This document shows positions 1 to 64,000 of a stretch of 64,000 bases of DNA, piece after piece. The stretch's first letter is position 1; the number at the start of each line of letters is the position of its first letter. This DNA is from Synergistaceae bacterium (GTDB taxonomy: Bacteria; Synergistota; Synergistia; Synergistales; Aminobacteriaceae): assembly GCA_018436595.1 (NCBI GenBank), contig JAHDLC010000010.1:62001-126000 (forward strand). The letters run 5' to 3'. A program made the position numbers and the translations under genes. Below the pieces are notes generated by a model that worked only from the letters and a program-made list of their open reading frames with translations, was not told the origin of the DNA and made no database searches.

Positions 1-245
1 GGAGGAAGGTAGGTGATGTCCTCGCTCCCTATGAGGACCCGGCCCCTGGTGGGCAGCTCGAACCCGGCGATCATGCGCAGCGTGGTGGTCTTGCCGCACC
101 CCGAGGGTCCGAGAAGGGTGACCAGCTCGCCGGGGGCGATGACGAAGTCCGCCTGCTCCACGGCGGTGATGTCCTTTCCGGACTGGGGATCCTGGAACAC
201 CTTCCACACGTTTTCAAGGGTGACTGATTTCGAAATGTTTTCCAT
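1..245 (-). CDS. ABC transporter ATP-binding protein, FbpC/PotA-like (5' part only)
   Basis: Only the first 81 codons lie in the window; the gene runs off the left edge. It encodes the nucleotide-binding subunit that would power the importer encoded just upstream. The Walker A loop GPSGCGKT is at about residues 46-53, followed by TTLRMIAGFE and a G-RVLIG segment, the usual order in the iron/spermidine/thiamine importer ATPases. The ATG at 245 lies 13 nt beyond the permease stop, so it is probably the third gene of a binding protein-permease-ATPase operon. The Walker B, signature motif and any regulatory domain are outside the window, so substrate specificity cannot be read from this piece. 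Confidence 0.88.
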   Translation of the reverse strand, partial: MENISKSVTLENVWKVFQDPQSGKDITAVEQADFVIAPGELVTLLGPSGCGKTTTLRMIAGFELPTRGRVLIGSEDITYLP

Positions 246-258
246 GGTTTGTCCCACC

Positions 259-2466
259 TCAGATGCTCATGGTCTTTGCGAGATTTTCGTTCTTTCTGAC
301 CACCAGCCGGAGAAGCCCGAAAGTCAGAAGGACGATCACGATGAGCGTCGTCGCGAGGACGCTCGCCAAACCGAACCGCAGGTTTTCCGAGAAGTTGTAG
401 ATGAGGACGGTCAGGTGGTACCACTTGGCGGAGATGAGGAAGATGACGGCGCTCACGGCCGTCATGGAGCGGACGAAGGTGTAGGAGAGGCTCGAGATGA
501 AGGCCGGCCGTATGAGCGGGAGGACGATGGTCCGGAACACCGTGGGGGTATCCGCGCCTAGGTCCGAGGCCGCCTCCTCGATGGCCGGGTCGATCTGCTT
601 CAGTGAGGCGAGCCCTCCCTCCACGCCCACGGGAAGTTCCCTGATGACGTAGTTGATCACGATGATGGCCGCCGTGCCCACAAGGATGAGGGGGGCCTTG
701 TTGAAGGCCAGGATGTAGCTGATGCCCACCAGTGTACCGGGGAGGGCGAATGGGGTCAGGATGAGCATGTCGAGCAGCCGCTTGCAGGGAAATTTCTTCC
801 TGGCCAGCACGAGGGCGGCGATCATGGCCAGAATGCCCGCTATGGGCGTGGCGGCCCCGGCGAGGGTCAGGGTGTCAAGGAGCACCCTCCATCCCCGTTC
901 GAAGGCCTCCCTGAAGTTGGCCAGGCTGAATGTGTAGTCGATGCCCCAGTTCTTCACGAAACACCCGGCGATGATGGTTCCGTAGAGGCTGAAGAGGAAG
1001 AGGACGATGAGGACCATCAGGGTGACCAGGATGCGCTTCACTCCCGGCGACACGAGCTCCGTCATGCGGCCTGAGGGTTTTCCCGTGACGGTGACGTAGG
1101 ATTTGCGGCTCACCCAGTACCGTTGGGCCAGAAAGGCCGACAGGGTGGGCAGGAGGAGCAGAAGGGAAAGGGCGGCCCCGTGCCCCAGGCGGTTCATTCC
1201 CGTGACCTCCATATAGGATTCCACGGAAAGGACCCGGAAGCTCCCGGAGAGGATCAGGGGATTCGCGAAATCCGCCAGGGAGTTGGTGAAGACCAGGAGC
1301 CAGGAGCTGAGCAGCCCGGGCACCGAGAGGGGGAGGGTCACCGTTTTGAAGGTCTCCCACCGGGTGGCCCGGAGGTTCAGCGCCGCGTCCTCCAGAGTGG
1401 AATCGATGGCTTCGAGGATGCCCACCATGGTGAGGAAGGCGATGGGGAACATGCCCATGGTCTGGACAAGGGTCAGCCCCCCGAGGCCGTAGATGGTGAA
1501 GTTCTCCAGGCCGAGGATCTGTTTCGTGATAAGGCCGTTGTTGCCGAAGAGCAGGATGATGGACAGGGTGAGGGAGAAGGGGGGCGAGATGATGGGGAGG
1601 GTCGCCATGGCTGAGAAGAATTTCTTCCCCCGTACTTTTGTCCTCGAAATGACGAAGGCGAAGAGAAATCCCACCATGGTGGAAGCTGTGGCGGTGAAGG
1701 CCCCCAGGGTGATGCTGCCCTTCAGGGCGGTGACGTACTGCCTCGTGGTGAGGATGGATTTCCACGTTTCCAGGGAGAATTTTCCGTCCTGCAGGAAGGT
1801 CAGCCGGACCGCCTCGAAGAGGGGATAGGCCACGAAGACGCCCACGAGAGTGAACAGGCCGAGGATGACATAGCCGGTGATGGGGTCCCTGCTGTAGCCT
1901 GCCACGGCGAAGACCGCGGCGAAGAGGACCAGGGCGAGGAGAAAGAGTCCCCGCAGAAGGAAAAGAAACCGGTCGAACCCCCCGGGAGAGAAGAGAAACA
2001 CGGCCGTTCCCGTGACGTCGCCGGTCTCGCCGTCGTGGGCCGGGGCGAAGAGGACCCGCCGCTCCTCCCCGCCGAGAAGGAACCGCTGTTCGGGCTGGTA
2101 GATTTCGTCGTACATGGCGCTCTCTATTCCCCTGGCGAAATCCGGGTCCTTCCCGTGGTGTGCGAAGAAGTCCCCGAGGCCGGGTGTGGGGGCAAAGACT
2201 TTCATGCCGCCCTCGTCCTCAGGGAAGCCCTTGAGGAAAAGGAGGTCGAACTCCCGGGACGGGCCGCTGATCCGGCGGATCCAGCCGCCGATGGCCTCGT
2301 CCTTTGAGGGAACGGAGCCCATGGCGGCCTCGGCGGCTTTTTTGTAATGGTTTTCGGCAATGGCGCCGAAGGAACCCGCCAGGGCGTTGTACATCCAGAA
2401 GAGCAGGGCGGCGAAAAGCAGAACGGAGAGGGCCAGGGAGAGGAACTTTCTTGAAGGAATGGTCAT
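259..2466 (-). CDS. Fused two-domain ABC importer permease (FbpB-like)
   Basis: About 735 residues carrying two binding-protein-dependent permease domains in one chain, as in the ferric-iron permease FbpB. An N-terminal membrane anchor (about residues 8-30) is followed by an extra, probably extracytoplasmic, segment of about 140 residues that ordinary FbpB proteins lack. The first permease half (about 240-450) and the second (about 510-725) each have the EAA loop that contacts the ATPase (EAALNLRATRWETF and EEAASDLGADTPTVF). The ATG at 2466 is chosen over an upstream in-frame start because GGAGGAG precedes it directly and the protein then begins with a hydrophobic anchor. It lies 73 nt after the binding-protein gene, across a hairpin. 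Ferric iron is the most likely cargo by family, but 2-aminoethylphosphonate or thiamine relatives are not excluded. Confidence 0.9.
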   Translation of the reverse strand: MTIPSRKFLSLALSVLLFAALLFWMYNALAGSFGAIAENHYKKAAEAAMGSVPSKDEAIGGWIRRISGPSREFDLLFLKGFPEDEGGMKVFAPTPGLGDFFAHHGKDPDFARGIESAMYDEIYQPEQRFLLGGEERRVLFAPAHDGETGDVTGTAVFLFSPGGFDRFLFLLRGLFLLALVLFAAVFAVAGYSRDPITGYVILGLFTLVGVFVAYPLFEAVRLTFLQDGKFSLETWKSILTTRQYVTALKGSITLGAFTATASTMVGFLFAFVISRTKVRGKKFFSAMATLPIISPPFSLTLSIILLFGNNGLITKQILGLENFTIYGLGGLTLVQTMGMFPIAFLTMVGILEAIDSTLEDAALNLRATRWETFKTVTLPLSVPGLLSSWLLVFTNSLADFANPLILSGSFRVLSVESYMEVTGMNRLGHGAALSLLLLLPTLSAFLAQRYWVSRKSYVTVTGKPSGRMTELVSPGVKRILVTLMVLIVLFLFSLYGTIIAGCFVKNWGIDYTFSLANFREAFERGWRVLLDTLTLAGAATPIAGILAMIAALVLARKKFPCKRLLDMLILTPFALPGTLVGISYILAFNKAPLILVGTAAIIVINYVIRELPVGVEGGLASLKQIDPAIEEAASDLGADTPTVFRTIVLPLIRPAFISSLSYTFVRSMTAVSAVIFLISAKWYHLTVLIYNFSENLRFGLASVLATTLIVIVLLTFGLLRLVVRKNENLAKTMSI

Positions 2467-2490
2467 CTCCTCCTTTCCGGTGAAAGAATG

Positions 2491-2514
2491 AAGGGGTCCC
2501 GGGCAGGACCCCTT
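2491..2514 (-). terminator. Hairpin between binding-protein and permease genes
   Basis: A perfect 9-bp stem (AAGGGGTCC at 2491-2499 with GGACCCCTT at 2506-2514) and a 6-nt loop. On the minus strand it follows the binding-protein stop and precedes the permease start. There is no clean U-tract, so it may act as a 3' stabiliser or attenuator that keeps binding-protein mRNA in excess, and not as a full terminator. Confidence 0.6.
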
Positions 2515-2539
2515 CCAGTTTCCCGATTGCAGGCAAACT

Positions 2540-3547
2540 TTACCTGGAGGCGCCGATTTCCTTGTTCCACCGGTCGAGGAGCCTGCCCTTGTTGGCGGCG
2601 TCCCAGACGTCATCCTGGTTGACCAGCTTCATCTTCGAGAAGGAGAACCCCGTCTCCACCGGAGAGGCTTTGTCGCTCAGGGGAATGACGTACCACGTGG
2701 CGATGATGTCCATGGCGGACTGGCCGAGGATCCAGTCATAGAGCTTTTTCCCGTTCACCGGATCCGGTCCGTCCTTCAGGAGGGAGAGGGCCGCCGTCTC
2801 GAAGCCCGTTCCGTCGGCAGGAACGGCGATCTCGATGGGAGCTCCTTCAACCTTCAGCTTGACCATGTCGTGGAGGTAGCCGATGGCCACGGGGATCTCG
2901 CCGATGGCGCAGTTCTTGCCGGGGGCGGAACCGGACTTGGTGTACTGGTCGATGCTCCTGTCCAGTTTCTTGAGGAACTCGAAGGCCTTGTCCTCGTCGT
3001 TGCCGAAGACCCGGATCAGGGTGGTGACCATGTTGTAGGCCGTTCCGGAGGTGCCGGGGTTGGCAACCCGGACTTTTTTCTCGTACTCGGGCCTGACGAT
3101 GTCGGCCCAGGAGGTCGGCAGGGGAAGGTTCAGCTCGGCGGACCGGTTTGTGTTGATGCAGAAGGCGATGGGGCCCACGTACAGGCCGATCCAGAATTTC
3201 TCGGGGTCCCTGAACTGGTCGGGAATGGATCCCGCCATGCGGGAATTGTAGGGAGCCGTCAGCCCCTTGTTCTTGGCGTCGATGTGGAGGGTGCCCACGC
3301 CGCCCACCCAGATGGATGCCTGGGGGTTGGCCTTTTCGGCCTCGATCCGTGCCACAGCCTCGCCGGAGGAGAGGCGGACCCATTCCACCACGATGCCGGT
3401 TTCTTTTTCAAACTGCTCGAAAAGGGCCTTCGCCAGGGGTTCCTCCATGGTGGTGTAGGCTTTCACCTTTTCGGCGGCGAGGGAATTCCCCGCGATCATG
3501 GTGACGCACAGCAGAACGAGAACAGCCAGGACAACGATTTTTTTCAT
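2540..3547 (-). CDS. Periplasmic substrate-binding protein of FbpA/AfuA-type ABC importer
   Basis: 335 residues with a clear signal peptide (KK start, hydrophobic core, NSLAA about residues 20-25), so it is exported. The mature part begins with a VKAYTTMEEPLAKALFEQFEKETG segment and continues with SSGEAVARIEAEKANPQASIWVGG, the order seen in extracellular solute-binding family 1 proteins of the iron(III)/phosphonate type. It should capture substrate and deliver it to the fused permease next door. The ATG at 3547 follows GGAGGAGATGAACAA. It is the first gene of the transporter operon. Ligand identity is an inference from relatives; no Tyr-pair iron site was confirmed. Confidence 0.88.
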   Translation of the reverse strand: MKKIVVLAVLVLLCVTMIAGNSLAAEKVKAYTTMEEPLAKALFEQFEKETGIVVEWVRLSSGEAVARIEAEKANPQASIWVGGVGTLHIDAKNKGLTAPYNSRMAGSIPDQFRDPEKFWIGLYVGPIAFCINTNRSAELNLPLPTSWADIVRPEYEKKVRVANPGTSGTAYNMVTTLIRVFGNDEDKAFEFLKKLDRSIDQYTKSGSAPGKNCAIGEIPVAIGYLHDMVKLKVEGAPIEIAVPADGTGFETAALSLLKDGPDPVNGKKLYDWILGQSAMDIIATWYVIPLSDKASPVETGFSFSKMKLVNQDDVWDAANKGRLLDRWNKEIGASR

Positions 3548-3628
3548 TTGTTCATCTCCTCCTGTAGTTTGCGGGCAGCCTCCGGTTGCGCTGTCTCCGC
3601 CTGAGTATAGAAAGGGAAGGGGTGCCTG

Positions 3629-5095
3629 TCAATTCTTCCCTTCCTTTTTGCCTGTGTATTTCAGGGAGACTGTTCCACCCATGGAAAAGGAGAGCCGGAT
3701 CCCCTCTCCGGCCAGGGAAAACCGTTCCAGTTCAAGGAACCCCACCGTCCCGTCCATGGTCACCTCGTCGGAGACCTGCCTGCCCCGGACCGCCTCTCCG
3801 AGGGAGGCCAGGGCTTTTTCCCGGAGTTCCCCCAGGGGGAAGACGAGGGTTTCCCCGATCTCCTTCGCCAGGATCGGCCTGACGATCCAGGATGCCATCC
3901 GCATCAGTCCCCGGGTGGAATCCTCGTCGAAGTCCACACCCTGGACGCGCAGAACCTGGTCCTCTTTCGAATAGACCGGTTTCCCCGTCAGGTAGACCGT
4001 TCCCTTCAGCGGAGCGCCGAAAGGAGCCGTTCCGGAGATCTCCGCCGCGGCCGCCAGTTTTTCCCCGCTGCCGAAGAGGGATATTTTCCCGACGGAGACC
4101 CGGCCTCCGCCGGGGAGGTCGAGGGGATCCAGGGGTCGTCCCGAGAGAAATTCCTCGAGAGCCCTGTATGAAACGCTGGCGTCCAGGTTGAGCAGGACCC
4201 CCGGATCGAGACCGGGCGGCATGGACGAGAGTTCGGGAAGGGGCCGGGGAGGAGCTGCCCCTTCCGGGGTGCCCGATGAGACCGTGAGAAGGCACCGGAG
4301 GGCGATGTGGGCGGAGAGGATTCCCCCCTTCGCCGCAAAGGGGGGCATGGCCACATCGAGGGGGCGGACCGAAAGAACCAGCCGGGGGGAATCGGTCAGC
4401 GGGATGGGAGCGTTCAGGCTCTCCCACTGTTCCCGGGCGCGCTCTTTCAGCCGGGCGGACCGGTTGATCTCCTCCTCGGCCCGGCGCAGGAGGTCCCCGG
4501 AGCGTTCTTCGAGGATGGAGGAGAGGAAACGGGCGATCCCGACCTTCTGGCCGAGGATGGTGACGGCCGGCTTTTCCTTCCATTCCACGGCCAGGGAGCC
4601 GGCGAGGCGGATCTTCCAGTCCCTGTCGATGGTCGGCTTCACTTCGAGCCTGATCCTGCCGCCGCCGAAAATCTCCTGCTTTGTGCTCGAGGAGATGCCG
4701 AGTATGTTCCCCTTCCACCGGACGAGGCTTTCAAACCTGAAGGGAAGGGTGACCCTGGCCCTGCCGTTTTCCAGCGAAACTGAGACCGGTCCCGTCCGTT
4801 CCACGAGCACGTCGGCCGCCGATTCCCCGTAACTGTCGTCCAGCTTCTGCCCCTTCACGTTGTAGAGGGGGTTTCCCAGGGCGTTCCCGAGGAGACGCTC
4901 CGCCTCCGCCGCTGTGATGCTCAGAGGGACGGAGAGGAAGGATTCGGCGGGCGGGGCGGAGGGCAGTTCCTTCTCGATGGCAGGAGGGGCCACCGGGGAA
5001 AGGACGACCTCCTTTTCCTCAGTCGTGGCGGAGACGATGAAAAACGCAAGGGACCCGAGAACGCATGCCAGGACGGCAGACAGCCATTTTTTCAT
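3629..5095 (-). CDS. DUF4403-like exported protein
   Basis: 488 residues from the ATG at 5095, which gives a signal peptide or N-terminal anchor (MKKWLSAVLACVLGSLAFF). The body starts with SVPLSITAAEAERLLGNALG and has repeated RIRLEVKPTIDRDWKIRL-type beta strands and a middle segment with a helical hairpin, matching my memory of DUF4403 family proteins, which have no established function. An upstream in-frame start would add 76 Arg-rich residues and remove the signal peptide, so it was rejected. It lies 81 nt upstream of the binding-protein gene, but transcription of the two together is uncertain. A -10-like TATAAT sits at 5144-5139 upstream. Confidence 0.62.
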   Translation of the reverse strand: MKKWLSAVLACVLGSLAFFIVSATTEEKEVVLSPVAPPAIEKELPSAPPAESFLSVPLSITAAEAERLLGNALGNPLYNVKGQKLDDSYGESAADVLVERTGPVSVSLENGRARVTLPFRFESLVRWKGNILGISSSTKQEIFGGGRIRLEVKPTIDRDWKIRLAGSLAVEWKEKPAVTILGQKVGIARFLSSILEERSGDLLRRAEEEINRSARLKERAREQWESLNAPIPLTDSPRLVLSVRPLDVAMPPFAAKGGILSAHIALRCLLTVSSGTPEGAAPPRPLPELSSMPPGLDPGVLLNLDASVSYRALEEFLSGRPLDPLDLPGGGRVSVGKISLFGSGEKLAAAAEISGTAPFGAPLKGTVYLTGKPVYSKEDQVLRVQGVDFDEDSTRGLMRMASWIVRPILAKEIGETLVFPLGELREKALASLGEAVRGRQVSDEVTMDGTVGFLELERFSLAGEGIRLSFSMGGTVSLKYTGKKEGKN

Positions 5096-5437
5096 GGAAA
5101 TACCTCTCAGCGGAAAATTCGTTTTCTTTTTTCCATCCATTATACTCCGAAAGAGAGCCCTGCCGGAAGAATGCGTCCCGGTCCCGGGACCGGGGGACCG
5201 TAATGAATCCGCGGGCACCGGCGACGCTCCCCGTCGCCTGCGGGTACGGACGTGCGGGCCGTCATTGACAATCACCTTCCACCGGATACAATGAGTGCTG
5301 CGGGAACAGATGCCGGGAATCATGCGCCGCTTTTCCGCCGGCGTTCTGCCCCGGGCAATGGGTATGTACGGAGGCCTTCAGCGGGAATATCCTGCGCTGG
5401 GGGTCATTTTTCTTCTGAACGAAGGAGAGAGAAAACG
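5096..5437. other. Divergent intergenic region (342 bp) with two promoter elements
   Basis: No protein gene seen. On the minus strand a TATAAT (5144-5139) with a poor -35 could serve the DUF4403-like gene. On the plus strand a strong sigma-70-type promoter (5265-5292) drives the decarboxylase subunit and would give a leader of about 140 nt. I could not assign that leader to a known riboswitch class. Confidence 0.6.
5265..5292 (+). promoter_or_regulatory. Sigma-70-type promoter for the OadB-like gene
   Basis: Perfect -35 TTGACA (5265-5270), 16-nt spacer, -10 TACAAT (5287-5292). Predicted start of transcription near 5299, leaving a leader of about 139 nt before the ATG at 5438. Confidence 0.75.
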
Positions 5438-6559
5438 ATGGAGCAGCTCTTTGAAGGTTTTCTTGCCATCACGGCAAAACAGGCGGTGATGATGGGGGTG
5501 GGAGCGGTCCTGCTCTACCTGGCCATAGCGAAGGAGTACGAGCCGTCCCTGCTGCTTCCCATGGGGTTTGGGACGCTGCTGGTGAATATCCCGTTCTCAT
5601 CGGCCCTGACGCAGATTGCGGGGGACCACCTCCAGCACGGGGCCCTGAGCATCCTTTTCGACGCGGGCATAGCCAACGAAATGTTCCCCCTGCTGATATT
5701 CATCGCCATCGGTGCCATGATCGACTTCACCCCCCTGTTCCAGAACCCTGTGACCTTTATCTTCGGAATCACGGCCCAGGCAGGAATTTTCCTCACCATG
5801 GGCCTGGCCCTTCTCTTCGGCTTCGACCTGAAGGAGGCGGCGTCCATCGGCATCATCGGCGCGGCCGACGGCCCCACGTCCATTTACGTCTCCGCCAAGT
5901 TCGCCCCCCATCTGCTGGGGCCCATATCCGTGGCGGCCTACTCGTACATGGCCCTGGTCCCGGTGATCCAGCCGCCGGTGATCAGACTGCTCACCACGCC
6001 GAAAGAGCGGACAATCCCCATGCCCTACCATGAGAAGCCCGTGCCGAGAAAGGCGAAGATCCTCTTCCCCATAGGCATCACCCTTGCGGCTGGAATGTTC
6101 GCCCCGCCCTCGGCGTCGCTGATCGGCTTTCTCATGTTCGGCAATCTCCTGCGGGAGAGCGGCGTGGTGGACCGGCTCGCCAAGGGGGCCCAGAACGAGC
6201 TGGCCAACATCGTCACCATTCTCCTGGGGCTTGCCATCTCCGCCACCATGACGGGGGAGCGGTTCATCCAGCCCCAGACGATCCTCATCCTCTCCATGGG
6301 ACTCGTGGCCTTCATCCTGGACACGGCGGTGGGTGTGCTCTCGGCGAAGGCGATCAACCTGTTCCGGAAGCGGAAGCTGAACCCCATGATCGGGGCGGCG
6401 GGCATCTCGGCCTTCCCCATGTCCGCCAGGCTCGTGCAGAAACTGGCGGCGGCGGAGGACAGGAACAACTTCATTCTCATGCACGCCGTGGGAGCGAACG
6501 TGTCGGGGCAGATCGGCTCGGTGCTCGCGGGAGGGCTGCTGCTGGCGTTCCTGGGGTAG
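5438..6559 (+). CDS. Na+-translocating decarboxylase beta subunit (OadB/GcdB/MmdB family)
   Basis: 373 residues, a multi-spanning membrane protein and the Na+-pumping subunit of biotin-dependent decarboxylases (oxaloacetate, glutaconyl-CoA or methylmalonyl-CoA). Diagnostic segments are GIIGAADGPTSIYVSAKFAP (about residues 137-156), GAMIDFTPLF, and the C-terminal GISAFPMSARLVQK and HAVGANVSGQIGSV. The ATG at 5438 follows GAAGGAGAGAGAAAACG; an upstream in-frame start would add 62 non-membrane residues and is rejected. It stands alone: no alpha (carboxyltransferase), gamma or biotin-carrier gene adjoins it, so those partners must be encoded elsewhere or the protein works on its own. The strong promoter upstream supports independent expression. 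Which decarboxylase it serves cannot be told from this subunit. Confidence 0.88.
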   Translation: MEQLFEGFLAITAKQAVMMGVGAVLLYLAIAKEYEPSLLLPMGFGTLLVNIPFSSALTQIAGDHLQHGALSILFDAGIANEMFPLLIFIAIGAMIDFTPLFQNPVTFIFGITAQAGIFLTMGLALLFGFDLKEAASIGIIGAADGPTSIYVSAKFAPHLLGPISVAAYSYMALVPVIQPPVIRLLTTPKERTIPMPYHEKPVPRKAKILFPIGITLAAGMFAPPSASLIGFLMFGNLLRESGVVDRLAKGAQNELANIVTILLGLAISATMTGERFIQPQTILILSMGLVAFILDTAVGVLSAKAINLFRKRKLNPMIGAAGISAFPMSARLVQKLAAAEDRNNFILMHAVGANVSGQIGSVLAGGLLLAFLG

Positions 6560-6570
6560 AACTGATTCCC

Positions 6571-6599
6571 GGCAGAGGGGAGCGGCAACACTCCCTCTG
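6571..6599 (+). terminator. Hairpin after OadB-like gene
   Basis: GCAGAGGGGAG (6571-6581) pairs with CTCCCTCTGC (6590-6599) with one bulge and an 8-nt loop. There is no U-tract, so it may only assist the second hairpin immediately downstream. Confidence 0.45.
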
Positions 6600-6625
6600 C
6601 ATTGAAGAAACAGATCAGGAGAAAT

Positions 6626-6673
6626 AGAAAGGGGCCGTTTCCGGCGGTTGTGCCGGAGCCGGCCCCTCTCTTT
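6626..6673. terminator. Bidirectional terminator between convergent genes
   Basis: A long stem in which GAAAGGGGCCG on the left pairs with CGGCCCCTCTC on the right, with an inner TCCGGC/GCCGGA stem. It is followed by CTCTCTTTTCT on the plus strand and by TTTCTATTTC on the minus strand. It can end the OadB-like gene and the glutamine synthetase gene. Confidence 0.7.
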
Positions 6674-6686
6674 TCTGTCCGGGGGA

Positions 6687-8054
6687 TCAGAAGTACAGCT
6701 CGTACTCCTGGGGGGTGGGGGCGTTGTAGACGTATTCCGCCTCCTCGGTCTTCCTTTTCGTCCACAGCTCGAGCAGCTTCCCGGGGAAGGCGGGGGTGAG
6801 GTAGCCGTTGTCCTTCCGCAGCCCCTCGAGGACAGAGAAGAGGTTCAGAGGGAAGACTTTGTCCTCCTTCGCCTCGGGGCTGTCAAATCCTGCAGCCACG
6901 GGGTCGGCGTTTCTGAGGATCCCGTCGGCCCCGGCCAGGACCATGGCGGAGAGCATGTAGTGGATGTTCGCCGAGGCATCGCCGGTTCGGTATTCTATCC
7001 GGACCTCATCGCTCTTCAGGTACCCCGGTATGCGGACCGCGGCGCTTCTGGAGCCCTTGGCGAAGGTGGCGCTGATGGGGGCTTCGTACCCCGGGACGAG
7101 GCGGCGGTAGCTGTTGGTGCCCGGGTTGGTGAAAGCGAGGAGGCTTCCCGTGAGGCTGTGTTCGAGGAGCCCCGCCGTATAGGCCAGGGCTTCCCGGGAG
7201 AGCCCGTGGAGGCCGTCGCCTGGGAAGAGGGATTTCCCTCCCTTTTCGAGGAACTGGTGGACGTGCATTCCGCTGCCGGGCATTTTATAGAGGGGTTTGG
7301 GCATGAAGGTGACGGAGAGTCCCATCTCCTCCGCCACGGTCCGGATGATCCACTTGGCCACGCAGACGCTGTCGGCGGCCCTGACGAGATCCATGAAGTC
7401 GAGCTCGATCTCGAGCTGGGAGGCCCCTACCTCGTGGTGATGGTATTTCACGGGGATTCCCGCCTGCTCCATTGCGTGGACGGTGCGGTTGCGGAAGTCG
7501 AGGTACCGGTCTTCCGGCGGGAGTTTGTGGTATCCCTTGTGGGGGCCGAAGCGGGGAACGGAAGAGTACTCCTCTCCAAGGCCCTCGGAGGATCCGACTG
7601 AATAGCCGGCGTGGTCCAGCCCGGTGGAATACTCCACCGACTCGAAGACGTAGTATTCAAGCTCCACGAGCATCATGGCCCGGTCGGCCAGGTTTTTCTC
7701 CATGAGGAAGGCGGCGGTCCGCTCGGCCACCGACCGGGGGTACTGGTCGAAAGTGTTCCGCTCCGTGGAGACCACGTCGCAGATCACGTGCACCGTGCGG
7801 AAGTCCTCCCGCTCCTCGAGGAAAGCGGACGACCTGTCAGGAATGGCCACCATGTCGGACTTGTCCACCTTGGCGAAACCGTAGTTCGAGGCGTCGAAGC
7901 CTATGCCGTCCCGGAAGACCGATTCGGAGACGTAGCCCCGGGGGATGGTCACCGAGCGCATGCCCCCCGAGATGTCGAACATGAGCAGGTTCAGGAAATC
8001 GGCATCGAAACTTTTTTCCGGGAAATCCGGAAGGGCTGTCAGGTTCACGTTCAT
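6687..8054 (-). CDS. glnA: Glutamine synthetase, type I-like
   Basis: 455 residues, cytoplasmic; makes glutamine from glutamate, ammonia and ATP. The family landmarks run in order: MLVELEYYVFE (about 130, metal-binding Glu), KYHHHEVGASQLEIEL (about 208-223), FMPKPLYKMPGSGMHVHQ (about 255-272, includes the catalytic region), NPGTNSYRRLVPGYEAP (about 315-331, glutamate binding) and RIEYRTGDASANIHY, a variant of the usual R-x-E-R-x-PD block. I see no tyrosine adenylylation motif, so it looks like the shorter, unadenylylated class. The ATG at 8054 follows TGGAGGT. A good promoter lies 67 nt upstream. The C-terminal substitution (TGD in place of the usual PD) leaves some chance that it is a GS-like gamma-glutamyl ligase. 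Confidence 0.88.
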   Translation of the reverse strand: MNVNLTALPDFPEKSFDADFLNLLMFDISGGMRSVTIPRGYVSESVFRDGIGFDASNYGFAKVDKSDMVAIPDRSSAFLEEREDFRTVHVICDVVSTERNTFDQYPRSVAERTAAFLMEKNLADRAMMLVELEYYVFESVEYSTGLDHAGYSVGSSEGLGEEYSSVPRFGPHKGYHKLPPEDRYLDFRNRTVHAMEQAGIPVKYHHHEVGASQLEIELDFMDLVRAADSVCVAKWIIRTVAEEMGLSVTFMPKPLYKMPGSGMHVHQFLEKGGKSLFPGDGLHGLSREALAYTAGLLEHSLTGSLLAFTNPGTNSYRRLVPGYEAPISATFAKGSRSAAVRIPGYLKSDEVRIEYRTGDASANIHYMLSAMVLAGADGILRNADPVAAGFDSPEAKEDKVFPLNLFSVLEGLRKDNGYLTPAFPGKLLELWTKRKTEEAEYVYNAPTPQEYELYF

Positions 8055-8120
8055 ACCTCCAGACGGTACGCGAGTGTCGGACCGCCCTCCCCTGAAAGGG
8101 AGGGGACGGTGCGCCTCCCT

Positions 8121-8148
8121 ATTATAGAAGGAGCGCCGTTTTTCTCAA
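8121..8148 (-). promoter_or_regulatory. Promoter of the glutamine synthetase gene
   Basis: On the minus strand, TTGAGA (8148-8143), 16-nt spacer, TATAAT (8126-8121). The short leader downstream contains a GC-rich CCCTCCC/GGGAGGG hairpin before the ribosome binding site. Confidence 0.75.
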
Positions 8149-8202
8149 TTTCTGGCGGACAATTCGGAATGAAAAGTTTAGGAATTACGGGCTGACATTT
8201 TT

Positions 8203-9342
8203 TCACCGGCCAAGAAAATCGAGAACTCTGAGGAGAAAACCCCTGGAAAATCCTATTGCATCCGCCGGACAGACCTCCTGGCAGCAGTAGCAGCGTATGC
8301 ACTTTTTGTAGTTAATGTCAATGATGTTTTGGGCTTTTCTGGTCATGGCTTTCGCCGGACATACTTCCACGCACTTTCCGCACCCTATGCAATCCCGGGG
8401 GCGCTGGACGGGGCGGGAGGACAGGTGGCGCTTCCCGAAACCGTCAAGGAGGGCCGGAAGCAAATGAAGAGAATCGAGCCTGGGAATGTCAACCTTTTCA
8501 AAAACATAGTCCGGCGGAAGGTCTCCGGCAGTTGTTCCGAAGTCTTTCGGCAGCAGGTTCCGCCGTTGTGCTGAGCGATACAGGGGAAAGGCCTGGAGGT
8601 CGGCTCCGAGGAGGGTGCAGAGGCGAAGGTCCAGCTCAAGCGGATCGGCGGAGGCGGCGAGAAGCCCGAACATGCGGGGCCGTCCGTTCCCGGGACCACG
8701 GCCTTCCATGCCCCCGATGCCGTCCATGATGGTGAGGGCGGGAGCGAGACTTCTCGCGATGTCCAGGTGAAGGTCGGCGAACACATCCCTGTCCAGCCCC
8801 ACGGTGTAGTGCCACGAGGCCTTCCGCTGCCGGACCACTGTGCCGAAGAGGTTTTTCACTCCCATGGTGAGCATCATCTGGGCGTGGGTCTTGAGCTTGG
8901 GCAGGTTGATGATTTTGTCGGCTTCGAGGGCCTTCCTGGAGACTTCCACTCGCTGGAAGACGGATCCCTCCGCCATGGGAAGGGGGACAGGGTCGTCAAG
9001 CTCGACGCAGGGTATGCCCAGTTCCCCGGCGACGTCCTCCATGCCGGTCTTCGCACCCACGGAGGAGAAACCGTCGAGGCCCGGGCTGTCTCCGATGAAG
9101 GGATGTCCCCCCGCTGCCTGTACCCTGAGGGCCGCAGCCCGGACCACTTCGGGGTGAGTGGTGATGCATCGTTCCGGAGAAGAGGCGGAGAGGAGATTGG
9201 GCTTCAGGAGCACACTCTCCCCGGGGCGGACAAACCGTTCCATTCCCCCCAGGGACTCCAGGAGCTTCCCCATGCAGTCCTCCACTTCATTCCGCTCATA
9301 GGATCCGCACCGAAAAAACGCCGCGGACGGCATGTCAGTCAT
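8203..9342 (-). CDS. DUF362 protein with C-terminal double 4Fe-4S ferredoxin domain
   Basis: 379 residues. The N-terminal two thirds is a DUF362 domain: VLLKPNLLSASSPERCITTHPE (about 44-65), GGHPFIGDSPG and INLPKLKTHAQMMLTMGVKNLFG (about 145-167). The C-terminus has two CxxCxxCxxxCP clusters (CIGCGKCVEVCP and CIRCYCCQEVCP, about 318-329 and 347-358) for two 4Fe-4S centres. DUF362-ferredoxin proteins are common in anaerobes; their reaction is not established, so only a redox role is inferred. The ATG at 9342 follows AAGGGGGATTATTC. Gene order (divergent from the GNAT-like gene, 148 nt upstream of the glutamine synthetase gene) suggests single-gene transcription. Confidence 0.85.
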   Translation of the reverse strand: MTDMPSAAFFRCGSYERNEVEDCMGKLLESLGGMERFVRPGESVLLKPNLLSASSPERCITTHPEVVRAAALRVQAAGGHPFIGDSPGLDGFSSVGAKTGMEDVAGELGIPCVELDDPVPLPMAEGSVFQRVEVSRKALEADKIINLPKLKTHAQMMLTMGVKNLFGTVVRQRKASWHYTVGLDRDVFADLHLDIARSLAPALTIMDGIGGMEGRGPGNGRPRMFGLLAASADPLELDLRLCTLLGADLQAFPLYRSAQRRNLLPKDFGTTAGDLPPDYVFEKVDIPRLDSLHLLPALLDGFGKRHLSSRPVQRPRDCIGCGKCVEVCPAKAMTRKAQNIIDINYKKCIRCYCCQEVCPADAIGFSRGFLLRVLDFLGR

Positions 9343-9475
9343 GAATAATCCCCCTTGCGCGGTTTAGTATAATAATACTCTACCATCTGCGGCCCTTTTT
9401 GCCTCCGGTCCGAACGGCCGGGAGGCTGAGCAGAATGACGGAAACTGAAAGCGACTTGAAAGGACCGGTGAGAGA

Positions 9476-10210
9476 ATGGCCTATGCGTCCCAGCAGTTTT
9501 TCCTCCAGAAGCGGGAGGTGGGGCTGATTGCCCCAGTACTGTGCACTCTGCGGATTCTTGGGGAGGATGACATCATGGAAGCCGTCACCTTCCACAGGCG
9601 CATAACGGACGAGATCGGCGACGCCGGCTTTTTCGCCGAGGACAACACCATCGTGGAGAGCATCCGGGGAGAAGGGGCGGTGTCCGGGATCTTCGCCGAG
9701 GGCAGGCTTATCGCTCTCCGGGCCGTCTCCTACGTGAAGGAGTACGTGGACGACGCCCTGGAGGATCTCGGGCTTGACCAGTCGGAGGCAAACAACACGG
9801 CTGTGATGGATTTCTGCGTCACCGATTCGGCTTTCCGGGGAAACAGCATCCAGTTTTTCACCTATCTCTTTATGGAAAACATTCTCTACCCGAACAGGTA
9901 TCACCTGCACACCACCGTTTCCCCGAAGAACATCTTCAGCCTCACGAACATACTGAAGTGCGGCTTCCACGCCATGCGCTTCAAGAGCAAGTACGGCGGC
10001 CACCCCAGGTTCGTGCTCTACAAAAACCTCCGGAAGCCCATGGCCGTGCAGACAAGGGGACACAAGGAGATCCTCCTGAGAAACTATGACTACCACCCGA
10101 AGGTGTTCGCCGACGGTTTCGTGGGGTACAAGGTGAAACACAAGTCCAACGGAATGGCCCTGCTCTACGGCAAACCCCTCGTCGTCAGGGAGGAGCCGAA
10201 GGCGTCATGA
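9476..10210 (+). CDS. GNAT-fold acetyltransferase-like protein
   Basis: 244 residues. The N-terminal part has a GNAT-like pattern: CTLRILGEDDIMEAVTFHRRI (beta1/alpha1, about 22-42), SGIFAEGRLIALRAVSY (beta strands, about 69-85), then TAVMDFCVTDSAFRGNSIQFFTYLF (about 108-132), where the acetyl-CoA loop would be but lacks a clean RxxGxG/A. The substrate is unknown and the enzyme may be inactive or use another acyl donor. The start at 9476 keeps the first beta strand; an ATG at 9575 has a better-looking GGAGG but would cut the fold. It shares an ATGA overlap with the CCA-adding enzyme gene, so the two are co-translated. The divergent 133-bp region upstream has an AGTATAATAATACT element that could give -10 boxes both ways. 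Confidence 0.65.
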   Translation: MAYASQQFFLQKREVGLIAPVLCTLRILGEDDIMEAVTFHRRITDEIGDAGFFAEDNTIVESIRGEGAVSGIFAEGRLIALRAVSYVKEYVDDALEDLGLDQSEANNTAVMDFCVTDSAFRGNSIQFFTYLFMENILYPNRYHLHTTVSPKNIFSLTNILKCGFHAMRFKSKYGGHPRFVLYKNLRKPMAVQTRGHKEILLRNYDYHPKVFADGFVGYKVKHKSNGMALLYGKPLVVREEPKAS

Positions 10211-11421
10211 AGGACCTTCTTTCCGGAGCGGGGGAAATTCTCCGCCGCCTGGAAGAAGAAGGGGGGGAGGCCGTCATTGTGGGAGGCATGGTCAGGGACC
10301 TGCTTTGCGGTTTCCCTCCCTGCGACGCCGACATTGCATCCGACGCGCCCCTGCCCGTCCTGGCTTCCCTCTTTCCGTCCGGCAGGATCCTCGGCCCCGA
10401 GGGGATGCAGGTTTTCCTCCTTCCGTTCGGGGAGGGGCACTGCGAAGTTTTCCCCTTCCCCCGGGGGGGATTGAGAGATGATCTTGCCAGGCGGGATTTC
10501 ACGGTGAACGCCCTCGCTCTCCGCAGAACGGGGGAAGTGGAGGGAAGCCGGAGAGCCCTGGCCGACATCGCAGCCCGGGTGATCCGGTTCAACGGGCCCG
10601 GGGGCGAAAGGCTGGCGGAAGATCCTCTCCGGGCGCTCCGCCTTGCCCGGTTCGCCGCCGTCCTTCCCGGGTTCGTTCCCGACCCGGGGGCGATCAGGGA
10701 ATGCCGGGAGGCCCGTCCTTCCCTCGAAAGATGCGCTCCCGAAAGGGTGGGGCGGGAGATTCGCCTCGGGCTGGAGGGGAATTCCCGGATATTCCTGGAG
10801 ACGGTGAAGGCGTGCGGCCTCCTGGATGTCCTGTTTCCGGGAATGCCGTCGAGGGAGTTCGACTTCTCCAGGCTCTGCCGTATCCAGGAAGGGCTGGCCC
10901 GGGAAGGGGCGCCGCTCGAGGTCCGGGCCGCAGCTCTTTTCCCGGTGCCCGGGGGGAGGCCTTCCCGGTCCGACGACGGGCCGTCAAGGGCGGAAGAAAC
11001 CCTTCTCGCCTGGAAATGGTCCGCCCGGTCAGCCTCGGAGGCCGCCGAACTCGCCAGGCAGAGGAGGCTTCCCCTGGAAGCGCCTGACCCGGAGAGGACG
11101 GCAGCCCTGCTCGAGGCCAGGGGGACGCCGTTCATGGATTCCCTGTTCCTTCTCTCCCGGCAGTACTGCGCCGGAGAGCCCCTCTTCCGCCGATGGAGCG
11201 AAAACCGTGCCCTGTACGTTTCCATGGCGGTCCGGGCACTCCGGAACGACGTGCTCCCGTCGGGGGCCGAGATCATGAAAAAGTTCTCCCTTGCCCCGGG
11301 CCCCCTCATCGGAGAGCTCGCCGACGCAGTGAAACTCCGCAGGCTCCACCCCGGCCTCGGATCGAAAGAGGACGCCTTCCGTTTCCTGGAAACCCTTCTC
11401 AGGCAAAACCGCACCCCCTGA
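10207..11421 (+). CDS. tRNA nucleotidyltransferase / poly(A) polymerase family protein
   Basis: 404 residues, cytoplasmic, class II nucleotidyltransferase. It shows EAVIVGGMVRDLLCG (about 21-35, the GG-x-x-RD phosphate-binding loop), CDADIASDA (the DxD metal pair, about 39-47), RRDFTVNALALR (about 98-109) and ERLAEDPLRALRLARFAA (about 137-154), the standard motif order. The likely job is adding or repairing the CCA end of tRNAs. The one tRNA in this window already has CCA encoded, which would make the enzyme mainly a repair activity, but family members that act as poly(A) polymerases look the same by eye. The start overlaps the preceding stop (ATGA). Confidence 0.88.
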   Translation: MKDLLSGAGEILRRLEEEGGEAVIVGGMVRDLLCGFPPCDADIASDAPLPVLASLFPSGRILGPEGMQVFLLPFGEGHCEVFPFPRGGLRDDLARRDFTVNALALRRTGEVEGSRRALADIAARVIRFNGPGGERLAEDPLRALRLARFAAVLPGFVPDPGAIRECREARPSLERCAPERVGREIRLGLEGNSRIFLETVKACGLLDVLFPGMPSREFDFSRLCRIQEGLAREGAPLEVRAAALFPVPGGRPSRSDDGPSRAEETLLAWKWSARSASEAAELARQRRLPLEAPDPERTAALLEARGTPFMDSLFLLSRQYCAGEPLFRRWSENRALYVSMAVRALRNDVLPSGAEIMKKFSLAPGPLIGELADAVKLRRLHPGLGSKEDAFRFLETLLRQNRTP

Positions 11422-11460
11422 TCTTCCGTCCCGGACAGAAGAGTGATACAATTCGGCAAA

Positions 11461-11495
11461 ATGGTCCCCCGGAAGAATTCCTGCCGGAGGACCAT
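11461..11495 (+). terminator. Hairpin after the CCA-enzyme gene
   Basis: ATGGTCC-C-CCGG (11461-11472) pairs with CCGG-A-GGACCAT (11484-11495), and an extra A/T pair can close the base. There is no long U-tract, so termination strength is uncertain. A TGATACAAT extended -10-like element lies just before it (about 11443-11451). Confidence 0.5.
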
Positions 11496-11524
11496 TTCAG
11501 ACCCGCCCCCGGGGAGGGATTCCC

Positions 11525-12589
11525 ATGAAGAAGGCAGCCCCATGGTTCGTTCTTCTGTTTTTCCTTGCGGTTCCGATGGCAGCCCCTCCGGGAGAAGCGG
11601 AGGCCGTTCCCGCCATCACCGAAACCTACCTCGCCTCGTCCGTGAAGGAAGACGGGGCTCCAGTGGGGCGGGTCTCAGCCTACGACCCGTCGGCGAAGGA
11701 ATTCGTCGCCGTGGCGGAGGTCAGTGACGCTCACGCGGGTACGGCAGTCCGATTCGTCTGGTTTTCCTCGCCTCCGGGCAGGGGGAGGATCAGGCTCGGT
11801 GAGCGGACCGTCACCAGCCCCATCAGGGAATCCTCAGTGACCTTCCACTCCTCCCTCTCCCTCGGAAAAAACTGGCCCGAGGGACGGTACGCGGTGGAAA
11901 TTTACCTCCTTCCTGCGAAACGCTCCTCGGCATCCCTCCGTTTTGTCGTGAAAAAAGGGGCTGCCCCGGCGGCAGGGATAAAAACACCTCCGGAAGAAAA
12001 AAAGCCCGGTTCCGGCGACCGGGCTGCCGGGGAGAATACCGTGGCGGAAAAAGAGGCGGCCTTCCGGGAAACCCCCGGCAGCTTCCGGGCGGCCATCGAG
12101 CTGGCGGAAGCCTATGCCGCCATGGATGACCCAGCGTCTCTGGCCCTGGCTGTCTCCCTGTTCCGGGGACTTGCCGCCGCCTCCCCTTCGGACACGGTCC
12201 TTGCCGGGCTGGCGGATGCCTACGGCAGATCCTGCCGGTTCGGGCCGGCCTTCGACACGGCCCTCAGGCGGGCGTGGAACCCTCTCGTCTCACCGGCGGG
12301 GGCCGTTTCCCAGATTCTTCTCTTTACTGCGGCAAGCGGCGATCCTGACAGGGGAATCGAATGCCTCCGGTCCATCCTCTCGCTCAGGGAGGACGGGAGG
12401 GAGGATGTCCTTCCGGCCCTGGCTGCCCTCTTTCTTGAGAAAGCCTCGGCGGCGGGGGACTCCTTCGAGCGGAGGGAGTACGAAAAAGCCGCCCGGGACG
12501 TGCTCGAAGAGATTGCCGCATCATTCCCTTCATCTTCTCCCGCCGCCGCTGAAGCCCTCCGCCTGGCGGAGGAGCCGGAAAGGAGATGA
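11525..12589 (+). CDS. Exported protein with C-terminal helical repeats, unrecognised
   Basis: 354 residues with a signal peptide (MKKAAPWFVLLFFLAVPMA, cleavage probably near GEAEA about 26). Residues about 27-140 form a beta-rich domain that reads like an immunoglobulin-like or accessory domain (RVSAYDPSAKEFVAVAEVSD, GRYAVEIYLLPAKRSSASLRFVVKKG). A Pro/Gly/Lys linker (about 143-165) follows, then a helical region of TPR-like pairs (FRAAIELAEAYAAMDDPASLALAVSLFRGLA, VLAGLADAYGRSCRFGPAFDTALRRAW). I do not recognise the family. The ATG at 11525 follows GGGGAGGGATTCCC. It is followed at once by the large PKD protein gene, and the two are probably co-expressed and may work together at the cell envelope. 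Confidence 0.7.
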   Translation: MKKAAPWFVLLFFLAVPMAAPPGEAEAVPAITETYLASSVKEDGAPVGRVSAYDPSAKEFVAVAEVSDAHAGTAVRFVWFSSPPGRGRIRLGERTVTSPIRESSVTFHSSLSLGKNWPEGRYAVEIYLLPAKRSSASLRFVVKKGAAPAAGIKTPPEEKKPGSGDRAAGENTVAEKEAAFRETPGSFRAAIELAEAYAAMDDPASLALAVSLFRGLAAASPSDTVLAGLADAYGRSCRFGPAFDTALRRAWNPLVSPAGAVSQILLFTAASGDPDRGIECLRSILSLREDGREDVLPALAALFLEKASAAGDSFERREYEKAARDVLEEIAASFPSSSPAAAEALRLAEEPERR

Positions 12590-12594
12590 TCCCC

Positions 12595-15500
12595 ATGCCT
12601 GCATGCCGGGAAAAATATTCCTCCGTCCTTTCCAGAATATCTGCGGTCTTCATGCTTCTCCTGGTTCTTGCCTTTCATCCCTTCCCTGCCTCCGGGGCCG
12701 ACGACGGCGAGATCCTCCGGGCGGCGGAGCGGGCTGCGAAGGGGGCTGCGACGGCGGCGGACGAAGGGCTGCTTTTTCTGGAGAACAGGCGGGTGAACCA
12801 CCTCGCGATGGAAGGGAAGCTGGACGGGGAGACCTACAGGACGATCCAGACGGCCTACGATAAAACGAACCGCGCCCTTGCCGCGGACGCGGCCGCCGCA
12901 GCGGGCCTTTTGACGGAGCGGAGCGGGAAGAAGGGCCCCTTCCGGCCGGGGACCGACACGGACGTGCAGCTCCGGGGAAAGGACCTGACCGCCGGTGACG
13001 TGGAGCGGGCGAGAAGGGAATACAACGCCCGCGTGGAGGACTATCTCAGGAAAAACGGTCTTTCCGTTGAAAAAGGAATCAACTGGGCCGCCCGGACAGA
13101 GACGGACATCATGCCATCCCCGGCGGACATGAAGAACCCGGGTGAATTCGTGCGGGCTGCCGCCTACATCAACGGCGACGGAGGCAACATGTACGCTTCC
13201 CCCCTCGCCGCCGGAGCCCAGGGCAAGCTCGACCGGGGGGATTCCGTGGGCATCGCCGAGGGAAGGGCATACGCCGAGGAGATGAAGTCCCGGATTGACG
13301 CCATGAAGCGGGAGAAGGCATCCCTGATGAAAAAGTATTCAGCCTCCGCCGACCCGGTGGAGCGGAGCTTCCTCGCCGCGGAGGTACGCAAGGCGGAATC
13401 CCACCAGGCGAAGTATATCGACCGCATCAACCGGCTGGAGCGCAGCCTCGGGGACGGTGCCGGCCTTCCGCCCCGGGACGGGGGAAACGCTCCTCTCCTG
13501 GACGCCGCAAGAGCACGGGATTCCGGCGCGGCCTCCAGGAGAGGGGAAGCGGCGGTGGATGCCCTGAGCGGCCATCTTACGGAGAAGGCGCTCAAAAATT
13601 ACGCTTCCACCCTGGGAGACATGGCGGCCGGTTCCTCCAGCCCGGAAAGCCGGTCGGCCCTCCGGAAGGCCGCCGCCGAAACCCTGAAGGGGCTGCCTCC
13701 GTCCCGGCTCGGGGACGCCATTTCGGAAATGGAAGCCAGGCACGGCAAAGACTTCGCCCTGGAGATGGCGGCGGAGATGAAGAAAACGGCTGTTCCCGGG
13801 GAAAAGCCCGGCCCGGGAGGTTCCGGTGCGAGAGGAAGCACACTCCTCCGGGGAGCGGGGATCGCCTCCGCCGTCATCGGCGGGTATAACGCCCTGATGG
13901 AGGAGAACCGGCGGACCTCGGGGAACCCCGACTACGGGAAGGTCGCCCTGGGGCTCGCCTGGGACATGACGCTCCGGGGAACGGCCGAAGCCGTCACCAC
14001 CCGAACGGCGGAATACACGAAGGCCGAGGTGGAACGGCTCCGGGAGTATTACCGAAGCCGCGGAGAGGATCCCGACAGCCCCGCCGTGAAGATGAAGATC
14101 GCCGCCGGAGCCATAGCGAAGGGAACCGCCTACGGTACCGTGAGGGGCGGGTACGAGTTGGCCAAGGCGGCGGGCCGGTGGACCGGCGGCGCCATCGTCG
14201 AGGGGGCGGAAACGGTCATATCCCTTGCCGGTGAGGCCCTCGACACCATCAATGTCCTCGAGACCACCTCCGCCGAGCTCCGCGCCCAGGGAATGGCGGT
14301 GGAGGTGCAGAACGCCCGGTCAGTGTCCTCGGGGAGGGAACTGGTGCGGGAACTCAGGAGAACTGCGTCCCTGGCGGAGTCCCTCCGGGCTGCCATGGAG
14401 CAGAATGTGCGCTGGGCCCGGTCCCTTGACATCTGGAGAAGCCGGGCGCTGGATTCCCTCAGGGGAAGGGCTGAGAGGCTCTCCGAACTGCCCTCCCTGG
14501 TGAAGGTTCTGGAGAGGGGGGCGAAACAGTGGGGCTCTGACCTGAAAAAAAACGAGTCCGACAGCACCGGGCTCCTCACAAGGATCGAGGGGCTTGCGAA
14601 AGACCTTGCCGCCGGAAGTCCCGTGGAAGGCCTGGAGGCGAATATGGCCATGGTTGCGGAGGACCATGCCCGGAACCGGGGCCTGTTCGAAAGAACCCTG
14701 GAGGAGATGGAGATCATCCGGGAGGTTTCGGAAGCTGAAGATCTTCTTTCCGCTTTCTCGGAAGACATGGCGGCCCTCCGGGAAGCTGCGGCGCTGTCCC
14801 GGGAGGGGGCGGCGGCCATGAAGCGGAACCGGGAGGCGTGGCAGTCCGCCCTTTCTGAATTCGACCGGGTCAGGAAGGCGCTCCGCCGGGGATATGCCCA
14901 CTTCTTTGAGAAGAAGGGGATCCCAGGGTGGATGGTCATCGGGAGGGACGAACAGGCCGTTGCCTCACCTGAGAGAAATCTTCCGGGGGAATTCGGTTCC
15001 TGGCTCGGGACGCTCCTGCGCATGGAGGGAAGCATCGCGTCCGATCTCAAAAAAATCCCTGCCCCTGATGAAAAGACGGGGAAGGGATCGGCGGAAGCTG
15101 CCCGAAGGGCCCGGATTCTGGCAGAGGACCTTCTTCCCCGGGCTGAAGGAGCGCGCAGGGCTCTCGAGGCCGCTGACAGTGCTCTCGGCCGCCTTCTTGC
15201 CGCCGCAGCGTCCTCTCCCCGGGCGCTGGTCCTTGCCGTGACAGCCCCTTCCGGCGGGGAAGCGGGGCAGGAACTGGAATTTTCGGCAGCGGTCGAAAAT
15301 GCTCCCCCCTCCATTGTCATCCGGTGGGATTTCGGTGACGGAACCGCGTCCGAAGGCAGGACGGCCATCCATGCCTATACCAGGGAGGGAACGTACCGGG
15401 GATGGGTTGTGCTTCTCCTGGAGGGAAGGCAGGCAATGCGGAAGGACTTTTCCGTGAAAGTGGCTCCAGCGGTCGGCGCCGGCGCAGGTCAGCCGGGAGT

Positions 15501-16179
15501 TCTGCCCGTGCTTCCGGGCGTTCACGAAAGGATTGGGGCCCTTTTCGGACTGTCGGGCATTCCGGAAGGGGAGCGGAAGGGCAGAGAGGACGTACCGAAC
15601 GGGTATTACCTCAACACGGAGATTTTCAACTCCGAGTGTTTCCTGGTGTACCTCACCCCTGACGGAAAGGAGATCAGGACCGTCTTCAAGGGAGCGATGA
15701 GCGTTCCCGATCCGGGACCGAACCGCCTGGCGGCCATCGCGGGAACCCTGGCCTACAGCAGGAAGAAATCGGTGGTGGGTTTCTTCCATGACGGAAAAGC
15801 GCTCCGGGAAAGGTCGCCTTCCGAGGCCCTGTCCGGCGGGACGGTGGTCAACTATTCCGTCGCCGATCTCCGCCCGGCTCCCGATCCCGAAGAAGCGAAG
15901 CGGTTCCACAGGGCCCGTTTCGGCCTCGACGGGGCCATGAGCGGGGAGCAGCTGAAAGCCATGCTGATCTCCATCCTGTCGAAAGGGTCTCTGCGCGTTT
16001 CGCGAAGGGGACCCGCTGCGAAGGATTTCGCCACGTGGGTTTACGGGGCGGTGGAGGGGGATTTCATCCTGAATCTCTCCATCAACCGCTGGTCCACACG
16101 GCCGGATATCTGGAGCCCTCCGGCCTTCGACCCTGACGAGGCGGCCTTGGCCATTGCGGATATGCTGCTGCCGGAGTGA
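12595..16179 (+). CDS. Large exported protein with PKD domain, unrecognised
   Basis: About 1,194 residues. The ATG at 12595 is preferred because AGGAG ends 9 nt before it; the ATG at 12586 touches the AGGAG directly. A signal peptide follows (about 1-37). The N-terminal third has a TDTDVQLRGKDLT block (about 120-132) and a related ARTETDIMPSP block (about 165-175), then NGDGGNMYASPLAAGAQ. The middle (about 390-560) has Ala/Gly-rich stretches, and about 560-860 is long charged helix, probably coiled coil. A PKD domain lies at about 878-962 (VIRWDFGDGTASEGRTAIHAY). The C-terminal 220 residues (GYYLNTEIFNSECFLVYLTPDG) match nothing I know. The N-terminal pattern reminds me of effector or toxin-like proteins, but I see no catalytic motif to claim that. 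The gene pair it forms with the upstream exported protein is the main context clue. Confidence 0.7.
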   Translation: MPACREKYSSVLSRISAVFMLLLVLAFHPFPASGADDGEILRAAERAAKGAATAADEGLLFLENRRVNHLAMEGKLDGETYRTIQTAYDKTNRALAADAAAAAGLLTERSGKKGPFRPGTDTDVQLRGKDLTAGDVERARREYNARVEDYLRKNGLSVEKGINWAARTETDIMPSPADMKNPGEFVRAAAYINGDGGNMYASPLAAGAQGKLDRGDSVGIAEGRAYAEEMKSRIDAMKREKASLMKKYSASADPVERSFLAAEVRKAESHQAKYIDRINRLERSLGDGAGLPPRDGGNAPLLDAARARDSGAASRRGEAAVDALSGHLTEKALKNYASTLGDMAAGSSSPESRSALRKAAAETLKGLPPSRLGDAISEMEARHGKDFALEMAAEMKKTAVPGEKPGPGGSGARGSTLLRGAGIASAVIGGYNALMEENRRTSGNPDYGKVALGLAWDMTLRGTAEAVTTRTAEYTKAEVERLREYYRSRGEDPDSPAVKMKIAAGAIAKGTAYGTVRGGYELAKAAGRWTGGAIVEGAETVISLAGEALDTINVLETTSAELRAQGMAVEVQNARSVSSGRELVRELRRTASLAESLRAAMEQNVRWARSLDIWRSRALDSLRGRAERLSELPSLVKVLERGAKQWGSDLKKNESDSTGLLTRIEGLAKDLAAGSPVEGLEANMAMVAEDHARNRGLFERTLEEMEIIREVSEAEDLLSAFSEDMAALREAAALSREGAAAMKRNREAWQSALSEFDRVRKALRRGYAHFFEKKGIPGWMVIGRDEQAVASPERNLPGEFGSWLGTLLRMEGSIASDLKKIPAPDEKTGKGSAEAARRARILAEDLLPRAEGARRALEAADSALGRLLAAAASSPRALVLAVTAPSGGEAGQELEFSAAVENAPPSIVIRWDFGDGTASEGRTAIHAYTREGTYRGWVVLLLEGRQAMRKDFSVKVAPAVGAGAGQPGVLPVLPGVHERIGALFGLSGIPEGERKGREDVPNGYYLNTEIFNSECFLVYLTPDGKEIRTVFKGAMSVPDPGPNRLAAIAGTLAYSRKKSVVGFFHDGKALRERSPSEALSGGTVVNYSVADLRPAPDPEEAKRFHRARFGLDGAMSGEQLKAMLISILSKGSLRVSRRGPAAKDFATWVYGAVEGDFILNLSINRWSTRPDIWSPPAFDPDEAALAIADMLLPE

Positions 16180-16209
16180 CATTCTCTCCCGTATTCTTTC
16201 ATTCGTGCA

Positions 16210-16218
16210 TGATATAAT
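16210..16218 (+). promoter_or_regulatory. Extended -10 promoter element
   Basis: TGATATAAT, that is TG-n-TATAAT, with no good -35. It lies 51 nt before the HDOD gene start and probably drives the HDOD-GGDEF pair. Confidence 0.6.
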
Positions 16219-16268
16219 TTTGAAATGAATGCCAGCCTATTGAGAGATGCTATGAAGGAGTGGGTCTG

Positions 16269-17534
16269 ATGGGACTCATAAATGTGGACCAGCTGAAGCC
16301 CGGCATGGTTCTTGAAAAGAACCTCCTGGCCTTTAACGGCCGGTTCCTGCTGCCAAGGGGAGCGGTGCTGACGGAAGGACACATCCGGACCATGAAGACC
16401 TGGGGCGTGGTGGAAGCGGAGGTTGAAGGGCAAGACGGCGCGGGGATTCCGGAGGTAATCGTTCCCGAGATACCGGGGGAGATCCTCCGGCAGGCGGAGC
16501 GGTCCGTGTCGGCTCTCTTCGCCGTTCCCCCGCTGCGGTCTCCCATGAAGGAAATCTATGCCCTCGCTCTTGAACGGACTGCGGTCTGTCTCAAGGAGGG
16601 CCGGAAAGACGCCGCCGGCATACCCGAAAACGGAAACCTGTCCCGGGAAAAAATGAACGGCCCGGCCGGGAAAGCCAGGGGGAACATCACTCCGGGAGAC
16701 CTGGTTTCAAGGGAGCTGCGGCTTGCCTCCCTGCCGGATGTCTATTACCAGATCATGGAAGTCATCAATTCGGCCCGGAGTTCCGCCGCCCACATCGCCG
16801 AAGCGGTGAGCAGGGACACGAGCCTTCTCGCCCGGCTCCTCAAGCTGGTGAACAGCGCTTTTTACGGCTTCCCCTCGAAGATCGAAACCGTGTCCAGAGC
16901 CGTGGCGGTCATCGGCACGAAAGAACTCTCCACCCTGGCCCTCGGCATAACGGCGGTCCAGTATTTCAACGACATACCCCCGGAGTTCGTGGACATGCAG
17001 AATTTCTGGAGGCACTCGGTGGCGTGCGGCGTGTACGCCCGGCTGCTCGCGTCGGAAAAAGTGGGTGTTTCGGAGGAGCGCCTTTTCGTTGCCGGCCTTC
17101 TCCACGACCTGGGCAAACTCGTGCTGTTCCGGCAGATACCCGCCTCGGCCAGGGAAGCCATGGAGCTCTCCGCGGAAAAAAGAATACCCGTCTGCGATGC
17201 GGAAAGGGAAGTCCTCGGTTTTGACCACGCCCAGGTGGGAGCCCTTCTCCTGAGGGAGTGGAAAATCCCCGCCCCGCTGGAAACGGCGGTCCGGTTCCAC
17301 CATAGCTCCACGGGCTTTCCCTCCGCCCTGGAGCCCTCGCTTCTGAATGTGGCGGACACCCTGGCCATCGCCATGGGCATGGGAAAGAGCGGATCTTCCA
17401 CCGTCCCGGGGATACGTCCGGAGACATGGGAAGCCACGGGGCTGTCCGCCGGGGTTTTCCATCCGGTAGTCCGGCAGGGGGACAGGCAGATAGACGATAT
17501 CACCGCGGCTTTTCTGGGAAATGGAGGACGGTAA
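16269..17534 (+). CDS. HDOD-domain signalling protein
   Basis: 421 residues. The HDOD domain covers about residues 145-370: LRLASLPDVYYQIMEVINS, AHIAEAVSRDTSLLARLLKLVNSAFYG, VSRAVAVIGTKELSTLALG, then FVAGLLHDLGKLVLF (HD-like HDLG) and AVRFHHSS. The N-terminal 140 residues (LINVDQLKPGMVLEKNLLAFNGRFLLPRG) form a small beta domain typical of HD-GYP/HDOD regulators. HDOD proteins usually signal or scaffold and do not hydrolyse cyclic-di-GMP. The ATG at 16269 is chosen because AGGAG (16256-16260) is 8 nt away; the in-frame GTG at 16260 overlaps that site. Its last 14 nt overlap the GGDEF gene, so the two are likely a cyclic-di-GMP-linked signalling pair. Confidence 0.85.
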   Translation: MGLINVDQLKPGMVLEKNLLAFNGRFLLPRGAVLTEGHIRTMKTWGVVEAEVEGQDGAGIPEVIVPEIPGEILRQAERSVSALFAVPPLRSPMKEIYALALERTAVCLKEGRKDAAGIPENGNLSREKMNGPAGKARGNITPGDLVSRELRLASLPDVYYQIMEVINSARSSAAHIAEAVSRDTSLLARLLKLVNSAFYGFPSKIETVSRAVAVIGTKELSTLALGITAVQYFNDIPPEFVDMQNFWRHSVACGVYARLLASEKVGVSEERLFVAGLLHDLGKLVLFRQIPASAREAMELSAEKRIPVCDAEREVLGFDHAQVGALLLREWKIPAPLETAVRFHHSSTGFPSALEPSLLNVADTLAIAMGMGKSGSSTVPGIRPETWEATGLSAGVFHPVVRQGDRQIDDITAAFLGNGGR

Positions 17535-19206
17535 GGTGTCTTTTTCGAAAGGACGGATGGGCTCTCTCGAACGCCGCCTTCGAATGCTCGAGGAGACCAA
17601 CGACTTCCTGTGGAAGGAAAAAAGCACCGCCGAGGATATCCTGGAGTCGGCCATCACCCTCGGAAGTTTCGACACGAGCCTCAACCGCCTTGACGATCCC
17701 GGCCCGATCCTCGAGGAAATCGTTGCCAGGGCCCGGACCATTCTTCCCTTCAAGGCAGCGGCAGTGTACCTCGTCTCGGAGGACTCCTCCTTCGCCCAGG
17801 CCATCTGCGTTCCTCCGGGCCATGCCGCCGAGATTGAAGAGATCGTGTCCCGGAGGATAGAAGACCGGACCTTCGCATGGGCTCTCAAGCGGCGGAAACC
17901 GATCCTGTCCGGCCTGTCCGGGCCTGAACCCCTTCATCTTCTCCACGCCCTGTCCACCATCTCCCGCACGAGGGGCATGTTCGTCGGCATTCTCGGTGAG
18001 GAGTGGCAGCAGCTTCCTGAGTATTCCCTCGCCCTTCTCTCGGTGCTGCTCTCCGCCTCCGCCGGTGCCCTGGAGAGTTTCGAGCTGTACCGGAATCTCC
18101 GGAGCCTGAACAGGGATCTCGCTGACCGGATGTCCCAGCTCGAGGAATCCCGGAGAGAGCTCGAAGAGTACCGGAAATTCCTTGAGCAGCAGGTCGAGCG
18201 GAGAACCATGGAGCTCTCCCGGGCCAACGAAGAGATGAAGATGGAAATCGCCGAGAGGATGCGGACGGAAGAGGATCTCCGTTCAAGCGAGGAGATGCTC
18301 CGGCTCGCCGTGGAGGGCATGGGGGACGGAGTGTGGATCTGGAACGGGACGACGGGCAAGACGGACCTTTCCCCTCTTTCGGCGGAGATTCTGTGCGGGG
18401 ATGATGAAGATCCTGCATCCTGCATCCTGGAATCCACCTCCGGGGAGGCCTGGGGGCGGATCATCCACGAGGACGACCGGGAACGGCTTTCACGGAAGAA
18501 AGCGCGGTGTCTCTCTGGAGAAGTGCCGGCGTACAGCGCGGAATACCGGGTTGTGGGAAAGGACGGAAAGGAGCGGTGGATCCTCGAGCGGGGAAGAGTC
18601 GTCCGGAAGGACCGGGAGGGACGCCCTCTCGCCATTGCGGGCACCCACTCGGACATCACCGGAAGAAAAAAACTGGAGGATCATATCCGCTTCCAGGCGA
18701 CCCACGATTTCCTTACGGGCCTTCCGAACCGCTTTCTCTTCGAGGACCGGCTGACCCAGGTGCTGGCTCGGGCAAAGCGGCAGAAAGGGAAAGCCGCCCT
18801 TTTCTTCGTGGACATGGATGATTTCAAGAAGGTGAACGACCGGTACGGTCACCTGGCGGGCGATACTCTTCTCAAGGAAGCGGGAAGCCGCATCGTGGCC
18901 TGCGTGCGGGAAATGGACACCGTCTGCAGGCTTGGGGGAGACGAGTTCACCGTCATCCTGCCGGCCGTCGCCGGTCCCGGCGAGGCGGAATCAATTGCCG
19001 GCCGCATCATGGACGCCTTCAGGGAGCCCTTTCTCCTGGGAGGGGATACGATTTTTCTCTCCCTGTCGGTGGGGATCGGGATCTACCCTGACCACGGCAA
19101 CACCGTGGAGCAGCTCCTGGCCAACGCCGACGAAGCAATGTACAGGGCCAAGGGGCAGGGAAAGCGCATCTGCTTCCTGTCTCCCCGGAACACCTCCTCC
19201 TCCTGA
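17521..19206 (+). CDS. GAF-PAS-GGDEF diguanylate cyclase
   Basis: 561 residues. In order: a short helical lead, a GAF-like domain (about 50-190), a coiled coil (about 195-250, QLEESRRELEEYRKFLEQQVERR), a PAS domain with PAC tail (about 255-385, ending GTHSDITGRKKLEDH), and a GGDEF domain (about 395-555). The catalytic motif is intact (LGGDEF, about 470-475), with HDFLTGLPNRFLFEDRL and FFVDMDDFKKVNDRYGH upstream, so it should make cyclic-di-GMP from two GTP. No transmembrane segment is evident, so it is a cytoplasmic sensor. It overlaps the HDOD gene by 14 nt. The signal sensed by the GAF and PAS domains is unknown. Confidence 0.9.
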   Translation: MEDGKVSFSKGRMGSLERRLRMLEETNDFLWKEKSTAEDILESAITLGSFDTSLNRLDDPGPILEEIVARARTILPFKAAAVYLVSEDSSFAQAICVPPGHAAEIEEIVSRRIEDRTFAWALKRRKPILSGLSGPEPLHLLHALSTISRTRGMFVGILGEEWQQLPEYSLALLSVLLSASAGALESFELYRNLRSLNRDLADRMSQLEESRRELEEYRKFLEQQVERRTMELSRANEEMKMEIAERMRTEEDLRSSEEMLRLAVEGMGDGVWIWNGTTGKTDLSPLSAEILCGDDEDPASCILESTSGEAWGRIIHEDDRERLSRKKARCLSGEVPAYSAEYRVVGKDGKERWILERGRVVRKDREGRPLAIAGTHSDITGRKKLEDHIRFQATHDFLTGLPNRFLFEDRLTQVLARAKRQKGKAALFFVDMDDFKKVNDRYGHLAGDTLLKEAGSRIVACVREMDTVCRLGGDEFTVILPAVAGPGEAESIAGRIMDAFREPFLLGGDTIFLSLSVGIGIYPDHGNTVEQLLANADEAMYRAKGQGKRICFLSPRNTSSS

Positions 19207-19221
19207 CGGAGGCTCTTTTTT
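19199..19221 (+). terminator. Weak terminator after the GGDEF gene
   Basis: A short CCTCC/GGAGG stem (19199-19203 with 19208-19212) that overlaps the stop codon, then CTCTTTTTT. The 5-bp stem is marginal but the U-tract is good. Confidence 0.45.
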
Positions 19222-19236
19222 GCGAAGGGTTCACCG

Positions 19237-19265
19237 TTGACCTTTTCCCCTTTTTCCGCAACAAT
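19237..19265 (+). promoter_or_regulatory. Promoter of the LarA/PdxA2 operon
   Basis: TTGACC (19237-19242), 17-nt spacer, AACAAT (19260-19265). It would start transcription near 19272 and give a leader of about 100 nt before the GTG start at 19372. No operator palindrome was obvious beside it. Confidence 0.6.
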
Positions 19266-19371
19266 ACGTCCGGAATATCCGGCATTGCCGCTTCCGGAGA
19301 TTCTCTTCCCGCGGCCCTGTCCGGCCCCTGCGGGGCATTGACGGTTCCCGCGGAAAAGGAGGCGATTCCCC

Positions 19372-20655
19372 GTGCGGGTTTCCATTCCCTACGGCAGTTC
19401 ACGGATTAGCTGCGACATCACTGATTCCAGGCTTCGGGCCGTTCTTGCCCCGACGCTCCCGAACGCTTCGGCGAAGAATCCGGGGGACGAGCTCGTCAAA
19501 GCGTCCCTCGCCCGTCCCGTCGGCTCCCTTCCCCTCAGGGAGCTCGCCCGGGGAAAGAAGCGCGTGGTGATCCTGTCAAGCGACCACACCCGGCCCGTGC
19601 CCAGCGCCGTCATCATGCCCCTTCTCCTGGAGGAGATCCGCGGCGGGAATCCCGGGGCGGACATTACCATTCTCGTCGCCACGGGATGCCACAGGTGCAC
19701 CACTGACGATGAACTCGAGAAGCGGTACGGCACTGAGATTGTCCGCACCGTGAAGATCGTGGTCCACGACAGCCGGGACGAGAGCGGCCACGTGGCCGCG
19801 GGGACACTTCCCTCCGGCGGGGAGCTTGTCCTGAACCGGCTTGCCGTGGAAGCGGACCTTCTCGTGGCGGAAGGATTCATCGAACCCCACTTCTTCGCCG
19901 GGTTTTCCGGCGGGCGGAAGAGTGTCCTTCCCGGCGTGGCGGCCTACAGGACGGTGCTGGCCAACCACTGCGCCGAGTTCATCGCCTCCCCCGGCGCAAG
20001 AACGGGGATCCTCGAAGGCAATCCCATCCACCGGGATATGGTCTACGCCGCCCGGAAAGCCGGGCTCGCCTTCATCTGCAACGTGGTCCTCGACCCGGAA
20101 AAGCGAATCGTCGCCGCATTCAGCGGAGATATGGAAAAAGCCCACGAAGAAGGGTGCGCCTTTCTGGCCCGCTTCGCGAAGGTGCAGGCCGCACCGGCGG
20201 ATATCGTGATCACGGGCAACGGCGGATATCCCCTCGACCAGAACATCTACCAGGCAGTGAAGAGCATGACCGCCGCCGAGGCCTCCTGCAGGCCGGGAGG
20301 GGTCATCATAGAAGCTGCGGAATGCAGGGACGGTCACGGAGGCGAGGCTTTCTTCCATGCCTTCCGGGATATCCCCACCCCCAGGGGCGTGCAGGAGAGC
20401 ATCCTCACCAGGGGGAGGGACAGCACCGAACCGGACCAGTGGGAAATCCAGATCTTCGCCAGGATCCTCACGAACCATCCCGTCATTCTGGTCTCGTCGG
20501 CTCCGAGGGAGACGGCGGAGTACATGAACATGAAATGGGCTTCCTCTCTTCAGGACGCCCTTGCGCTGGCGGAGGAGATCCTGGGCGACGGGAACGCCAC
20601 CGTGACGGTCATTCCCGACGGCGTGTCGGTTATCGTGGACGCCACCGGGAACTGA
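19372..20655 (+). CDS. LarA-family nickel-dependent 2-hydroxyacid racemase/epimerase
   Basis: 427 residues, GTG start after AAAAGGAGGCGATTCCCC. The protein carries the LarA signature: DHTRPVP (71-77), His107 in ATGCHRCTTDDE, His173 and Lys183 in GFIEPHFFAGFSGGRKSVLPG, and His199 in LANHC. These are each one residue off from His108, His174, Lys184 and His200 of L. plantarum lactate racemase, the residues that act in proton/hydride transfer and hold the nickel-pincer nucleotide. LarA homologues racemise or epimerise C2 of many 2-hydroxyacids. Its operon partners (PdxA2, DUF1537 kinase, glycerate kinase) point to a four-carbon or three-carbon sugar acid and not lactate. The cofactor genes larB, larC and larE are not in the window. 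It is the first gene after the promoter at 19237. Confidence 0.88.
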   Translation: MRVSIPYGSSRISCDITDSRLRAVLAPTLPNASAKNPGDELVKASLARPVGSLPLRELARGKKRVVILSSDHTRPVPSAVIMPLLLEEIRGGNPGADITILVATGCHRCTTDDELEKRYGTEIVRTVKIVVHDSRDESGHVAAGTLPSGGELVLNRLAVEADLLVAEGFIEPHFFAGFSGGRKSVLPGVAAYRTVLANHCAEFIASPGARTGILEGNPIHRDMVYAARKAGLAFICNVVLDPEKRIVAAFSGDMEKAHEEGCAFLARFAKVQAAPADIVITGNGGYPLDQNIYQAVKSMTAAEASCRPGGVIIEAAECRDGHGGEAFFHAFRDIPTPRGVQESILTRGRDSTEPDQWEIQIFARILTNHPVILVSSAPRETAEYMNMKWASSLQDALALAEEILGDGNATVTVIPDGVSVIVDATGN

Positions 20656-20690
20656 AGGGGCCCCGCCGGCCTGAAAAACACAGTAGCGTC

Positions 20691-20712
20691 CTGCCCGGCC
20701 GGGGCCGGGCAG
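20691..20712 (+). terminator. GC-rich hairpin between larA-like and pdxA2-like genes
   Basis: A perfect 9-bp stem CTGCCCGGC/GCCGGGCAG (20691-20699 and 20704-20712) with a CGGG loop, then CCATTATTTTAT. It sits inside the operon and may partly end transcription, raising the first gene over the rest. Confidence 0.6.
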
Positions 20713-20741
20713 CCATTATTTTATCCGAAGGAGAGATTGTC

Positions 20742-21725
20742 ATGACCAGGCCCGTTATCGGCATTACCATCGGAGACCCCTCGGGAGTGGGGCCGGAGAT
20801 CAGCCTCAAGGCCCTGAGAAACGAGGAGGTACTGTCCTCATGCATCCCGGTGCTGTACGGCGACGAGGCGGTCCTCCGCAGGGCGGCGCCCATCGTCGGC
20901 TGCACGAAAGAAATCGTCCCCATCGGCGGGCCTGAAGAGGCGAAGGAGGGGCGGATCAGCGTCGTATCCCCCGGCGTCCTCACCGGGCCCTATGAATTCG
21001 CGAAAGTCCAGGGGCAGTGCGGCAGGGCGGCCTTTGCCTATATCGAACGGGCCATTTCCGATGCCATGGCGGGAAAGATCGCCGCTGTGGTGACGGGCCC
21101 CCTCAACAAGGAAGCCCTCCACGCCGGGGGAATCAACTATTCGGGCCACACGGAAATATTCGCCGACCTGACGGGAACGAAGGACTACGCCATGCTGCTC
21201 ATGGGCGGGGGCGTCCGGGTGATCCACGTCTCCACCCACGTGGCTCTCCGGGAAGCCTGCGACCGGGCAACGAAGGAACGGGTTCTGACGGTGATCCGTC
21301 TTGCCGACAAGGCGGTGAAAGCCCTCGGGGTGCCGGAGCCCCGGATCGCCGTGGCGGGACTCAATCCCCACAGCGGCGAAAGCGGCCTCTTCGGCCATGA
21401 GGAGATCGAGGAGATCATCCCCGCCATCGAAGCCGCCAGGGGCGAGGGTATGAATGTCACCGGCCCGGTACCGCCCGACACCGTCTTCGTGAAAACCCTG
21501 CGGGGCGAATCGGACATCGTGGTGGCCATGTACCACGACCAGGGACACATTCCCCTCAAGATCACCGATTTCATGGGCGGAGTCAACGTGACGGTGGGGC
21601 TTCCCATCATCCGCACCTCGGTGGATCACGGCACAGCCTACGGCAAGGCCGGCAAGGGGACGGCGGACGAGTCGAGCATGGTGTCGGCGGTTCGGGCGGC
21701 GGTGCAGTTCGCCCGGAACCGGTAG
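20742..21725 (+). CDS. pdxA2: PdxA2-family 4-phosphate dehydrogenase (four-carbon acid sugar catabolism)
   Basis: 327 residues, PdxA fold. Landmarks: ITIGDPSGVGPEISLKAL (about 6-23), VVTGPLNKEALHAGG with GHTEIFADLTGT (about 120-150), the metal-binding His residues in STHVALREA, and YHDQGHIPLKI plus RTSVDHGTAYGKAGKGTADESSM near the C-terminus. PdxA itself oxidises 4-phosphohydroxy-L-threonine in vitamin B6 synthesis; the PdxA2 branch oxidises and decarboxylates D-threonate or D-erythronate 4-phosphate to dihydroxyacetone phosphate. The adjacent DUF1537 kinase is the reason for choosing PdxA2. The ATG at 20742 follows GAAGGAGAGATTGTC; an upstream in-frame start would run through the terminator hairpin and is rejected. 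Confidence 0.86.
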   Translation: MTRPVIGITIGDPSGVGPEISLKALRNEEVLSSCIPVLYGDEAVLRRAAPIVGCTKEIVPIGGPEEAKEGRISVVSPGVLTGPYEFAKVQGQCGRAAFAYIERAISDAMAGKIAAVVTGPLNKEALHAGGINYSGHTEIFADLTGTKDYAMLLMGGGVRVIHVSTHVALREACDRATKERVLTVIRLADKAVKALGVPEPRIAVAGLNPHSGESGLFGHEEIEEIIPAIEAARGEGMNVTGPVPPDTVFVKTLRGESDIVVAMYHDQGHIPLKITDFMGGVNVTVGLPIIRTSVDHGTAYGKAGKGTADESSMVSAVRAAVQFARNR

Positions 21726-21747
21726 AGGGGGGAGCGCACCGCTCCTC

Positions 21748-23007
21748 ATGGACAGCCGATACGTCATCATAGCCGACGACCTCACAGGCGCGAACGACAC
21801 CGGTATCCAGTTTCTCAAGGCAGGCTATTCCTCCTCCGTTGTCCTGGATTCCGGCGCCCTCCGGGACCTGGGAGCGGGAGAGGCGGCGGTCCTCGACACG
21901 GAATCGAGGAACATTCCGGAGAGGGAGGCCGCCGCCGTACTGGAAAAGGCCCTTCCCCATCTCGCGCCGCTGAAGGGGAAGGGGATCTTCTTCAAGAAAG
22001 TTGACTCCACCCTGAGAGGCAATATCCGGGCGGAGACGGCGGTGCTCCGGAACGGACTGGAGTTCTCCCTCACGGTCTTTGCCCCCTCCTATCCCGGGAA
22101 CCGGCGGACCGCCGTGAACGGTGTGCTTCTGCTGGACGGCGTTCCCGTGGCGGAGACGGAAATGGGACGGGATCCCAGGAAGCCGGCGCTCACCTCCTCC
22201 CTGGCGGAATGCCTTCAGGGAAGGGATGCTGCCGGAGTGAGAACCGTGTCCCTGGACGAGATACGGGGAGGAATGGTCCCCGTGATCCTCGAAAGCTCCG
22301 GATTCAGGGGAACCTTCTGTTTCGACGGGGAGACGGAGGAGGACCTGGGGCTCATCGCCGGAGGCGTTCTCGCCTCCGTTCCAGCGGAAGAAGTCCTGTG
22401 GGTCGGGTCGGCGGGCCTCGCTGGAGCCCTGGTTTCCGCGCCCCGGCCGGTGCTGCTCGTGGTGGCCAGCCTCAGCCCGGGGAGCGCCCTCCAGGCAAGG
22501 CACGTCATTGACAGGGGGCTGGCCGCTCCCGTCCATGCCGATATCGGCGGGCTGCTCACCGACGGACCCGCTGAGGCGGAACGTCTTGCCAGGGAAGCTG
22601 CGGCTCTGCTCCGCCGGGGAAGGAATGTCCTCCTGGCTTCCTCCCTGGAGGAACGGCAGGTGGAGGCGGGCCGAAACGCCGACGCAGGGGAGCGAATCTC
22701 CGCCGTGCTGGCGGACGCGGTTTCCCGCGTCCTGGCGGCGTGCGGGACAGGCGGTGTCTTCGTCACCGGCGGCGAGGCCGCCATTCATGTGGTCCGGGCC
22801 CTCGGCGGGCGAGGTACCTCCCTGGTGGGAGAAGTGGAGGCGGGCATTCCTCTGGTGCTGCTCCTTGGAGGCCCCCTGGAGGGGCTTCCCCTGATCACCA
22901 AGGCCGGGGGATTCGGTGGGCCGGAGACCATGGAGCGCTGCATCGCCGTCCTGTCCTCCTGCCGGGGAAAGAAAAATTCGAAAAACGAGGTGACCGCTGG
23001 ATCATGA
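21748..23007 (+). CDS. Four-carbon acid sugar kinase (DUF1537; DtnK/OtnK family)
   Basis: 419 residues. The N-terminal domain opens with VIIADDLTGANDTGIQFLKAG (about 6-26), typical of this family, and has FFKKVDSTLRGNIRAE (about 80-95). The C-terminal nucleotide-binding domain has LVVASLSPGSALQARHV and FVTGGEAAIHVVRALG, with LVLLLGGPLEGLPLITKAGGFG (about 370-391) closing the ATP site. The family phosphorylates D-threonate, L-threonate or D-erythronate at O4, giving the substrate of PdxA2-type dehydrogenases, which is exactly the upstream neighbour. The exact stereoisomer cannot be read from sequence. Its stop overlaps the glycerate kinase start (ATGA). Confidence 0.88.
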   Translation: MDSRYVIIADDLTGANDTGIQFLKAGYSSSVVLDSGALRDLGAGEAAVLDTESRNIPEREAAAVLEKALPHLAPLKGKGIFFKKVDSTLRGNIRAETAVLRNGLEFSLTVFAPSYPGNRRTAVNGVLLLDGVPVAETEMGRDPRKPALTSSLAECLQGRDAAGVRTVSLDEIRGGMVPVILESSGFRGTFCFDGETEEDLGLIAGGVLASVPAEEVLWVGSAGLAGALVSAPRPVLLVVASLSPGSALQARHVIDRGLAAPVHADIGGLLTDGPAEAERLAREAAALLRRGRNVLLASSLEERQVEAGRNADAGERISAVLADAVSRVLAACGTGGVFVTGGEAAIHVVRALGGRGTSLVGEVEAGIPLVLLLGGPLEGLPLITKAGGFGGPETMERCIAVLSSCRGKKNSKNEVTAGS

Positions 23008-24269
23008 AACAGATTCGGGATGACGCCATGAAGATCGGCCTGAAGGCCATAGAGACGGTCCTGCCGGAAAACGCGGTACGAGCCGCCCTTCAGGGCGGGG
23101 AATTCACCGCCAGGCTCTCCGGCGGAGGGGAGATTGTCCTCGTCGCCATCGGAAAAGCTGCGTGGCGGATGGCGAAGGCCGCATCCGAAACGCTCGGGGA
23201 GAAGCTCTCGGGCGGAACGGTGATCACCAAGTACGGCCACTCCATGGGCCCCATAGAAGGCCTTGAAATCTTCGAAGCGGGGCATCCTTTCCCCGACGGA
23301 AACACCCTCACCGCCACGGCCAGGGCACTGGAGAAAGTGAAGAATCTCTCGGATAAGGACACAGTGCTTTTCCTTGTGTCGGGGGGAGGCTCCGCCCTGT
23401 TTGAAAAGCCCCGGGACGGCGTGTCCCTGGAGGATCTGGTGTCGGTGACGGACCAGCTCCTTGCCTGCGGCGCCGATATCGTGGAGATCAACACGATCCG
23501 GAAGCGCCTCTCCTCCGTCAAGGGGGGCAGATTCGCCCGTTGTGTACAGCCCGCCCGTGTTTTTGCCGTGGTGCTCTCCGACGTGCTGGGAGACCGCCTC
23601 GACAGCATCGCTTCGGGACCGGCCCATCCCGACGGATCCACGGCGCGGGAGTCACTCCGGATCGTGGACAAGTACGGCCTCTCCCTGCGGCCGGGACTTC
23701 TCGATGCCCTCGGGGAGGAGACGCCGAAGGAACTGGAAAATGTTTCCACGGTGATTGCGGGAAGCGTCTCCGCCCTCTGCGCAGCCGCGGAATCATCCGC
23801 CGCCGGACTGGGGTACCGGACGCTGCTGCTCACCACCACCCTGAACTGCGAGGCCCGGGAAGCGGGCTCTTTTCTGGCCTCCATCGCCCGGCAGATCCGG
23901 GCCTGCGGCACCCCCCTGGTGCCTCCATGCGCCGTGGTTCTTGGAGGGGAGACGGTAGTGCATCTCAAGGGGAAGGGCAGAGGAGGCCGGAACCAGGAAC
24001 TGGCCCTGGCGGCCGCGCCGGGAATCAGGGGGCTGAAGGACACCGTTCTTCTCTCCCTGGGGTCCGATGGTACCGACGGACCCACCGACGCGGCGGGAGG
24101 CCTTGTTGACGGCCATACCGCCGAAGTGCTCGCAGGGCTCGGCATGGACCCGGAGGCCCTGCTGGCGGAGAATGACTCCTACCGGGGGCTTGACGCCTGC
24201 GGATGTCTGGTCAGAACGGGGCCCACGGGGACCAACGTGAACGACCTTGCGGTGCTGCTCGTCAGATAG
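23004..24269 (+). CDS. Glycerate 2-kinase (GckA/MOFRL family)
   Basis: 421 residues. It contains GEIVLVAIGKAAWRMAKAA (about 36-54), LFLVSGGGSALFEKP (about 122-136), INTIRKRLSSVKGGRFA (about 161-177) and the C-terminal MOFRL domain GRGGRNQELALAAA...LGSDGTDGPTDAAGGLVD (about 322-375). The enzyme phosphorylates D-glycerate at C2, feeding lower glycolysis. In this operon it would handle a glycerate produced from, or co-imported with, the four-carbon acid. It overlaps the preceding kinase gene by 4 nt (ATGA) and is followed by a strong terminator, so it is the last gene of the operon. Confidence 0.88.
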   Translation: MKQIRDDAMKIGLKAIETVLPENAVRAALQGGEFTARLSGGGEIVLVAIGKAAWRMAKAASETLGEKLSGGTVITKYGHSMGPIEGLEIFEAGHPFPDGNTLTATARALEKVKNLSDKDTVLFLVSGGGSALFEKPRDGVSLEDLVSVTDQLLACGADIVEINTIRKRLSSVKGGRFARCVQPARVFAVVLSDVLGDRLDSIASGPAHPDGSTARESLRIVDKYGLSLRPGLLDALGEETPKELENVSTVIAGSVSALCAAAESSAAGLGYRTLLLTTTLNCEAREAGSFLASIARQIRACGTPLVPPCAVVLGGETVVHLKGKGRGGRNQELALAAAPGIRGLKDTVLLSLGSDGTDGPTDAAGGLVDGHTAEVLAGLGMDPEALLAENDSYRGLDACGCLVRTGPTGTNVNDLAVLLVR

Positions 24270-24290
24270 CCCCCGGCGGACAAAGAAGAA

Positions 24291-24317
24291 GGGCTCCCCT
24301 TTTCGGGGAGCCCTTTT
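24291..24317. terminator. Strong bidirectional terminator
   Basis: GGGCTCCCC (24291-24299) pairs perfectly with GGGGAGCCC (24305-24313), followed by TTTTGTC; an AAAGAAGAA tract on the other side makes it work for the minus strand too. It separates the four-carbon acid operon from the convergent PAS-GGDEF-like gene. Confidence 0.88.
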
Positions 24318-24340
24318 GTCATCAAAGCGGGAAAGGGCAG

Positions 24341-25606
24341 CTATTCTTCTGCCGGTGCGGGTTCCGCAAAGATGAAGCGGTCTCCCCCCGCGGCCTTTCC
24401 CGATGAGAGGGCAGCTTCAGCCGTCCTGAGAAGGGACTTTCCGTCCTGGCCGTTTTCCGGAAAGAGGCTGATGCCGATGGTGGCCGACAGGGTAATGTCC
24501 CCGCTGTATCCCGCCGCGGCCGTGCGGATGGCCCCGAGAATCCTGTCCGCCGTCATGGCGGCCTCCTCTCTGTTCCGCAGCCTGGGGAGAATGAGGTAGA
24601 AGTTCACTCCCTCCATGCGGTAGAGGATGTCGTCCTGGCGGCATGCTCCCTGGATCTTCCGCGCCACTCCCTTGAGCAGGAGATCGGCCATGTCCCGTCC
24701 GATGGCCTCGTTCACCGCGTTGAAATGGTCCAGGTCGATCATGAAAAAGGCAAGGGACGACCTGGTACGTTGGGCTTCCGCCAGGGAAAGGAGCAGCTTC
24801 CGGTTGAAATGCCCCCTGTTGGACGGGCTCCCGAGGGGATCGTGGCCCGCCTGGAGCATGATTTCATCCTCCAGTTCCTTTCTTGAGGTAGCGTCGAGAG
24901 CGACTACGATGGCCGCCCGCTTGCCCCCGAAAGAGCCTTCGAAGGGCGATACCCGGGCTTCCTGAAAATAGGTTCTGCCGGCGAGGGAAATTTCGAAGGT
25001 GAAAAATTGCGGGGTTCCGGTTTCAATGCACCGTTTTACCGGAACGAGGATTTCGCTGCCCCGTTCCGGCGGCAGCGCCTCGGCCACTTTCTTTCCCACG
25101 AGTCCGGCAGCTTCCTTCACCAGGGGAGTGTCCCGGGATCCTGTGACCCGAAGGCATTCCCCGTCTTCCGCCACGACGAGGAGCACGGCGGGAATGGCGT
25201 TCAGCAGGGCCTGGAGCTCTTCCTCATTCTTCCTGAGAAGATCGTCCGCTTCCTTGTGGGCCGTGATGTCCGCAAGGGTCCAGAGAAATTCGCCGGGAAC
25301 GCCGGGAGTGTGCTCCAGGCGGCAGATCCTGTGGGAAACCCACCGCCAGTTTCCGCCGGCATCGGCAATCCTGTAGACCCGTGAGGCGCAGTCCGGTGTG
25401 AAGTCGAGCCCCTCCCTGTCGGCAGGGTGAACAATATCGGCATAGCGGATTTTCCCCGAGGTAAAATCGGAAGGAGCATATCCGAAAGAAGCGACCGCTC
25501 CCGATACGAAGCACGGCACGTCCCCGCCGCCGGAAATCCAGACAAAAGAAACCACCGGGCTGATGTTGACTACGTGTTCGAAATTGACTCCGCCGCAACT
25601 TTCCAT
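24341..25606 (-). CDS. PAS-PAS protein with degenerate GGDEF domain
   Basis: 421 residues. Two PAS-like domains (about 5-125, ending ADITAHKEADDLLRKNEEEL; and about 125-250, ending ALDATSRKELEDEIMLQ) are followed by a GGDEF-type domain (about 255-415). The domain keeps family landmarks (FMIDLDHFNAVNEAIGRDMAD, SATIGISLFPENG) but the catalytic GGDEF motif reads EGVNF at about residues 331-335, and the usual HDPLTGLPNR reads HDPLGSPSNR. It is therefore probably not a diguanylate cyclase and may be a GTP or cyclic-di-GMP sensor or a protein-interaction module. The ATG at 25606 is behind GGGGAG; a start 38 codons upstream is possible but lacks a good ribosome site. Confidence 0.82.
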   Translation of the reverse strand: MESCGGVNFEHVVNISPVVSFVWISGGGDVPCFVSGAVASFGYAPSDFTSGKIRYADIVHPADREGLDFTPDCASRVYRIADAGGNWRWVSHRICRLEHTPGVPGEFLWTLADITAHKEADDLLRKNEEELQALLNAIPAVLLVVAEDGECLRVTGSRDTPLVKEAAGLVGKKVAEALPPERGSEILVPVKRCIETGTPQFFTFEISLAGRTYFQEARVSPFEGSFGGKRAAIVVALDATSRKELEDEIMLQAGHDPLGSPSNRGHFNRKLLLSLAEAQRTRSSLAFFMIDLDHFNAVNEAIGRDMADLLLKGVARKIQGACRQDDILYRMEGVNFYLILPRLRNREEAAMTADRILGAIRTAAAGYSGDITLSATIGISLFPENGQDGKSLLRTAEAALSSGKAAGGDRFIFAEPAPAEE

Positions 25607-25731
25607 ATCCGATTCAGCTCCCCTTTTATTTCTGTTCTTCAAAGGCCGGAAAGGCGCCCCACGCCGCTTGCCAGCAATTGTACCATACAGAAAGTCCCGG
25701 GGTTCGGAGGGATTTTGCATGCCATATCCTC

Positions 25732-25760
25732 TTGACAGGATGTATTTGATTCACTATTCT
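25732..25760 (+). promoter_or_regulatory. Promoter of the GntR-headed operon
   Basis: Perfect TTGACA (25732-25737), 17-nt spacer, TATTCT (25755-25760). The predicted start of transcription (about 25767) falls inside the first operator. Confidence 0.8.
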
Positions 25761-25761
25761 T

Positions 25762-25793
25762 GTGGTATACCATGGGAGGAAGTGGTATACCAC
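25762..25793 (+). promoter_or_regulatory. Twin palindromic GntR operators
   Basis: Two copies of the perfect palindrome TGGTATACCA at 25763-25772 and 25783-25792, with centres 20 bp apart (two helical turns). The second is extended to GTGGTATACCAC. They directly follow the -10 box. This form is typical of FCD/FadR-type GntR regulators, so the adjacent GntR protein probably represses its own operon here. Confidence 0.8.
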
Positions 25794-26456
25794 TTGAAAA
25801 AGGACAATCTCGCATCAGGAGTCTATGAAAGAATAAAAAAGGGAATTCTTTCTCTGGAGTTTCCTCCGGAGTTCATCCTTCAGGAGCGGAACCTCGCAGA
25901 GGAGCTCGGCGTGAGCCGGACACCCGTCCGGGAGGCGGTCCACCGCCTCTCCCAGGAGGGGTGGCTCCGGGTGAATGCCCGGAGGAACATCCAGGTCCGG
26001 CCGGTTTCCGTATCGGATCTCCGGGAGGTGTTCCAGGCCCGGCGGATCCTGGAGCGGGACGCCCTGGAGCTTCTCCTTTCCACGGGTCTCGCCCGGGAGG
26101 CGGGACGGAAGATGGCCGCCATGGCGGCAGTGATGAACGATTCCCGGGGAAGCCTGTTCTCCTTCATCACCGCGGACCAGTCTTTTCATTCGGTGCTCTT
26201 CCTCGTCCTCGGAAATTCGGTTTTGCGGAAATTCTGGAACGCCGTGAGCGAGGAGATGATCTGGCTGGGGATGCAGGCCATGAATGAAAAACGGTACGAC
26301 GACGTCCTCGAGGAACACGGAAAAATCCTCGGGGCCGTGGAAGAGGGCAAAAAACGGGCTGCCCGGGAGGCCCTTCTGGACCATCTCGAAAAAACAGAGG
26401 ACATACTGCTGCGGAAGATCGACGACGTATCGTCCTCATACGGAAGAGGGAGCTGA
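25794..26456 (+). CDS. GntR-family transcriptional regulator (FCD subfamily)
   Basis: About 220 residues. An N-terminal winged helix (VYERIKKGILSLEFPPEFILQERNLAEELGVSRTPVREAVHRLSQEGWL) is followed by an all-helical FCD ligand-binding domain (LREVFQARRILERDALELL, ADQSFHSVLFLVLGN, EEHGKILGAVEEGKK with the usual His residues). The start is set at the TTG 25794 because an in-frame ATG at 25740 lies in the promoter spacer and cannot be in the mRNA; a GTG at 25782 is the other option but is only 2 nt from GGAGG. It heads the DUF2848/nitrilase/TRAP/cupin operon and its own operators overlap the start of transcription, so it should be an autorepressor released by the pathway substrate. Confidence 0.82.
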   Translation: MKKDNLASGVYERIKKGILSLEFPPEFILQERNLAEELGVSRTPVREAVHRLSQEGWLRVNARRNIQVRPVSVSDLREVFQARRILERDALELLLSTGLAREAGRKMAAMAAVMNDSRGSLFSFITADQSFHSVLFLVLGNSVLRKFWNAVSEEMIWLGMQAMNEKRYDDVLEEHGKILGAVEEGKKRAAREALLDHLEKTEDILLRKIDDVSSSYGRGS

Positions 26457-26460
26457 CGAC

Positions 26461-27144
26461 ATGCGGATGAAAAGCGCGGTACTGGGGAAGGACGGTGTCT
26501 CCGGGGAGATCATTCTCTCCTGGGATGCCTGCGTGGCCGCCGGATATACCGGCCGGGACCAGGCAGGGGTGCTCGCCCACGTGGAGGAGCTGCGGAAGAT
26601 AGGGGTTCCCGCCCCGGAAAAGGTGCCCTCCATGTACTGGGTGGAGCCGGAGCGGGTGTCGAATACGGGACTGCTCTGGGTGGTGGGGGGCTCCACGTCG
26701 GGCGAAGGAGAGGTGTTCCTCGCCCGGGACGAGGGAAACAATCTCTGCGTCACCGTGGCCAGCGACCATACGGACAGGGCTCTCGAGACGGTGTCGGTGG
26801 CCAAGGCGAAGCAGGCCTGCTCCAAGGTCATCGGCTCCCTCTTCTGGAGGGTGGACGAGGTCAGGGGGCACTGGGATTCCATCGAACTGAGAACCTGGAA
26901 TGACGGGAAACTCTACCAGGAGGGGACCCTCGGGAAAATGCTTCCGCCGGAGAAGCTCTTCGAGCTGGCCCGGGAGGACGCCCCGGCGGGGACGGGAAGG
27001 CTCGCCCTGTTCAGCGGCACCCTGCCGGTGCTCGGCGAGGGGATCGTCTACGGGACGCACTATGTTCTCTCCCTGAAGGATCCCTTTCTTGGAAGGGAGA
27101 TCCGGCACGAGTATTCCGTGCGGGTCCTTCCCGACCGAAACTGA
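26461..27144 (+). CDS. DUF2848-family protein
   Basis: 227 residues, cytoplasmic. It matches the DUF2848 pattern: SGEIILSWDACVAAGYTGRD-type opening (about 12-35), VLAHVEELRKIGVPAP, then CVTVASDHTDRALETVSVAKAKQ (about 96-118), VDEVRGHWDSIELRTW and YQEGTLGKMLPPEKLF (about 155-170). The conserved SDHTDR and HWD segments look like active-site blocks, but the family has no established reaction. The ATG at 26461 sits 8 nt after GGGAG and only 4 nt after the GntR stop. Its position between a GntR regulator and a nitrilase-family enzyme, in front of a TRAP importer, suggests it acts on the imported compound or its product. Confidence 0.82.
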   Translation: MRMKSAVLGKDGVSGEIILSWDACVAAGYTGRDQAGVLAHVEELRKIGVPAPEKVPSMYWVEPERVSNTGLLWVVGGSTSGEGEVFLARDEGNNLCVTVASDHTDRALETVSVAKAKQACSKVIGSLFWRVDEVRGHWDSIELRTWNDGKLYQEGTLGKMLPPEKLFELAREDAPAGTGRLALFSGTLPVLGEGIVYGTHYVLSLKDPFLGREIRHEYSVRVLPDRN

Positions 27145-27156
27145 GGAGGTGGTTCC

Positions 27157-27960
27157 GTGAAGCTTCGCGTCGGCGTGCTGCAGCTTGATGTCGCCCTGGG
27201 CGACCGTGAAAGGAACAGGAAAAACGTGGAGAAGTGGATGGCCTCCGTGTCCGTTCCGTCCGACATGCCCACGGCGGTGGTCATACCGGAAATCTGGGAC
27301 GTTGGATATGCCCTCGACAGGGCAGCGGAGCTTGCCGACCCCGAGGGCAGGGGGGCGGCGGAATTTCTCGGGGGTCTGGCCAGGAAGTATGGCGTCTGGT
27401 TCGTCGGCGGTTCCGTGCTGGCCTCCACGGGGAGCGGATACGCAAACCGGGCCCAGGTGATCAACCCGAGGGGCGAGCTGGTGGCCTACTACGACAAGGT
27501 CCATCTCATCCGTCTCATGGAGGAGGAGAAGTATTTCACCGGCGGCAGGAAGGAGTGTCTCTTCTCCCTCGGAGGAGCGAAGGCGGGCTGCGTCATCTGC
27601 TACGACATCCGGTTCTGCGAGTGGCTCCGCACCTATGCCCTCCAGGGCGCGGAGGTGCTTTTCGTGAGCGCAGAATGGCCCAGTCCCCGGGCGGATCACT
27701 GGAAGACCCTGCTCCGGGCGCGGGCCATCGAGAACCAGATGTACGTGGTGGCCTGCAACCGGTGCGGCACCACGGGAGACACCCATTTCGGCGGCGGTTC
27801 CATGATCCTCGGTCCCAAGGGAGAGATTCTCTTCGAGGGCGGGGAAGGCGAGGAAGCAGGGTTCGTCACCATTGACCTCGACGAGGTGGCCAAGACCAGG
27901 AATTTCCTGACGGTCTTCAATGACAGGGTACCCGAAATCTACGGGACCCATCTACAATAG
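27157..27960 (+). CDS. Carbon-nitrogen hydrolase (nitrilase superfamily)
   Basis: 267 residues, GTG start after GAGGAGGTGGTTCC. The nitrilase Glu-Lys-Cys triad is visible: Glu in VVIPEIWDVGY (about 45), Lys in AYYDKVHLI (about 113) and Cys in AGCVICYDIRFCEW (about 149). The length and RAIENQMYVVACNRCG segment fit small cytoplasmic amidases of the omega-amidase/YafV type, which cleave amides to a carboxylate and ammonia. The exact substrate is unknown. It lies 12 nt after the DUF2848 gene and 12 nt before dctP, so it is in the same operon and probably releases ammonia from an imported amide. Confidence 0.86.
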   Translation: MKLRVGVLQLDVALGDRERNRKNVEKWMASVSVPSDMPTAVVIPEIWDVGYALDRAAELADPEGRGAAEFLGGLARKYGVWFVGGSVLASTGSGYANRAQVINPRGELVAYYDKVHLIRLMEEEKYFTGGRKECLFSLGGAKAGCVICYDIRFCEWLRTYALQGAEVLFVSAEWPSPRADHWKTLLRARAIENQMYVVACNRCGTTGDTHFGGGSMILGPKGEILFEGGEGEEAGFVTIDLDEVAKTRNFLTVFNDRVPEIYGTHLQ

Positions 27961-27972
27961 GAGGGGAAGAAA

Positions 27973-28962
27973 ATGAAGAAAAGCGGAGTGTTTCTTGCGG
28001 CGGTTGCGGTGTGCATGATTCTGCTGACCGGGACGGCGTTCGCGGCGGTGGAGTTCAAGTTCGCCCACTCGGGAAGCCTGGAGCATCAGTACCAGATCGG
28101 CGCGGAGCAGTTCAAGAAGCTGGTCGAAGAGAAGTCCGGCGGCGAGATGAAGGTCACCATCTTCCCCCAGGCCCAGCTCGGGGGCGAACGTGACCTGGCC
28201 GAAGGCGTCCGCATGGGCACCATCGAGATGAGTTCCGTGGCGGCGGGGAACATGGCGGGATTCGTCCCCGAGCTTCAGGTTTTCGGCGTGCCTTTCCTCT
28301 TCCAGACCAGGGAGCAGGTCTATGCCGTCCTTGACGGCCCCGTGGGCAAGGACCTGGCGGACATCATGCTCGGCAAGGGGTTCGTGAACCTCTCCATCTG
28401 GGAGGTGGGCTTCAGGAACATCACCAACAACACCCGGCCCGTGAAGACTCCCGAGGACATGAAGGGCCTGAAGATCCGGGTCCAGGAGTCCAAGATCTGG
28501 ATCGAATTCATGAAGCGCCTTGGTGCCATCGCCACCCCCATCCCCTTCGGTGAACTGTACACCGCCCTGCAGCAGAAGGTTGTCGACGGCCAGGAGAATC
28601 CCGTGGCCACCATTTACTCCATGAAGTTCTACGAGGTGCAGAAGTACCTCTCCCTGACGGGCCACACCTACGAGCCCGCCCTCGTGGTGGCCAATCCCAA
28701 GTGGTTCAACGGCCTCGACCCGAAGCACCAGGCCATCCTGAAGGAAGCGGCCATGGAAGCGGCTGCCTTCCAGCGGCAGAAACTTGCCGACCTCGACAGG
28801 GAACGTTTCGATGTCATCAGGAAGGCCGGCGTAGAGGTGGAGGAGAATCCCGACAAGGCGGCTTTCGCCAAGGCTACCGAGGATCTTCACAAGGTGCTGG
28901 CCGACTCCGTTCCCGAGGCTCTTGTCCAGAAGATAAAGGATGAAGTCGCAAAGGTGAAGTAG
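27973..28962 (+). CDS. TRAP transporter solute-binding protein (DctP family)
   Basis: 329 residues with a signal peptide (MKKSGVFLAAVAVCMILLTGTAFAA). Landmarks: FKFAHSGSLEHQYQIGAEQFKKL (about 28-50), IFPQAQLGGERDLAEGVRMGTIEM (about 68-91), DMKGLKIRVQESKIWIEFMKRLGA (about 155-178, with the Arg that binds the carboxylate of most TRAP ligands) and QQKVVDGQENPV (about 198-209). It binds a carboxylate-type solute in the periplasm. It is 12 nt after the nitrilase gene and is separated from the membrane subunits by a perfect terminator. Confidence 0.92.
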   Translation: MKKSGVFLAAVAVCMILLTGTAFAAVEFKFAHSGSLEHQYQIGAEQFKKLVEEKSGGEMKVTIFPQAQLGGERDLAEGVRMGTIEMSSVAAGNMAGFVPELQVFGVPFLFQTREQVYAVLDGPVGKDLADIMLGKGFVNLSIWEVGFRNITNNTRPVKTPEDMKGLKIRVQESKIWIEFMKRLGAIATPIPFGELYTALQQKVVDGQENPVATIYSMKFYEVQKYLSLTGHTYEPALVVANPKWFNGLDPKHQAILKEAAMEAAAFQRQKLADLDRERFDVIRKAGVEVEENPDKAAFAKATEDLHKVLADSVPEALVQKIKDEVAKVK

Positions 28963-28971
28963 TGCCCCGCG

Positions 28972-29005
28972 GCTCCGGGGGAGCTTTCCCCCGGAGCTTT
29001 TTTTT
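28972..29005 (+). terminator. Perfect intrinsic terminator inside the TRAP operon
   Basis: A 10-bp stem GCTCCGGGGG/CCCCCGGAGC (28972-28981 and 28988-28997), 6-nt loop, then eight T residues. It lies between the binding-protein gene and the small membrane subunit, so partial read-through would give far more binding protein than membrane proteins. Confidence 0.9.
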
Positions 29006-29027
29006 CGAGAGCTCGAGGTGGAGTCAA

Positions 29028-29516
29028 GTGAAAAAAATACAGACGCTGTTTTCCGTTCTCACGGGAATCTGTCTTGCGGTAGTCTTTGCCGTGACCTTCG
29101 GTCAGGTGATCCAGCGGTATGTGTTCCAGCTCCCCATGCCCTGGGCGACGGACATTATCAGGATTTTCTTCGTCTACTCCGTCTTTTTCGGCATGGCGGT
29201 GGGGGTGTTCAAAAAAGCCCATCTCAACATCGACGTGCTGGTCCAGGTCCTGCCTCCGCGGCTCAAGCCCTGGTTCGATCTCCTGTCCAACCTTGTGGTC
29301 TGCACCTTCCTGTCGGTGGTGCTGCGGTACAGTTTCTCCTTCATGACGGCCAACGCCGACCAGGTGACCCCCTATCTTCTTTTCCCCATGAGCTACGTCT
29401 ACATGGTCATACCTTTTACGGCGGCTTTCATGGTCCTCTTCCTCGTGCTGGACACGGTGAAGCTCCTCGGCAGCCTTGCCGGAAGAGGGGATAACTCCTC
29501 TTCCGCCGGGAGGTGA
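29028..29516 (+). CDS. TRAP transporter small membrane subunit (DctQ family)
   Basis: 162 residues with four predicted transmembrane segments: about 5-28, 42-60, 78-100 and 122-145. The WATDIIRIFFVYSVFFGMAVGVFKKAHLNIDVL block (about 38-71) is the DctQ signature. The GTG at 29028 is chosen because GAGGTGGAG precedes it and the protein then begins at the membrane helix; the upstream in-frame start would lie before the terminator. It pairs with DctM in the membrane. Confidence 0.88.
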   Translation: MKKIQTLFSVLTGICLAVVFAVTFGQVIQRYVFQLPMPWATDIIRIFFVYSVFFGMAVGVFKKAHLNIDVLVQVLPPRLKPWFDLLSNLVVCTFLSVVLRYSFSFMTANADQVTPYLLFPMSYVYMVIPFTAAFMVLFLVLDTVKLLGSLAGRGDNSSSAGR

Positions 29517-29522
29517 CGGGCC

Positions 29523-30794
29523 ATGCTCTGGATAGCCGGCCTGTTCGGCGTTTTCCTGCTGGGAATCCCCATATCCTTCTCCCTCGGGGCCACGACCCTT
29601 GCGGGGCTGCTCGGCATGGGACTTCCCCTCGAAGTCGTCGTCCAGCGGATGTTCACGGGGGTAGACAACTTTGCCTTCGTGGCCATCCCCCTGTTTATTC
29701 TCGCGGGCAACCTGATGGCCGTGGGGGGCATTTCAAAACGGATCACCACCTTTTCAGAAGCCCTGGTCGGGCACTGGCCCGGCGGTCTCGGCATGGTGGC
29801 CATCGTGGCCTCCATGATCTTTGCCGCCGTCACGGGATCGGCCATTGCTGCCACGGCGGCCATCGGTGCACTGCTCATCAGCGAGATGATCTCCAAGGGA
29901 TATTCCCGGGCCTATTCGGCATCCCTCGTCGCAACGGCGGGATCCATCGGCCCCATCATCCCGCCGAGCATTCCCCTGGTGGTGTACGGCGTCATCGTGA
30001 GCAGCTCCATCGCGAAGCTGTTCATGGGGGGTGTCATCCCCGGTCTTCTCATGGGCTTTTTCCTCATGGTGGCCAACTGGCTCATCAGCAAACGGAGGGG
30101 ATATGTGGGACGGGAAAAGAGGGCCTCAGCGGCTGAACTGCGCCAGGGTCTCAAGGATGCCGTTCTTGCCCTTCTGATGCCGGTGATCATCATCGGCGGC
30201 ATTGTGGCTGGGATCTTTACTCCCACCGAGTCGGCCGCCATCGCGGTCGCCTACGCCCTGCTCCTCGGCTGGCTGGTCTACCGGGAACTGACCTGGAAAA
30301 AGGTGGTCCACGCCTTCATCGAGGCGGCCATAACGAACGGGGTCATCCTCACGGTGCTCATGACGGCGAGCCTGTTTATCTGGTTCATGACGGTGAAGAT
30401 GATCCCCCAGTCCATCACCCAGAGCCTGCTCCAGGTCATCGACACAAAGTGGGGAGCCCTGATGGTGATGAACATCATCCTGCTCATCGCCGGGACCTTC
30501 ATCGACACCACCAGCGCCCTCACCATCTTCGTCCCCCTGTTCCTTCCCCTGGTGAAGACCTTCGGCATCGACCTGATCCATTTCGGCGTCATGGTGGCGG
30601 TCAACCTGACCATCGGCATGTGCACCCCGCCTCTTGGGGTCTGCCTCTTCGTCTCCTGCGAGATCGCCGGCACTTCCCTGCGGGAGATGTTCAGGGACCT
30701 GGTGATCATGCTCATACCCCTGCTGATTCTGCTGCTGCTCATAACCTACGTACCGGCAACGGTGACCTGGCTGCCCGATTTCCTCGGGCTCTGA
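29523..30794 (+). CDS. TRAP transporter large permease (DctM family)
   Basis: 423 residues, about 11-12 transmembrane segments. It carries PLFILAGNLMAVGGISKRI, ATGSAIAATAAIGALLISEM (read as VTGSAIAATAAIG, about 102-115), GPIIPPSIPLVVYG (about 141-154) and the C-terminal GMCTPPLGVCLFVSC (about 360-374), all typical of the Na+- or H+-coupled DctM channel. It starts 6 nt after the DctQ stop, behind GGGAGGTGA. With DctP and DctQ it completes the importer. Confidence 0.92.
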   Translation: MLWIAGLFGVFLLGIPISFSLGATTLAGLLGMGLPLEVVVQRMFTGVDNFAFVAIPLFILAGNLMAVGGISKRITTFSEALVGHWPGGLGMVAIVASMIFAAVTGSAIAATAAIGALLISEMISKGYSRAYSASLVATAGSIGPIIPPSIPLVVYGVIVSSSIAKLFMGGVIPGLLMGFFLMVANWLISKRRGYVGREKRASAAELRQGLKDAVLALLMPVIIIGGIVAGIFTPTESAAIAVAYALLLGWLVYRELTWKKVVHAFIEAAITNGVILTVLMTASLFIWFMTVKMIPQSITQSLLQVIDTKWGALMVMNIILLIAGTFIDTTSALTIFVPLFLPLVKTFGIDLIHFGVMVAVNLTIGMCTPPLGVCLFVSCEIAGTSLREMFRDLVIMLIPLLILLLLITYVPATVTWLPDFLGL

Positions 30795-30816
30795 TTCGAC
30801 CCTAAGGAGGATTGTC

Positions 30817-31209
30817 ATGGCAAAACCGGAGATGGAATTTACCGACACCCTGCCCCTGGGACAGTGGAGGCAGGTGGAGGGAGCGGAAAAGGGGGTCTTC
30901 GAAAAGATCCTCTCCTGGGATCCTGACACGGGAAACCTCACCCGGCTGGTGAAGTTCGGCTCGGGGGTGCGGATCCCGAAGACCCAGGTCCACGATTTCT
31001 GCGAGGAAGTGTTCGTCCTCGAGGGATACATGGTGGACACGGAAAAAAAGCTGACCGCCGCGCCGGGCTATTACGCCTGCAGGCCGGTGGGCATGGTCCA
31101 CGGGCCGTACGAGATTCCGGTCTCGTGCCTTTGCTTCGAGACCCGCTACCAGGATCCGGCCCGCCCGCTGAACCCGGACTGCTCTCTCTACGGAATGAAA
31201 CCGGAATAA
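30817..31209 (+). CDS. Cupin-domain protein
   Basis: 130 residues. A single cupin fold is suggested by VKFGSGVRIPKTQVHDFCEEVFVLEGYMVD (about 45-74) and YYACRPVGMVHGPYEIPVSCLCFETRY (about 85-111), with possible metal ligands His59, Glu63 and His95. Such small cupins act as isomerases, dioxygenase-like enzymes or sugar-acid binders; no reaction can be assigned. The ATG follows TAAGGAGGATTGTC, 22 nt after dctM, and a strong terminator follows, so it is the last gene of the GntR operon. Confidence 0.8.
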   Translation: MAKPEMEFTDTLPLGQWRQVEGAEKGVFEKILSWDPDTGNLTRLVKFGSGVRIPKTQVHDFCEEVFVLEGYMVDTEKKLTAAPGYYACRPVGMVHGPYEIPVSCLCFETRYQDPARPLNPDCSLYGMKPE

Positions 31210-31216
31210 CCGGCCG

Positions 31217-31252
31217 AACCGCCCCGGATTTTTTTCGGGGCGGTTGTTTTTT
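31217..31252 (+). terminator. Intrinsic terminator ending the GntR/TRAP operon
   Basis: AACCGCCCCG (31217-31226) pairs perfectly with CGGGGCGGTT (31236-31245), then G and six T. Confidence 0.9.
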
Positions 31253-31293
31253 CCGGGTTCGTCCATACGCATGTTTTTCTTCCCGGCGCACCG

Positions 31294-31299
31294 TATAAT
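31294..31299 (+). promoter_or_regulatory. Consensus -10 box before the GNAT-nitrilase gene
   Basis: TATAAT with no good -35 at the usual spacing; 40 nt upstream of the gene start. Confidence 0.5.
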
Positions 31300-31338
31300 A
31301 GGAATACGTGAAATTCTGCATTGAAAGGACGGACGCTT

Positions 31339-32895
31339 ATGGCCCGGAAACGGTACCAGCACGAGCTGGAGCTGCGCCAGTTCACTCTTGAAGATTATGA
31401 TGAAGTCAAGCGGATCATGGACAGGATATACCCCAAAATGGGAGGAGCCTGGACCAGGGACCAGTTCCGGGCGATGATCACCCGCTTTCCCGAGGGGCAG
31501 CTCTGCATCGAGGACAAGGGGCGTGTGGTGGCCGGGGCTTTTTCCCTCGTCATCGACTATTCCCGTTTCGGCGACAGGCACACCTACCAGGAAGTCGTCG
31601 GCGACGGCACCCTGAAGAACCACGACCCCGAAGGGGATTATCTCTACGGCATCGACATCTTCGTGTCGCCCGACTACAGGGAAAAGCGGCTCGGCAGGCG
31701 TCTCTACGACGCCAGGAAGGAGCTCTGCGAGACCCTGAACCTCAAGGGCATCGTTATCGGCGGCCGGATTCCCGGTTATGCCGAATGGGCGGAGAAGAAG
31801 ACCCCCCAGCAATACATCCGCATGGTGAACAACCGGGAGATCTCCGACCCTGTCCTCACCTTCCAGGTCAGCAACGACTTCCATTACAAGAAGATCGTGG
31901 AGAATTACTGGCCCGAGGACTACAGCTCCAAGGGGTACGGCGTCATCATGGAGTGGAACAACATCTACTACGAGGAGCGGAAGCGGCTCATCTCGAAGGT
32001 GAAGACCTACATGCGCCTGGGCGTGGTTCAGTGGCAGATGAGGAGCTTCGAGTCCTTCGACGACTTTCTGCAGCAGGTGGAATTCTTCGTGGATACTCAG
32101 GCGGGGTACAATACGGACCTCATGCTCTTCCCCGAACTGTTCAACGCCCCTCTGCTGGCCCAGTTCGACCAGGAAGACCCGGCGGAGGCCATGCGGTCCC
32201 TGGCCGGGTATACGGCGGAACTCCGGAAGAGCCTGGTGGAGATGGCGGTGTCCTACAACATCAACATCGTGTCGGGGAGCGTGCCGGAGCTGCGGAACAA
32301 CAGGCTCTACAACGTTTCCTTTCTCTGTCGCCGCGACGGCACCTGGGACCAGCAGTACAAGCTCCACATCACCCCCGACGAGTACCGGTACTGGGGCCTC
32401 CAGGGAGGGCACGATCTCCGGGTCTTCCAGACGGACGTGGGGAAGGTGGGCATCCTCATATGCTACGACGTTGAATTCCCCGAACTCTCCCGGTACCTGG
32501 CCATCAAGGGCATGGACATCCTGCTCATCCCCTTCTGGACGGACACAAAGAATGCCTACCTCCGGGTGCGGCGCTGCGCCCAGTCCCGGGCCATCGAGAA
32601 CGAGTGCTACGTGGCCATCGCCGGGAGCGTGGGGAACATCCCCAAGGTGGAGAACATGGACATCCAGTATGCCCAGTCGGCCATCTTCACGCCCTCGGAT
32701 TTTGCCTTCCCCCACGACGCCGTGGCGGCGGAGGCGACCCCCAACACGGAAATGGCTCTCATCGCCGACCTCGACGTGGAGCTCCTGAAGGAACTCCGGC
32801 TCCAGGGAAGCGTCCGGAACCTGTCAAGCCGCCGGACGGACCTGTACTGGATCGACTGGCTGAAGGAAAAGGAACGGGAGGACGAGGAAAAATAA
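31339..32895 (+). CDS. GNAT acetyltransferase fused to carbon-nitrogen hydrolase
   Basis: 518 residues. The N-terminal 225 residues form a GNAT domain (LRQFTLEDYDEVKRIMDRIYP; DIFVSPDYREKRLGRRLYDARKELC with the RxxGxG/R acetyl-CoA loop; about 10-215). Residues about 230-510 form a nitrilase domain with Glu in LMLFPELFNAPLL (about 265), Lys in QYKLHITPDE (about 340) and Cys in VGILICYDVEFPEL (about 380). This domain combination is a known bacterial family of unknown substrate. The ATG at 31339 is used instead of a TTG 6 codons upstream. It lies behind its own -10 box and after a terminator, so it is probably not in the GntR operon even though it carries a second nitrilase. Confidence 0.88.
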   Translation: MARKRYQHELELRQFTLEDYDEVKRIMDRIYPKMGGAWTRDQFRAMITRFPEGQLCIEDKGRVVAGAFSLVIDYSRFGDRHTYQEVVGDGTLKNHDPEGDYLYGIDIFVSPDYREKRLGRRLYDARKELCETLNLKGIVIGGRIPGYAEWAEKKTPQQYIRMVNNREISDPVLTFQVSNDFHYKKIVENYWPEDYSSKGYGVIMEWNNIYYEERKRLISKVKTYMRLGVVQWQMRSFESFDDFLQQVEFFVDTQAGYNTDLMLFPELFNAPLLAQFDQEDPAEAMRSLAGYTAELRKSLVEMAVSYNINIVSGSVPELRNNRLYNVSFLCRRDGTWDQQYKLHITPDEYRYWGLQGGHDLRVFQTDVGKVGILICYDVEFPELSRYLAIKGMDILLIPFWTDTKNAYLRVRRCAQSRAIENECYVAIAGSVGNIPKVENMDIQYAQSAIFTPSDFAFPHDAVAAEATPNTEMALIADLDVELLKELRLQGSVRNLSSRRTDLYWIDWLKEKEREDEEK

Positions 32896-32922
32896 AACGG
32901 CGGGCCCGCGGGCCCGCCGTTT
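32895..32922. terminator. Bidirectional terminator between convergent genes
   Basis: A near-perfect palindrome, AAACGGCGGGCCC (32895-32907) with GGGCCCGCCGTTT (32910-32922), starting on the last base of the GNAT-nitrilase stop codon and ending 18 nt from the S9 peptidase stop. Confidence 0.75.
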
Positions 32923-32940
32923 CCGACCTGTGTTCCGGGG

Positions 32941-34836
32941 TTATTCCGCCAGGCTCCCGAGGTACTTCGCCAGGAAGCGTTCCATGGCCCGGTAAAACTC
33001 GAACCGGTTCTCCTCGTTGAGGAAGCCGTGCCCTTCGTTGTCCTTCACCATGTACTCTACGTCTACACCCCGTTTCCGGAGAGCCTCCACGATCTGGTCC
33101 GATTCCGCCTTCTTGACCCGGGGGTCGTTCGCCCCCTGGGCCACGAAGAGGGGGGCCCTGATGCTGTCGGCATGGAAGACGGGAGAGACGGCCTTCAGCA
33201 GGTCCCTGTCCTTCTCCGGGTGGCCGATCTGCTCGTAGAGCATCTGCCGGCCGAGTTCCCAGTAGGGGGGGATCGTCTCCAGGAGGGTGAAGATGTTGGA
33301 CACCCCCACGTAGTCCACTCCGCATGCGTAGAGTTCCGGCGTGAAGGCGAGCCCGGCGAGGACGGCGTACCCGCCGTAGGAGCCGCCGTAAATGCCTATC
33401 CTGTCAGGATCGGCGATTCCCTGCTCAATGAGCCATTTCACTCCGTCGGTGATGTCGTCCTGCATGGCCCGCCCCCACTGCTTGAAGCTTGCCTCCCAGA
33501 ATGCCCTGCCGTAGCCCGTGGAACCCCGGAAGTTCATCTGGAGCACCGCGAGACCACGGTTGGCGAGGAACTGGACCTCGCTGTCGTATCCCCACGAGTC
33601 CCGGGCCCAGGGACCTCCGTGGGGGTTGATCACCACGGGGAGGTTCTTTCCGTCCCTTCCTGCCGGAAGGGTGAGATATCCGTGGATCGTCAGGCCGTCC
33701 CGGGCGGTGTACTGCACCGGCTTCATGGGGGCGAGCCTCTCCCCGGGAAGCCAGGGGCTGAGGTCGGCCAGCTTCCGGAAGTCCTTTGTCTTCATGTCGT
33801 AAAAGTAATAGGCCCCCTGGGTCCGGTCGCTCCCGGCGTGGAGGAGAACCTTGTCTTCCTCTTTGTTCATTGACGTCACCGTGACCTCATACCCGGGGAG
33901 GCGGGACTCGAGCTCCTTCTGGAGGGCGGCCCGCTCCTCGTCGAAGAAATGGTACCGGAAACGGTCGGTGGTGTATCCTGTTCCCGTGATCACTTTCCGT
34001 TTTTTCGACCGGAACAGGGCGTACACGTCCACCTCCGGGTGCTCGAAGACCAGTTCTTCGTGTGCCGCCTTTTCGGGGTCGAAGACGAAAATGGCCGATG
34101 TATTTCTCCCCAGGTTCGAGGAGACGTAGAGTTTTTTGTTGTCGAAGGTGAAGAAGAGAGGGGAAACGCTTTCCCGGAAATCGGTGGTGAGGAGCGTCCG
34201 GAAGGGGTAGTCCTCCCTGTCCCGGTAGAGGAGGGACCGGTTGACCCCGTCGGTCCTGATGGCCACCCGAAGTTTTCCATCGTGGTCGGTCATCCATCCC
34301 TCGATGTCGCCGGGGTTTTCCTCGAGGAGGGTCAGTTCTCCGGTGGCGATGTTCAGCCGGTACACGTCGAAGAGCCGGGGGTCCCTCCTGTTCATGCCGA
34401 TGAGAACCTCGTCCTCTATGTCCTCGAGACGGTCCACGATGGACACCCGGACTCCCTTGAAGGGAGTGAGGTCCCTCGCCTCCGACCCCCCGGCGTCCAC
34501 GGCGTACAGATGGTAGTTTTCGTCCCCGCCCGAGTCCTGCAGGTAGAGAATCCGGTTGTTGCCGGCCCAGAAATAGGCCAGGATATCCCGTTCCGTCGCT
34601 GACGTGATCCGTGTCGCCGTCTCCTCTCCGATTTTCCGGACGAAAATGTTCATTCGCCGCTCCCAGGACTCCCGCCAGGAAATGCGGTTCCCGTCTGGGG
34701 ATATCTGGAATCCGCTTCTGTCGGGATTCCGGAAAAAGTCCTCCAGGGGAATGAGTCCCTCCGCCGCCCGGGCAGGAGAGGAGAGAAGGGAGAAGACCAG
34801 AAGAGCCGCCGTTCCAAGAAGAATGGATTTCATCAT
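32941..34836 (-). CDS. Exported S9-family peptidase (prolyl oligopeptidase type)
   Basis: 631 residues with a signal peptide (MMKSILLGTAALLVFSLLSSPARA, about 1-24). The N-terminal 350 residues are a beta-propeller-like region (GFQISPDGNRISWRESWERRMNIFV, YFWAGNNRILYLQDSGGDENYHLYAVD); the C-terminal catalytic alpha/beta-hydrolase has GIYGGSYGGYAVLAG (nucleophile Ser about 484), GANDPRV (Asp about 570) and NEGHGF (His about 602), a complete triad. It probably cleaves short peptides outside the cytoplasm, consistent with peptide use. Two adjacent ATG codons open it; the ribosome site GGGGGAA overlaps the end of yjbQ 3 nt upstream, so the two are co-transcribed. Confidence 0.9.
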   Translation of the reverse strand: MMKSILLGTAALLVFSLLSSPARAAEGLIPLEDFFRNPDRSGFQISPDGNRISWRESWERRMNIFVRKIGEETATRITSATERDILAYFWAGNNRILYLQDSGGDENYHLYAVDAGGSEARDLTPFKGVRVSIVDRLEDIEDEVLIGMNRRDPRLFDVYRLNIATGELTLLEENPGDIEGWMTDHDGKLRVAIRTDGVNRSLLYRDREDYPFRTLLTTDFRESVSPLFFTFDNKKLYVSSNLGRNTSAIFVFDPEKAAHEELVFEHPEVDVYALFRSKKRKVITGTGYTTDRFRYHFFDEERAALQKELESRLPGYEVTVTSMNKEEDKVLLHAGSDRTQGAYYFYDMKTKDFRKLADLSPWLPGERLAPMKPVQYTARDGLTIHGYLTLPAGRDGKNLPVVINPHGGPWARDSWGYDSEVQFLANRGLAVLQMNFRGSTGYGRAFWEASFKQWGRAMQDDITDGVKWLIEQGIADPDRIGIYGGSYGGYAVLAGLAFTPELYACGVDYVGVSNIFTLLETIPPYWELGRQMLYEQIGHPEKDRDLLKAVSPVFHADSIRAPLFVAQGANDPRVKKAESDQIVEALRKRGVDVEYMVKDNEGHGFLNEENRFEFYRAMERFLAKYLGSLAE

Positions 34837-34839
34837 CGC

Positions 34840-35253
34840 TTATTCCCCCATGATCTTGACGATCACGCGCTTTCTGCGCCTGCCGTCGAATTCTGCATAG
34901 AAACACTGTTCCCACGGTCCGAGGTCGAGCCTGCCGCCCGTCACAGGCAGAATCGCCTGGTGGTGGACCACGATCCGCTTCAGGTGAGCGTCCCCGTTGT
35001 CCTCCCCGGTGCGGTGATGGGCGTAGGACGGATTTTCGGGGGCGGTTTTCTCCAGCCACTCCAGGATGTCCCGGTGGAGGCCCGTTTCATCGTCGTTGAC
35101 GATGATCCCGGCTGTGATGTGCATGGCCGAGACAAGCATCATCCCGTCCGAAACGCCGCTCCGCCCGAGAATCTGTTCGAGCTGCGGCGTGATGCGGACT
35201 AGTTCCTTTCGTTTTTTCGTTTCGAACCAGAGGTATTCGGTGGAAATCTTCAT
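34840..35253 (-). CDS. YjbQ/UPF0047 family protein
   Basis: 137 residues. The family pattern is clear: [15 protein letters not shown] (about 14-28), [27 protein letters not shown] (about 36-62), [29 protein letters not shown] (about 76-104) and [28 protein letters not shown]. The conserved His/Glu set resembles a metal-dependent phosphatase-like pocket. YjbQ proteins are annotated as secondary thiamine-phosphate synthases on weak evidence; the real role is not certain. The ATG at 35253 follows AAAGGAGGCATCCA. It sits just ahead of the S9 peptidase gene and diverges from the histidine kinase. Confidence 0.88.
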
Positions 35254-35368
35254 TGGATGCCTCCTTTCTCAGGTATCGGATGCAGGGATATGGTAGCATA
35301 AATACCGCGGCGGAAAAGACCGGCGGACGGTTTTGCCGGAAGGACTCCGCGGAAGGGAGGTCAGCCCC

Positions 35369-37828
35369 GTGAAAAACAGCCGGCAGAGCGGAATTGAAAG
35401 AATCCCCTTTCCCGGAGAGGACGTGGTCTCCTTTCTTCTCTCCTACATCGGGGAAACGGATGACATCGTTACGGTGAAAGACAAAGACCTGGTCATTCTC
35501 TATCTCAACCGGGCCGGAGCCGCCTTCCTCGGGGTTTCTCCGGAAGAGGGGAAGGGCCGCAGGTGCTTCGAGGTGCTCGGAAGGAAGAAACCCTGCGTCG
35601 GATGCCTGTCCGGGCCTGCGGCCGAAACGGGGCGGTTTCAGTTTCGGGAAGTGTTCATTCCGGAGAGGAACACATGGTTCGAGGTAAAGAGCTGGCCGGT
35701 CCGGAACGCCGACGGCGAAACCGCTGCCGTGGTGGAGGTCCTTCGGGACTGCTCGGAAAGAAAAAAGGCTGAGGAGGAGCTTGCCGGGGCTGTGACCCGG
35801 CTTGAGGCGAAGAACAGGGAACTGGAGGAAGAAAGGAAGCGGGCCGAAGGACTGGCCGAGGAAGCAGGAAGGGCGGAGAGGGTGAAAAGCGCCTTCCTGG
35901 CGAACATGAGCCACGAGATCCGCACTCCCCTGAACGGAATCCTGGGGATGACCGATCTTCTTCTGGATTCACCCATGGGGAAGGAACAGGAAGAATGCGC
36001 CGAGACCATACAGAGAAGCGCTGAACACCTTCTGTCTCTCGTCGACGAAATCCTCGACCTGTCGAAGCTTGAGGCGGGGAAGCTTGTCCTGGAATCGGTC
36101 CCCTTCGATTTGAGGGAGATGGTGGAAGACCTGGTCACCGAGACGGCGGTGCGGGGAGCGGAGAAGGGACTTGACACGGTGCTGTCGTTGGACCCTTCCG
36201 TTCCGTCCGTCCTGCGGGGCGACCCGGTGCGTACCCGGCAGATACTGGGGAACCTTCTGGGGAACGCAGTGAAATTCACTCTCTCCGGTGAGGTGCGGCT
36301 GGATGTCTCTTCCGTGGATTCGGGACTCACGGGCTTTGTGCTCCGTTTTTCCGTGTCCGACACGGGCATCGGTGTTCCCGAAAACGCTGCGGGGGCTCTC
36401 TTTCAGCCTTTTTTCCAGGGGGACCCTTCCACGACCCGCCGGTTCGGAGGGACGGGGCTCGGCCTTTCCATCTGCAGGGGGCTCGCGGAGGCCATGGGAG
36501 GATCCCTTGGAATGACCCCCCGCAGCGGAGGCGGATCGGTTTTCTGGTGCGAACTGCCCTTCGGCAGGGTGCCCTTCGGCGAGGCGGAAGACCTCCCTGT
36601 GGACCAGCGCCTCCTGGGGTTTCCCGTGATTCTTGCGGGGGGCGGGGCCTCCTGGCAGACTGAAGCGTCAGGCCTGGCAGGGAAGTGGCTCTGTTCCGTC
36701 CGGACCGCGGACAGCCCGGAGGATCTCAGGAGCCTCCTCGAGAAGCGGTCAGGGGGTGACGGTGATGGGCGGTGCGCCGTTTTCGTGGACCGGGAGCTTC
36801 TGAGAAAGGAAGCGGGCTGGTCACCCTCAGCCCTTCCTGCGGACCTCCGGAGGGGCGTCCTGTTTTTCTCCGTGGACCCCCCCGGGACATTTCCGGAGAC
36901 GGGATATCTTCTCCGGGAGGGCCTTGCCGGCCGGATAACAAGCCCGCTGCGGCGGGGAGTCTTTCGTGAAGCCGTCCTTTCGGCGGCGGAGACTGACCGG
37001 GGGAAGCGGCAGGGTTCACCCGGGGGCTCTGAACCGGCGGGAAGTTTCCGGAGCGCCCTTCTCCCGGCCAGGGTTCTGATCGCCGATGACAGCCGGGTGA
37101 ACAAAAAGGTGGCGGCGCGAATGCTGCAGAAGCTCGGCTGTTCCGTCACCGGGGCGGCGGACGGTGAAGAAGCCCTCCGTATGCTGCAAACAGAGAGATT
37201 CGACATTGTTCTCATGGATGTCCAGATGCCGGGAAAGGATGGCCTTGAAGTCACCTCCGCCCTTCGGAGCCCGGAATGGACCGGATGCAACGGATCCGTT
37301 CCCGTGATCGCCATGACGGCCCATGCCCTGCCGGGAGACCGGGAGAAGTGTCTGGCCGCCGGAATGGACGATTATCTTCCGAAGCCGGTCAGGTTCAGGG
37401 ACCTCGAAGAAAAACTCTCGGTTCACCTGTCCCGGCGCAGGCCGGAGGAAATCGACGCCCCGGCGGAAGGAACCGGCGGGGTATACTGCAGGGAAGAGGC
37501 TGTCCTGAGGCTCAACATTGACGGGGAGGAACTCGACGCTCTTGCGGGGGAATACCTCGAGGATGCCCTTGAGATTCTTGACCGGATGGCAGACGCGGAA
37601 GAGCGGGGGGACGAAAAGGCGGCGGCTGATGCTGCCCACACGCTGAAGGGGATGTCGGCCAATATCGGGGCGGAAAGAGTCCGGGCAGCGGCCCTGAGAG
37701 CGGAGAGATCATGGCGGGAGGGCGGCAACGGCGCCTCTATGGCGGATGTCCTCCGGGCGGAACTCCGGAACTTCGGAAATGTTCTCGGCTGGGTCCGGGA
37801 AAGGAGGGACCTGCGTGAAGACCGATGA
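35369..37828 (+). CDS. Hybrid sensor histidine kinase with receiver and Hpt domains
   Basis: 819 residues. Order: PAS (about 25-135, with a CFEVLGRKKPCVGC segment), a short coiled coil (about 135-172), HisKA with the phospho-acceptor His in NMSHEIRTPLNG (about 182), HATPase (about 230-395; GNAVKFT, DTGIGVP, FGGTGLGLSI), a degenerate receiver-like linker (about 405-560), an intact receiver (about 568-690; phospho-Asp in VLMDVQMPG about 617, Lys in PKPVRF) and an Hpt domain (His in AHTLKGM about 757). It can pass phosphate His-Asp-His but has no output domain and no membrane segment, so it must act on a separate regulator. The GTG at 35369 lies 8 nt after GGGAGG. Its last 14 nt overlap the NiaR-like gene. 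Confidence 0.9.
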   Translation: MKNSRQSGIERIPFPGEDVVSFLLSYIGETDDIVTVKDKDLVILYLNRAGAAFLGVSPEEGKGRRCFEVLGRKKPCVGCLSGPAAETGRFQFREVFIPERNTWFEVKSWPVRNADGETAAVVEVLRDCSERKKAEEELAGAVTRLEAKNRELEEERKRAEGLAEEAGRAERVKSAFLANMSHEIRTPLNGILGMTDLLLDSPMGKEQEECAETIQRSAEHLLSLVDEILDLSKLEAGKLVLESVPFDLREMVEDLVTETAVRGAEKGLDTVLSLDPSVPSVLRGDPVRTRQILGNLLGNAVKFTLSGEVRLDVSSVDSGLTGFVLRFSVSDTGIGVPENAAGALFQPFFQGDPSTTRRFGGTGLGLSICRGLAEAMGGSLGMTPRSGGGSVFWCELPFGRVPFGEAEDLPVDQRLLGFPVILAGGGASWQTEASGLAGKWLCSVRTADSPEDLRSLLEKRSGGDGDGRCAVFVDRELLRKEAGWSPSALPADLRRGVLFFSVDPPGTFPETGYLLREGLAGRITSPLRRGVFREAVLSAAETDRGKRQGSPGGSEPAGSFRSALLPARVLIADDSRVNKKVAARMLQKLGCSVTGAADGEEALRMLQTERFDIVLMDVQMPGKDGLEVTSALRSPEWTGCNGSVPVIAMTAHALPGDREKCLAAGMDDYLPKPVRFRDLEEKLSVHLSRRRPEEIDAPAEGTGGVYCREEAVLRLNIDGEELDALAGEYLEDALEILDRMADAEERGDEKAAADAAHTLKGMSANIGAERVRAAALRAERSWREGGNGASMADVLRAELRNFGNVLGWVRERRDLREDR

Positions 37829-38339
37829 GCGGAGGCGGATGATCACCGCAGAACTCTCCGGGGCGGGAGAGGCGGTCACGGGAAGTGACCTGGCCTCCCG
37901 GTTCGGCGTCAGCAGGCAGGTGATTGTCCAGGACATGGCGGTGCTCCGGGCTGAAGGCCTTCCCGTGGTGGCCACCCCAAGGGGCTACATCCTGCTGCGG
38001 CCGGAAGGATCCGGCAGGCTCGTGAAGACGGTGGTCACCAGGCACAGGGACTACGAAGCCATGGAGGAGGAGCTCCTGATCATGGTGGGCTGCGGAGCGA
38101 AAGTGCTCAACGTCATCGTGGAGCATCCTCTCTACGGGGAAATCACAGGCAATCTCATGCTCTCCACTCCCGCCGACGTCGCCCGTTTCATGGAGTCCAT
38201 CAGAAAGAGCGCGGGGGAACCCCTCTCCTCCCTGACGGGGGGCGTTCACCTTCACACCCTGGAAGTGGACGGCGAGGAGGGGTGGGAACGGCTGCTGGCC
38301 GAACTGGGTGAAAAGAACTACTTGCCGGAGGGACGCTGA
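37815..38339 (+). CDS. NiaR-type transcriptional repressor (HTH_11 + 3H domain)
   Basis: 174 residues. An N-terminal helix-turn-helix (AVTGSDLASRFGVSRQVIVQDMAVLRAEG, about 20-48) is followed by a 3H domain: His77 (TRHRDYEAMEEEL), His104 (VEHPLYGEI), and His145/His147 (GGVHLHTLE). In the Thermotoga and Bacillus NiaR proteins, these His residues bind a metal and nicotinic acid is the co-repressor. The GTG at 37815 lies after AAAGGAGGGACCTGC and overlaps the histidine kinase by 14 nt, so its translation is coupled to that gene. An inverted repeat fitting a dimeric repressor lies directly downstream in front of the membrane-protein gene. Function as a niacin-responsive repressor is strong by family and untested here. 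Confidence 0.85.
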   Translation: MKTDERRRMITAELSGAGEAVTGSDLASRFGVSRQVIVQDMAVLRAEGLPVVATPRGYILLRPEGSGRLVKTVVTRHRDYEAMEEELLIMVGCGAKVLNVIVEHPLYGEITGNLMLSTPADVARFMESIRKSAGEPLSSLTGGVHLHTLEVDGEEGWERLLAELGEKNYLPEGR

Positions 38340-38376
38340 CGGTGTATGCTTTACAGGTGACAAGACACCTGTAAAG
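38322..38376 (+). promoter_or_regulatory. Promoter with 28-bp palindromic operator (probable NiaR site)
   Basis: TTGCCG (38322-38327), 17-nt spacer, TATGCT (38345-38350), then a perfect 11-bp inverted repeat CTTTACAGGTG (38349-38359) / CACCTGTAAAG (38366-38376) with a 6-bp spacer. The repeat overlaps the -10 box and the transcription start, the classic place for a repressor. The ACAGGTG/CACCTGT halves resemble NiaR operators as I remember them. Confidence 0.8.
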
Positions 38377-38387
38377 GAAGTGGTCCA

Positions 38388-39401
38388 ATGGCAGGAACGG
38401 CGTCTTCTTCTCCTCTTCGGGGGTACCTGATCAAGGTCTCGAACGGGATGGCCCTCGGGCTCTTTTCCTCTCTTATCATCGGTCTCATCCTCCGCCAGTG
38501 CGGGCAGCTGCTCTCCCTCCCCCACCTGGAACACTTCGGCCGGGTTGCCCAGCTTCTCATGGGACCCGCCATCGGCGCCGGGGTTGCTTTTGCCGTCGGT
38601 GCTCCTCCCCTTGGTGTTTTTTCCTCTCTCGTCGCCGGAGCCGCAGGCGCCGGAACCTTTTCCGGCTCTGCCGCCGCGGTGGGCGAGCCCGTGGGCGCCC
38701 TTGTGGCATCCTGGGCGGGAGCGGAGGTATCCCGGAGGATCGCCGGGAAGACAGGGGTGGATATCGTGCTGGTTCCCGCAGCCACCATTGTCGCCGGCAG
38801 CGCGGTGGGCGTGGTCGCCGGCCCGGCTGTCGCCCGGATGATGTACTGGCTCGGCAGCGCCATCAATGCAGCCACAACCCTTCACCCCATCCCCATGGGG
38901 ATCGTCCTCTCCGTGGCCATGGGAATGATCCTTACCCTTCCCATCAGCAGCGCGGCCCTTTCGATCTCCCTGGGGCTTTCCGGTCTTGCCGCGGGAGCCT
39001 CCACGGCTGGGTGCTGCTGCCAGATGATCGGCTTCGCAGTGGCGAGTTTCCGCGAAAACGGAACGGGAGGGCTCATCGCCCAGGGGCTGGGAACCTCCAT
39101 GCTCCAGATTCCCAACATCATACGGAACCCATGGATCTGGGTGCCGCCCACGGCGGCGGCGGCCGTGCTCGGCCCCGTCTCCACCGTGATCTTCCGCATG
39201 GAGAACAGCTCTATCGGCGCCGGCATGGGAACCAGCGGACTCGTGGGGCAGGTCTCCACCCTCGGTGTCATGGGTCCCTCAGCCTGGCCGGGAATTCTGC
39301 TGCTCCATTTCCTTCTGCCTGCCGTTCTTTCCCTCCTCTTCTCGGAAATTCTCAGGAGGACGGGGCGCATCCGCCCGGGTGACATGAAGCTCGAAAAATA
39401 A
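38388..39401 (+). CDS. PTS_EIIC_2-family membrane protein; candidate niacin transporter
   Basis: 337 residues, about 8-10 transmembrane segments, in the PTS_EIIC_2 family (annotated as PTS subunit IIC but lacking any IIA or IIB partner here). Family blocks: SNGMALGLFSSLIIGLILRQ, GPAIGAGVAFAVGAPPLGVFSSLVAGAAGAG, the cysteine cluster STAGCCCQMIGFAVASF (about 205-221), GGLIAQGLGTSMLQIPNIIRNP, and MENSSIGAGMGTSGLVGQVST. The gene stands alone behind a NiaR-like operator and is followed by a terminator, so its most specific clue is regulation by a niacin-responsive repressor. Transport of nicotinate or nicotinamide is therefore proposed; it is not known for the family to my knowledge. Confidence 0.82.
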   Translation: MAGTASSSPLRGYLIKVSNGMALGLFSSLIIGLILRQCGQLLSLPHLEHFGRVAQLLMGPAIGAGVAFAVGAPPLGVFSSLVAGAAGAGTFSGSAAAVGEPVGALVASWAGAEVSRRIAGKTGVDIVLVPAATIVAGSAVGVVAGPAVARMMYWLGSAINAATTLHPIPMGIVLSVAMGMILTLPISSAALSISLGLSGLAAGASTAGCCCQMIGFAVASFRENGTGGLIAQGLGTSMLQIPNIIRNPWIWVPPTAAAAVLGPVSTVIFRMENSSIGAGMGTSGLVGQVSTLGVMGPSAWPGILLLHFLLPAVLSLLFSEILRRTGRIRPGDMKLEK

Positions 39402-39424
39402 CGGGGCAGCGGACGCTGCCCCGT
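39401..39424. terminator. Bidirectional hairpin terminator
   Basis: ACGGGGCAGC (39401-39410) pairs perfectly with GCTGCCCCGT (39415-39424) with a GGAC loop; it begins on the stop codon of the membrane-protein gene and also faces the end of the mgtE gene. Only a short T-run follows on the plus strand. Confidence 0.7.
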
Positions 39425-39454
39425 TTCCGTGCGTCTTGGTTTCCGCGGAGGGGA

Positions 39455-40810
39455 TTATCCCAGTACAAGCACTCTCCGGGCCACTTCGAAGTAAAGCAGA
39501 AGGCCCAGGATGTCAACCACCGTGGTGATGAAGGGGCCGGACATGACCGCCGGGTCGATGTTCAGCTTTTTCGCCGCGAAGGGAAGAAAGGCTCCCACGA
39601 GATTTCCCAGCATGACCACCCCCACCACGGATGCCGCAACGGTGAGGGCTACACCGTACCCTGTCCCCATGGTCCACGCCCGGATGGATGCCAGCGCCGC
39701 GAGAGAAACCCCCAGGATCAGGCCGGAGATGACCTCCTTCGAGATGACTCTGAAAAGGTCCTCCCTGACGATTTCACCGACAGTAAAACCACGGATCACC
39801 AGCGTAGCTGCCTGGGTGCCGGTGTTGCCGCCGGTGCCCGTGAGAAGGGGTATGAAGAAGGCGAGGGCCACCACGCTCTCAAGGGCGAAGGAATAGTGTT
39901 CAAGGATGAAGGACGAGAAAAGCTGGGTGACGATGCAGACGAGCAGCCAGGTCAGCCGCTTTCGGGTGAGGGTCAGAATCCCGGCGTCCAGGTAGCTTTC
40001 GTCCACCGGGGAGATACCGGCCATCCGTTCGAAGTCCTCGGTGGCCTCTTCCTGGACGATGTCCAGGATATCGTCGAAGGTGAGGATTCCCACGAGGCGG
40101 TGTTCCCTGTCCACCACGGGAACGGTCTGGAGGTCGTATTTCGACATGGTCCTCGCCGCTTCTTCCTGGTCGGTGTCCGTCGTGACGAAGACCGGCAGGC
40201 CGTCCATGAATTCCGTGACGGGGGTATCGGGGGAGGCGAGAATCAGGTCCTCCAGGTGCACCGTCCCCTTGAGCTTTCTCTCAGGGCTGACCACGAAGGA
40301 TGTATAGATGGTCTCCTTCTTCGCCGCCGTTGTCCTGATCCTCGCCAGGGCCTGGGAGGCCGTCATGGTCTCCTTCAGGTCGATGAACTCGGGGGTCATG
40401 ATGCGCCCCGCGGAATCCGGCTGGTAGTTCAGAAGGGCGTTGGCGAGCTTCCTTTCTTCCGGGGAAAGATGGGCCAGGAGTTTTTTTACCGTCTTGGCGG
40501 GAAGCTCGTCGAAAAGAGCCGTCCGGTCGTCATCGGACATCTCCTCGATGATGGCCGCCACTTCCGAATCGGTGAAGCTCCCGAGAAGCTCCTCCCGTTC
40601 GGTTCCTTCGAGAAACTCGAAAACTTCGATGGCGATATCCTTGGGAAGGAGGCGAAAGAGGAAGACCCGCTCGGCAGGTTCCTTCTCCGCCAGAACTTCG
40701 GCGATGTCTGCGGGTTCCATGGTGCTCAGCAGTTCCTTGAGACTCTTGAACTGCTTCCGTTCGAAGAGTTTTTCAACGCTAGCGAGAAGCTTGTTCTGGA
40801 TGTCCTTCAT
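39455..40810 (-). CDS. mgtE: Magnesium transporter MgtE
   Basis: 451 residues. The N-terminal domain (about 1-135, EPADIAEVLAEKEPAERVFLFRLL, EEMSDDDRTALFDELP) and two CBS domains (about 140-260, DLQTVPVVDREHRLVGILTFDDILDIV) form the cytosolic Mg2+ sensor. Five membrane helices follow (about 285-450) with the pore segments LLTGTGGNTGTQAATLVIRG and the conserved Asp in MSGPFITTVVDILGLLLYF. It moves Mg2+ into the cell and closes when internal Mg2+ is high. The ATG at 40810 follows GGGGGAAGGGTC; an upstream in-frame start adds 16 Arg/Gly-rich residues and is rejected. It has a long leader upstream. Confidence 0.93.
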   Translation of the reverse strand: MKDIQNKLLASVEKLFERKQFKSLKELLSTMEPADIAEVLAEKEPAERVFLFRLLPKDIAIEVFEFLEGTEREELLGSFTDSEVAAIIEEMSDDDRTALFDELPAKTVKKLLAHLSPEERKLANALLNYQPDSAGRIMTPEFIDLKETMTASQALARIRTTAAKKETIYTSFVVSPERKLKGTVHLEDLILASPDTPVTEFMDGLPVFVTTDTDQEEAARTMSKYDLQTVPVVDREHRLVGILTFDDILDIVQEEATEDFERMAGISPVDESYLDAGILTLTRKRLTWLLVCIVTQLFSSFILEHYSFALESVVALAFFIPLLTGTGGNTGTQAATLVIRGFTVGEIVREDLFRVISKEVISGLILGVSLAALASIRAWTMGTGYGVALTVAASVVGVVMLGNLVGAFLPFAAKKLNIDPAVMSGPFITTVVDILGLLLYFEVARRVLVLG

Positions 40811-41105
40811 GACCCTTCCCCCTGTCCCATGGCCTGAACGGAGACGCTCCCGGCGCAACGTCTTCCGTGCCTTTTCACATGTTTTTTCGGGATGTCCGGC
40901 GGAGAAACAGTCCCGGCACGCGCCGGAATTCCGCCGAAAGGGAGGGCGGGCGGCGCTGTTACGGCATCATTGATTCCGCTTTTTGTTGCGGTCCGCTGTC
41001 CATTGAAAACGCTCCTTGAGCCGGTGGAATTGGGAACAACGGGAAAAAAGTATCATAAAGGGGGGGAAATGTCGAGGCAGCGGATCTTCCGGAGGGAGAA
41101 AAGGA
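40811..41105. other. Non-coding region upstream of mgtE
   Basis: No gene seen. On the minus strand a TCGACA-17-TACTTT element with an extended TG (about 41074-41047) could start an mgtE transcript with a leader of roughly 230 nt. The leader has several GC-rich inverted repeats (for example GGCGGAATTCCGGCGCG). It was compared by eye with the M-box magnesium riboswitch and no convincing core was found. Confidence 0.45.
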
Positions 41106-41129
41106 GGACCGGCTCAAAAGAGCCGGTCC
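41106..41129 (-). terminator. Terminator of the tctCBA operon
   Basis: GGACCGGCTC (41106-41115) pairs perfectly with GAGCCGGTCC (41120-41129), AAAA loop; on the minus strand it is followed by TCCTTTTTCTCC, right after the tctA stop at 41135. Confidence 0.85.
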
Positions 41130-41134
41130 CCCTG

Positions 41135-42619
41135 TCAGTCCACCTTGTTTTTGCTCTTCTTCAGGTGTCCCGAAAAAGCCGGAACCATGAGAAGAATGGT
41201 GATGGCCCAGAGAAGCATGCAGAGGGGCCGCTCGAAGAAAATCATGGGGGAGCCTGCGGCCATGATGAGGGACTGGCCGAAGCCCAGCTCCGCAATGGGG
41301 CCGAGGATGAGTCCCAGGACGAGGGCTCCGGTGGAGAATCCGCCCTTTTCCAGGAAATATCCGACGGCGCCGAAGCCGATCATAAGCCACACGTCGAACA
41401 TGTTGTTGTTGATGGCGTAGCTTCCGATGACCGAAAGAATGGCAATGCCCGGAATGAGGAGCGCGTTGGGGGTCATCGTGACTTTGGCGAAGTAGGGCGC
41501 CAGGTAGATTCCCAGAACCAGGAAAATGATATTCGCAATGAAAAGAGAGAGAATGAACCCGTACGTCATGGCCCCATACTTCGAGAAAAGCTCCGGTCCG
41601 GGAATGAGACCCTGGATCAGGAGACCTCCCATAAGGGCCGCCGCAACGCTGTTGCCGGGAATGCCGAGGGTGAGCAGGGGGATGAGGGAACCTCCCACAC
41701 AGCCGTTGTTGGCGCTTTCGGAGGCTGCCACTCCCTTGGGGTTCCCCTTTCCGAAGGTGTCTGAATCCCTGGAGCTCTGCTTCGCGAAATTATAGGAAAT
41801 GAAAGCTGATATGGTCGCACCGGCTCCGGGCAGCATGCCGACTATTGTCCCGATGATGCTCCCCTTTGCGATAGTGGGGCCGAGTCCCCTGGGAAGCCTG
41901 CTCCTTTTGATGGAGGCGATAGTGTCGCTCAGATCCTCAACGATGTGGGTCTCCGCAGTCAGGTCCAGGATCTGGCTCACGGAGAAGAGGCCGATGAGAG
42001 CGGGCATGAAGGGAATGCCGTCATAAAGGTCAACGATGTCAAAGGTGAAGCGCATGAAGCCCGAGATGGGATCCATGCCCACAGTGGCCAGCACGAGGCC
42101 GAGAAATCCGGAGATCAGCCCCTTCACCATGCTTCCCTTCGTGAGGGTGACAATGCTGGAAAGGCCCATGATGGCCAGGACGAAATATTCCGGTGGGCCG
42201 AACCGGAGGGAGAACTTTGCCAGGGCGGGAGCCATGAGGAGCAGGGCCACGGTGGAGAAAATGCCTCCCCAGAAACTGGCCCAGGTGGCCACGGTGAGAG
42301 CGGTGCCGCCCTTGCCCTGTTTCGTCATGGGGTAGCCGTCGAATGCCGTGGCTGCTGCGGCGGGGGTTCCCGGAGTGGAGAGCAGGATTGAGGAGATGGC
42401 TCCTCCGTACATTCCGCCGCTGTAGACTCCGCCCATAAGGGCCAGGCCAACAAGGGGCTGCATTCCGAAGGTCACCGGGATGAGCAGCGCCACGGCCATG
42501 GTGGCGGTGAGGCCCGGCATGGCGCCTACGATGATGCCCACCACGGTGCCCGATAGAATGGCGAAGAGAACGCCGGGATTCATCAGTTCCGAAAGCGCTG
42601 GCACAAAAAATTCAGTCAT
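41135..42619 (-). CDS. tctA: Tripartite tricarboxylate transporter large permease TctA
   Basis: 494 residues, about 12 transmembrane segments. The TctA landmarks are VGIIVGAMPGLTATMAVALLIPVTFGM (about 27-53), GGVYSGGMYGGAISSILLSTPGTPAAAATAFDGYPM (about 62-97, the conserved glycine-rich motif) and the duplicated later block GSIIGTIVGMLPGAGATISAFISYNFAK (about 253-280). With TctB and TctC it imports a di- or tricarboxylate. The start is 3 nt after the tctB stop, behind GGGGGGAATAGACC. Confidence 0.93.
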   Translation of the reverse strand: MTEFFVPALSELMNPGVLFAILSGTVVGIIVGAMPGLTATMAVALLIPVTFGMQPLVGLALMGGVYSGGMYGGAISSILLSTPGTPAAAATAFDGYPMTKQGKGGTALTVATWASFWGGIFSTVALLLMAPALAKFSLRFGPPEYFVLAIMGLSSIVTLTKGSMVKGLISGFLGLVLATVGMDPISGFMRFTFDIVDLYDGIPFMPALIGLFSVSQILDLTAETHIVEDLSDTIASIKRSRLPRGLGPTIAKGSIIGTIVGMLPGAGATISAFISYNFAKQSSRDSDTFGKGNPKGVAASESANNGCVGGSLIPLLTLGIPGNSVAAALMGGLLIQGLIPGPELFSKYGAMTYGFILSLFIANIIFLVLGIYLAPYFAKVTMTPNALLIPGIAILSVIGSYAINNNMFDVWLMIGFGAVGYFLEKGGFSTGALVLGLILGPIAELGFGQSLIMAAGSPMIFFERPLCMLLWAITILLMVPAFSGHLKKSKNKVD

Positions 42620-42622
42620 GGT

Positions 42623-43063
42623 CTATTCCCCCCAGATGCCCATGGGGACGGGAACCCCAAGGAAATGAACAAACACGAGCCAGACGAAGCCGAGGATCAG
42701 GCCTGTACCGAGAAGAATGAAAACGGGGCGCCGGAAGCCGAGCATCCAGGAGAGTGCGGCCATAAAAAGGGCGCTGGCCGGGAAAAATCCGATGAAGGAA
42801 ATAAGAATTCCGTAGCCGACCATGGATGCCAGGGTCAGAGTGAAGTTTTTCGGCGAGCGGACCCACCGGACATGGGAATCGGGCGAGGATGTCCTCTGCA
42901 GCAGGAGAATCAGGGACAGGACCGCGAGCATTCCCGCCAGGAAAAAGATGTACCGGGCCGCTGCCGCGGCCCGGTCGGGAAAGCTGTTTGCCCCAAGAAA
43001 CAGGACGGCGGAAAGTCCCAATCCCCCGGCCGCGAAAAGACGGTTCATGGAAGATCGGGTCAT
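42623..43063 (-). CDS. tctB: Tripartite tricarboxylate transporter small subunit TctB
   Basis: 146 residues with four transmembrane helices (about 8-27, 35-53, 75-100 and 104-138). It fits the TctB size and helix pattern, ending GFVWLVFVHFLGVPVPMG. Sequence conservation in this family is low, so the call rests on topology and position between tctC and tctA. Confidence 0.9.
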   Translation of the reverse strand: MTRSSMNRLFAAGGLGLSAVLFLGANSFPDRAAAAARYIFFLAGMLAVLSLILLLQRTSSPDSHVRWVRSPKNFTLTLASMVGYGILISFIGFFPASALFMAALSWMLGFRRPVFILLGTGLILGFVWLVFVHFLGVPVPMGIWGE

Positions 43064-43077
43064 GAAAGAGCCTCGCC

Positions 43078-44025
43078 CTACCAGGGATCTTTCTCGTAGG
43101 CCTTGTTGGTTACGACAAGGAGATCCTCGAGGTACGCCTTGTACTCTTCAGGAGTCATGACGTTCATCTGGAGCTGTTCCTTGGCGGCCGCCTGGAATTC
43201 GGCATCTGCAAGCACTTTTTCAAAGGTCTCAATGATTTTCTTCAAAGCTTCCTCGGGAATTCCCGCAGGTGCGGCAAACCCCCTGGACGAGTCGGAGATG
43301 ACCTTGTATCCCAGTTCAGCGAAGGTGGGGATTTCGGGCACGTTCGGGTGCCTTTTTGCCGTCATCATGGCCAGGACCCTGACTTCGCCGGCCTTGAGGT
43401 TGGACTCGATCTGGGAAAGGTTCATGAAACCCATGGACACGTGGCCGCCCATCACCGTGGCCTTGGCGTTGGAGGATCCAGTGGAGGGGACGCTCTTCAC
43501 GGTGCAGCCCGTGGCCTCGTTGAACTGGGCGAGGGCGAAAGCGTCGTCTCCGCCGGGGCCTGACGTGGAGCCGGTGAGGGTTCCGGGAGCCGCTTTTTCT
43601 GCGTCGATGATATCCTGGATGGAATTGAAGGGGCTGGAGGCGGGGACGACCAGGACACCGGGATCGGTGACAAGGTTGAACAGCATGGCAAAGTCATCGA
43701 GGGTATACTTTGCCCGCTTGGCGGACATGTGGGCCGTCAGATGGGGCGTGTACAGGGTTCCGATGGTGTAGCCGTCCTTTTTTGCCCGTGCGAGGGCGTC
43801 GAAGCCCCTCTGGCCGCCGGCGCCGTCGATGTTGTTGATCACAAAGGGCTGGGGGAAGTACTTCTCGGCGAACTTGGCGAAGAGCCTCGCCATGGTGTCG
43901 GTGCCGCCGCCCGCATTGGACGCCACAATGATAGTGACGGCCTTCGTCGGGTAGTCTGCGGCGAAGGCCGCCCCCGCTCCGAGGGCAATGCACACTGCGA
44001 GAACAGCCAGAATTGCTTTTTTCAT
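43078..44025 (-). CDS. tctC: Tripartite tricarboxylate transporter binding protein TctC (Bug family)
   Basis: 315 residues with a signal peptide (MKKAILAVLAVCIALGAGAAFAA). The Bug-family opening YPTKAVTIIVASNAGGGTDTMARLFAKF (about 25-52) is followed by NIDGAGGQRGFDALARAKKDGYTIG (about 65-89) and STSGPGGDDAFALAQF with VPSTGSSNAKATVMGGHV, which form the carboxylate-binding pocket. The ligand is unknown: Bug proteins bind acids such as citrate, aspartate or nicotinate. The ATG at 44025 follows AAAGGAGACGATACT; it is 61 nt after the phoU stop, the first gene of the transporter operon. Confidence 0.92.
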   Translation of the reverse strand: MKKAILAVLAVCIALGAGAAFAADYPTKAVTIIVASNAGGGTDTMARLFAKFAEKYFPQPFVINNIDGAGGQRGFDALARAKKDGYTIGTLYTPHLTAHMSAKRAKYTLDDFAMLFNLVTDPGVLVVPASSPFNSIQDIIDAEKAAPGTLTGSTSGPGGDDAFALAQFNEATGCTVKSVPSTGSSNAKATVMGGHVSMGFMNLSQIESNLKAGEVRVLAMMTAKRHPNVPEIPTFAELGYKVISDSSRGFAAPAGIPEEALKKIIETFEKVLADAEFQAAAKEQLQMNVMTPEEYKAYLEDLLVVTNKAYEKDPW

Positions 44026-44086
44026 AGTATCGTCTCCTTTCGAAAGTGAGTTCCCCTGATCCGTGGTTTCGTGTCGTTCTCCGGCG

Positions 44087-44818
44087 TCAGCCTCCTTTGC
44101 TTTCGGAGAGGGCTTTTCTCTTCTCCTCGAGAAGGGGTTTCAGTCGCTCTCCCTTGACCATGAAGAACACCCGTTCCGCCACGTTGGTGGCGTGATCGCC
44201 TATCCTGGCGAGATGCCGCGCGACCCAGAGGAGCCCGGCGGCGCACTGTGCGGTGGCCTGGTCTCCCTGGGGCTTGTTGCCGATGATGAGAAGGAGTTCG
44301 TCGAAAATGTTCTCGTAGAGGATGTCGAGCTCCTCGTCCCGGAGGCAGATGGCCTCGGCGAGGGCAGTGTCGTCCTCCTCGAAGGCCTTGAGGGAATCGG
44401 CCACCATCTCGGTGGCGATGACCTTCATCTTCGGAATGTCCACTAGTGGTTTCAGGAGAGGATAGCGGTTCAGGATCTTCGCCTTTTTCGCGATGTTCAC
44501 ACCCTGGTCGCCTATGCGCTCCAGGTCGGTAATGATCTTCAGCACGGCGAAAACGAAGCGGAGATCCTCCCGGACGGGCTGGCGCATGGCGATGGAGCTG
44601 AGGCATTCCTGGTCGATGGACGCCTCGAGATCGTCTATGATGTCATCGGATCGTATGACCTCGTCCGCCAGGGCATCGTTCCGCTCTTCCAGCGAGCGGA
44701 CCGCGTTGGAGAATGCCTCGCTCGCCATGGACCCCATCTCTCGGACCATGGAAAGGATTTTCGCCCTGTCGGCTGAATACAAAAGGGATTCAACCTTCCC
44801 GTTTTTCTTCCAGAACAT
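44087..44818 (-). CDS. PhoU-family phosphate signalling protein
   Basis: 243 residues, all-helical, two PhoU repeats: MVREMGSMASEAFSNAVRSLEERNDALADEVIRSDDIIDDLE (about 23-65) and KVIATEMVADSLKAFEEDDTALAEAI (about 132-157). The metal-binding E-x-x-x-D pairs occur in ITDLERIGDQGVNIAKKA (about 95-112) and VARHLARIGDHATNVAERV (about 201-219). It probably regulates phosphate uptake or Na+/phosphate cotransport, but no Pst or PhoR genes are in the window. The start follows GGGAGGGACTGCAG. A promoter with a GTTACA/TGTAAC palindrome lies upstream. Its closeness to tctC (61 nt) leaves open whether the two are co-transcribed. Confidence 0.88.
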   Translation of the reverse strand: MFWKKNGKVESLLYSADRAKILSMVREMGSMASEAFSNAVRSLEERNDALADEVIRSDDIIDDLEASIDQECLSSIAMRQPVREDLRFVFAVLKIITDLERIGDQGVNIAKKAKILNRYPLLKPLVDIPKMKVIATEMVADSLKAFEEDDTALAEAICLRDEELDILYENIFDELLLIIGNKPQGDQATAQCAAGLLWVARHLARIGDHATNVAERVFFMVKGERLKPLLEEKRKALSESKGG

Positions 44819-44926
44819 CTCTGCAGTCCCTCCCTCGTCGGTACAGCCTGCCTGCGGGAACCGTCATCTTTTGTGGGGCCCCCGGGGGGCCTTGGCAGGA
44901 TAGCGGGAAAAAATGTCCTCAGCGAG

Positions 44927-44982
44927 GTTACAGGCGTGTAACGATAATGTTACAAACTACGACATACCGGGAGGATTGTCAA
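44927..44982 (-). promoter_or_regulatory. phoU promoter with GTTACA/TGTAAC operator
   Basis: On the minus strand, TTGACA (44982-44977), 17-nt spacer, TAGTTT (44959-44954), then an inverted repeat TGTAAC-6-GTTACA (plus coordinates 44937-44942 and 44949-44954) and a third half-site GTTACA at 44927-44932. The repeat overlaps the predicted start of transcription, so it is a candidate repressor or activator site for phoU. Confidence 0.68.
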
Positions 44983-45050
44983 GAAGCTGATTCCTGATTT
45001 TCAGCGGGCGGAGGGGATGAACCTTCCTTTTTCAGGATCCTGTTCCCCTA

Positions 45051-45059
45051 TGGTAGAAT
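45051..45059 (+). promoter_or_regulatory. Extended -10 before the FAH gene
   Basis: TGGTAGAAT (TG-n-TAGAAT) with a weak TTCAGG 17 nt further upstream. Confidence 0.5.
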
Positions 45060-45113
45060 CGTCTCGGTAGTGGAGCCAGAAAATCCATGGAAAGCACGCC
45101 GGAGGAGAGAATA

Positions 45114-45878
45114 ATGAAAAGAATGTTCGTGCGGTGCGTCATAAAGGGAAAAAGGGAGACAGGGCTGGTGGAGAACGGCATCATCTACCGGCTGGAGGGG
45201 GATATGTTCGGCGAATATACACGGGGCCCCGCCCTCGGCTCGGTGGACGAGGCGGAACGGTTCCTTCCTCCCGTGGAGCCGTCCAAGGTAGCAGCGGTGG
45301 GACTCAACTACCGGGACCACGCCATCGAGGTCGGCCTTCCCATACCGGAGGAACCCCTGCTCTTCCTGAAGCCTTCCACATCGGTCATTGCCCACGGCGA
45401 CCCCGTGGTGTATCCCGCACACATGACGGAGCGGGTGGACTACGAAGCCGAGCTCGCCGTCATCATCGGGAGGAAGTGTTCCCGTGTTGAACCCGGAGAA
45501 GCGGAGGACTGCATCCTGGGGTACACCTGCGCCAACGACGTAACCGCCAGGGACCTCCAGTCAAAAGACGGCCAGTGGACCCGGTCGAAGTCCTTCGACA
45601 CCTTCTGCCCCCTGGGGCCGTGGATCGTCTCGGGTATCGATCCTTCGGACCTCGAGATCGGCATGTACCTGAACGGGAAACAGGTCCAGCATTCCAGAAC
45701 AAAGAACTTCATCTTCCCCGTGGACGTGCTGGTGAGCCACATCTCGAAAGTCATGACCCTCCTGCCCGGAGACGTGATCATCACCGGCACTCCGTCAGGC
45801 ATCGGCCCCGTGAAAAAGGGAGACGTCATGCAGGTGAAGATCGAAGGGATCGGGACCCTGGAAAACGTGGTGGAGTAG
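45114..45878 (+). CDS. Fumarylacetoacetate hydrolase (FAH)-family protein
   Basis: 254 residues. The C-terminal FAH domain has VAAVGLNYRDHAIEVG (about 60-75, His in the active site), ERVDYEAELAVIIGRK (about 108-123, metal ligands Glu), GYTCANDVTARDLQ (about 137-150, Asp ligand), GQWTRSKSFDTFCPLGPW (about 154-171) and ITGTPSGIGPVKKGD (about 222-236). The family includes hydrolases and isomerases of beta-diketo or oxo acids and oxaloacetate decarboxylases; the substrate is not predictable. The ATG at 45114 is used because GGAGGAGAGAATA precedes it; an ATG 27 nt upstream lies before that site. It stands alone between a promoter and a strong terminator. Confidence 0.88.
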   Translation: MKRMFVRCVIKGKRETGLVENGIIYRLEGDMFGEYTRGPALGSVDEAERFLPPVEPSKVAAVGLNYRDHAIEVGLPIPEEPLLFLKPSTSVIAHGDPVVYPAHMTERVDYEAELAVIIGRKCSRVEPGEAEDCILGYTCANDVTARDLQSKDGQWTRSKSFDTFCPLGPWIVSGIDPSDLEIGMYLNGKQVQHSRTKNFIFPVDVLVSHISKVMTLLPGDVIITGTPSGIGPVKKGDVMQVKIEGIGTLENVVE

Positions 45879-45920
45879 CGGGGGGCGAAACAACCTTCCG
45901 CCCCGGACCCTGTGCTGCAA

Positions 45921-45958
45921 AAAAACGTCCCCGCCGGTCAGCCGGCGGGGACGTTTTT
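45921..45958. terminator. Strong bidirectional terminator
   Basis: A perfect 17-bp stem from 45921-45937 to 45942-45958 with a TCAG loop; A-tract on one side and T-tract on the other. It ends the FAH gene on the plus strand and the tRNA-Ser transcript on the minus strand. Confidence 0.92.
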
Positions 45959-45989
45959 CATTCGGTGAAGCTTCCGTTTAGCGGAAAAA

Positions 45990-46075
45990 TGGCGGAGGGC
46001 AGAGGATTCGAACCCCTGGGGCTTTCGCCCAGCTGATTTCAAGTCAGCCACCATAGACCACTCGGACAGCCCTCC
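45990..46075 (-). tRNA. tRNA-Ser(UGA)
   Basis: 86 nt including an encoded CCA. Acceptor GGAGGGC pairs with GCCCTCC, discriminator G; anticodon stem CUGA with loop CUUGAAA gives anticodon UGA, reading UCA. The long variable arm (GGGC-GAAA-GCCC) is typical of class II tRNA-Ser, and the T-loop is TTCGAAT. A good promoter is just upstream. Confidence 0.95.
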
Positions 46076-46088
46076 GCGGAACGAGGAG

Positions 46089-46117
46089 ATTATACATGTA
46101 TTTCCCGTTGTTGCCAA
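46089..46117 (-). promoter_or_regulatory. Promoter of tRNA-Ser
   Basis: On the minus strand TTGGCA (46117-46112), exactly 17 nt, TATAAT (46094-46089), 13 nt before the tRNA 5' end. Confidence 0.88.
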
Positions 46118-46153
46118 CGGATGAAGGGGGGCGCCCGCAAATTCGGGGGAGAG

Positions 46154-46159
46154 TATAAT
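46154..46159 (+). promoter_or_regulatory. -10 box before the CoA-binding gene
   Basis: Consensus TATAAT without a recognisable -35; 41 nt upstream of the GTG start. Confidence 0.45.
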
Positions 46160-46199
46160 GAATGGAAGTGGACCGATTTTTCCTGAGAGGTGATTCCTG

Positions 46200-46613
46200 G
46201 TGAAAAAAGAAGAGATTCTCGAGAGGTTCGTGTGCACCCCGTCCCGGGTGGCGGTGGTGGGAGCGTCGCCGAAGGAGGACCGCCCGGTGTTCCGGGTGAT
46301 GAACTACCTTGCCGGTGCGGGGTTCACCCTCTATCCCGTGAACCCCGGGTATGCGGGAACGGAGATCATGGGACGTCCCTGCGCCGCGGGGCTCGAATTT
46401 CTCGAAGATGAGGTCGACGTGGTCGCCCTGTTCCTTTCGGCGAAACAGCAGGGGACTGTGGCGGCAGACCTGGAGAAGCTGCCCGTCAGGCCCGTGGTCT
46501 GGTTCCAGCCGGGAGCGGAGAATGAAGAACTCGCCGCTGAACTGGAGCGGAAAGGATACGACGTGGTGCCGTCGGACTGCCTCATGGCCGCCCACATGAA
46601 CAAATGCAGGTGA
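46200..46613 (+). CDS. CoA-binding (YccU/DUF-type) domain protein
   Basis: 137 residues, a single Rossmann-like CoA_binding_2 domain: VAVVGASPKEDRPVFRVMNYLAGAGFTLYPVNPGY (about 18-52), EVDVVALFLSAKQ (about 72-84), VVWFQPGAENEELAAELERKGYDVV (about 101-125) and the C-terminal SDCLMAAH. Proteins of this type bind CoA; no enzyme activity is established. GTG start after AGAGGTGATTCCTG. Single gene: it lies after the divergent tRNA and before the thioesterase promoter. Confidence 0.88.
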   Translation: MKKEEILERFVCTPSRVAVVGASPKEDRPVFRVMNYLAGAGFTLYPVNPGYAGTEIMGRPCAAGLEFLEDEVDVVALFLSAKQQGTVAADLEKLPVRPVVWFQPGAENEELAAELERKGYDVVPSDCLMAAHMNKCR

Positions 46614-46657
46614 GAATTATTTTGTGCTCATGATACCATCGGAATGATAAAAATTTC

Positions 46658-46686
46658 TTGCTCACGGGTGCGAATTTATATATAAT
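46658..46686 (+). promoter_or_regulatory. Promoter of the thioesterase-iorAB operon
   Basis: TTGCTC (46658-46663), 17-nt spacer, TATAAT (46681-46686). The leader to the ATG at 46784 is about 90 nt. Confidence 0.8.
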
Positions 46687-46783
46687 TACAGAAAAGACCG
46701 CACTTGCCTCCCTAACTCCTGTGTATTTTCCACAGCCTTTCCCGGGGGGGGCGGAAATCCGCACTGCAGAGGAGGTAATTCCG

Positions 46784-47194
46784 ATGTCCTCCGAATATCC
46801 GTACACCCTGAGGGTCCGGTACGGCGATACCGACCAGATGGGAGTCGCCTATTACGCCAATTATCTCTACTGGTTCGAAGTGGGCAGGACGGAGTTCTGC
46901 CGCGCCCACGGCAAGTCCTACGCCGACTGGGAGGAAGAGGGCATTTTCCTTCCCGTGGTTGAATCCCACTGCCGCTACAAGCATCCAGCCCGGTACGAGG
47001 ACGAGATTGTCATTTTCACGAAAATCGGTGAAGTGAAGGCATCGTCCGTGATTTTTGAATGCCGCATCGAACGGGCCGCCGACGGCAAGCCCCTCGCCTC
47101 GGGATGGACCCGCCATGCCTTCGTGGACCGGAATGGAAGGCTTCTGAGAGGAGACAACCCCCTGCGCCGATGGATCGAGGCGCTGGCGGGATGA
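46784..47194 (+). CDS. YbgC/FadM-family acyl-CoA thioesterase
   Basis: 136 residues, one hotdog domain. The active-site motif is RYGDTDQMGVAYYANYLYWFE (second Asp about 17, His usually replaced here by the Y-N pair), then RTEFCRAHG and ESHCRYKHPARYEDEIVIFTKIGEV. It hydrolyses acyl-CoA esters. The ATG at 46784 lies after GAGGAGGTAATTCCG. It is the first gene after the promoter and overlaps iorA by 4 nt, which suggests it removes CoA esters linked to the 2-oxoacid ferredoxin oxidoreductase products (inference). Confidence 0.86.
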   Translation: MSSEYPYTLRVRYGDTDQMGVAYYANYLYWFEVGRTEFCRAHGKSYADWEEEGIFLPVVESHCRYKHPARYEDEIVIFTKIGEVKASSVIFECRIERAADGKPLASGWTRHAFVDRNGRLLRGDNPLRRWIEALAG

Positions 47195-49071
47195 CGGAGG
47201 TGTCGCGTACAGTGAGCACGAAAGCCATACTGTTGGGAAACGAGGCAATCGCCAGGGGAATTGTTGAAGCGGGGTGTCTTGTGGCGTCCGCCTACCCGGG
47301 AACGCCGTCGTCCGAAATACTGCCTGCGGTGGCAAAGTTCGCCGACGAACTGGGCTCACCCATGGCGGTCGAATGGGGCGTGAACGAGAAGGTGGCCTTC
47401 GAGGTCGCCGCCGCCGCCTCCTTTACCGGCGCCCGCTCCTGTGCCGTTATGAAGCAGGTGGGGCTGAACGTTGCGGCCGATCCCTTCATGAGTGCCGCCC
47501 ATTTCCAGCTCAAGGGGGGCATGCTCCTTGTGGTCGCAGACGATCCGGGGCCCCACAGCTCCCAGACGGAACAGGACAGCCGCTATTTCGCCATGTTCGC
47601 CAAGGTGCCCTGTTTCGACCCCTGTTCCGCCGCCGAGGCGAAGGAGATGGTCTTCGACGCCTTCGACCTGTCAGAGCGGTTCGGCATCATCACCATGCTC
47701 CGTCCCAGCGTGAGGGTGGACCACTGCCGCCAGGACGTTGAACTCGGAGAGCTCCGCCCTCCGAAGGGGCAGGTGAAGTTCGAGAAGGAACCCTCCCGAT
47801 GGGTCTGCCTTCCCGCCAGCGTGAAGGTGAACCATCCCCGGCTGAACGCCAAGGTAGAGGAGATCCGGGCCGCCTTCGAGACGGAGTTCGGGAAGTACAA
47901 CTACGAAGTTCCCTCCCGTGAGAAGAGCGTCCTGGGCATCGTGGCCTCGGGAGTGTGCTTCTCCGTGGTCAGCGACATCCTGAAGGAGTGGGGCCGGGAA
48001 GACGTGGCTGTTCTCAAGATCGGCACGCCCCATCCTCTGCCGGTGAAGATGGTGACCGATTTCATCTCCCGCCACCCGAAGGTGCTCTTCCTCGAGGAAA
48101 CCTACCCGGTGATGGAAATGCAGCTTCCCGACAGGACGGGAATCCTCGGCCGCTGGAACGGCGTCGTCCCGGGGGCCGGGGAACTTCTTCCGGAGGTTAT
48201 CGCGGGCATTCTCGCGAAAATCCTCGGCATGGACCAGCCCTCCGGGGAAGGTTCATCCCTTCTCAGGGAAGCTCTTGAAGATCTGAAGATCACTCCCCGG
48301 AAGCCCATGCTCTGCCCGGGATGCCCCCACAGGGCGAGCTATTTCTCCATCAGGCAGGCCCTGCCCAACGCGGTGAACCCATCGGACATCGGCTGCTACA
48401 CCCTTGGGGTGAACCAGAAGGCGGTGGACGCCGTGGTGGATATGGGAGCCTCGGTGACCATGGGATCCGGGTTCTTCCTCGCCCACAAGGCTGCCGGAAC
48501 GGAACGGCCCATCGTGAGCACCATCGGCGATTCCACCTTCTTCCACATGGGCATTCCCGGCCTCGTGAGCGCAGTCTACAACAGGCACGCCTTCGTCCTC
48601 GGCATCCTGGACAACAGCACCACCGCCATGACGGGCGGGCAGGCGAACCCTGCGGTGGGCGACAAGCTCAGGAAGGGCGACGAAGGCCGGAAGGTGGATA
48701 TCGAGGCCGTCTGCAGGGGCTGCGGCGTGACCTTTGTCCGGACCATCGAAGCCTATGACGTCGCCGCGGGGAAAGAGGCCGTGAAGGAAGCCTGGGAGCA
48801 CGCACAGTCCAGGTCGGAACCGGCTGTAATCATTTTCCGGCACCCCTGCATGCTCCTCCGTCCCCAGCAGCCTGTTGTCCAGGTCAAGGTGGACCCGGAA
48901 AAGTGCATCGGCTGCAAGTTCTGCATCAATTTCTTCAACTGCCCCGGCCTCGTCTTCGACGAGACGAGGAGCAAGGCATACATCGACGAGCGGTTCTGCG
49001 TTTCCTGCGGGGTCTGTATCTCTGTCTGCCCCCACGGGGCCATCGCGGAAGTTTCCGAGGAGGGGAAATAG
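47191..49071 (+). CDS. iorA: Indolepyruvate:ferredoxin oxidoreductase, alpha subunit
   Basis: 626 residues. It oxidises arylpyruvates to aryl-acyl-CoA, CO2 and reduced ferredoxin in amino-acid fermentation. N-terminal pyrimidine domain (LLGNEAIARGIVEAGCLVASAYPGTPSSE, about 15-43); TPP domain with LCPGCPHRASYF (about 372-383), GDSTFFHMG and DNSTTAMTGGQANP; C-terminal 2[4Fe-4S] ferredoxin (CIGCKFCINFFNCP and CVSCGVCISVCP). The ATG at 47191 overlaps the thioesterase stop (ATGA); a GTG at 47212 after GGAGGTG is an equally good start and would remove 7 residues. Partner IorB follows directly. Confidence 0.92.
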   Translation: MTEVSRTVSTKAILLGNEAIARGIVEAGCLVASAYPGTPSSEILPAVAKFADELGSPMAVEWGVNEKVAFEVAAAASFTGARSCAVMKQVGLNVAADPFMSAAHFQLKGGMLLVVADDPGPHSSQTEQDSRYFAMFAKVPCFDPCSAAEAKEMVFDAFDLSERFGIITMLRPSVRVDHCRQDVELGELRPPKGQVKFEKEPSRWVCLPASVKVNHPRLNAKVEEIRAAFETEFGKYNYEVPSREKSVLGIVASGVCFSVVSDILKEWGREDVAVLKIGTPHPLPVKMVTDFISRHPKVLFLEETYPVMEMQLPDRTGILGRWNGVVPGAGELLPEVIAGILAKILGMDQPSGEGSSLLREALEDLKITPRKPMLCPGCPHRASYFSIRQALPNAVNPSDIGCYTLGVNQKAVDAVVDMGASVTMGSGFFLAHKAAGTERPIVSTIGDSTFFHMGIPGLVSAVYNRHAFVLGILDNSTTAMTGGQANPAVGDKLRKGDEGRKVDIEAVCRGCGVTFVRTIEAYDVAAGKEAVKEAWEHAQSRSEPAVIIFRHPCMLLRPQQPVVQVKVDPEKCIGCKFCINFFNCPGLVFDETRSKAYIDERFCVSCGVCISVCPHGAIAEVSEEGK

Positions 49072-49072
49072 C

Positions 49073-49636
49073 ATGCAGTACGTCATCGTGGGAATCGGCG
49101 GCCAGGGTATTCTTTTCGCGAGCAAGGTCCTCGGAAAGATCGCTCTCGAGCGGGGCGAGTCCGTCATCGGCAGCGAGGTGCACGGCATGGCCCAGCGGGG
49201 AGGGTCTGTGATCAGCCACTTCAAGGTGGGGGATTACCGGAGTCCCCTCGTCATGGCGGGCGAGGCTGACATCCTCCTCGCCTTCGACCAGAGCGAGGCG
49301 GTGCGGAACCTCCACTTCCTGAAAAAGAAGGGAAGTCTCGTGGTGAACGTCCACGACCGGAAAGCACTTGAAAACGCCTCACTCGCCGGGCTGGTCCGGG
49401 ACAGGGAGATCAATGTCCACTCCCTGGAAGGATACGCCCTGCTCAAGGAGCACATGGGGGGGAATTTCCTCTTCCTCAACGTTCTGCTCATAGGGGCCAT
49501 GTGCGGGGCAGGAATCAGCGGCCTCTCCTTCGCAGAGGTCTCCCGGGCGGTGAAGGAGCTTTCTCCTCCCAAGTTCCAGGATGCCAACATGAAGGTCCTG
49601 GCTCTCGGTGCCGAGGCGATCTGCAGCGGGAGGTAA
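49073..49636 (+). CDS. iorB: Indolepyruvate:ferredoxin oxidoreductase, beta subunit
   Basis: 187 residues, the gamma-type 2-oxoacid oxidoreductase domain: YVIVGIGGQGILFASKVLGKIALERG (about 3-28), GSEVHGMAQRGGSVISHF (about 33-50) and ADILLAFDQSEAVRN. It starts 1 nt past the iorA stop, behind GAGGAGGGGAAATAGC, and completes the IorAB enzyme. Confidence 0.92.
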   Translation: MQYVIVGIGGQGILFASKVLGKIALERGESVIGSEVHGMAQRGGSVISHFKVGDYRSPLVMAGEADILLAFDQSEAVRNLHFLKKKGSLVVNVHDRKALENASLAGLVRDREINVHSLEGYALLKEHMGGNFLFLNVLLIGAMCGAGISGLSFAEVSRAVKELSPPKFQDANMKVLALGAEAICSGR

Positions 49637-49638
49637 TC

Positions 49639-50154
49639 ATGGCGGGCAGCGAAAGGGGAGGCCGGTCGCGGTCTCCCCTTTTTCGGGGCAGGGCCTTCTC
49701 CCTTGCGGAACTGCTGGCGGTCCTGGCGATCTGTCTTGTCCTCGGAGGCGGGATGTCTCTTGCCGTCGTCTCATCCTTCGCCGGGCCGGCTTCCGATACC
49801 ACGGCGGTCCGGGAGGGCAAGTACGCCGCCCAATGGCTCCAGCGGATCTTCCACAAGGCCCTGCTGTCCGGCAGGTCCTTTGTCTTCAGGCTTTCCACGT
49901 CCGTGCCCCAGAACAGGCTGAAGATACAGTGGGCGGACGGAAGGGAGGAAACTTATGACGGAAAGGGGCGGGTGTGGTTCACGAACCACAGCGGAGTTCC
50001 GGCCTTCTGCGCCTACTCCCCGAAGTGGAACACCATTTCTCCGGCGTTCACCATCGAAGCCGGTTCGTCTCCGGACCGCAGGCGCCCCCTGAAATATATC
50101 GTGGTCACTCCCTTCTGCAGAGTTTCTTACCGGGATGATCCGCCCCGGGATTGA
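49639..50154 (+). CDS. Type IV prepilin-like protein
   Basis: 171 residues. A short basic leader (about 1-18) ends in GRA before FSLAELLAVLAICLVLGGGM, which has the hydrophobic N-terminal helix and the Glu at +5 of prepilin/pseudopilin proteins. The residue before the cleavage point is Ala and not the usual Gly. The rest is a small beta-rich domain (RLKIQWADGREETYDGKGRVWFTNH). It may be a minor pseudopilin or a ComG/GspH-like competence protein. The ATG at 49639 follows GGGAGGTAATC and is 2 nt after iorB, so it is in the same transcript; no other pilus genes are in the window. Confidence 0.72.
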   Translation: MAGSERGGRSRSPLFRGRAFSLAELLAVLAICLVLGGGMSLAVVSSFAGPASDTTAVREGKYAAQWLQRIFHKALLSGRSFVFRLSTSVPQNRLKIQWADGREETYDGKGRVWFTNHSGVPAFCAYSPKWNTISPAFTIEAGSSPDRRRPLKYIVVTPFCRVSYRDDPPRD

Positions 50155-50179
50155 AAGACACCTTCTTTCGGGGTATAAA
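50151..50179 (+). promoter_or_regulatory. Promoter of lepB
   Basis: TTGAAA (50151-50156), 17-nt spacer, TATAAA (50174-50179), overlapping the stop codon of the prepilin-like gene. It makes an internal promoter for lepB and the long housekeeping run. A GCGTTCC/GGAACGC hairpin (50189-50195 with 50210-50216) lies in the leader. Confidence 0.78.
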
Positions 50180-50240
50180 GAGAAACCGGCGTTCCCGCTT
50201 TTTTTTTCAGGAACGCACATCGGAAACGGAGGTTGTCCTG

Positions 50241-50783
50241 ATGGCGGCAGCGGCAAAACCATGGTGGAGGGAGACGATCGAGACGGTGCTGTGGGCGCTC
50301 GTCCTCGCTCTCGTTCTCCGTACATTTGTAGTTCAGGCGTTCTGGATTCCCAGCGGATCCATGATCCCCACCCTTGAGGTGGGCGACCGCGTCCTCGTGG
50401 CGAAATTCTGGTATCACTTCACTGAGCCGAAGCGGGGGCAGCTTTTTGTTTTCAAGTACCCCGTGGATCCCAAGAGGGATTTCGTGAAAAGAATCATCGG
50501 TCTTCCCGGTGACGTTCTGGAGATCCGTGGAGGCATGGTGTACGTCAACGGGCAGCCCCTCCGGGAGGAGTACGTGAAGAACCGCGATTCCTTCTCCCTG
50601 ACGCCGGGCCCCGTTTTTTCGGAGGTCCCGGTGAAGGTTCCCGAAGGCCATTTCTTCGCCATGGGGGACAACCGCCCGAACTCCCAGGACAGCCGGTTCT
50701 GGGGATTCGTGCCGAAGCAGAACATCCGGGGTCCGGTGTTTTTCAGGTACTGGCCGCTGAACAGGATCGGGATGGTGGACTGA
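50241..50783 (+). CDS. lepB: Signal peptidase I
   Basis: 180 residues; cuts signal peptides from exported proteins at the membrane face. A single N-terminal transmembrane helix (about 14-34) precedes IPSGSMIPTLEVGD (nucleophile Ser about 38), then RDFVKRIIGLPGD (general-base Lys about 82), VYVNGQPL and MGDNRPNSQDSR (about 143-154), the standard motif order. The ATG at 50241 follows GGAGGTTGTCCTG; the upstream in-frame TTG at 50151 coincides with the promoter and is rejected. Confidence 0.93.
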   Translation: MAAAAKPWWRETIETVLWALVLALVLRTFVVQAFWIPSGSMIPTLEVGDRVLVAKFWYHFTEPKRGQLFVFKYPVDPKRDFVKRIIGLPGDVLEIRGGMVYVNGQPLREEYVKNRDSFSLTPGPVFSEVPVKVPEGHFFAMGDNRPNSQDSRFWGFVPKQNIRGPVFFRYWPLNRIGMVD

Positions 50784-51614
50784 TTGGGACGGACCGTCTG
50801 GTATCCCGGCCACATGGCGAAGGGGAAGCGGAAGCTTGCCGAACTCGCCGAAAAGCTGGATATCATTCTGGAGGTCCGGGACGCCCGGGCTCCCGTCGTG
50901 ACGTCTTCTCCGCTGTCTGAGCAGCTTTCCCGGATTTGCCCCGTGGCGGTGGTGCTGTCGAAAAAAGACCTTGCCGACGGGAAGGGAACGGCGAAATGGC
51001 TCTCCTGGTTCACCTCATCGGGCAGAAAGGCCTGGGCGGTGAATCTGCTCAAGCCTTCGATGGACCAGATCAGGAAGGATCTGGCCCCCTTCGGGCCCTC
51101 CCACAGGGAAGTCCGCCTCGCGGTGGTGGGCATCCCGAACGTGGGAAAATCAATGTTCCTGAACGCACTGGTGGGCAAGTCCTCCGCCCAGGTGGGGGGT
51201 ATTCCCGGAATCACCAGGGGGGTTTCATGGTACAAGGGAAAGGGGTTTCTGGCGGTGGATTCGCCCGGCATCCTCGACCCCCGCTCCGGCGACTCCGTCC
51301 AGCGGTGTCTCGCATGGCTCGGGAGCAGCAAGTCCGAGGTGATCGGCGGGTATGACCTCATCGCCCTCGACCTGATCTCGGTGCTCCGGAGGCGGAACCT
51401 CTGGGTCATGGTGGAGGAGAAGTGGGGCGTTCCCGCACCGGAAGAGCTCCCTGGGGAAGAAATACTTGAAGCCCTGGGACGGCGTCTCGGGTGCCTCGTC
51501 GCCGGAGGGGCCGTGGATATTCTCTCCGCGGGCCGCAAGTTCGTGGAGGCTTTTTCCACCGGCCGGCTCGGCCCGGTGACCCTCGAGCTGCCGGGGGATT
51601 CGCCATGGATCTGA
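50784..51614 (+). CDS. rbgA: Ribosome-biogenesis GTPase RbgA/YlqF
   Basis: 276 residues. N-terminal WYPGHMAKGKRKLAEL (about 6-21) is the family hallmark. The GTPase motifs are circularly permuted: SKKD (G4, about 60-63), GIPNVGKS (G1, about 117-124), GITRG (G2) and DSPG (G3). It matures the 50S subunit. The TTG at 50784, directly after the lepB stop, keeps the hallmark near the N-terminus. The rnhB gene overlaps it by 10 nt, as in the ylqF-rnhB pair of B. subtilis. Confidence 0.92.
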   Translation: MGRTVWYPGHMAKGKRKLAELAEKLDIILEVRDARAPVVTSSPLSEQLSRICPVAVVLSKKDLADGKGTAKWLSWFTSSGRKAWAVNLLKPSMDQIRKDLAPFGPSHREVRLAVVGIPNVGKSMFLNALVGKSSAQVGGIPGITRGVSWYKGKGFLAVDSPGILDPRSGDSVQRCLAWLGSSKSEVIGGYDLIALDLISVLRRRNLWVMVEEKWGVPAPEELPGEEILEALGRRLGCLVAGGAVDILSAGRKFVEAFSTGRLGPVTLELPGDSPWI

Positions 51615-52189
51615 GCCGGTGGGGCAGAATCGCCGGGGCGGATGAGGCCGGACGGGGCCCCCTCGCCGGCCCGGTGGTCGCCGCAGCGGCCGTTCTGACC
51701 CCTGCCCAGGAAGAGGAGCTGCTCTCCCTGGGGCTCACCGATTCCAAGAAACTCACCCCCCGCAGGCGGGAATTCCTTTTTGAACGGATGCTCTTCCTGA
51801 AGGTCCGGTGGCGGGCCCAGGCCGCCTCTCCGGCGAGAATCGACGGAATGAACATCCTCCGGGCGTCTCTGTGGGCCATGGGCCGGAGCGTGGAGAAGCT
51901 TCCGCCGTGCTTCGACACGGTCATCGTGGACGGCACGTTTCCCCTTCCGGGGCTATCCTGTCCCCAGGTCCCCCTCCCGAAGGCCGACAGCCTTATCCCT
52001 GCCGCAGCAGCCGCATCGGTGGCCGCAAAAGTGCTCCGGGACAGGATCATGGACATTCTTGACGGCCTGTACCCCGGCTACGGTTTCAAAAAGAACAAGG
52101 GATATCCCACGGTGGCCCACAGAAAAGCTCTCGAAGCCCTCGGCCCTTCGGCGGTCCACAGGGCCGGCTTCACCTGGAGGGCTCCCTGA
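51605..52189 (+). CDS. rnhB: Ribonuclease HII
   Basis: 194 residues; removes ribonucleotides from DNA and RNA/DNA hybrids. Active-site segments: IAGADEAGRGPLAGPVVAAAAVL (about 9-31, the Asp-Glu pair), LTDSKKLTPRRRE, PCFDTVIVDG (Asp about 108) and KADSLIPAAAAASVAAKVLRDRIM (about 126-149). The ATG at 51605 lies inside the end of the rbgA gene (10-nt overlap), and the stop overlaps the next ATG by 1 nt. Confidence 0.93.
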   Translation: MDLSRWGRIAGADEAGRGPLAGPVVAAAAVLTPAQEEELLSLGLTDSKKLTPRRREFLFERMLFLKVRWRAQAASPARIDGMNILRASLWAMGRSVEKLPPCFDTVIVDGTFPLPGLSCPQVPLPKADSLIPAAAAASVAAKVLRDRIMDILDGLYPGYGFKKNKGYPTVAHRKALEALGPSAVHRAGFTWRAP

Positions 52190-53244
52190 TGGCAGCCCAG
52201 GGCATCGGCGGCATCTCCGGCCCGTCGGTCCGCCCCGGTCATCCCGAGGGGCAGACCCAGCCCCGGGTGGACGGAAGCCCCCGGCAGCCCGGAACCCAGC
52301 TTCCCCGGATCGCCGACGGAACGGTGGTGAACGGCCTCGTCCTGGAAGCCAGGGAGGAGGGATCCTACCTCGTTCGGGTGGCCGGGCAGGCCCTTCTTGC
52401 CCGGGCGAACCTTCCCCTTCTTCCGGGACAGCATTTCCGGGCCGTGTGGGACGCCTCCGGCGACATCCCCGTCCTCCGCCTCTCCGACGCGGAGGCAGCC
52501 CTTCTCGGAAAACTCCCCGCAGGGGACCGGGAAGTGGCCTCCGCCCTCCTCTCCCGGGGCCTTCCTCTCGACAGCCGGGCCCTCGCCTCCCTGAGAAGCG
52601 CCTGGTCCGGCATGGGCGGGCAGCCCTCGCAGCTCGCTCCCCTCGCGGAACTCTGGGCCCGGGGCATTCCCCTCACGGGGGGCAACGTGCAGGTCCTCGC
52701 ATGGTATTTCACCCTCGGCGAAAACGAGGCGGCCTCCCTGTGGAAAAAAGTGAGGGATGAAATCCGCAGCCGGGCGGCCAGGGGAGAAAATCCGCTGGCC
52801 ATCCTGAAGGAGATGACCGGGGGAGACGACGAACGGGCCGCCTTTCTCCGGGGGCATGCCCTGCTTTCCAGGCCGTCACGGGAAGGGATCGACCCGTCCC
52901 TCCTCGCGCCCGCCCTTCTTCCGGCCGGCGACGGGGAGGGAACCCTCACGGCACGGATCACCACCGGTGCATGGAAACGGCAGGGAAAGTCTTTCTGGTC
53001 CATTTCCTTCGAGATGGAGGGCAACCGCATCGGCCCCGTGGGGGGAGACGTGGAGAGCGACGGCAAAAATCTCGGAGTTACCCTGAAGGCGGAGCGGAGC
53101 GAAACTTTCGAGGCTCTCAGGATGCGGCGTCATCTTCTTCGGCAGGAGCTCGGCAGCCTTCCCCTGGCGCTGCAGCATCTCGCCGTGGCCCGTGGGAGGA
53201 GAGTCCCCAGGATTCCCGGCAGAGGCCTGGACATAACGGTATGA
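52189..53244 (+). CDS. FliK-like protein (YlqG position)
   Basis: 351 residues. A Pro/Gly/Gln-rich N-terminus (about 1-40), an OB-like segment (VNGLVLEAREEGSYLVRVAGQALLARANLPLLPGQHF), a helical middle, and a C-terminal domain with KSFWSISFEMEGNRIGPVGGDVESDGKNLGVTLKAERSETFEALRMRRHLLRQEL (about 261-315) that resembles the FliK/Flg_hook C-terminal domain of hook-length proteins. Its position after rnhB matches ylqG in B. subtilis. No flagellar cluster is in the window, so it may interact with the FlhB-like protein encoded next. The start overlaps the rnhB stop (TGATG) and follows GGAGGGCTCCCTG. Confidence 0.65.
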   Translation: MAAQGIGGISGPSVRPGHPEGQTQPRVDGSPRQPGTQLPRIADGTVVNGLVLEAREEGSYLVRVAGQALLARANLPLLPGQHFRAVWDASGDIPVLRLSDAEAALLGKLPAGDREVASALLSRGLPLDSRALASLRSAWSGMGGQPSQLAPLAELWARGIPLTGGNVQVLAWYFTLGENEAASLWKKVRDEIRSRAARGENPLAILKEMTGGDDERAAFLRGHALLSRPSREGIDPSLLAPALLPAGDGEGTLTARITTGAWKRQGKSFWSISFEMEGNRIGPVGGDVESDGKNLGVTLKAERSETFEALRMRRHLLRQELGSLPLALQHLAVARGRRVPRIPGRGLDITV

Positions 53245-53519
53245 ACGGGAAGGGAAAGAAGCGGCTTCAGGCCGCGGCGGTCCAGTACGACGAAAAGCAT
53301 GACGCCGCTCCGAGGGTGACAGCCTCCGGGAAGGGGTACGTGGCGGAGAAAATCCTCGAGCTCGCCAGAGAGGCGGACGTTCCCGTGGTGGAGGACGCCG
53401 CCCTCGTGAGCGCCCTGATGGTTCTGGAGCTCGGCGAGGAGATCCCTGCGGAGCTTTACGAGGCAGTGGCCCGGATTCTCGCCTTCATCTACAAACTCGA
53501 CAAAGGAGAAAAACCATGA
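53241..53519 (+). CDS. FlhB C-terminal domain-like protein (YlqH)
   Basis: 92 residues. It matches the cytoplasmic export-switch domain of Flh[50 protein letters not shown] (about 12-60) and [24 protein letters not shown] (about 63-86). The membrane part and the autocleavage NPTH motif are missing, so it is a free-standing switch domain. Same gene position as ylqH in B. subtilis. ATGA overlaps link it to the upstream FliK-like gene and the downstream yraN. Confidence 0.88.
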
Positions 53520-53890
53520 CGGCGGAACATCTTGAACGGGGACGGCGGGGCGAGGAGATCGCCGCGGCCTACCTTGCCGGCCTGGGGTGGACAATACTCG
53601 ACCGTAACGTGGTCTTCCGCGGCGGGGAGCTTGACCTGGTGGCCCTTTCCGGCGGGGAGCTCGTTGTGGTGGAGGTCAGGACCCGCTCCGAAGGCTGGAT
53701 GCAGCGGGGGGAGGAGTCCGTTGGGCCCCGGAAGCTGGGGCGCCTTGTGCGGGCGGGAAGACGGTACGTGGAAACCCGGGGGTGGACCGGGCCGTGGAGG
53801 ATCGACATCCTCGCGGTGACCCTTCACCCCGGCAGGGACGCGTCAGTGGAACGGTTCGAGGACGTCACGGCGGGGGCGTACCTCACGTGA
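53516..53890 (+). CDS. yraN: YraN/UPF0102 endonuclease-fold protein
   Basis: 124 residues. It has the restriction-endonuclease-like core: [24 protein letters not shown] (about 9-32), [23 protein letters not shown] (about 36-58, with the Asp-Glu-x-Arg pattern of the nuclease core). Function unknown; probably nucleic-acid related given its neighbours. ATGA overlap with the previous gene and GTGA overlap with the next. Confidence 0.88.
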
Positions 53891-55389
53891 ATCCCGTCTG
53901 GGGCATTACCCTGAAGGGCATGGAGGCCCTGAGGGTGGAGGTGGAGGCGGAAATCACCGGGGGCCTGTTCGCCATCTCCATTGTCGGCCTGCCCGATACG
54001 GCGGTCCGGGAGTCCAAGGAGCGGGTGAGGGCGGCCCTCCGGTCCCTCGGCCTTTCCGTCAGGGGGAGGGTTGCGGTGAACCTCGCCCCTGCGGACCTGC
54101 CGAAGGAGGGAGCCATCCTGGACCTTCCAATCGCCCTCGGCATCGCCGGAGCCATGGGAAGCATTCCGGAGGTCCCACGGGCAATTTTTCTCGGCGAGCT
54201 GGCCCTGGACGGGCGCCTCCGGGGCGTCCGCGGGGCCGTCGGCGCGGCCATTCTCGCCAGGGATACGGGAATTCCCCTCTTCGTGCCGGCGGACAACGCT
54301 GACGAAGTCTCCCTGGTGGAGGGGTGCGAAGCCTGGGGGGCCGAAAGCCTCGGCGACGTGATTGCCTTTCTTCGGGGAGAAAAAAAACTGATCCCCGTGG
54401 TCCCTGCGGTCCCCGAGGCGAAGCCGCCCATTGCCGATCCGGATTTCGCCGACATACGGGGCCAGTCGGGGGCCAAGCGGGCCCTGGAAATAGCCGCCGC
54501 GGGGCATCACAACATCCTGTTCACCGGCGCCCCCGGCAGCGGCAAAACTCTTCTGGCCCGTGCCCTCCGTGGAATTCTCCCGCCCCTGTCCCGGGACGAG
54601 TTTCTCGAGGCGGCCCTTGTCCGGAGCACCCTGGGCATTCCCTTCGACCGGGGAATGCACCCTCCCTTCAGAACGGTCCACCATACGGCCAGCATCGTCT
54701 CCATCTGCGGGGGCGGCGCCACCCTCCGGCCCGGCGAGGTCAGCCTGGCCCACCGGGGGGTTCTCTTCCTCGACGAATTTCCCGAATTCCGCCGGGATCT
54801 CCTGGAAGCCCTCAGGCAGCCCCTGGAGGACGGTCGGATCACCGTGAGCCGGGCATCGGGCTCGGTGGTCTATCCCTGCAGAGTGCTTCTCGTTGCCGCG
54901 TGCAACCCATGCCCGTGCGGGTGGGACGGTGACCCCGTGGAACGGTGCACCTGCTCGGCGACGGAGCGGGAACGGTACAGGCGAAAGATTTCCGGCCCCA
55001 TCCTCGACAGGATCGACCTCCACCTGGCAGTCCCGAGGCTGCTTCCGGAAGAGCTCGTGGCGGTGGAATCCGAGGGCGGCGAACCGAGTGCCGCCATTGC
55101 CGCGAGAGTGAGGAAGGCCCGGGAGATCCAGAGGGAGCGCTGGGCCGGAACAGGGTTCACCTGCAACGCCGAGCTGCCGGAACGGCTCGTGAAGCGGTCC
55201 CTCTCCCTTTCACCGGACGTGAGGCCCTTTCTCGCCTCCATGGCGGAGCGCCTCCGGCTCTCAGGCAGGGGCATCAGCAGGGTGCTCAAGGTCTCCCGGA
55301 CCATAGCGGACCTGGCGGGAAGCAGGGACGTTGAGGTGCCCCATGTGGCGGAAGCCCTGGCCTACCGGGACGGAGGGGAAAAACGGTGA
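53887..55389 (+). CDS. YifB/ComM-family Mg-chelatase-like AAA+ ATPase
   Basis: 500 residues. N-terminal ChlI domain ([33 protein letters not shown], about 17-49), Mg-chelatase ATPase domain with Walker [17 protein letters not shown] (about 216-231), [23 protein letters not shown] (Walker B, about 294-316) and ACNPCPCG (about 338-345), and a C-terminal Mg_chelatase_C domain. ComM homologues act as helicases in branch migration during natural transformation. The GTG at 53887 overlaps the yraN stop. Its place directly upstream of dprA supports a recombination role. Confidence 0.92.
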
Positions 55390-56486
55390 CAGGTCTTATG
55401 AGAGTGCTCCTGCTCCTTGCCGCGTCGGGAGGATTTCCTCCCGCCCTCTGGGACTCTTTCAGCAAGGAGGATCTCCCCCCCGAGGCGTTTCTTGATGAAG
55501 GCCCCGGACTGTGGGAACGGCTGGGATATTCGGAGACGGTCCGGAACAATCTTGCGCGGCTTGCTGCGACAGGGTGGCCCGAGCGGGAGGAAGAGCGTGC
55601 CGCCCGGGCGGGAGTGCGCATCGTCCCCTTTGACTCCAGGGACTATCCCCGGAGCCTGGCCGGAACGCCCTCCGCCCCCCTTCTTCTGTACGTCAGGGGG
55701 AAATGGCCCGTTGCCGGGCCGTCCGTTGCCGTGGTGGGAACAAGAAAATGCAGTTCCTACGGATGGCGGACGGCGGCGGAAATCGGCCGGGCGGTGGCCG
55801 GGGCGGGAGGAGTGGTGATCAGCGGCGGAGCCGCCGGTATCGACGGAGCCGCCCACGAAGGGTGCCTTGACGGAGGAGGGGCGACCACAGCGGTTCTCGG
55901 GACGGGAGTGGACGTGGTCTATCCCCGGGGGCACGAAGGTCTCTTCGGGCGCATCGTCCGGGAGGGAGGCGCCCTGGTCGCCGAATATCCCCTCGGCGCT
56001 CCCCCGAGGCAGTGGCGTTTCCCCGAGCGGAACCGGATCATCGCGGGGATGGCCGATCGTCTCGTGGTGGTGGAGGCGCCGCTCAAAAGCGGAGCCATGA
56101 GTACCGCCCGCCATGCCCTGGAGGCCGGCAGGGAGGTCTGGGCCGTACCGGGAAGAATCTCGGAAGAATGCTGCGCCGGGTCGAACCGGCTGCTCTTTGA
56201 CGGAGCCCAGCCTCTTGTCTCCGTGGAGGAGTTCGCTTCCGTGGCCTTCGGAAGGCAGCTCGGCCTGTTTCCTCCCGGAGAGGAACGGGGAAAAACTCCT
56301 TTATTGACTGAAAAAGAGCAAAGAATTCTTGCCGTTCTAAAAAAATATGGAGAAAGAACTGTTGACAACCTCGCCGTTGAATGTACAATGTCTCCCGCTG
56401 ACGTTTTTTCCTGCCTGGCCCTTCTGGCCGCGGCGGGGCACGTTTTCCCCTCTGGACCGGGGCGATGGAGCGTCGTTCCCCGGTAG
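55386..56486 (+). CDS. dprA: DNA processing protein DprA
   Basis: 366 residues; loads RecA on incoming single-stranded DNA. The Rossmann-like DprA core has SVAVVGTRKCSSYGWRTAAEIGRAVAGAGGVVISGGAAGIDGAAHEGCLDGGG (about 114-166), TTAVLGTGVDVVYPRGH, GALVAEYPLGAPPRQWRFPERNRIIAGMAD (about 193-222) and GREVWAVPGRI. A C-terminal winged helix (about 300-362) completes the standard form. GTG start overlaps the previous stop (GTGA). Confidence 0.93.
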   Translation: MTGLMRVLLLLAASGGFPPALWDSFSKEDLPPEAFLDEGPGLWERLGYSETVRNNLARLAATGWPEREEERAARAGVRIVPFDSRDYPRSLAGTPSAPLLLYVRGKWPVAGPSVAVVGTRKCSSYGWRTAAEIGRAVAGAGGVVISGGAAGIDGAAHEGCLDGGGATTAVLGTGVDVVYPRGHEGLFGRIVREGGALVAEYPLGAPPRQWRFPERNRIIAGMADRLVVVEAPLKSGAMSTARHALEAGREVWAVPGRISEECCAGSNRLLFDGAQPLVSVEEFASVAFGRQLGLFPPGEERGKTPLLTEKEQRILAVLKKYGERTVDNLAVECTMSPADVFSCLALLAAAGHVFPSGPGRWSVVPR

Positions 56487-56515
56487 ACAAGACTGGAACG
56501 GAAAGGAAGAGCCTG

Positions 56516-56845
56516 GTGCCCAAATCACACAGAACCGATCGAGGCCTCGGAAACAGACTGGTGGATTCGCTCCTTGTCCGCCGCGTTCTTCACGACTGTG
56601 AACGAAGATACCTCGCCCCCGAAACGCAGGGGATGATATACCGCTACATCGCCACTGAAGAGATTCCCCTCGAAATTACCGAGAGGGCCATACTTGAGGC
56701 TGTGTCCCTCGGCGCACTGAAAAATTCCGCAGTGGAGGCTCCCCTGTTCGACGCCATCGTGGACGCTCTCCTCGACGACCGGTCCTTTGAGATTCCCGGC
56801 AGCCCCTCGGAGAAGGTGTACCCTTCGAGCTGCTGGATCTGCTGA
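56516..56845 (+). CDS. Small Smg/DUF494-like protein between dprA and topA
   Basis: About 109 residues. The C-terminal half has LAPETQGMIYRYIATEEIPLEITERAILEAVSLGAL (about 34-69) and PLFDAIVDALLDD, which looks like the helical C-terminal part of Smg/DUF494, whose gene lies between dprA and topA in many gamma- and beta-proteobacteria. The match is from pattern and position only. The GTG at 56516 (after AAAGGAAGAGCCTG) is chosen; an ATG at 56465 overlaps dprA and would add 17 residues. Confidence 0.55.
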   Translation: MPKSHRTDRGLGNRLVDSLLVRRVLHDCERRYLAPETQGMIYRYIATEEIPLEITERAILEAVSLGALKNSAVEAPLFDAIVDALLDDRSFEIPGSPSEKVYPSSCWIC

Positions 56846-56855
56846 GAAGGCCCCG

Positions 56856-59264
56856 ATGGCGAAAGCAGCGAAAAAGGAAGGGACTGCCCCGCGAACGGCG
56901 CCCCTTTCCCCACCTGAAAAGCAACCGGCGAAGACGGAAGCCCCTGTGAAAAGGAAGGCGTCTTCCTCAGCGACGGAAAAAAAGAAAGCTCCCGGCGCCG
57001 GGAAAAAGACCGCGGCACCGGGGAGAAAAAAGTCCCCTGCCGCCGGGAGAACATCTTCTTCCCCCGCAGCGGCGGAAAAGACGAAAAAAACACCTCCCGC
57101 CGCCGGAAAGAAAACGGCAGGGCGCTCCAAGGCATCGTCCTCCCTCCCGGAGACGGGGACCGGCAAGGCTCTCGTCATTGTCGAATCCCCAACCAAAGCC
57201 AAGACCCTCACCAAAATCCTCGGGCCGAAATACGTGGTCAAGTCGAGCGTGGGCCATATCCGGGATCTGCCGAAAAGCAGGCTGGCCATCGACGTGGAGA
57301 ATGATTTTGCCCCGGAATATATCCTCGTCAAGGGCAAGGCGAAGGTGAAGAACGAACTTACAGGGCTGGCCCAGAAGGCCTCCAGGGTCATCCTCGCGTC
57401 GGACCCCGACCGGGAAGGGGAGGCCATCGCGTGGCATCTCTGCGAGCTCCTCGACATAGACCCGGCGTCTCCCTGCAGGGTCCGATTCTACGAGATCACT
57501 CCCGGAGCCGTCCGTGAAGCGGTCAAAAACCCCGAAGAAGTCAACATGAGCAAGGTGGAGGCCCAGCAGGCCAGGCGCATTCTCGACAGGCTCGTGGGAT
57601 ACACTCTCAGCCCGCTGCTGTGGAAAAAAATCCGGAGAGGCCTCTCTGCGGGAAGGGTGCAGTCCGTGGCCCTGGCCCTTATCTGCGCCAGGGAACGGGA
57701 GATCCGGGAGTTTGTCCCCAGGGCCTACTGGCTCGTCACCGTTGCTGCAGCCGCGGGGGACGGCAGGAAGTACACCCTCCGGGCGGACAGCCTGGACGGG
57801 AAATCCCTCTGGAAAGAGGGCAAATCCCTTCTCATAGATTCCGAAGAGGTTGTGGAGGCCATACTCGGCGAGGTGGAGAAATTCCCCCTCACCGTGACCG
57901 ATTTCAAGGTGAGGGAGAGCCTGAGGGCCGCCCCCGCACCCTTCAAGACGAGCACCCTCCAGCAGGAGGCCGCCCGAAGGAGCAGCCTGTCCCCCCGGAG
58001 AACCATGAGCATAGCCCAGGAACTCTTCGAGGGAGTCGCCATTCCGGGGAGGGGGCCCACCGGCCTGATCACCTATATGCGCACCGACAGCCTCAGGATA
58101 GCGCCCGAGGCCGTGGAGAAATGCAGGGCCTTCATCGCCTCCTCCTTCGAGCCGTCGTACCTGCCTGAAAAGGAGAACGCCTATTCCGCCAAGGGCCGGT
58201 CCCAGGATGCCCACGAGGCCATCCGGCCGACGGACGTGACCATCACCCCCGAAAGCCTGGAGGGGATCCTCACTCCCGACCAGATGAAGCTCTATTCCCT
58301 CATCTGGCGGCGGTACGTGGCATCCCAGATGACCCCCGCCCGGGTGGCCAACGCCACCCTCGCCGCTTCCGCGGGCAGGGCGGGTTTCCGGCAGCTCGGG
58401 GAAACCATGCTCTTTCCCGGATGGAGCGCCGTGTGGCCCCTGGACCTCAAGGGAGAATCCCTCCTGCCTGCGGTCCGGGGTGAAGTGCTTGCCGTGGAGG
58501 GAACAGAAAAGGAACAGAAATTTACCCGTCCTCCGGCACGCTATTCCGAGGCCACCCTCATCAAGGTCCTCGAGGACGAGGGCGTCGGTCGGCCGTCCAC
58601 CTACGCCTCCATCGTGGAGACACTCTACGACCGGGGGTACGTGATCCGGAACGAGGAGCGGCGGCTCCAGTCCACACCCCTCGGGGAGACGGTGGACGAA
58701 TTCCTGATGAAATACTTCAACGGCGATAGTCTCTCCTCCATCGTGGATACCGGGTTTACCGCCCGCATGGAGGAAAGCCTCGACGACGTGGAGGAGGGAA
58801 AGACCCCCTGGCTCTCCGTCCTCCGGGATTTCTGGAAAAATTTCACCGTCACCATGTCCGAGGCCGAAACCGCCCCGGCGGCTCAGCTCCCACCCCCGGA
58901 ACCCATAGGGGAGGACTGCCCCGAGTGCGGCAAACCCCTTGTGCTGAAAAACGGACGCTTCGGCGAGTTCGTCGGCTGCAGCGGCTACCCTGAATGCCGG
59001 TTTACCCGTCCCGTCCTCGTCAAAACGGGGGCCGTATGCCCGAAGTGCGGCACGGGGGACGTGGTGAAGCGCAAAAGCAGGAAAGGGAAGCCGTTCTACG
59101 GCTGTTCACGCTACCCCGACTGCGATTTCGTCTCATGGAACCCCCCGTCGGGGAAGGACTGCCCCGAATGCGGCGCAGCCATGATGACCACAGGGCGGAA
59201 GGGCGGCGAGGAGTGCCCGAAATGCGGGTACGTGCCGCCGAGGGAGACCCGGGACGATGACTGA
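56856..59264 (+). CDS. topA: DNA topoisomerase I with Lys/Ala/Pro-rich N-terminal tail
   Basis: 802 residues. After an unusual tail of about 102 residues made of Lys, Ala, Pro, Ser and Gly, the Toprim domain begins (LVIVESPTKAKTLTKILG, about 106-123; DPDREGEAIAWHL about 188-200). The active-site Tyr is in GLITYMRTDSLRIA (about 407). The C-terminus has three Cys4 zinc-binding repeats (CPECGKPLVLKNGRFGEF..C..C; CPKCGTGDVVKRKSRKGKPFYGCSRYPDC; CPECGAAM..CPKC). It relaxes negatively supercoiled DNA. The ATG at 56856 opens the tail; it has only a weak ribosome site (AGAAGG). The tail could bind DNA non-specifically. The stop overlaps trmFO by 8 nt. Confidence 0.92.
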   Translation: MAKAAKKEGTAPRTAPLSPPEKQPAKTEAPVKRKASSSATEKKKAPGAGKKTAAPGRKKSPAAGRTSSSPAAAEKTKKTPPAAGKKTAGRSKASSSLPETGTGKALVIVESPTKAKTLTKILGPKYVVKSSVGHIRDLPKSRLAIDVENDFAPEYILVKGKAKVKNELTGLAQKASRVILASDPDREGEAIAWHLCELLDIDPASPCRVRFYEITPGAVREAVKNPEEVNMSKVEAQQARRILDRLVGYTLSPLLWKKIRRGLSAGRVQSVALALICAREREIREFVPRAYWLVTVAAAAGDGRKYTLRADSLDGKSLWKEGKSLLIDSEEVVEAILGEVEKFPLTVTDFKVRESLRAAPAPFKTSTLQQEAARRSSLSPRRTMSIAQELFEGVAIPGRGPTGLITYMRTDSLRIAPEAVEKCRAFIASSFEPSYLPEKENAYSAKGRSQDAHEAIRPTDVTITPESLEGILTPDQMKLYSLIWRRYVASQMTPARVANATLAASAGRAGFRQLGETMLFPGWSAVWPLDLKGESLLPAVRGEVLAVEGTEKEQKFTRPPARYSEATLIKVLEDEGVGRPSTYASIVETLYDRGYVIRNEERRLQSTPLGETVDEFLMKYFNGDSLSSIVDTGFTARMEESLDDVEEGKTPWLSVLRDFWKNFTVTMSEAETAPAAQLPPPEPIGEDCPECGKPLVLKNGRFGEFVGCSGYPECRFTRPVLVKTGAVCPKCGTGDVVKRKSRKGKPFYGCSRYPDCDFVSWNPPSGKDCPECGAAMMTTGRKGGEECPKCGYVPPRETRDDD

Positions 59265-60591
59265 CCGTACCGTATCCGTGGTCGGCGGAGGGCTTGCCGG
59301 GTCCGAAGCGGCCTGGATGCTCGCATGCCGGGGAATCCCCGTAACCCTGTACGAGATGCGCCCCCAGGCCACGACGCCGGCCCACAGGACGGACGGACTG
59401 GCGGAGGTGGTCTGCAGCAATTCCTTCGGGGCCGATTCCACCACCAGCCCTGCAGGGATTCTGAAGGAGGAGCTCCGCGGCCTCGGCAGCCTCATCCTGA
59501 AGTGTGCCGACGCCGCCCGGGTGCCTGCCGGGAAGGCCCTCGCCGTGGACAGGGACATCTTTTCCCGGCTGGTGACGGAGACCCTGGAGAAACATCCCCT
59601 CGTCACCGTGGTCAGAGAGGAATGCGTCTCCGTTCCGGAAGGGCCGGTGATCCTTGCCACGGGCCCCCTGACCTCGCCCGCCATGGCCGGGGAGATCCGC
59701 AGGATGGCCGGGGAGGAATACCTTTCCTTCTTCGATGCCGTCGCCCCGGTGGTGGAGGCGGACTCCATCGACATGACGAAGGCATTCCGCCTCGGCCGGT
59801 GGGGGCAGGAGGACGATTATATCAACTGTCCCTTCACCCGGGAGGAATACGAAGCCTTTATTTCCGCCCTGACCGGCGCCGAAAGAACCCTTCCCCACGA
59901 TTTCGAGGACTCGCCCTCCTGGTTCGAGGGGTGCCTTCCCGTGGAGGTTATGGCCTCCCGGGGAACGGACACCCTCCGGTTCGGCCCTCTGCGGCCCGTG
60001 GGCCTTCCCCTCCCCGGAACGGGGGAAGAAGCCTGGGCAGTGGCCCAGCTCCGGCAGGACAACAGGGAAGGTACCCTCTACAATCTCGTAGGGTTCCAGA
60101 CCAGCCTCCGGTGGGGCGAGCAGGAGCGGGTCTTCCGGATGATCCCGGGACTTGCCGATGCGGAATTCGCCCGCTTCGGCGTCATGCACCGGAACATCTA
60201 CGTCAACGCCCCGGCAGTGCTGGACGGCCGTCTCCGGTTCCGGAACGGCCGTGAGGATCTCTTCCTGGCGGGTCAGATCACAGGCGTGGAAGGGTACATG
60301 GAAAGCACCGCCATGGGGTGCGTCGCGGCCCTCAACATGGCCGCCCTGCTCCTCGGAAAGCCGTTTCCCGAGTGGCCTCGGGAAACGGCCGCCGGTTCCC
60401 TCCTTCACTACCTGGGAGACGCCCTGGAGCGCCGTTTCCAGCCCATGAACGTCAACCTCGGCATCTTTCCCCCCCTGGGGAAAAAAGTCAGGAACAAGGC
60501 CCTGCGGTGCGAACAGGTCGCCCAGCGCGCACGGGAGGCCTTTGCTCCCTTCCTTGCGGGCCTGGCGGAACTCGCGGGACCTGCCAGATAG
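59257..60591 (+). CDS. trmFO: Folate/FAD-dependent tRNA (uracil-5)-methyltransferase TrmFO
   Basis: 444 residues. FAD-binding VSVVGGGLAGSEAAWMLACRGIPVTLYEMRP (about 4-34), then TDGLAEVVCSNSFGADS (about 46-62, catalytic Cys region), GPVILATGPLTSP (about 129-141) and EGYMESTAMGCVAAL (about 346-360). It makes m5U54 in the T-loop of tRNA using methylene-tetrahydrofolate. The trmFO gene following topA is a common order in Firmicutes as well. ATG at 59257 inside the end of topA. Confidence 0.93.
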   Translation: MTDRTVSVVGGGLAGSEAAWMLACRGIPVTLYEMRPQATTPAHRTDGLAEVVCSNSFGADSTTSPAGILKEELRGLGSLILKCADAARVPAGKALAVDRDIFSRLVTETLEKHPLVTVVREECVSVPEGPVILATGPLTSPAMAGEIRRMAGEEYLSFFDAVAPVVEADSIDMTKAFRLGRWGQEDDYINCPFTREEYEAFISALTGAERTLPHDFEDSPSWFEGCLPVEVMASRGTDTLRFGPLRPVGLPLPGTGEEAWAVAQLRQDNREGTLYNLVGFQTSLRWGEQERVFRMIPGLADAEFARFGVMHRNIYVNAPAVLDGRLRFRNGREDLFLAGQITGVEGYMESTAMGCVAALNMAALLLGKPFPEWPRETAAGSLLHYLGDALERRFQPMNVNLGIFPPLGKKVRNKALRCEQVAQRAREAFAPFLAGLAELAGPAR

Positions 60592-60744
60592 CTCCACTTC
60601 CGATTTTTCTCTTAATTTTCTCTCCCAAAAGATGGGAAAAAAGAGATGCAGGAAAGAAAAACTCCGGTCAGGGACAGATTTTACCTCACTGCCGAAAAAA
60701 CATTAATTGATTCTTTTGAAAAATATCGAGAATCTAGAAAAAGA

Positions 60745-60753
60745 TGCTAAAAT
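60745..60753 (+). promoter_or_regulatory. Extended -10 promoter before xerC
   Basis: TGCTAAAAT (TG-n-TAAAAT) in an AT-rich stretch. Counting 7 nt on puts the start of transcription on the ATG at 60760, so the xerC mRNA may be leaderless. Confidence 0.55.
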
Positions 60754-60759
60754 ATGCTC

Positions 60760-61689
60760 ATGCAGGAAAAGATATCCGTTTCCCTCGATTTGTTTTTCGA
60801 TCACCTCCGGTTTGAAAAGGAGGCGTCGCCTCACACGGTGACCAACTACTCCGTGGATCTCGCCCAGTTCGCCGAGTTTCTCGAGGTGCAGGGCATAGGC
60901 GCCCCGGAGGAGGTTGAAGGAAAGACCATACGATCCTGGCTTCGGGAGATGATGGGATACGGCTACGCGAAAACGTCGGCTGCCAGGAAGCTTTCCTCGG
61001 TCCGGAGCTGGTTCGCCTTCCTGTTTGACCGGGGGCTGATTCCCTCCGATCCCGCCAAAGGGGTCCGGGGGCCGAAACTCCCCTCCAGGCTGGCCAGGGC
61101 TCTCTCCCGGGAGGACGCCGCACGGCTCGTGGAGGCGGGAAAAAGCGGCGAGGACCCCCTCCGGGACTCGGCGGTGCTTGAACTCCTGTACGGATGCGGT
61201 CTCCGGATCGCCGAGCTCGCAGCCCTGCGCTGGCAGGATGTTGACCTGGATGAACGGATGGTCAGGGTTCTGGGCAAGGGAAGCAAGGAGCGGATCGTTC
61301 CCTTCGGAACGTGTGCCCTCCGGGCTCTCGGGAGCTGGAGGGATTCCGCGGAGACGGAGAACGGCCATGTCTTCCCCGGTCAGCGGGGAGGAGCCATTGC
61401 GGTCCGGACTGTCCACCGCATTGTGCGGAGGGCGGCCCTGAAGGCCGGGGTGACGAACGTGACGCCCCACGTGCTGCGGCACAGCTTCGCGACCCACCTC
61501 CTCGAGGGAGGGGCGTCCCTCAGGGTGCTCCAGGAGCTTCTCGGTCACGAGAGCCTGCTCACCACCCAGCATTATCTCGCCGTCGGGGCGGATCACCTGC
61601 GGAAAAGCTATGAGCTGGCCCATCCCCGGGCGAAAGGAGACAACGGAGATGTTCAAGGGAACGACGATAGTCTGTGTCCGGAAGAATGA
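60760..61689 (+). CDS. xerC: Tyrosine recombinase XerC (CodV)
   Basis: 309 residues. N-terminal SAM-like core-binding domain ([26 protein letters not shown], about 11-36) and C-terminal catalytic domain with Arg in [10 protein letters not shown] (about 148), Lys in GKGSKERIV (about 172), His-x-x-Arg in [29 protein letters not shown] (about 237-265) and Tyr in HYLAVGA (about 274), a full R-K-H-R-H-Y set. It resolves chromosome dimers at dif. The start is set at the ATG 60760 because it coincides with the predicted start of transcription; the ATG at 60754 is the alternative (2 more codons). The last 41 nt overlap hslV. Confidence 0.9.
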
Positions 61690-62182
61690 CAAGGTGGCCA
61701 TGGCCGGCGACGGCCAGGTGACCCTCGGAAACCAGATCATAAAGGCGGGAGCGAGAAAAGTCCGCCGGCTCCATAAAGGAACGGTCCTCGCCGGTTTCGC
61801 CGGAAGCACCGCCGATGCCATGACGCTCCTGGAGCGGTTCGAAAGCCGCCTCGAGGAGAACTCGGGCGACCTCATGCGCTCCGCCGTGTCGCTGGTGAAG
61901 GAATGGCGGACCGACAGGGCCCTTCGGAGGCTTGAAGCCCTCATGATCGTCGCCGATTCGGGGCTCACCCTGATGCTCTCGGGCGCGGGGGACATCCTGG
62001 AGCCGGAGAACAACGTGGCGGCCATAGGCTCCGGGTCCGGCTACGCCCAGGCGGCGGCCCTGGCGTTTCTTGAATCAAGCGGCATGCCGCCGTCCCAGAT
62101 TGCCCGGAGATCCATCGAGATTGCTTCGGAGATCTGCATCTATACGGACAACATCGTCACAGTGGAGGCTCTTGGAGAATGA
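61649..62182 (+). CDS. hslV: ATP-dependent protease subunit HslV (CodW)
   Basis: 177 residues; proteasome-like beta subunit forming a double hexamer with HslU. The short propeptide MFKG precedes Thr5, the N-terminal nucleophile of [23 protein letters not shown] (about 5-27). Catalytic-site support: Lys38 (RKVRRL), [14 protein letters not shown] (about 127-140) and [10 protein letters not shown]. The ATG at 61649 overlaps xerC by 41 nt, and ATGA joins it to hslU. Confidence 0.93.
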
Positions 62183-63600
62183 CCAGAAATGAGAATGACC
62201 GGTTCGACCTCACTCCGCGCCAGATCGTGGAGTACCTCGACCGGTATATCGTGGGACAGGAAAAGGCAAAGAAATCTGTGGCCATCGCCCTGAGAAACCG
62301 CATACGGAGACGGCGCCTTCCCGAGAATATCGCCAAGGAAGTGGCGCCGAAGAACATTCTCATGGTGGGGCCCACGGGCGTGGGAAAGACAGAGATCGCC
62401 CGACGTCTCGCCGATCTTGTGAAAGCCCCCTTCGTCAAGGTGGAGGCCACCAAGTTCACCGAAGTAGGCTACGTGGGGCGGGACGTGGAATCTATCGTGC
62501 GGGACCTGGCCGAGACGGCCGTGGCCATGGTGAAGAAGCGGAAGATCGAGGACGTCCGGGTTCCCGCGGCGGAGCGGGCGGAGCAGCGTTTGGCGGATGC
62601 CCTGCTGCCCCGGCCGGAGAAGAAAAGCGCCGTTCCCGATTTCATGCGCCTCTTCGGGGGCGGAGGATCACCGGAAAAGAACCAGGAACGGGATGATTCG
62701 CCCGAAGAAGAGAGGCTCCGGGATTCAACCAGGAGAAAAATTCTTGCCCTCCTCCGGGAGGGGAAGCTCGATGACAGGGAAGTGGAGATCGACGTCACCG
62801 AAAGCCAGTCGGTGGGCATACCCCTTCTCGGGGGAGCCGGAATGGACTCCATGGGCATCAACATCGGGGACATGCTCGGCGGCCTGCTGCCCAAAAAGAC
62901 GAAGCGCCGCAGGATGAAGGTGTCGGAGGCCCGGACCATGCTTGCCGCCGAGGAGGCGGAGAAGCTTGTGGACATGGACGCCGTCGTCCGGGAGGCCCTC
63001 GACAAGGCCCAGGAAGAAGGAATCGTCTTTCTCGACGAGATCGACAAGGTTGTTGCCCGGGGCGGCACGGGCGGTCCCGACGTGAGCCGGGAGGGCGTGC
63101 AGCGGGACCTTCTGCCCATCGTTGAAGGCTCCCCCGTCCAGACGAAGTACGGCACGGTAAACACGGACCACATCCTGTTCATCACCGCAGGGGCCTTTTC
63201 GAGCGTGAAGCCTTCGGACCTGGTGCCTGAACTGCAGGGCAGGTTTCCCATCCGGGTGGAGCTTCAGCCCCTTACGAGGGATGACCTGGCCCGGATTCTC
63301 GTGGAGCCGGAGAACAGCCTGCTGAGGCAGTATACGGCCCTCCTCGCCACGGAAGGCGTCGAGATTGACTTCACCCCGGAGGCGGTGGCCGAAATGGCCC
63401 GCCTGGCGGAGCGGATGAACGGTGAAATGGAAAACATCGGGGCCAGGAGGCTCCATGCGATGATAGAGCACCTTCTCGAAGACATCAGTTTCGGCGCCCC
63501 CGAGGAGGGGCAGGGCCCCGTTCCCGTGACGCCCGAATTCGTGCGGGAGAGACTGGAGCCCCTTATTTCGGACAGCGATATCAGAAGATATCTTCTGTAG
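62179..63600 (+). CDS. hslU: ATP-dependent protease ATPase subunit HslU (CodX)
   Basis: 473 residues; AAA+ unfoldase feeding HslV. Walker [17 protein letters not shown] (about 63-78), [23 protein letters not shown] (about 89-111, pore loop GYVG), an intermediate domain (about 115-260), Walker [11 protein letters not shown] (about 281-290), sensor-2 and C-terminal domains ([31 protein letters not shown]). The C-terminus SDIRRYLL ends in the hydrophobic tail that docks into HslV. Confidence 0.95.
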
Positions 63601-63661
63601 ATCACATTACATAATCCGGTACGGACAGTACGAACGGATACCATATCAGGAGGGATTTTGA

Positions 63662-64000
63662 GTGGCTGCAAAGAAAATCAAGGCAAGCGAAGAAATCAAG
63701 GCGACGGAACCGCACGTGATCGATGAAGATCCGGGACTGAAGGATCTCCTCGAGAAGACCCGGCAGGTGGGCAGGGCCCTCCAGAGCCGCAGGGAGGGAA
63801 CCAGACCCGACTACAACAAGCTCGCCAAGCTGCTGTGCGAGTTTTCCACGGCCAACGTGTACCTGATCAACAGGGAGGGCAAGATCCTGGGTCATTCCTG
63901 GATATCGGAGTATCATTCCGAGGAAGTCTCCAACTTCATCGACAAGGGATACATGCCCGAGATCTTCGTTGAGAAGATGAACCAGCACCGGGAGACCATG
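63662..64000 (+). CDS. codY: GTP-sensing transcriptional repressor CodY (5' part only)
   Basis: 113 codons in the window; continues past the right edge. After a charged N-terminal stretch of about 25 residues it shows the CodY GAF-domain opening: LKDLLEKTRQVGRALQSR (about 26-43), NKLAKLLCEFSTANVYLINREGKILGHSW (about 51-79) and YMPEIFVEKMNQHRE. GTG start after CAGGAGGGATTTTGA, 61 nt after hslU. The order xerC-hslV-hslU-codY equals codVWXY of B. subtilis. The helix-turn-helix, branched-chain amino acid pocket and GTP site are wholly or partly outside the window. Confidence 0.88.
   Translation, partial: MAAKKIKASEEIKATEPHVIDEDPGLKDLLEKTRQVGRALQSRREGTRPDYNKLAKLLCEFSTANVYLINREGKILGHSWISEYHSEEVSNFIDKGYMPEIFVEKMNQHRETM

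Follow-up and report, generated by a model that had tools for sequence, protein, structure and literature searches.

LarA Racemases and Acid-Sugar Degradation

NPN-containing enzymes of the LarA family invert the configuration at C2 through proton-coupled hydride transfer (PMC11851776). Among lactate racemases, those whose residue 359 is T, E or Q accept both lactate and glycerate as substrates, Q leading to a preference for glycerate; efficiencies of 9.8e4 /M/s for lactate and 1.0e4 /M/s for glycerate have been measured for LarAH51 (E359), and of 1.14e5 /M/s for glycerate in the case of LarAH43 (Q359) (PMC11770544). These enzymes (T, E or Q359) also epimerise 4-deoxy-threonate/erythronate, at only 50-170 /M/s, that is, 500-2000 times below their best substrate, the slow epimerisation of 4-deoxy-D-threonate being best with Q359; no activity has been reported on 2-hydroxyvalerate or larger side chains, and D-erythronate and D-threonate themselves are absent among the reactions reported (PMC11770544). 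Glycerate racemisation by LarA enzymes was recorded in vitro in a 2024 study, which left its physiological role open (PMC11770544).

The D-threonate pathway uses a D-threonate kinase of the DUF1537 family together with PdxA2 (Zhang et al. 2016, as cited in PMC10580937 and PMC7954711). In Ralstonia eutropha, D-threonate is imported by the permease KdgT (PMC10079672).

Organisation of the larA Locus

The window analysed here is a stretch of 64,000 nucleotides from a Synergistaceae bacterium (assembly GCA_018436595.1, contig JAHDLC010000010.1, positions 62,001 to 126,000). An earlier note, made from the sequence alone, had described at 19237-24317 a promoter, a larA homologue, PdxA2, a four-carbon acid-sugar kinase, a glycerate 2-kinase and a terminator, all of which were recovered, the promoter as a plausible and modest one:

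19237..19265, + strand: promoter-like site TTGACC-17-AACAAT (9/12 consensus matches)
19372-20655, + strand: larA (427 aa; Pfam Lar_N and LarA_C)
20691..20712, + strand: hairpin in the larA-pdxA gap (9 pairs; stem kept in relative L115)
20742-21725, + strand: pdxA2 (327 aa; Pfam PdxA)
21748-23007, + strand: DUF1537 four-carbon acid-sugar kinase (419 aa; SBD_N and NBD_C)
23004-24269, + strand: MOFRL-type glycerate 2-kinase (421 aa; DUF4147 and MOFRL)
24289..24315, no strand assigned: intrinsic-terminator-like hairpin between convergent genes (11 pairs, from folding)
25719..30794, + strand: GntR/FCD regulator, DUF2848, nitrilase and DctP-DctQ-DctM TRAP transporter (family matches)

The site at 19237 is a plausible sigma-70-like promoter. 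Its score is modest, 3 such sites having been found against 1.2 expected, but both hexamers and their spacing are kept upstream of larA in L115, an 88%-identical relative. The larA, pdxA, DUF1537 kinase and glycerate kinase genes are all intact and co-directional. The 86-bp gap between larA and pdxA contains the strong hairpin conserved in L115, a possible attenuator, terminator or processing site, so that co-transcription of the four genes, in the single operon of the earlier note, can be considered only probable. The hairpin at 24289-24315, taking into account its location between convergent genes, may terminate both of them.

The genes at 25719-30794, which also follow the larA operon in L115 and, in L118, come immediately after the glycerate kinase, could possibly provide regulation and uptake for the larA operon system. 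The nitrilase-family hydrolase in this block suggests an amide- or nitrile-linked substrate.

The LarA of the Window Belongs to the Lactate-Racemase Group

The LarA encoded in the window scores 610.7 bits against the NCBIfam lactate racemase equivalog NF033504 (cut-off 460), far more than it reaches with the malate, LarAH10 and hexonate models. Among solved structures it is closest to 2yjg, a lactate racemase apoprotein, and to 5huq, the LarA of L. plantarum. The four catalytic/metal residues listed in the earlier note (H107, H173, K183 and H199) are all present; in L. plantarum numbering, the catalytic residues His108 and His174, the NPN residues R75, K184 and H200, and also Q295 and K298, are conserved. 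The pocket was read by alignment to solved LarAs at the specificity positions 175, 176, 358 and 359 (PMC11770544). At these positions the enzyme carries F174, F175, W357 and E358 in its own numbering, which corresponds to the LAR signature F175, F176, W358 and E/Q359 (PMC11770544), and at the positions compared its pocket residues do not differ from those of lactate racemases. Thus, by family model and pocket residues, this protein is assigned to the lactate-racemase group (LAR).

Elsewhere in the 3.2 Mb genome, larC, larE and a LarB-like AIRC protein of 249 aa are encoded, in answer to the earlier note, which had asked for larBCE outside the operon, and the NPN cofactor could therefore be made. 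The genome contains four LarAs, the one in the window being the sole member of the lactate group, while the other three have malate-racemase-like or other pockets and appear malate- or sugar-acid-like. One of these paralogues (L146:6625-11987, contig C25 of this genome, G000), with an R-V-A-H pocket, shares its operon with genes for an Ldh_2 dehydrogenase and a TRAP transporter, and may have a new specificity, since it falls below every NCBIfam LarA cut-off.

Tetronate and Glycerate Kinase Genes

The PdxA of the window has as its closest solved chains Salmonella PdxA2 (2hi1, 4jqp) and the D-threonate 4-phosphate dehydrogenase 6e85, and conserves the motifs GHTE, STHV, YHDQG and DHGTA, making it probable that it is a 4-phospho-D-threonate (or -erythronate) 3-dehydrogenase. 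The best NCBIfam match of the DUF1537 kinase is the D-threonate kinase, with 240 bits, under the equivalog cut-off of 450, so its predicted substrate is kept as D-threonate or D-erythronate. The two genes are adjacent, as is expected for D-threonate/D-erythronate degradation. For the glycerate 2-kinase, the closest solved chain is the glycerate kinase 2b8n (E 1.6e-140), and a search for both glycerate kinase families found no other such enzyme in the genome. In these respects the earlier note is right: its naming of the genes, its link of LarA to the NPN cofactor and its PdxA2-DUF1537 tetronate branch are all supported. A second pdxA-DUF1537-DctM-DctQ-DctP operon, without larA, is found in the same genome (L142:7842-13041, contig C2, outside the window).

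Neighbourhoods of LarA Relatives

About 150 relatives were compared (80 close ones from named genomes, 20 from related genomes, and 60 further loci, the majority from Clostridia genomes sampled evenly), their neighbouring genes being identified by homology-supported calls and tblastn. Two kinds of loci were distinguished: those in which larA accompanies lactate genes (lactate permease, GlcD, EtfAB), and those in which it lies with glycerate kinase, pdxA, DUF1537, KdgT permease or UxaA-type dehydratase genes.

Non-lactate larA genes repeatedly adjoin a glycerate kinase belonging to one of two unrelated families. The MOFRL type is found beside larA in Synergistaceae, Spirochaetes and some Clostridia (L058, L063, L115-L118, L226, L227, L229), and the PF02595 type in Clostridia (L044, L079, L080, L089, L090, L100, L104, L224, L238). 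In most of the genomes checked, that of the window included, the larA-adjacent kinase is the sole glycerate kinase found. A genome-wide search for DUF1537 found none in six genomes (G460, G070, G064, G065, G289, G461) whose larA adjoins a glycerate kinase with no DUF1537 nearby, whereas it is present in 8/9 checked genomes with KdgT- or pdxA-linked larA, the exception being the KdgT-linked L047; many of the genomes in these presence/absence comparisons are metagenome-assembled. In this comparison, larA therefore does not co-occur strictly with tetronate genes.

The five nearest relatives of the window LarA also lie amid glycerate or acid-sugar genes. The conserved larA-pdxA2-DUF1537 neighbourhood that the earlier note had asked to look for does exist, the full larA-pdxA-DUF1537-glycerate kinase order recurring in L115 and L118. 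In L116 the larA-glycerate kinase pair is kept without adjacent pdxA/DUF1537, a DUF1537 gene being located elsewhere in that genome, and in L117 the order is larA-SAF-UxaA-KdgT-DUF1537-glycerate kinase. A sulfolactate reading of the SAF-UxaA genes (L117/L119/L044) was considered, but family models indicate only the galactarate/altronate dehydratase family.

Loci with KdgT-larA, or with larA and pdxA-DUF1537, and no nearby glycerate kinase were also found (L045, L046, L049, L050, L121, L128, L183). KdgT, whose cluster (c7) had been considered as a dehydrogenase or PdxA, a reading that was rejected, forms a two-gene unit with larA in L121, L128, L130, L131 and L045-L050 (Synergistaceae, Spirochaetes), sometimes with a NUDIX-like gene and with no adjacent glycerate kinase.

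A divergent LarA group (L226-L230, L232-L235) has an F-F-W-C pocket, like the poorly active LarAH42; its larA adjoins a split SAF + UxaA/GarD-type dehydratase in 9/9 loci, some of which also contain a GntP permease, tartronate semialdehyde reductase or MOFRL glycerate kinase.

Residue 359 and Gene Context

In the first locus set, E359 accompanied lactate genes and Q359 glycerate or acid-sugar genes, lactate context being defined by LctP/GlcD/Etf and the other context by glycerate kinase/acid genes. The corresponding prediction was stated before the Clostridia test set was fetched. In this set, lactate loci showed 15 E versus 1 Q and glycerate/acid-sugar loci 12 Q/C versus 0 E, although 9 of these 12 belong to the divergent C359 group, which the prediction had not foreseen; when they are left out, p = 0.004. 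With both sets taken together, the ratio of E/T to Q/C/M is 46:2 in lactate loci and 2:37 in glycerate/acid-sugar loci. The raw Fisher value (p = 1e-19) should not be read literally, since the counts go back to few independent changes: in the tree no more than 4 context changes are supported as independent, 3 of them concordant and none discordant, a number with which a sign test cannot reach significance, and does not.

The two E359 exceptions are the window LarA and that of L115, placed inside an otherwise Q359 clade in which the nearest relatives L116-L119 have Q. Since E359 is typical of lactate loci, lactate may matter more in the window, and its LarA may have lactate plus glycerate activity, as LarAH51 does.

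Proposed Role of LarA

Taking all these data into account, a slight preference (a probability of roughly 0.52) is given to a LarA that would act as a glycerate/lactate racemase, mainly on glycerate, feeding the glycerate kinase of its operon in parallel to a D-threonate (or D-erythronate) branch. The earlier note had named this kinase and assigned it no role. The strongest argument for glycerate as the common substrate is that two unrelated kinases catalysing the same reaction adjoin the same racemase, and the reading is further favoured by the persistence of larA beside glycerate kinases in genomes without any DUF1537.

Thus, the substrates would be taken up perhaps by the downstream DctPQM TRAP transporter. 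LarA, as an NPN-dependent racemase of short-chain 2-hydroxyacids, would then probably serve mainly to interconvert L- and D-glycerate while also acting on lactate, and D-glycerate would be phosphorylated to 2-phosphoglycerate by the probably co-transcribed glycerate 2-kinase, as expected from its family. The substrate, the transport and the direction of this flux are inferred. In the parallel branch, D-threonate (or D-erythronate) would be converted to dihydroxyacetone phosphate by the DUF1537 kinase and PdxA2. With both branches, the operon would be a unit for the utilisation of C3/C4 acid sugars.

D-erythronate and D-threonate differ at C2, and the earlier note had proposed that LarA is the C2 epimerase interconverting them, allowing one kinase/dehydrogenase pair to use both. 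To our knowledge, such an epimerisation has not been described for LarA. The proposal is stereochemically sensible, and it is consistent with the gene order kept in L115 and L118 and with the larA genes that occur with KdgT and pdxA-DUF1537, away from any glycerate kinase, in Spirochaetes and Clostridia (L045, L046, L049, L050, L183); the KdgT-linked loci count in its favour because the R. eutropha permease imports D-threonate (PMC10079672), as does the DUF1537 gene of nearly all genomes with KdgT- or pdxA-linked larA. The Q359-favoured activity of lactate racemases on 4-deoxy-D-threonate points the same way (PMC11770544). However, the pocket is that of a lactate racemase, a group with those very low efficiencies on 4-deoxytetronates (PMC11770544) and without reported activity on side chains of the size of 2-hydroxyvalerate or larger, the six glycerate-kinase-linked genomes lack DUF1537, and the second pdxA-DUF1537-TRAP operon of this same genome manages without larA. 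The KdgT/pdxA-DUF1537 relatives thus keep the epimerase among the candidates, whereas pocket, kinetics and DUF1537-less loci make it a poorer fit than a glycerate racemase, and we regard it as unlikely. The broader claim, that C2 epimerisation of D-erythronate/D-threonate is the physiological function of the LarAs found in KdgT/pdxA/DUF1537 loci (the Q359 type and those related to it, the one studied here among them), is equally doubtful.

Slightly less probable still is that LarA is an ordinary lactate racemase sharing its locus with acid-sugar genes by chance. It would explain E359, found in the enzymes of lactate loci, and the fact that this is the only lactate-group LarA of the genome, which elsewhere (L142) contains EtfB-EtfA-GlcD genes; nevertheless, among the genes called around larA there is no lactate permease, GlcD or Etf, and the five nearest relatives are located with glycerate or acid-sugar genes. 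Finally, a single promiscuous LarA that served all branches of the operon, with C2 inversion of glycerate and a slower one of tetronates and lactate, would agree with the promiscuity measured in the lactate-racemase group (PMC11770544) and with the occurrence of non-lactate relatives alongside glycerate kinase, tetronate genes or both, but the very low rates measured on C4 analogues (PMC11770544) make it improbable.

Relation to Known Systems

A literature search restricted to open-licence papers did not find the term 'glycerate racemase', nor 'lactate racemase' and 'glycerate kinase' in one paper. The window LarA adds one more enzyme to a group already described, and the activity that it probably has would be one measured in vitro before. 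What appears to be new, as a proposal that can be put to the test, is the recognition of glycerate racemases from their genomic setting, together with the residue-359 code. The recurrence of two kinases and the split at residue 359 offer a likely role for the glycerate activity of LarA and a hypothesis of specificity set by one residue, and many genes named 'lactate racemase' may be misnamed.

The locus shares with the D-threonate pathway the adjacent PdxA2 and DUF1537 genes, whose best family and structure matches are D-threonate enzymes, but adds to them larA and a glycerate kinase, and its DUF1537 kinase remains below the D-threonate kinase cut-off. The product of the fourth gene matches the MOFRL-type glycerate 2-kinase 2b8n over its full length; unlike the kinases of this type as known, it is coupled to a LarA racemase. 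With L. plantarum LarA, LarAH43 and LarAH51 (PMC11770544), the window LarA has in common the family model, the catalytic His pair, the NPN ligands and the F-F-W residues, and it shares E359 with LarAH51, whereas its nearest relatives carry Q359, like the glycerate-preferring LarAH43. It differs from the known lactate racemases in that its gene lies amid acid-sugar and glycerate genes and not among lactate genes.
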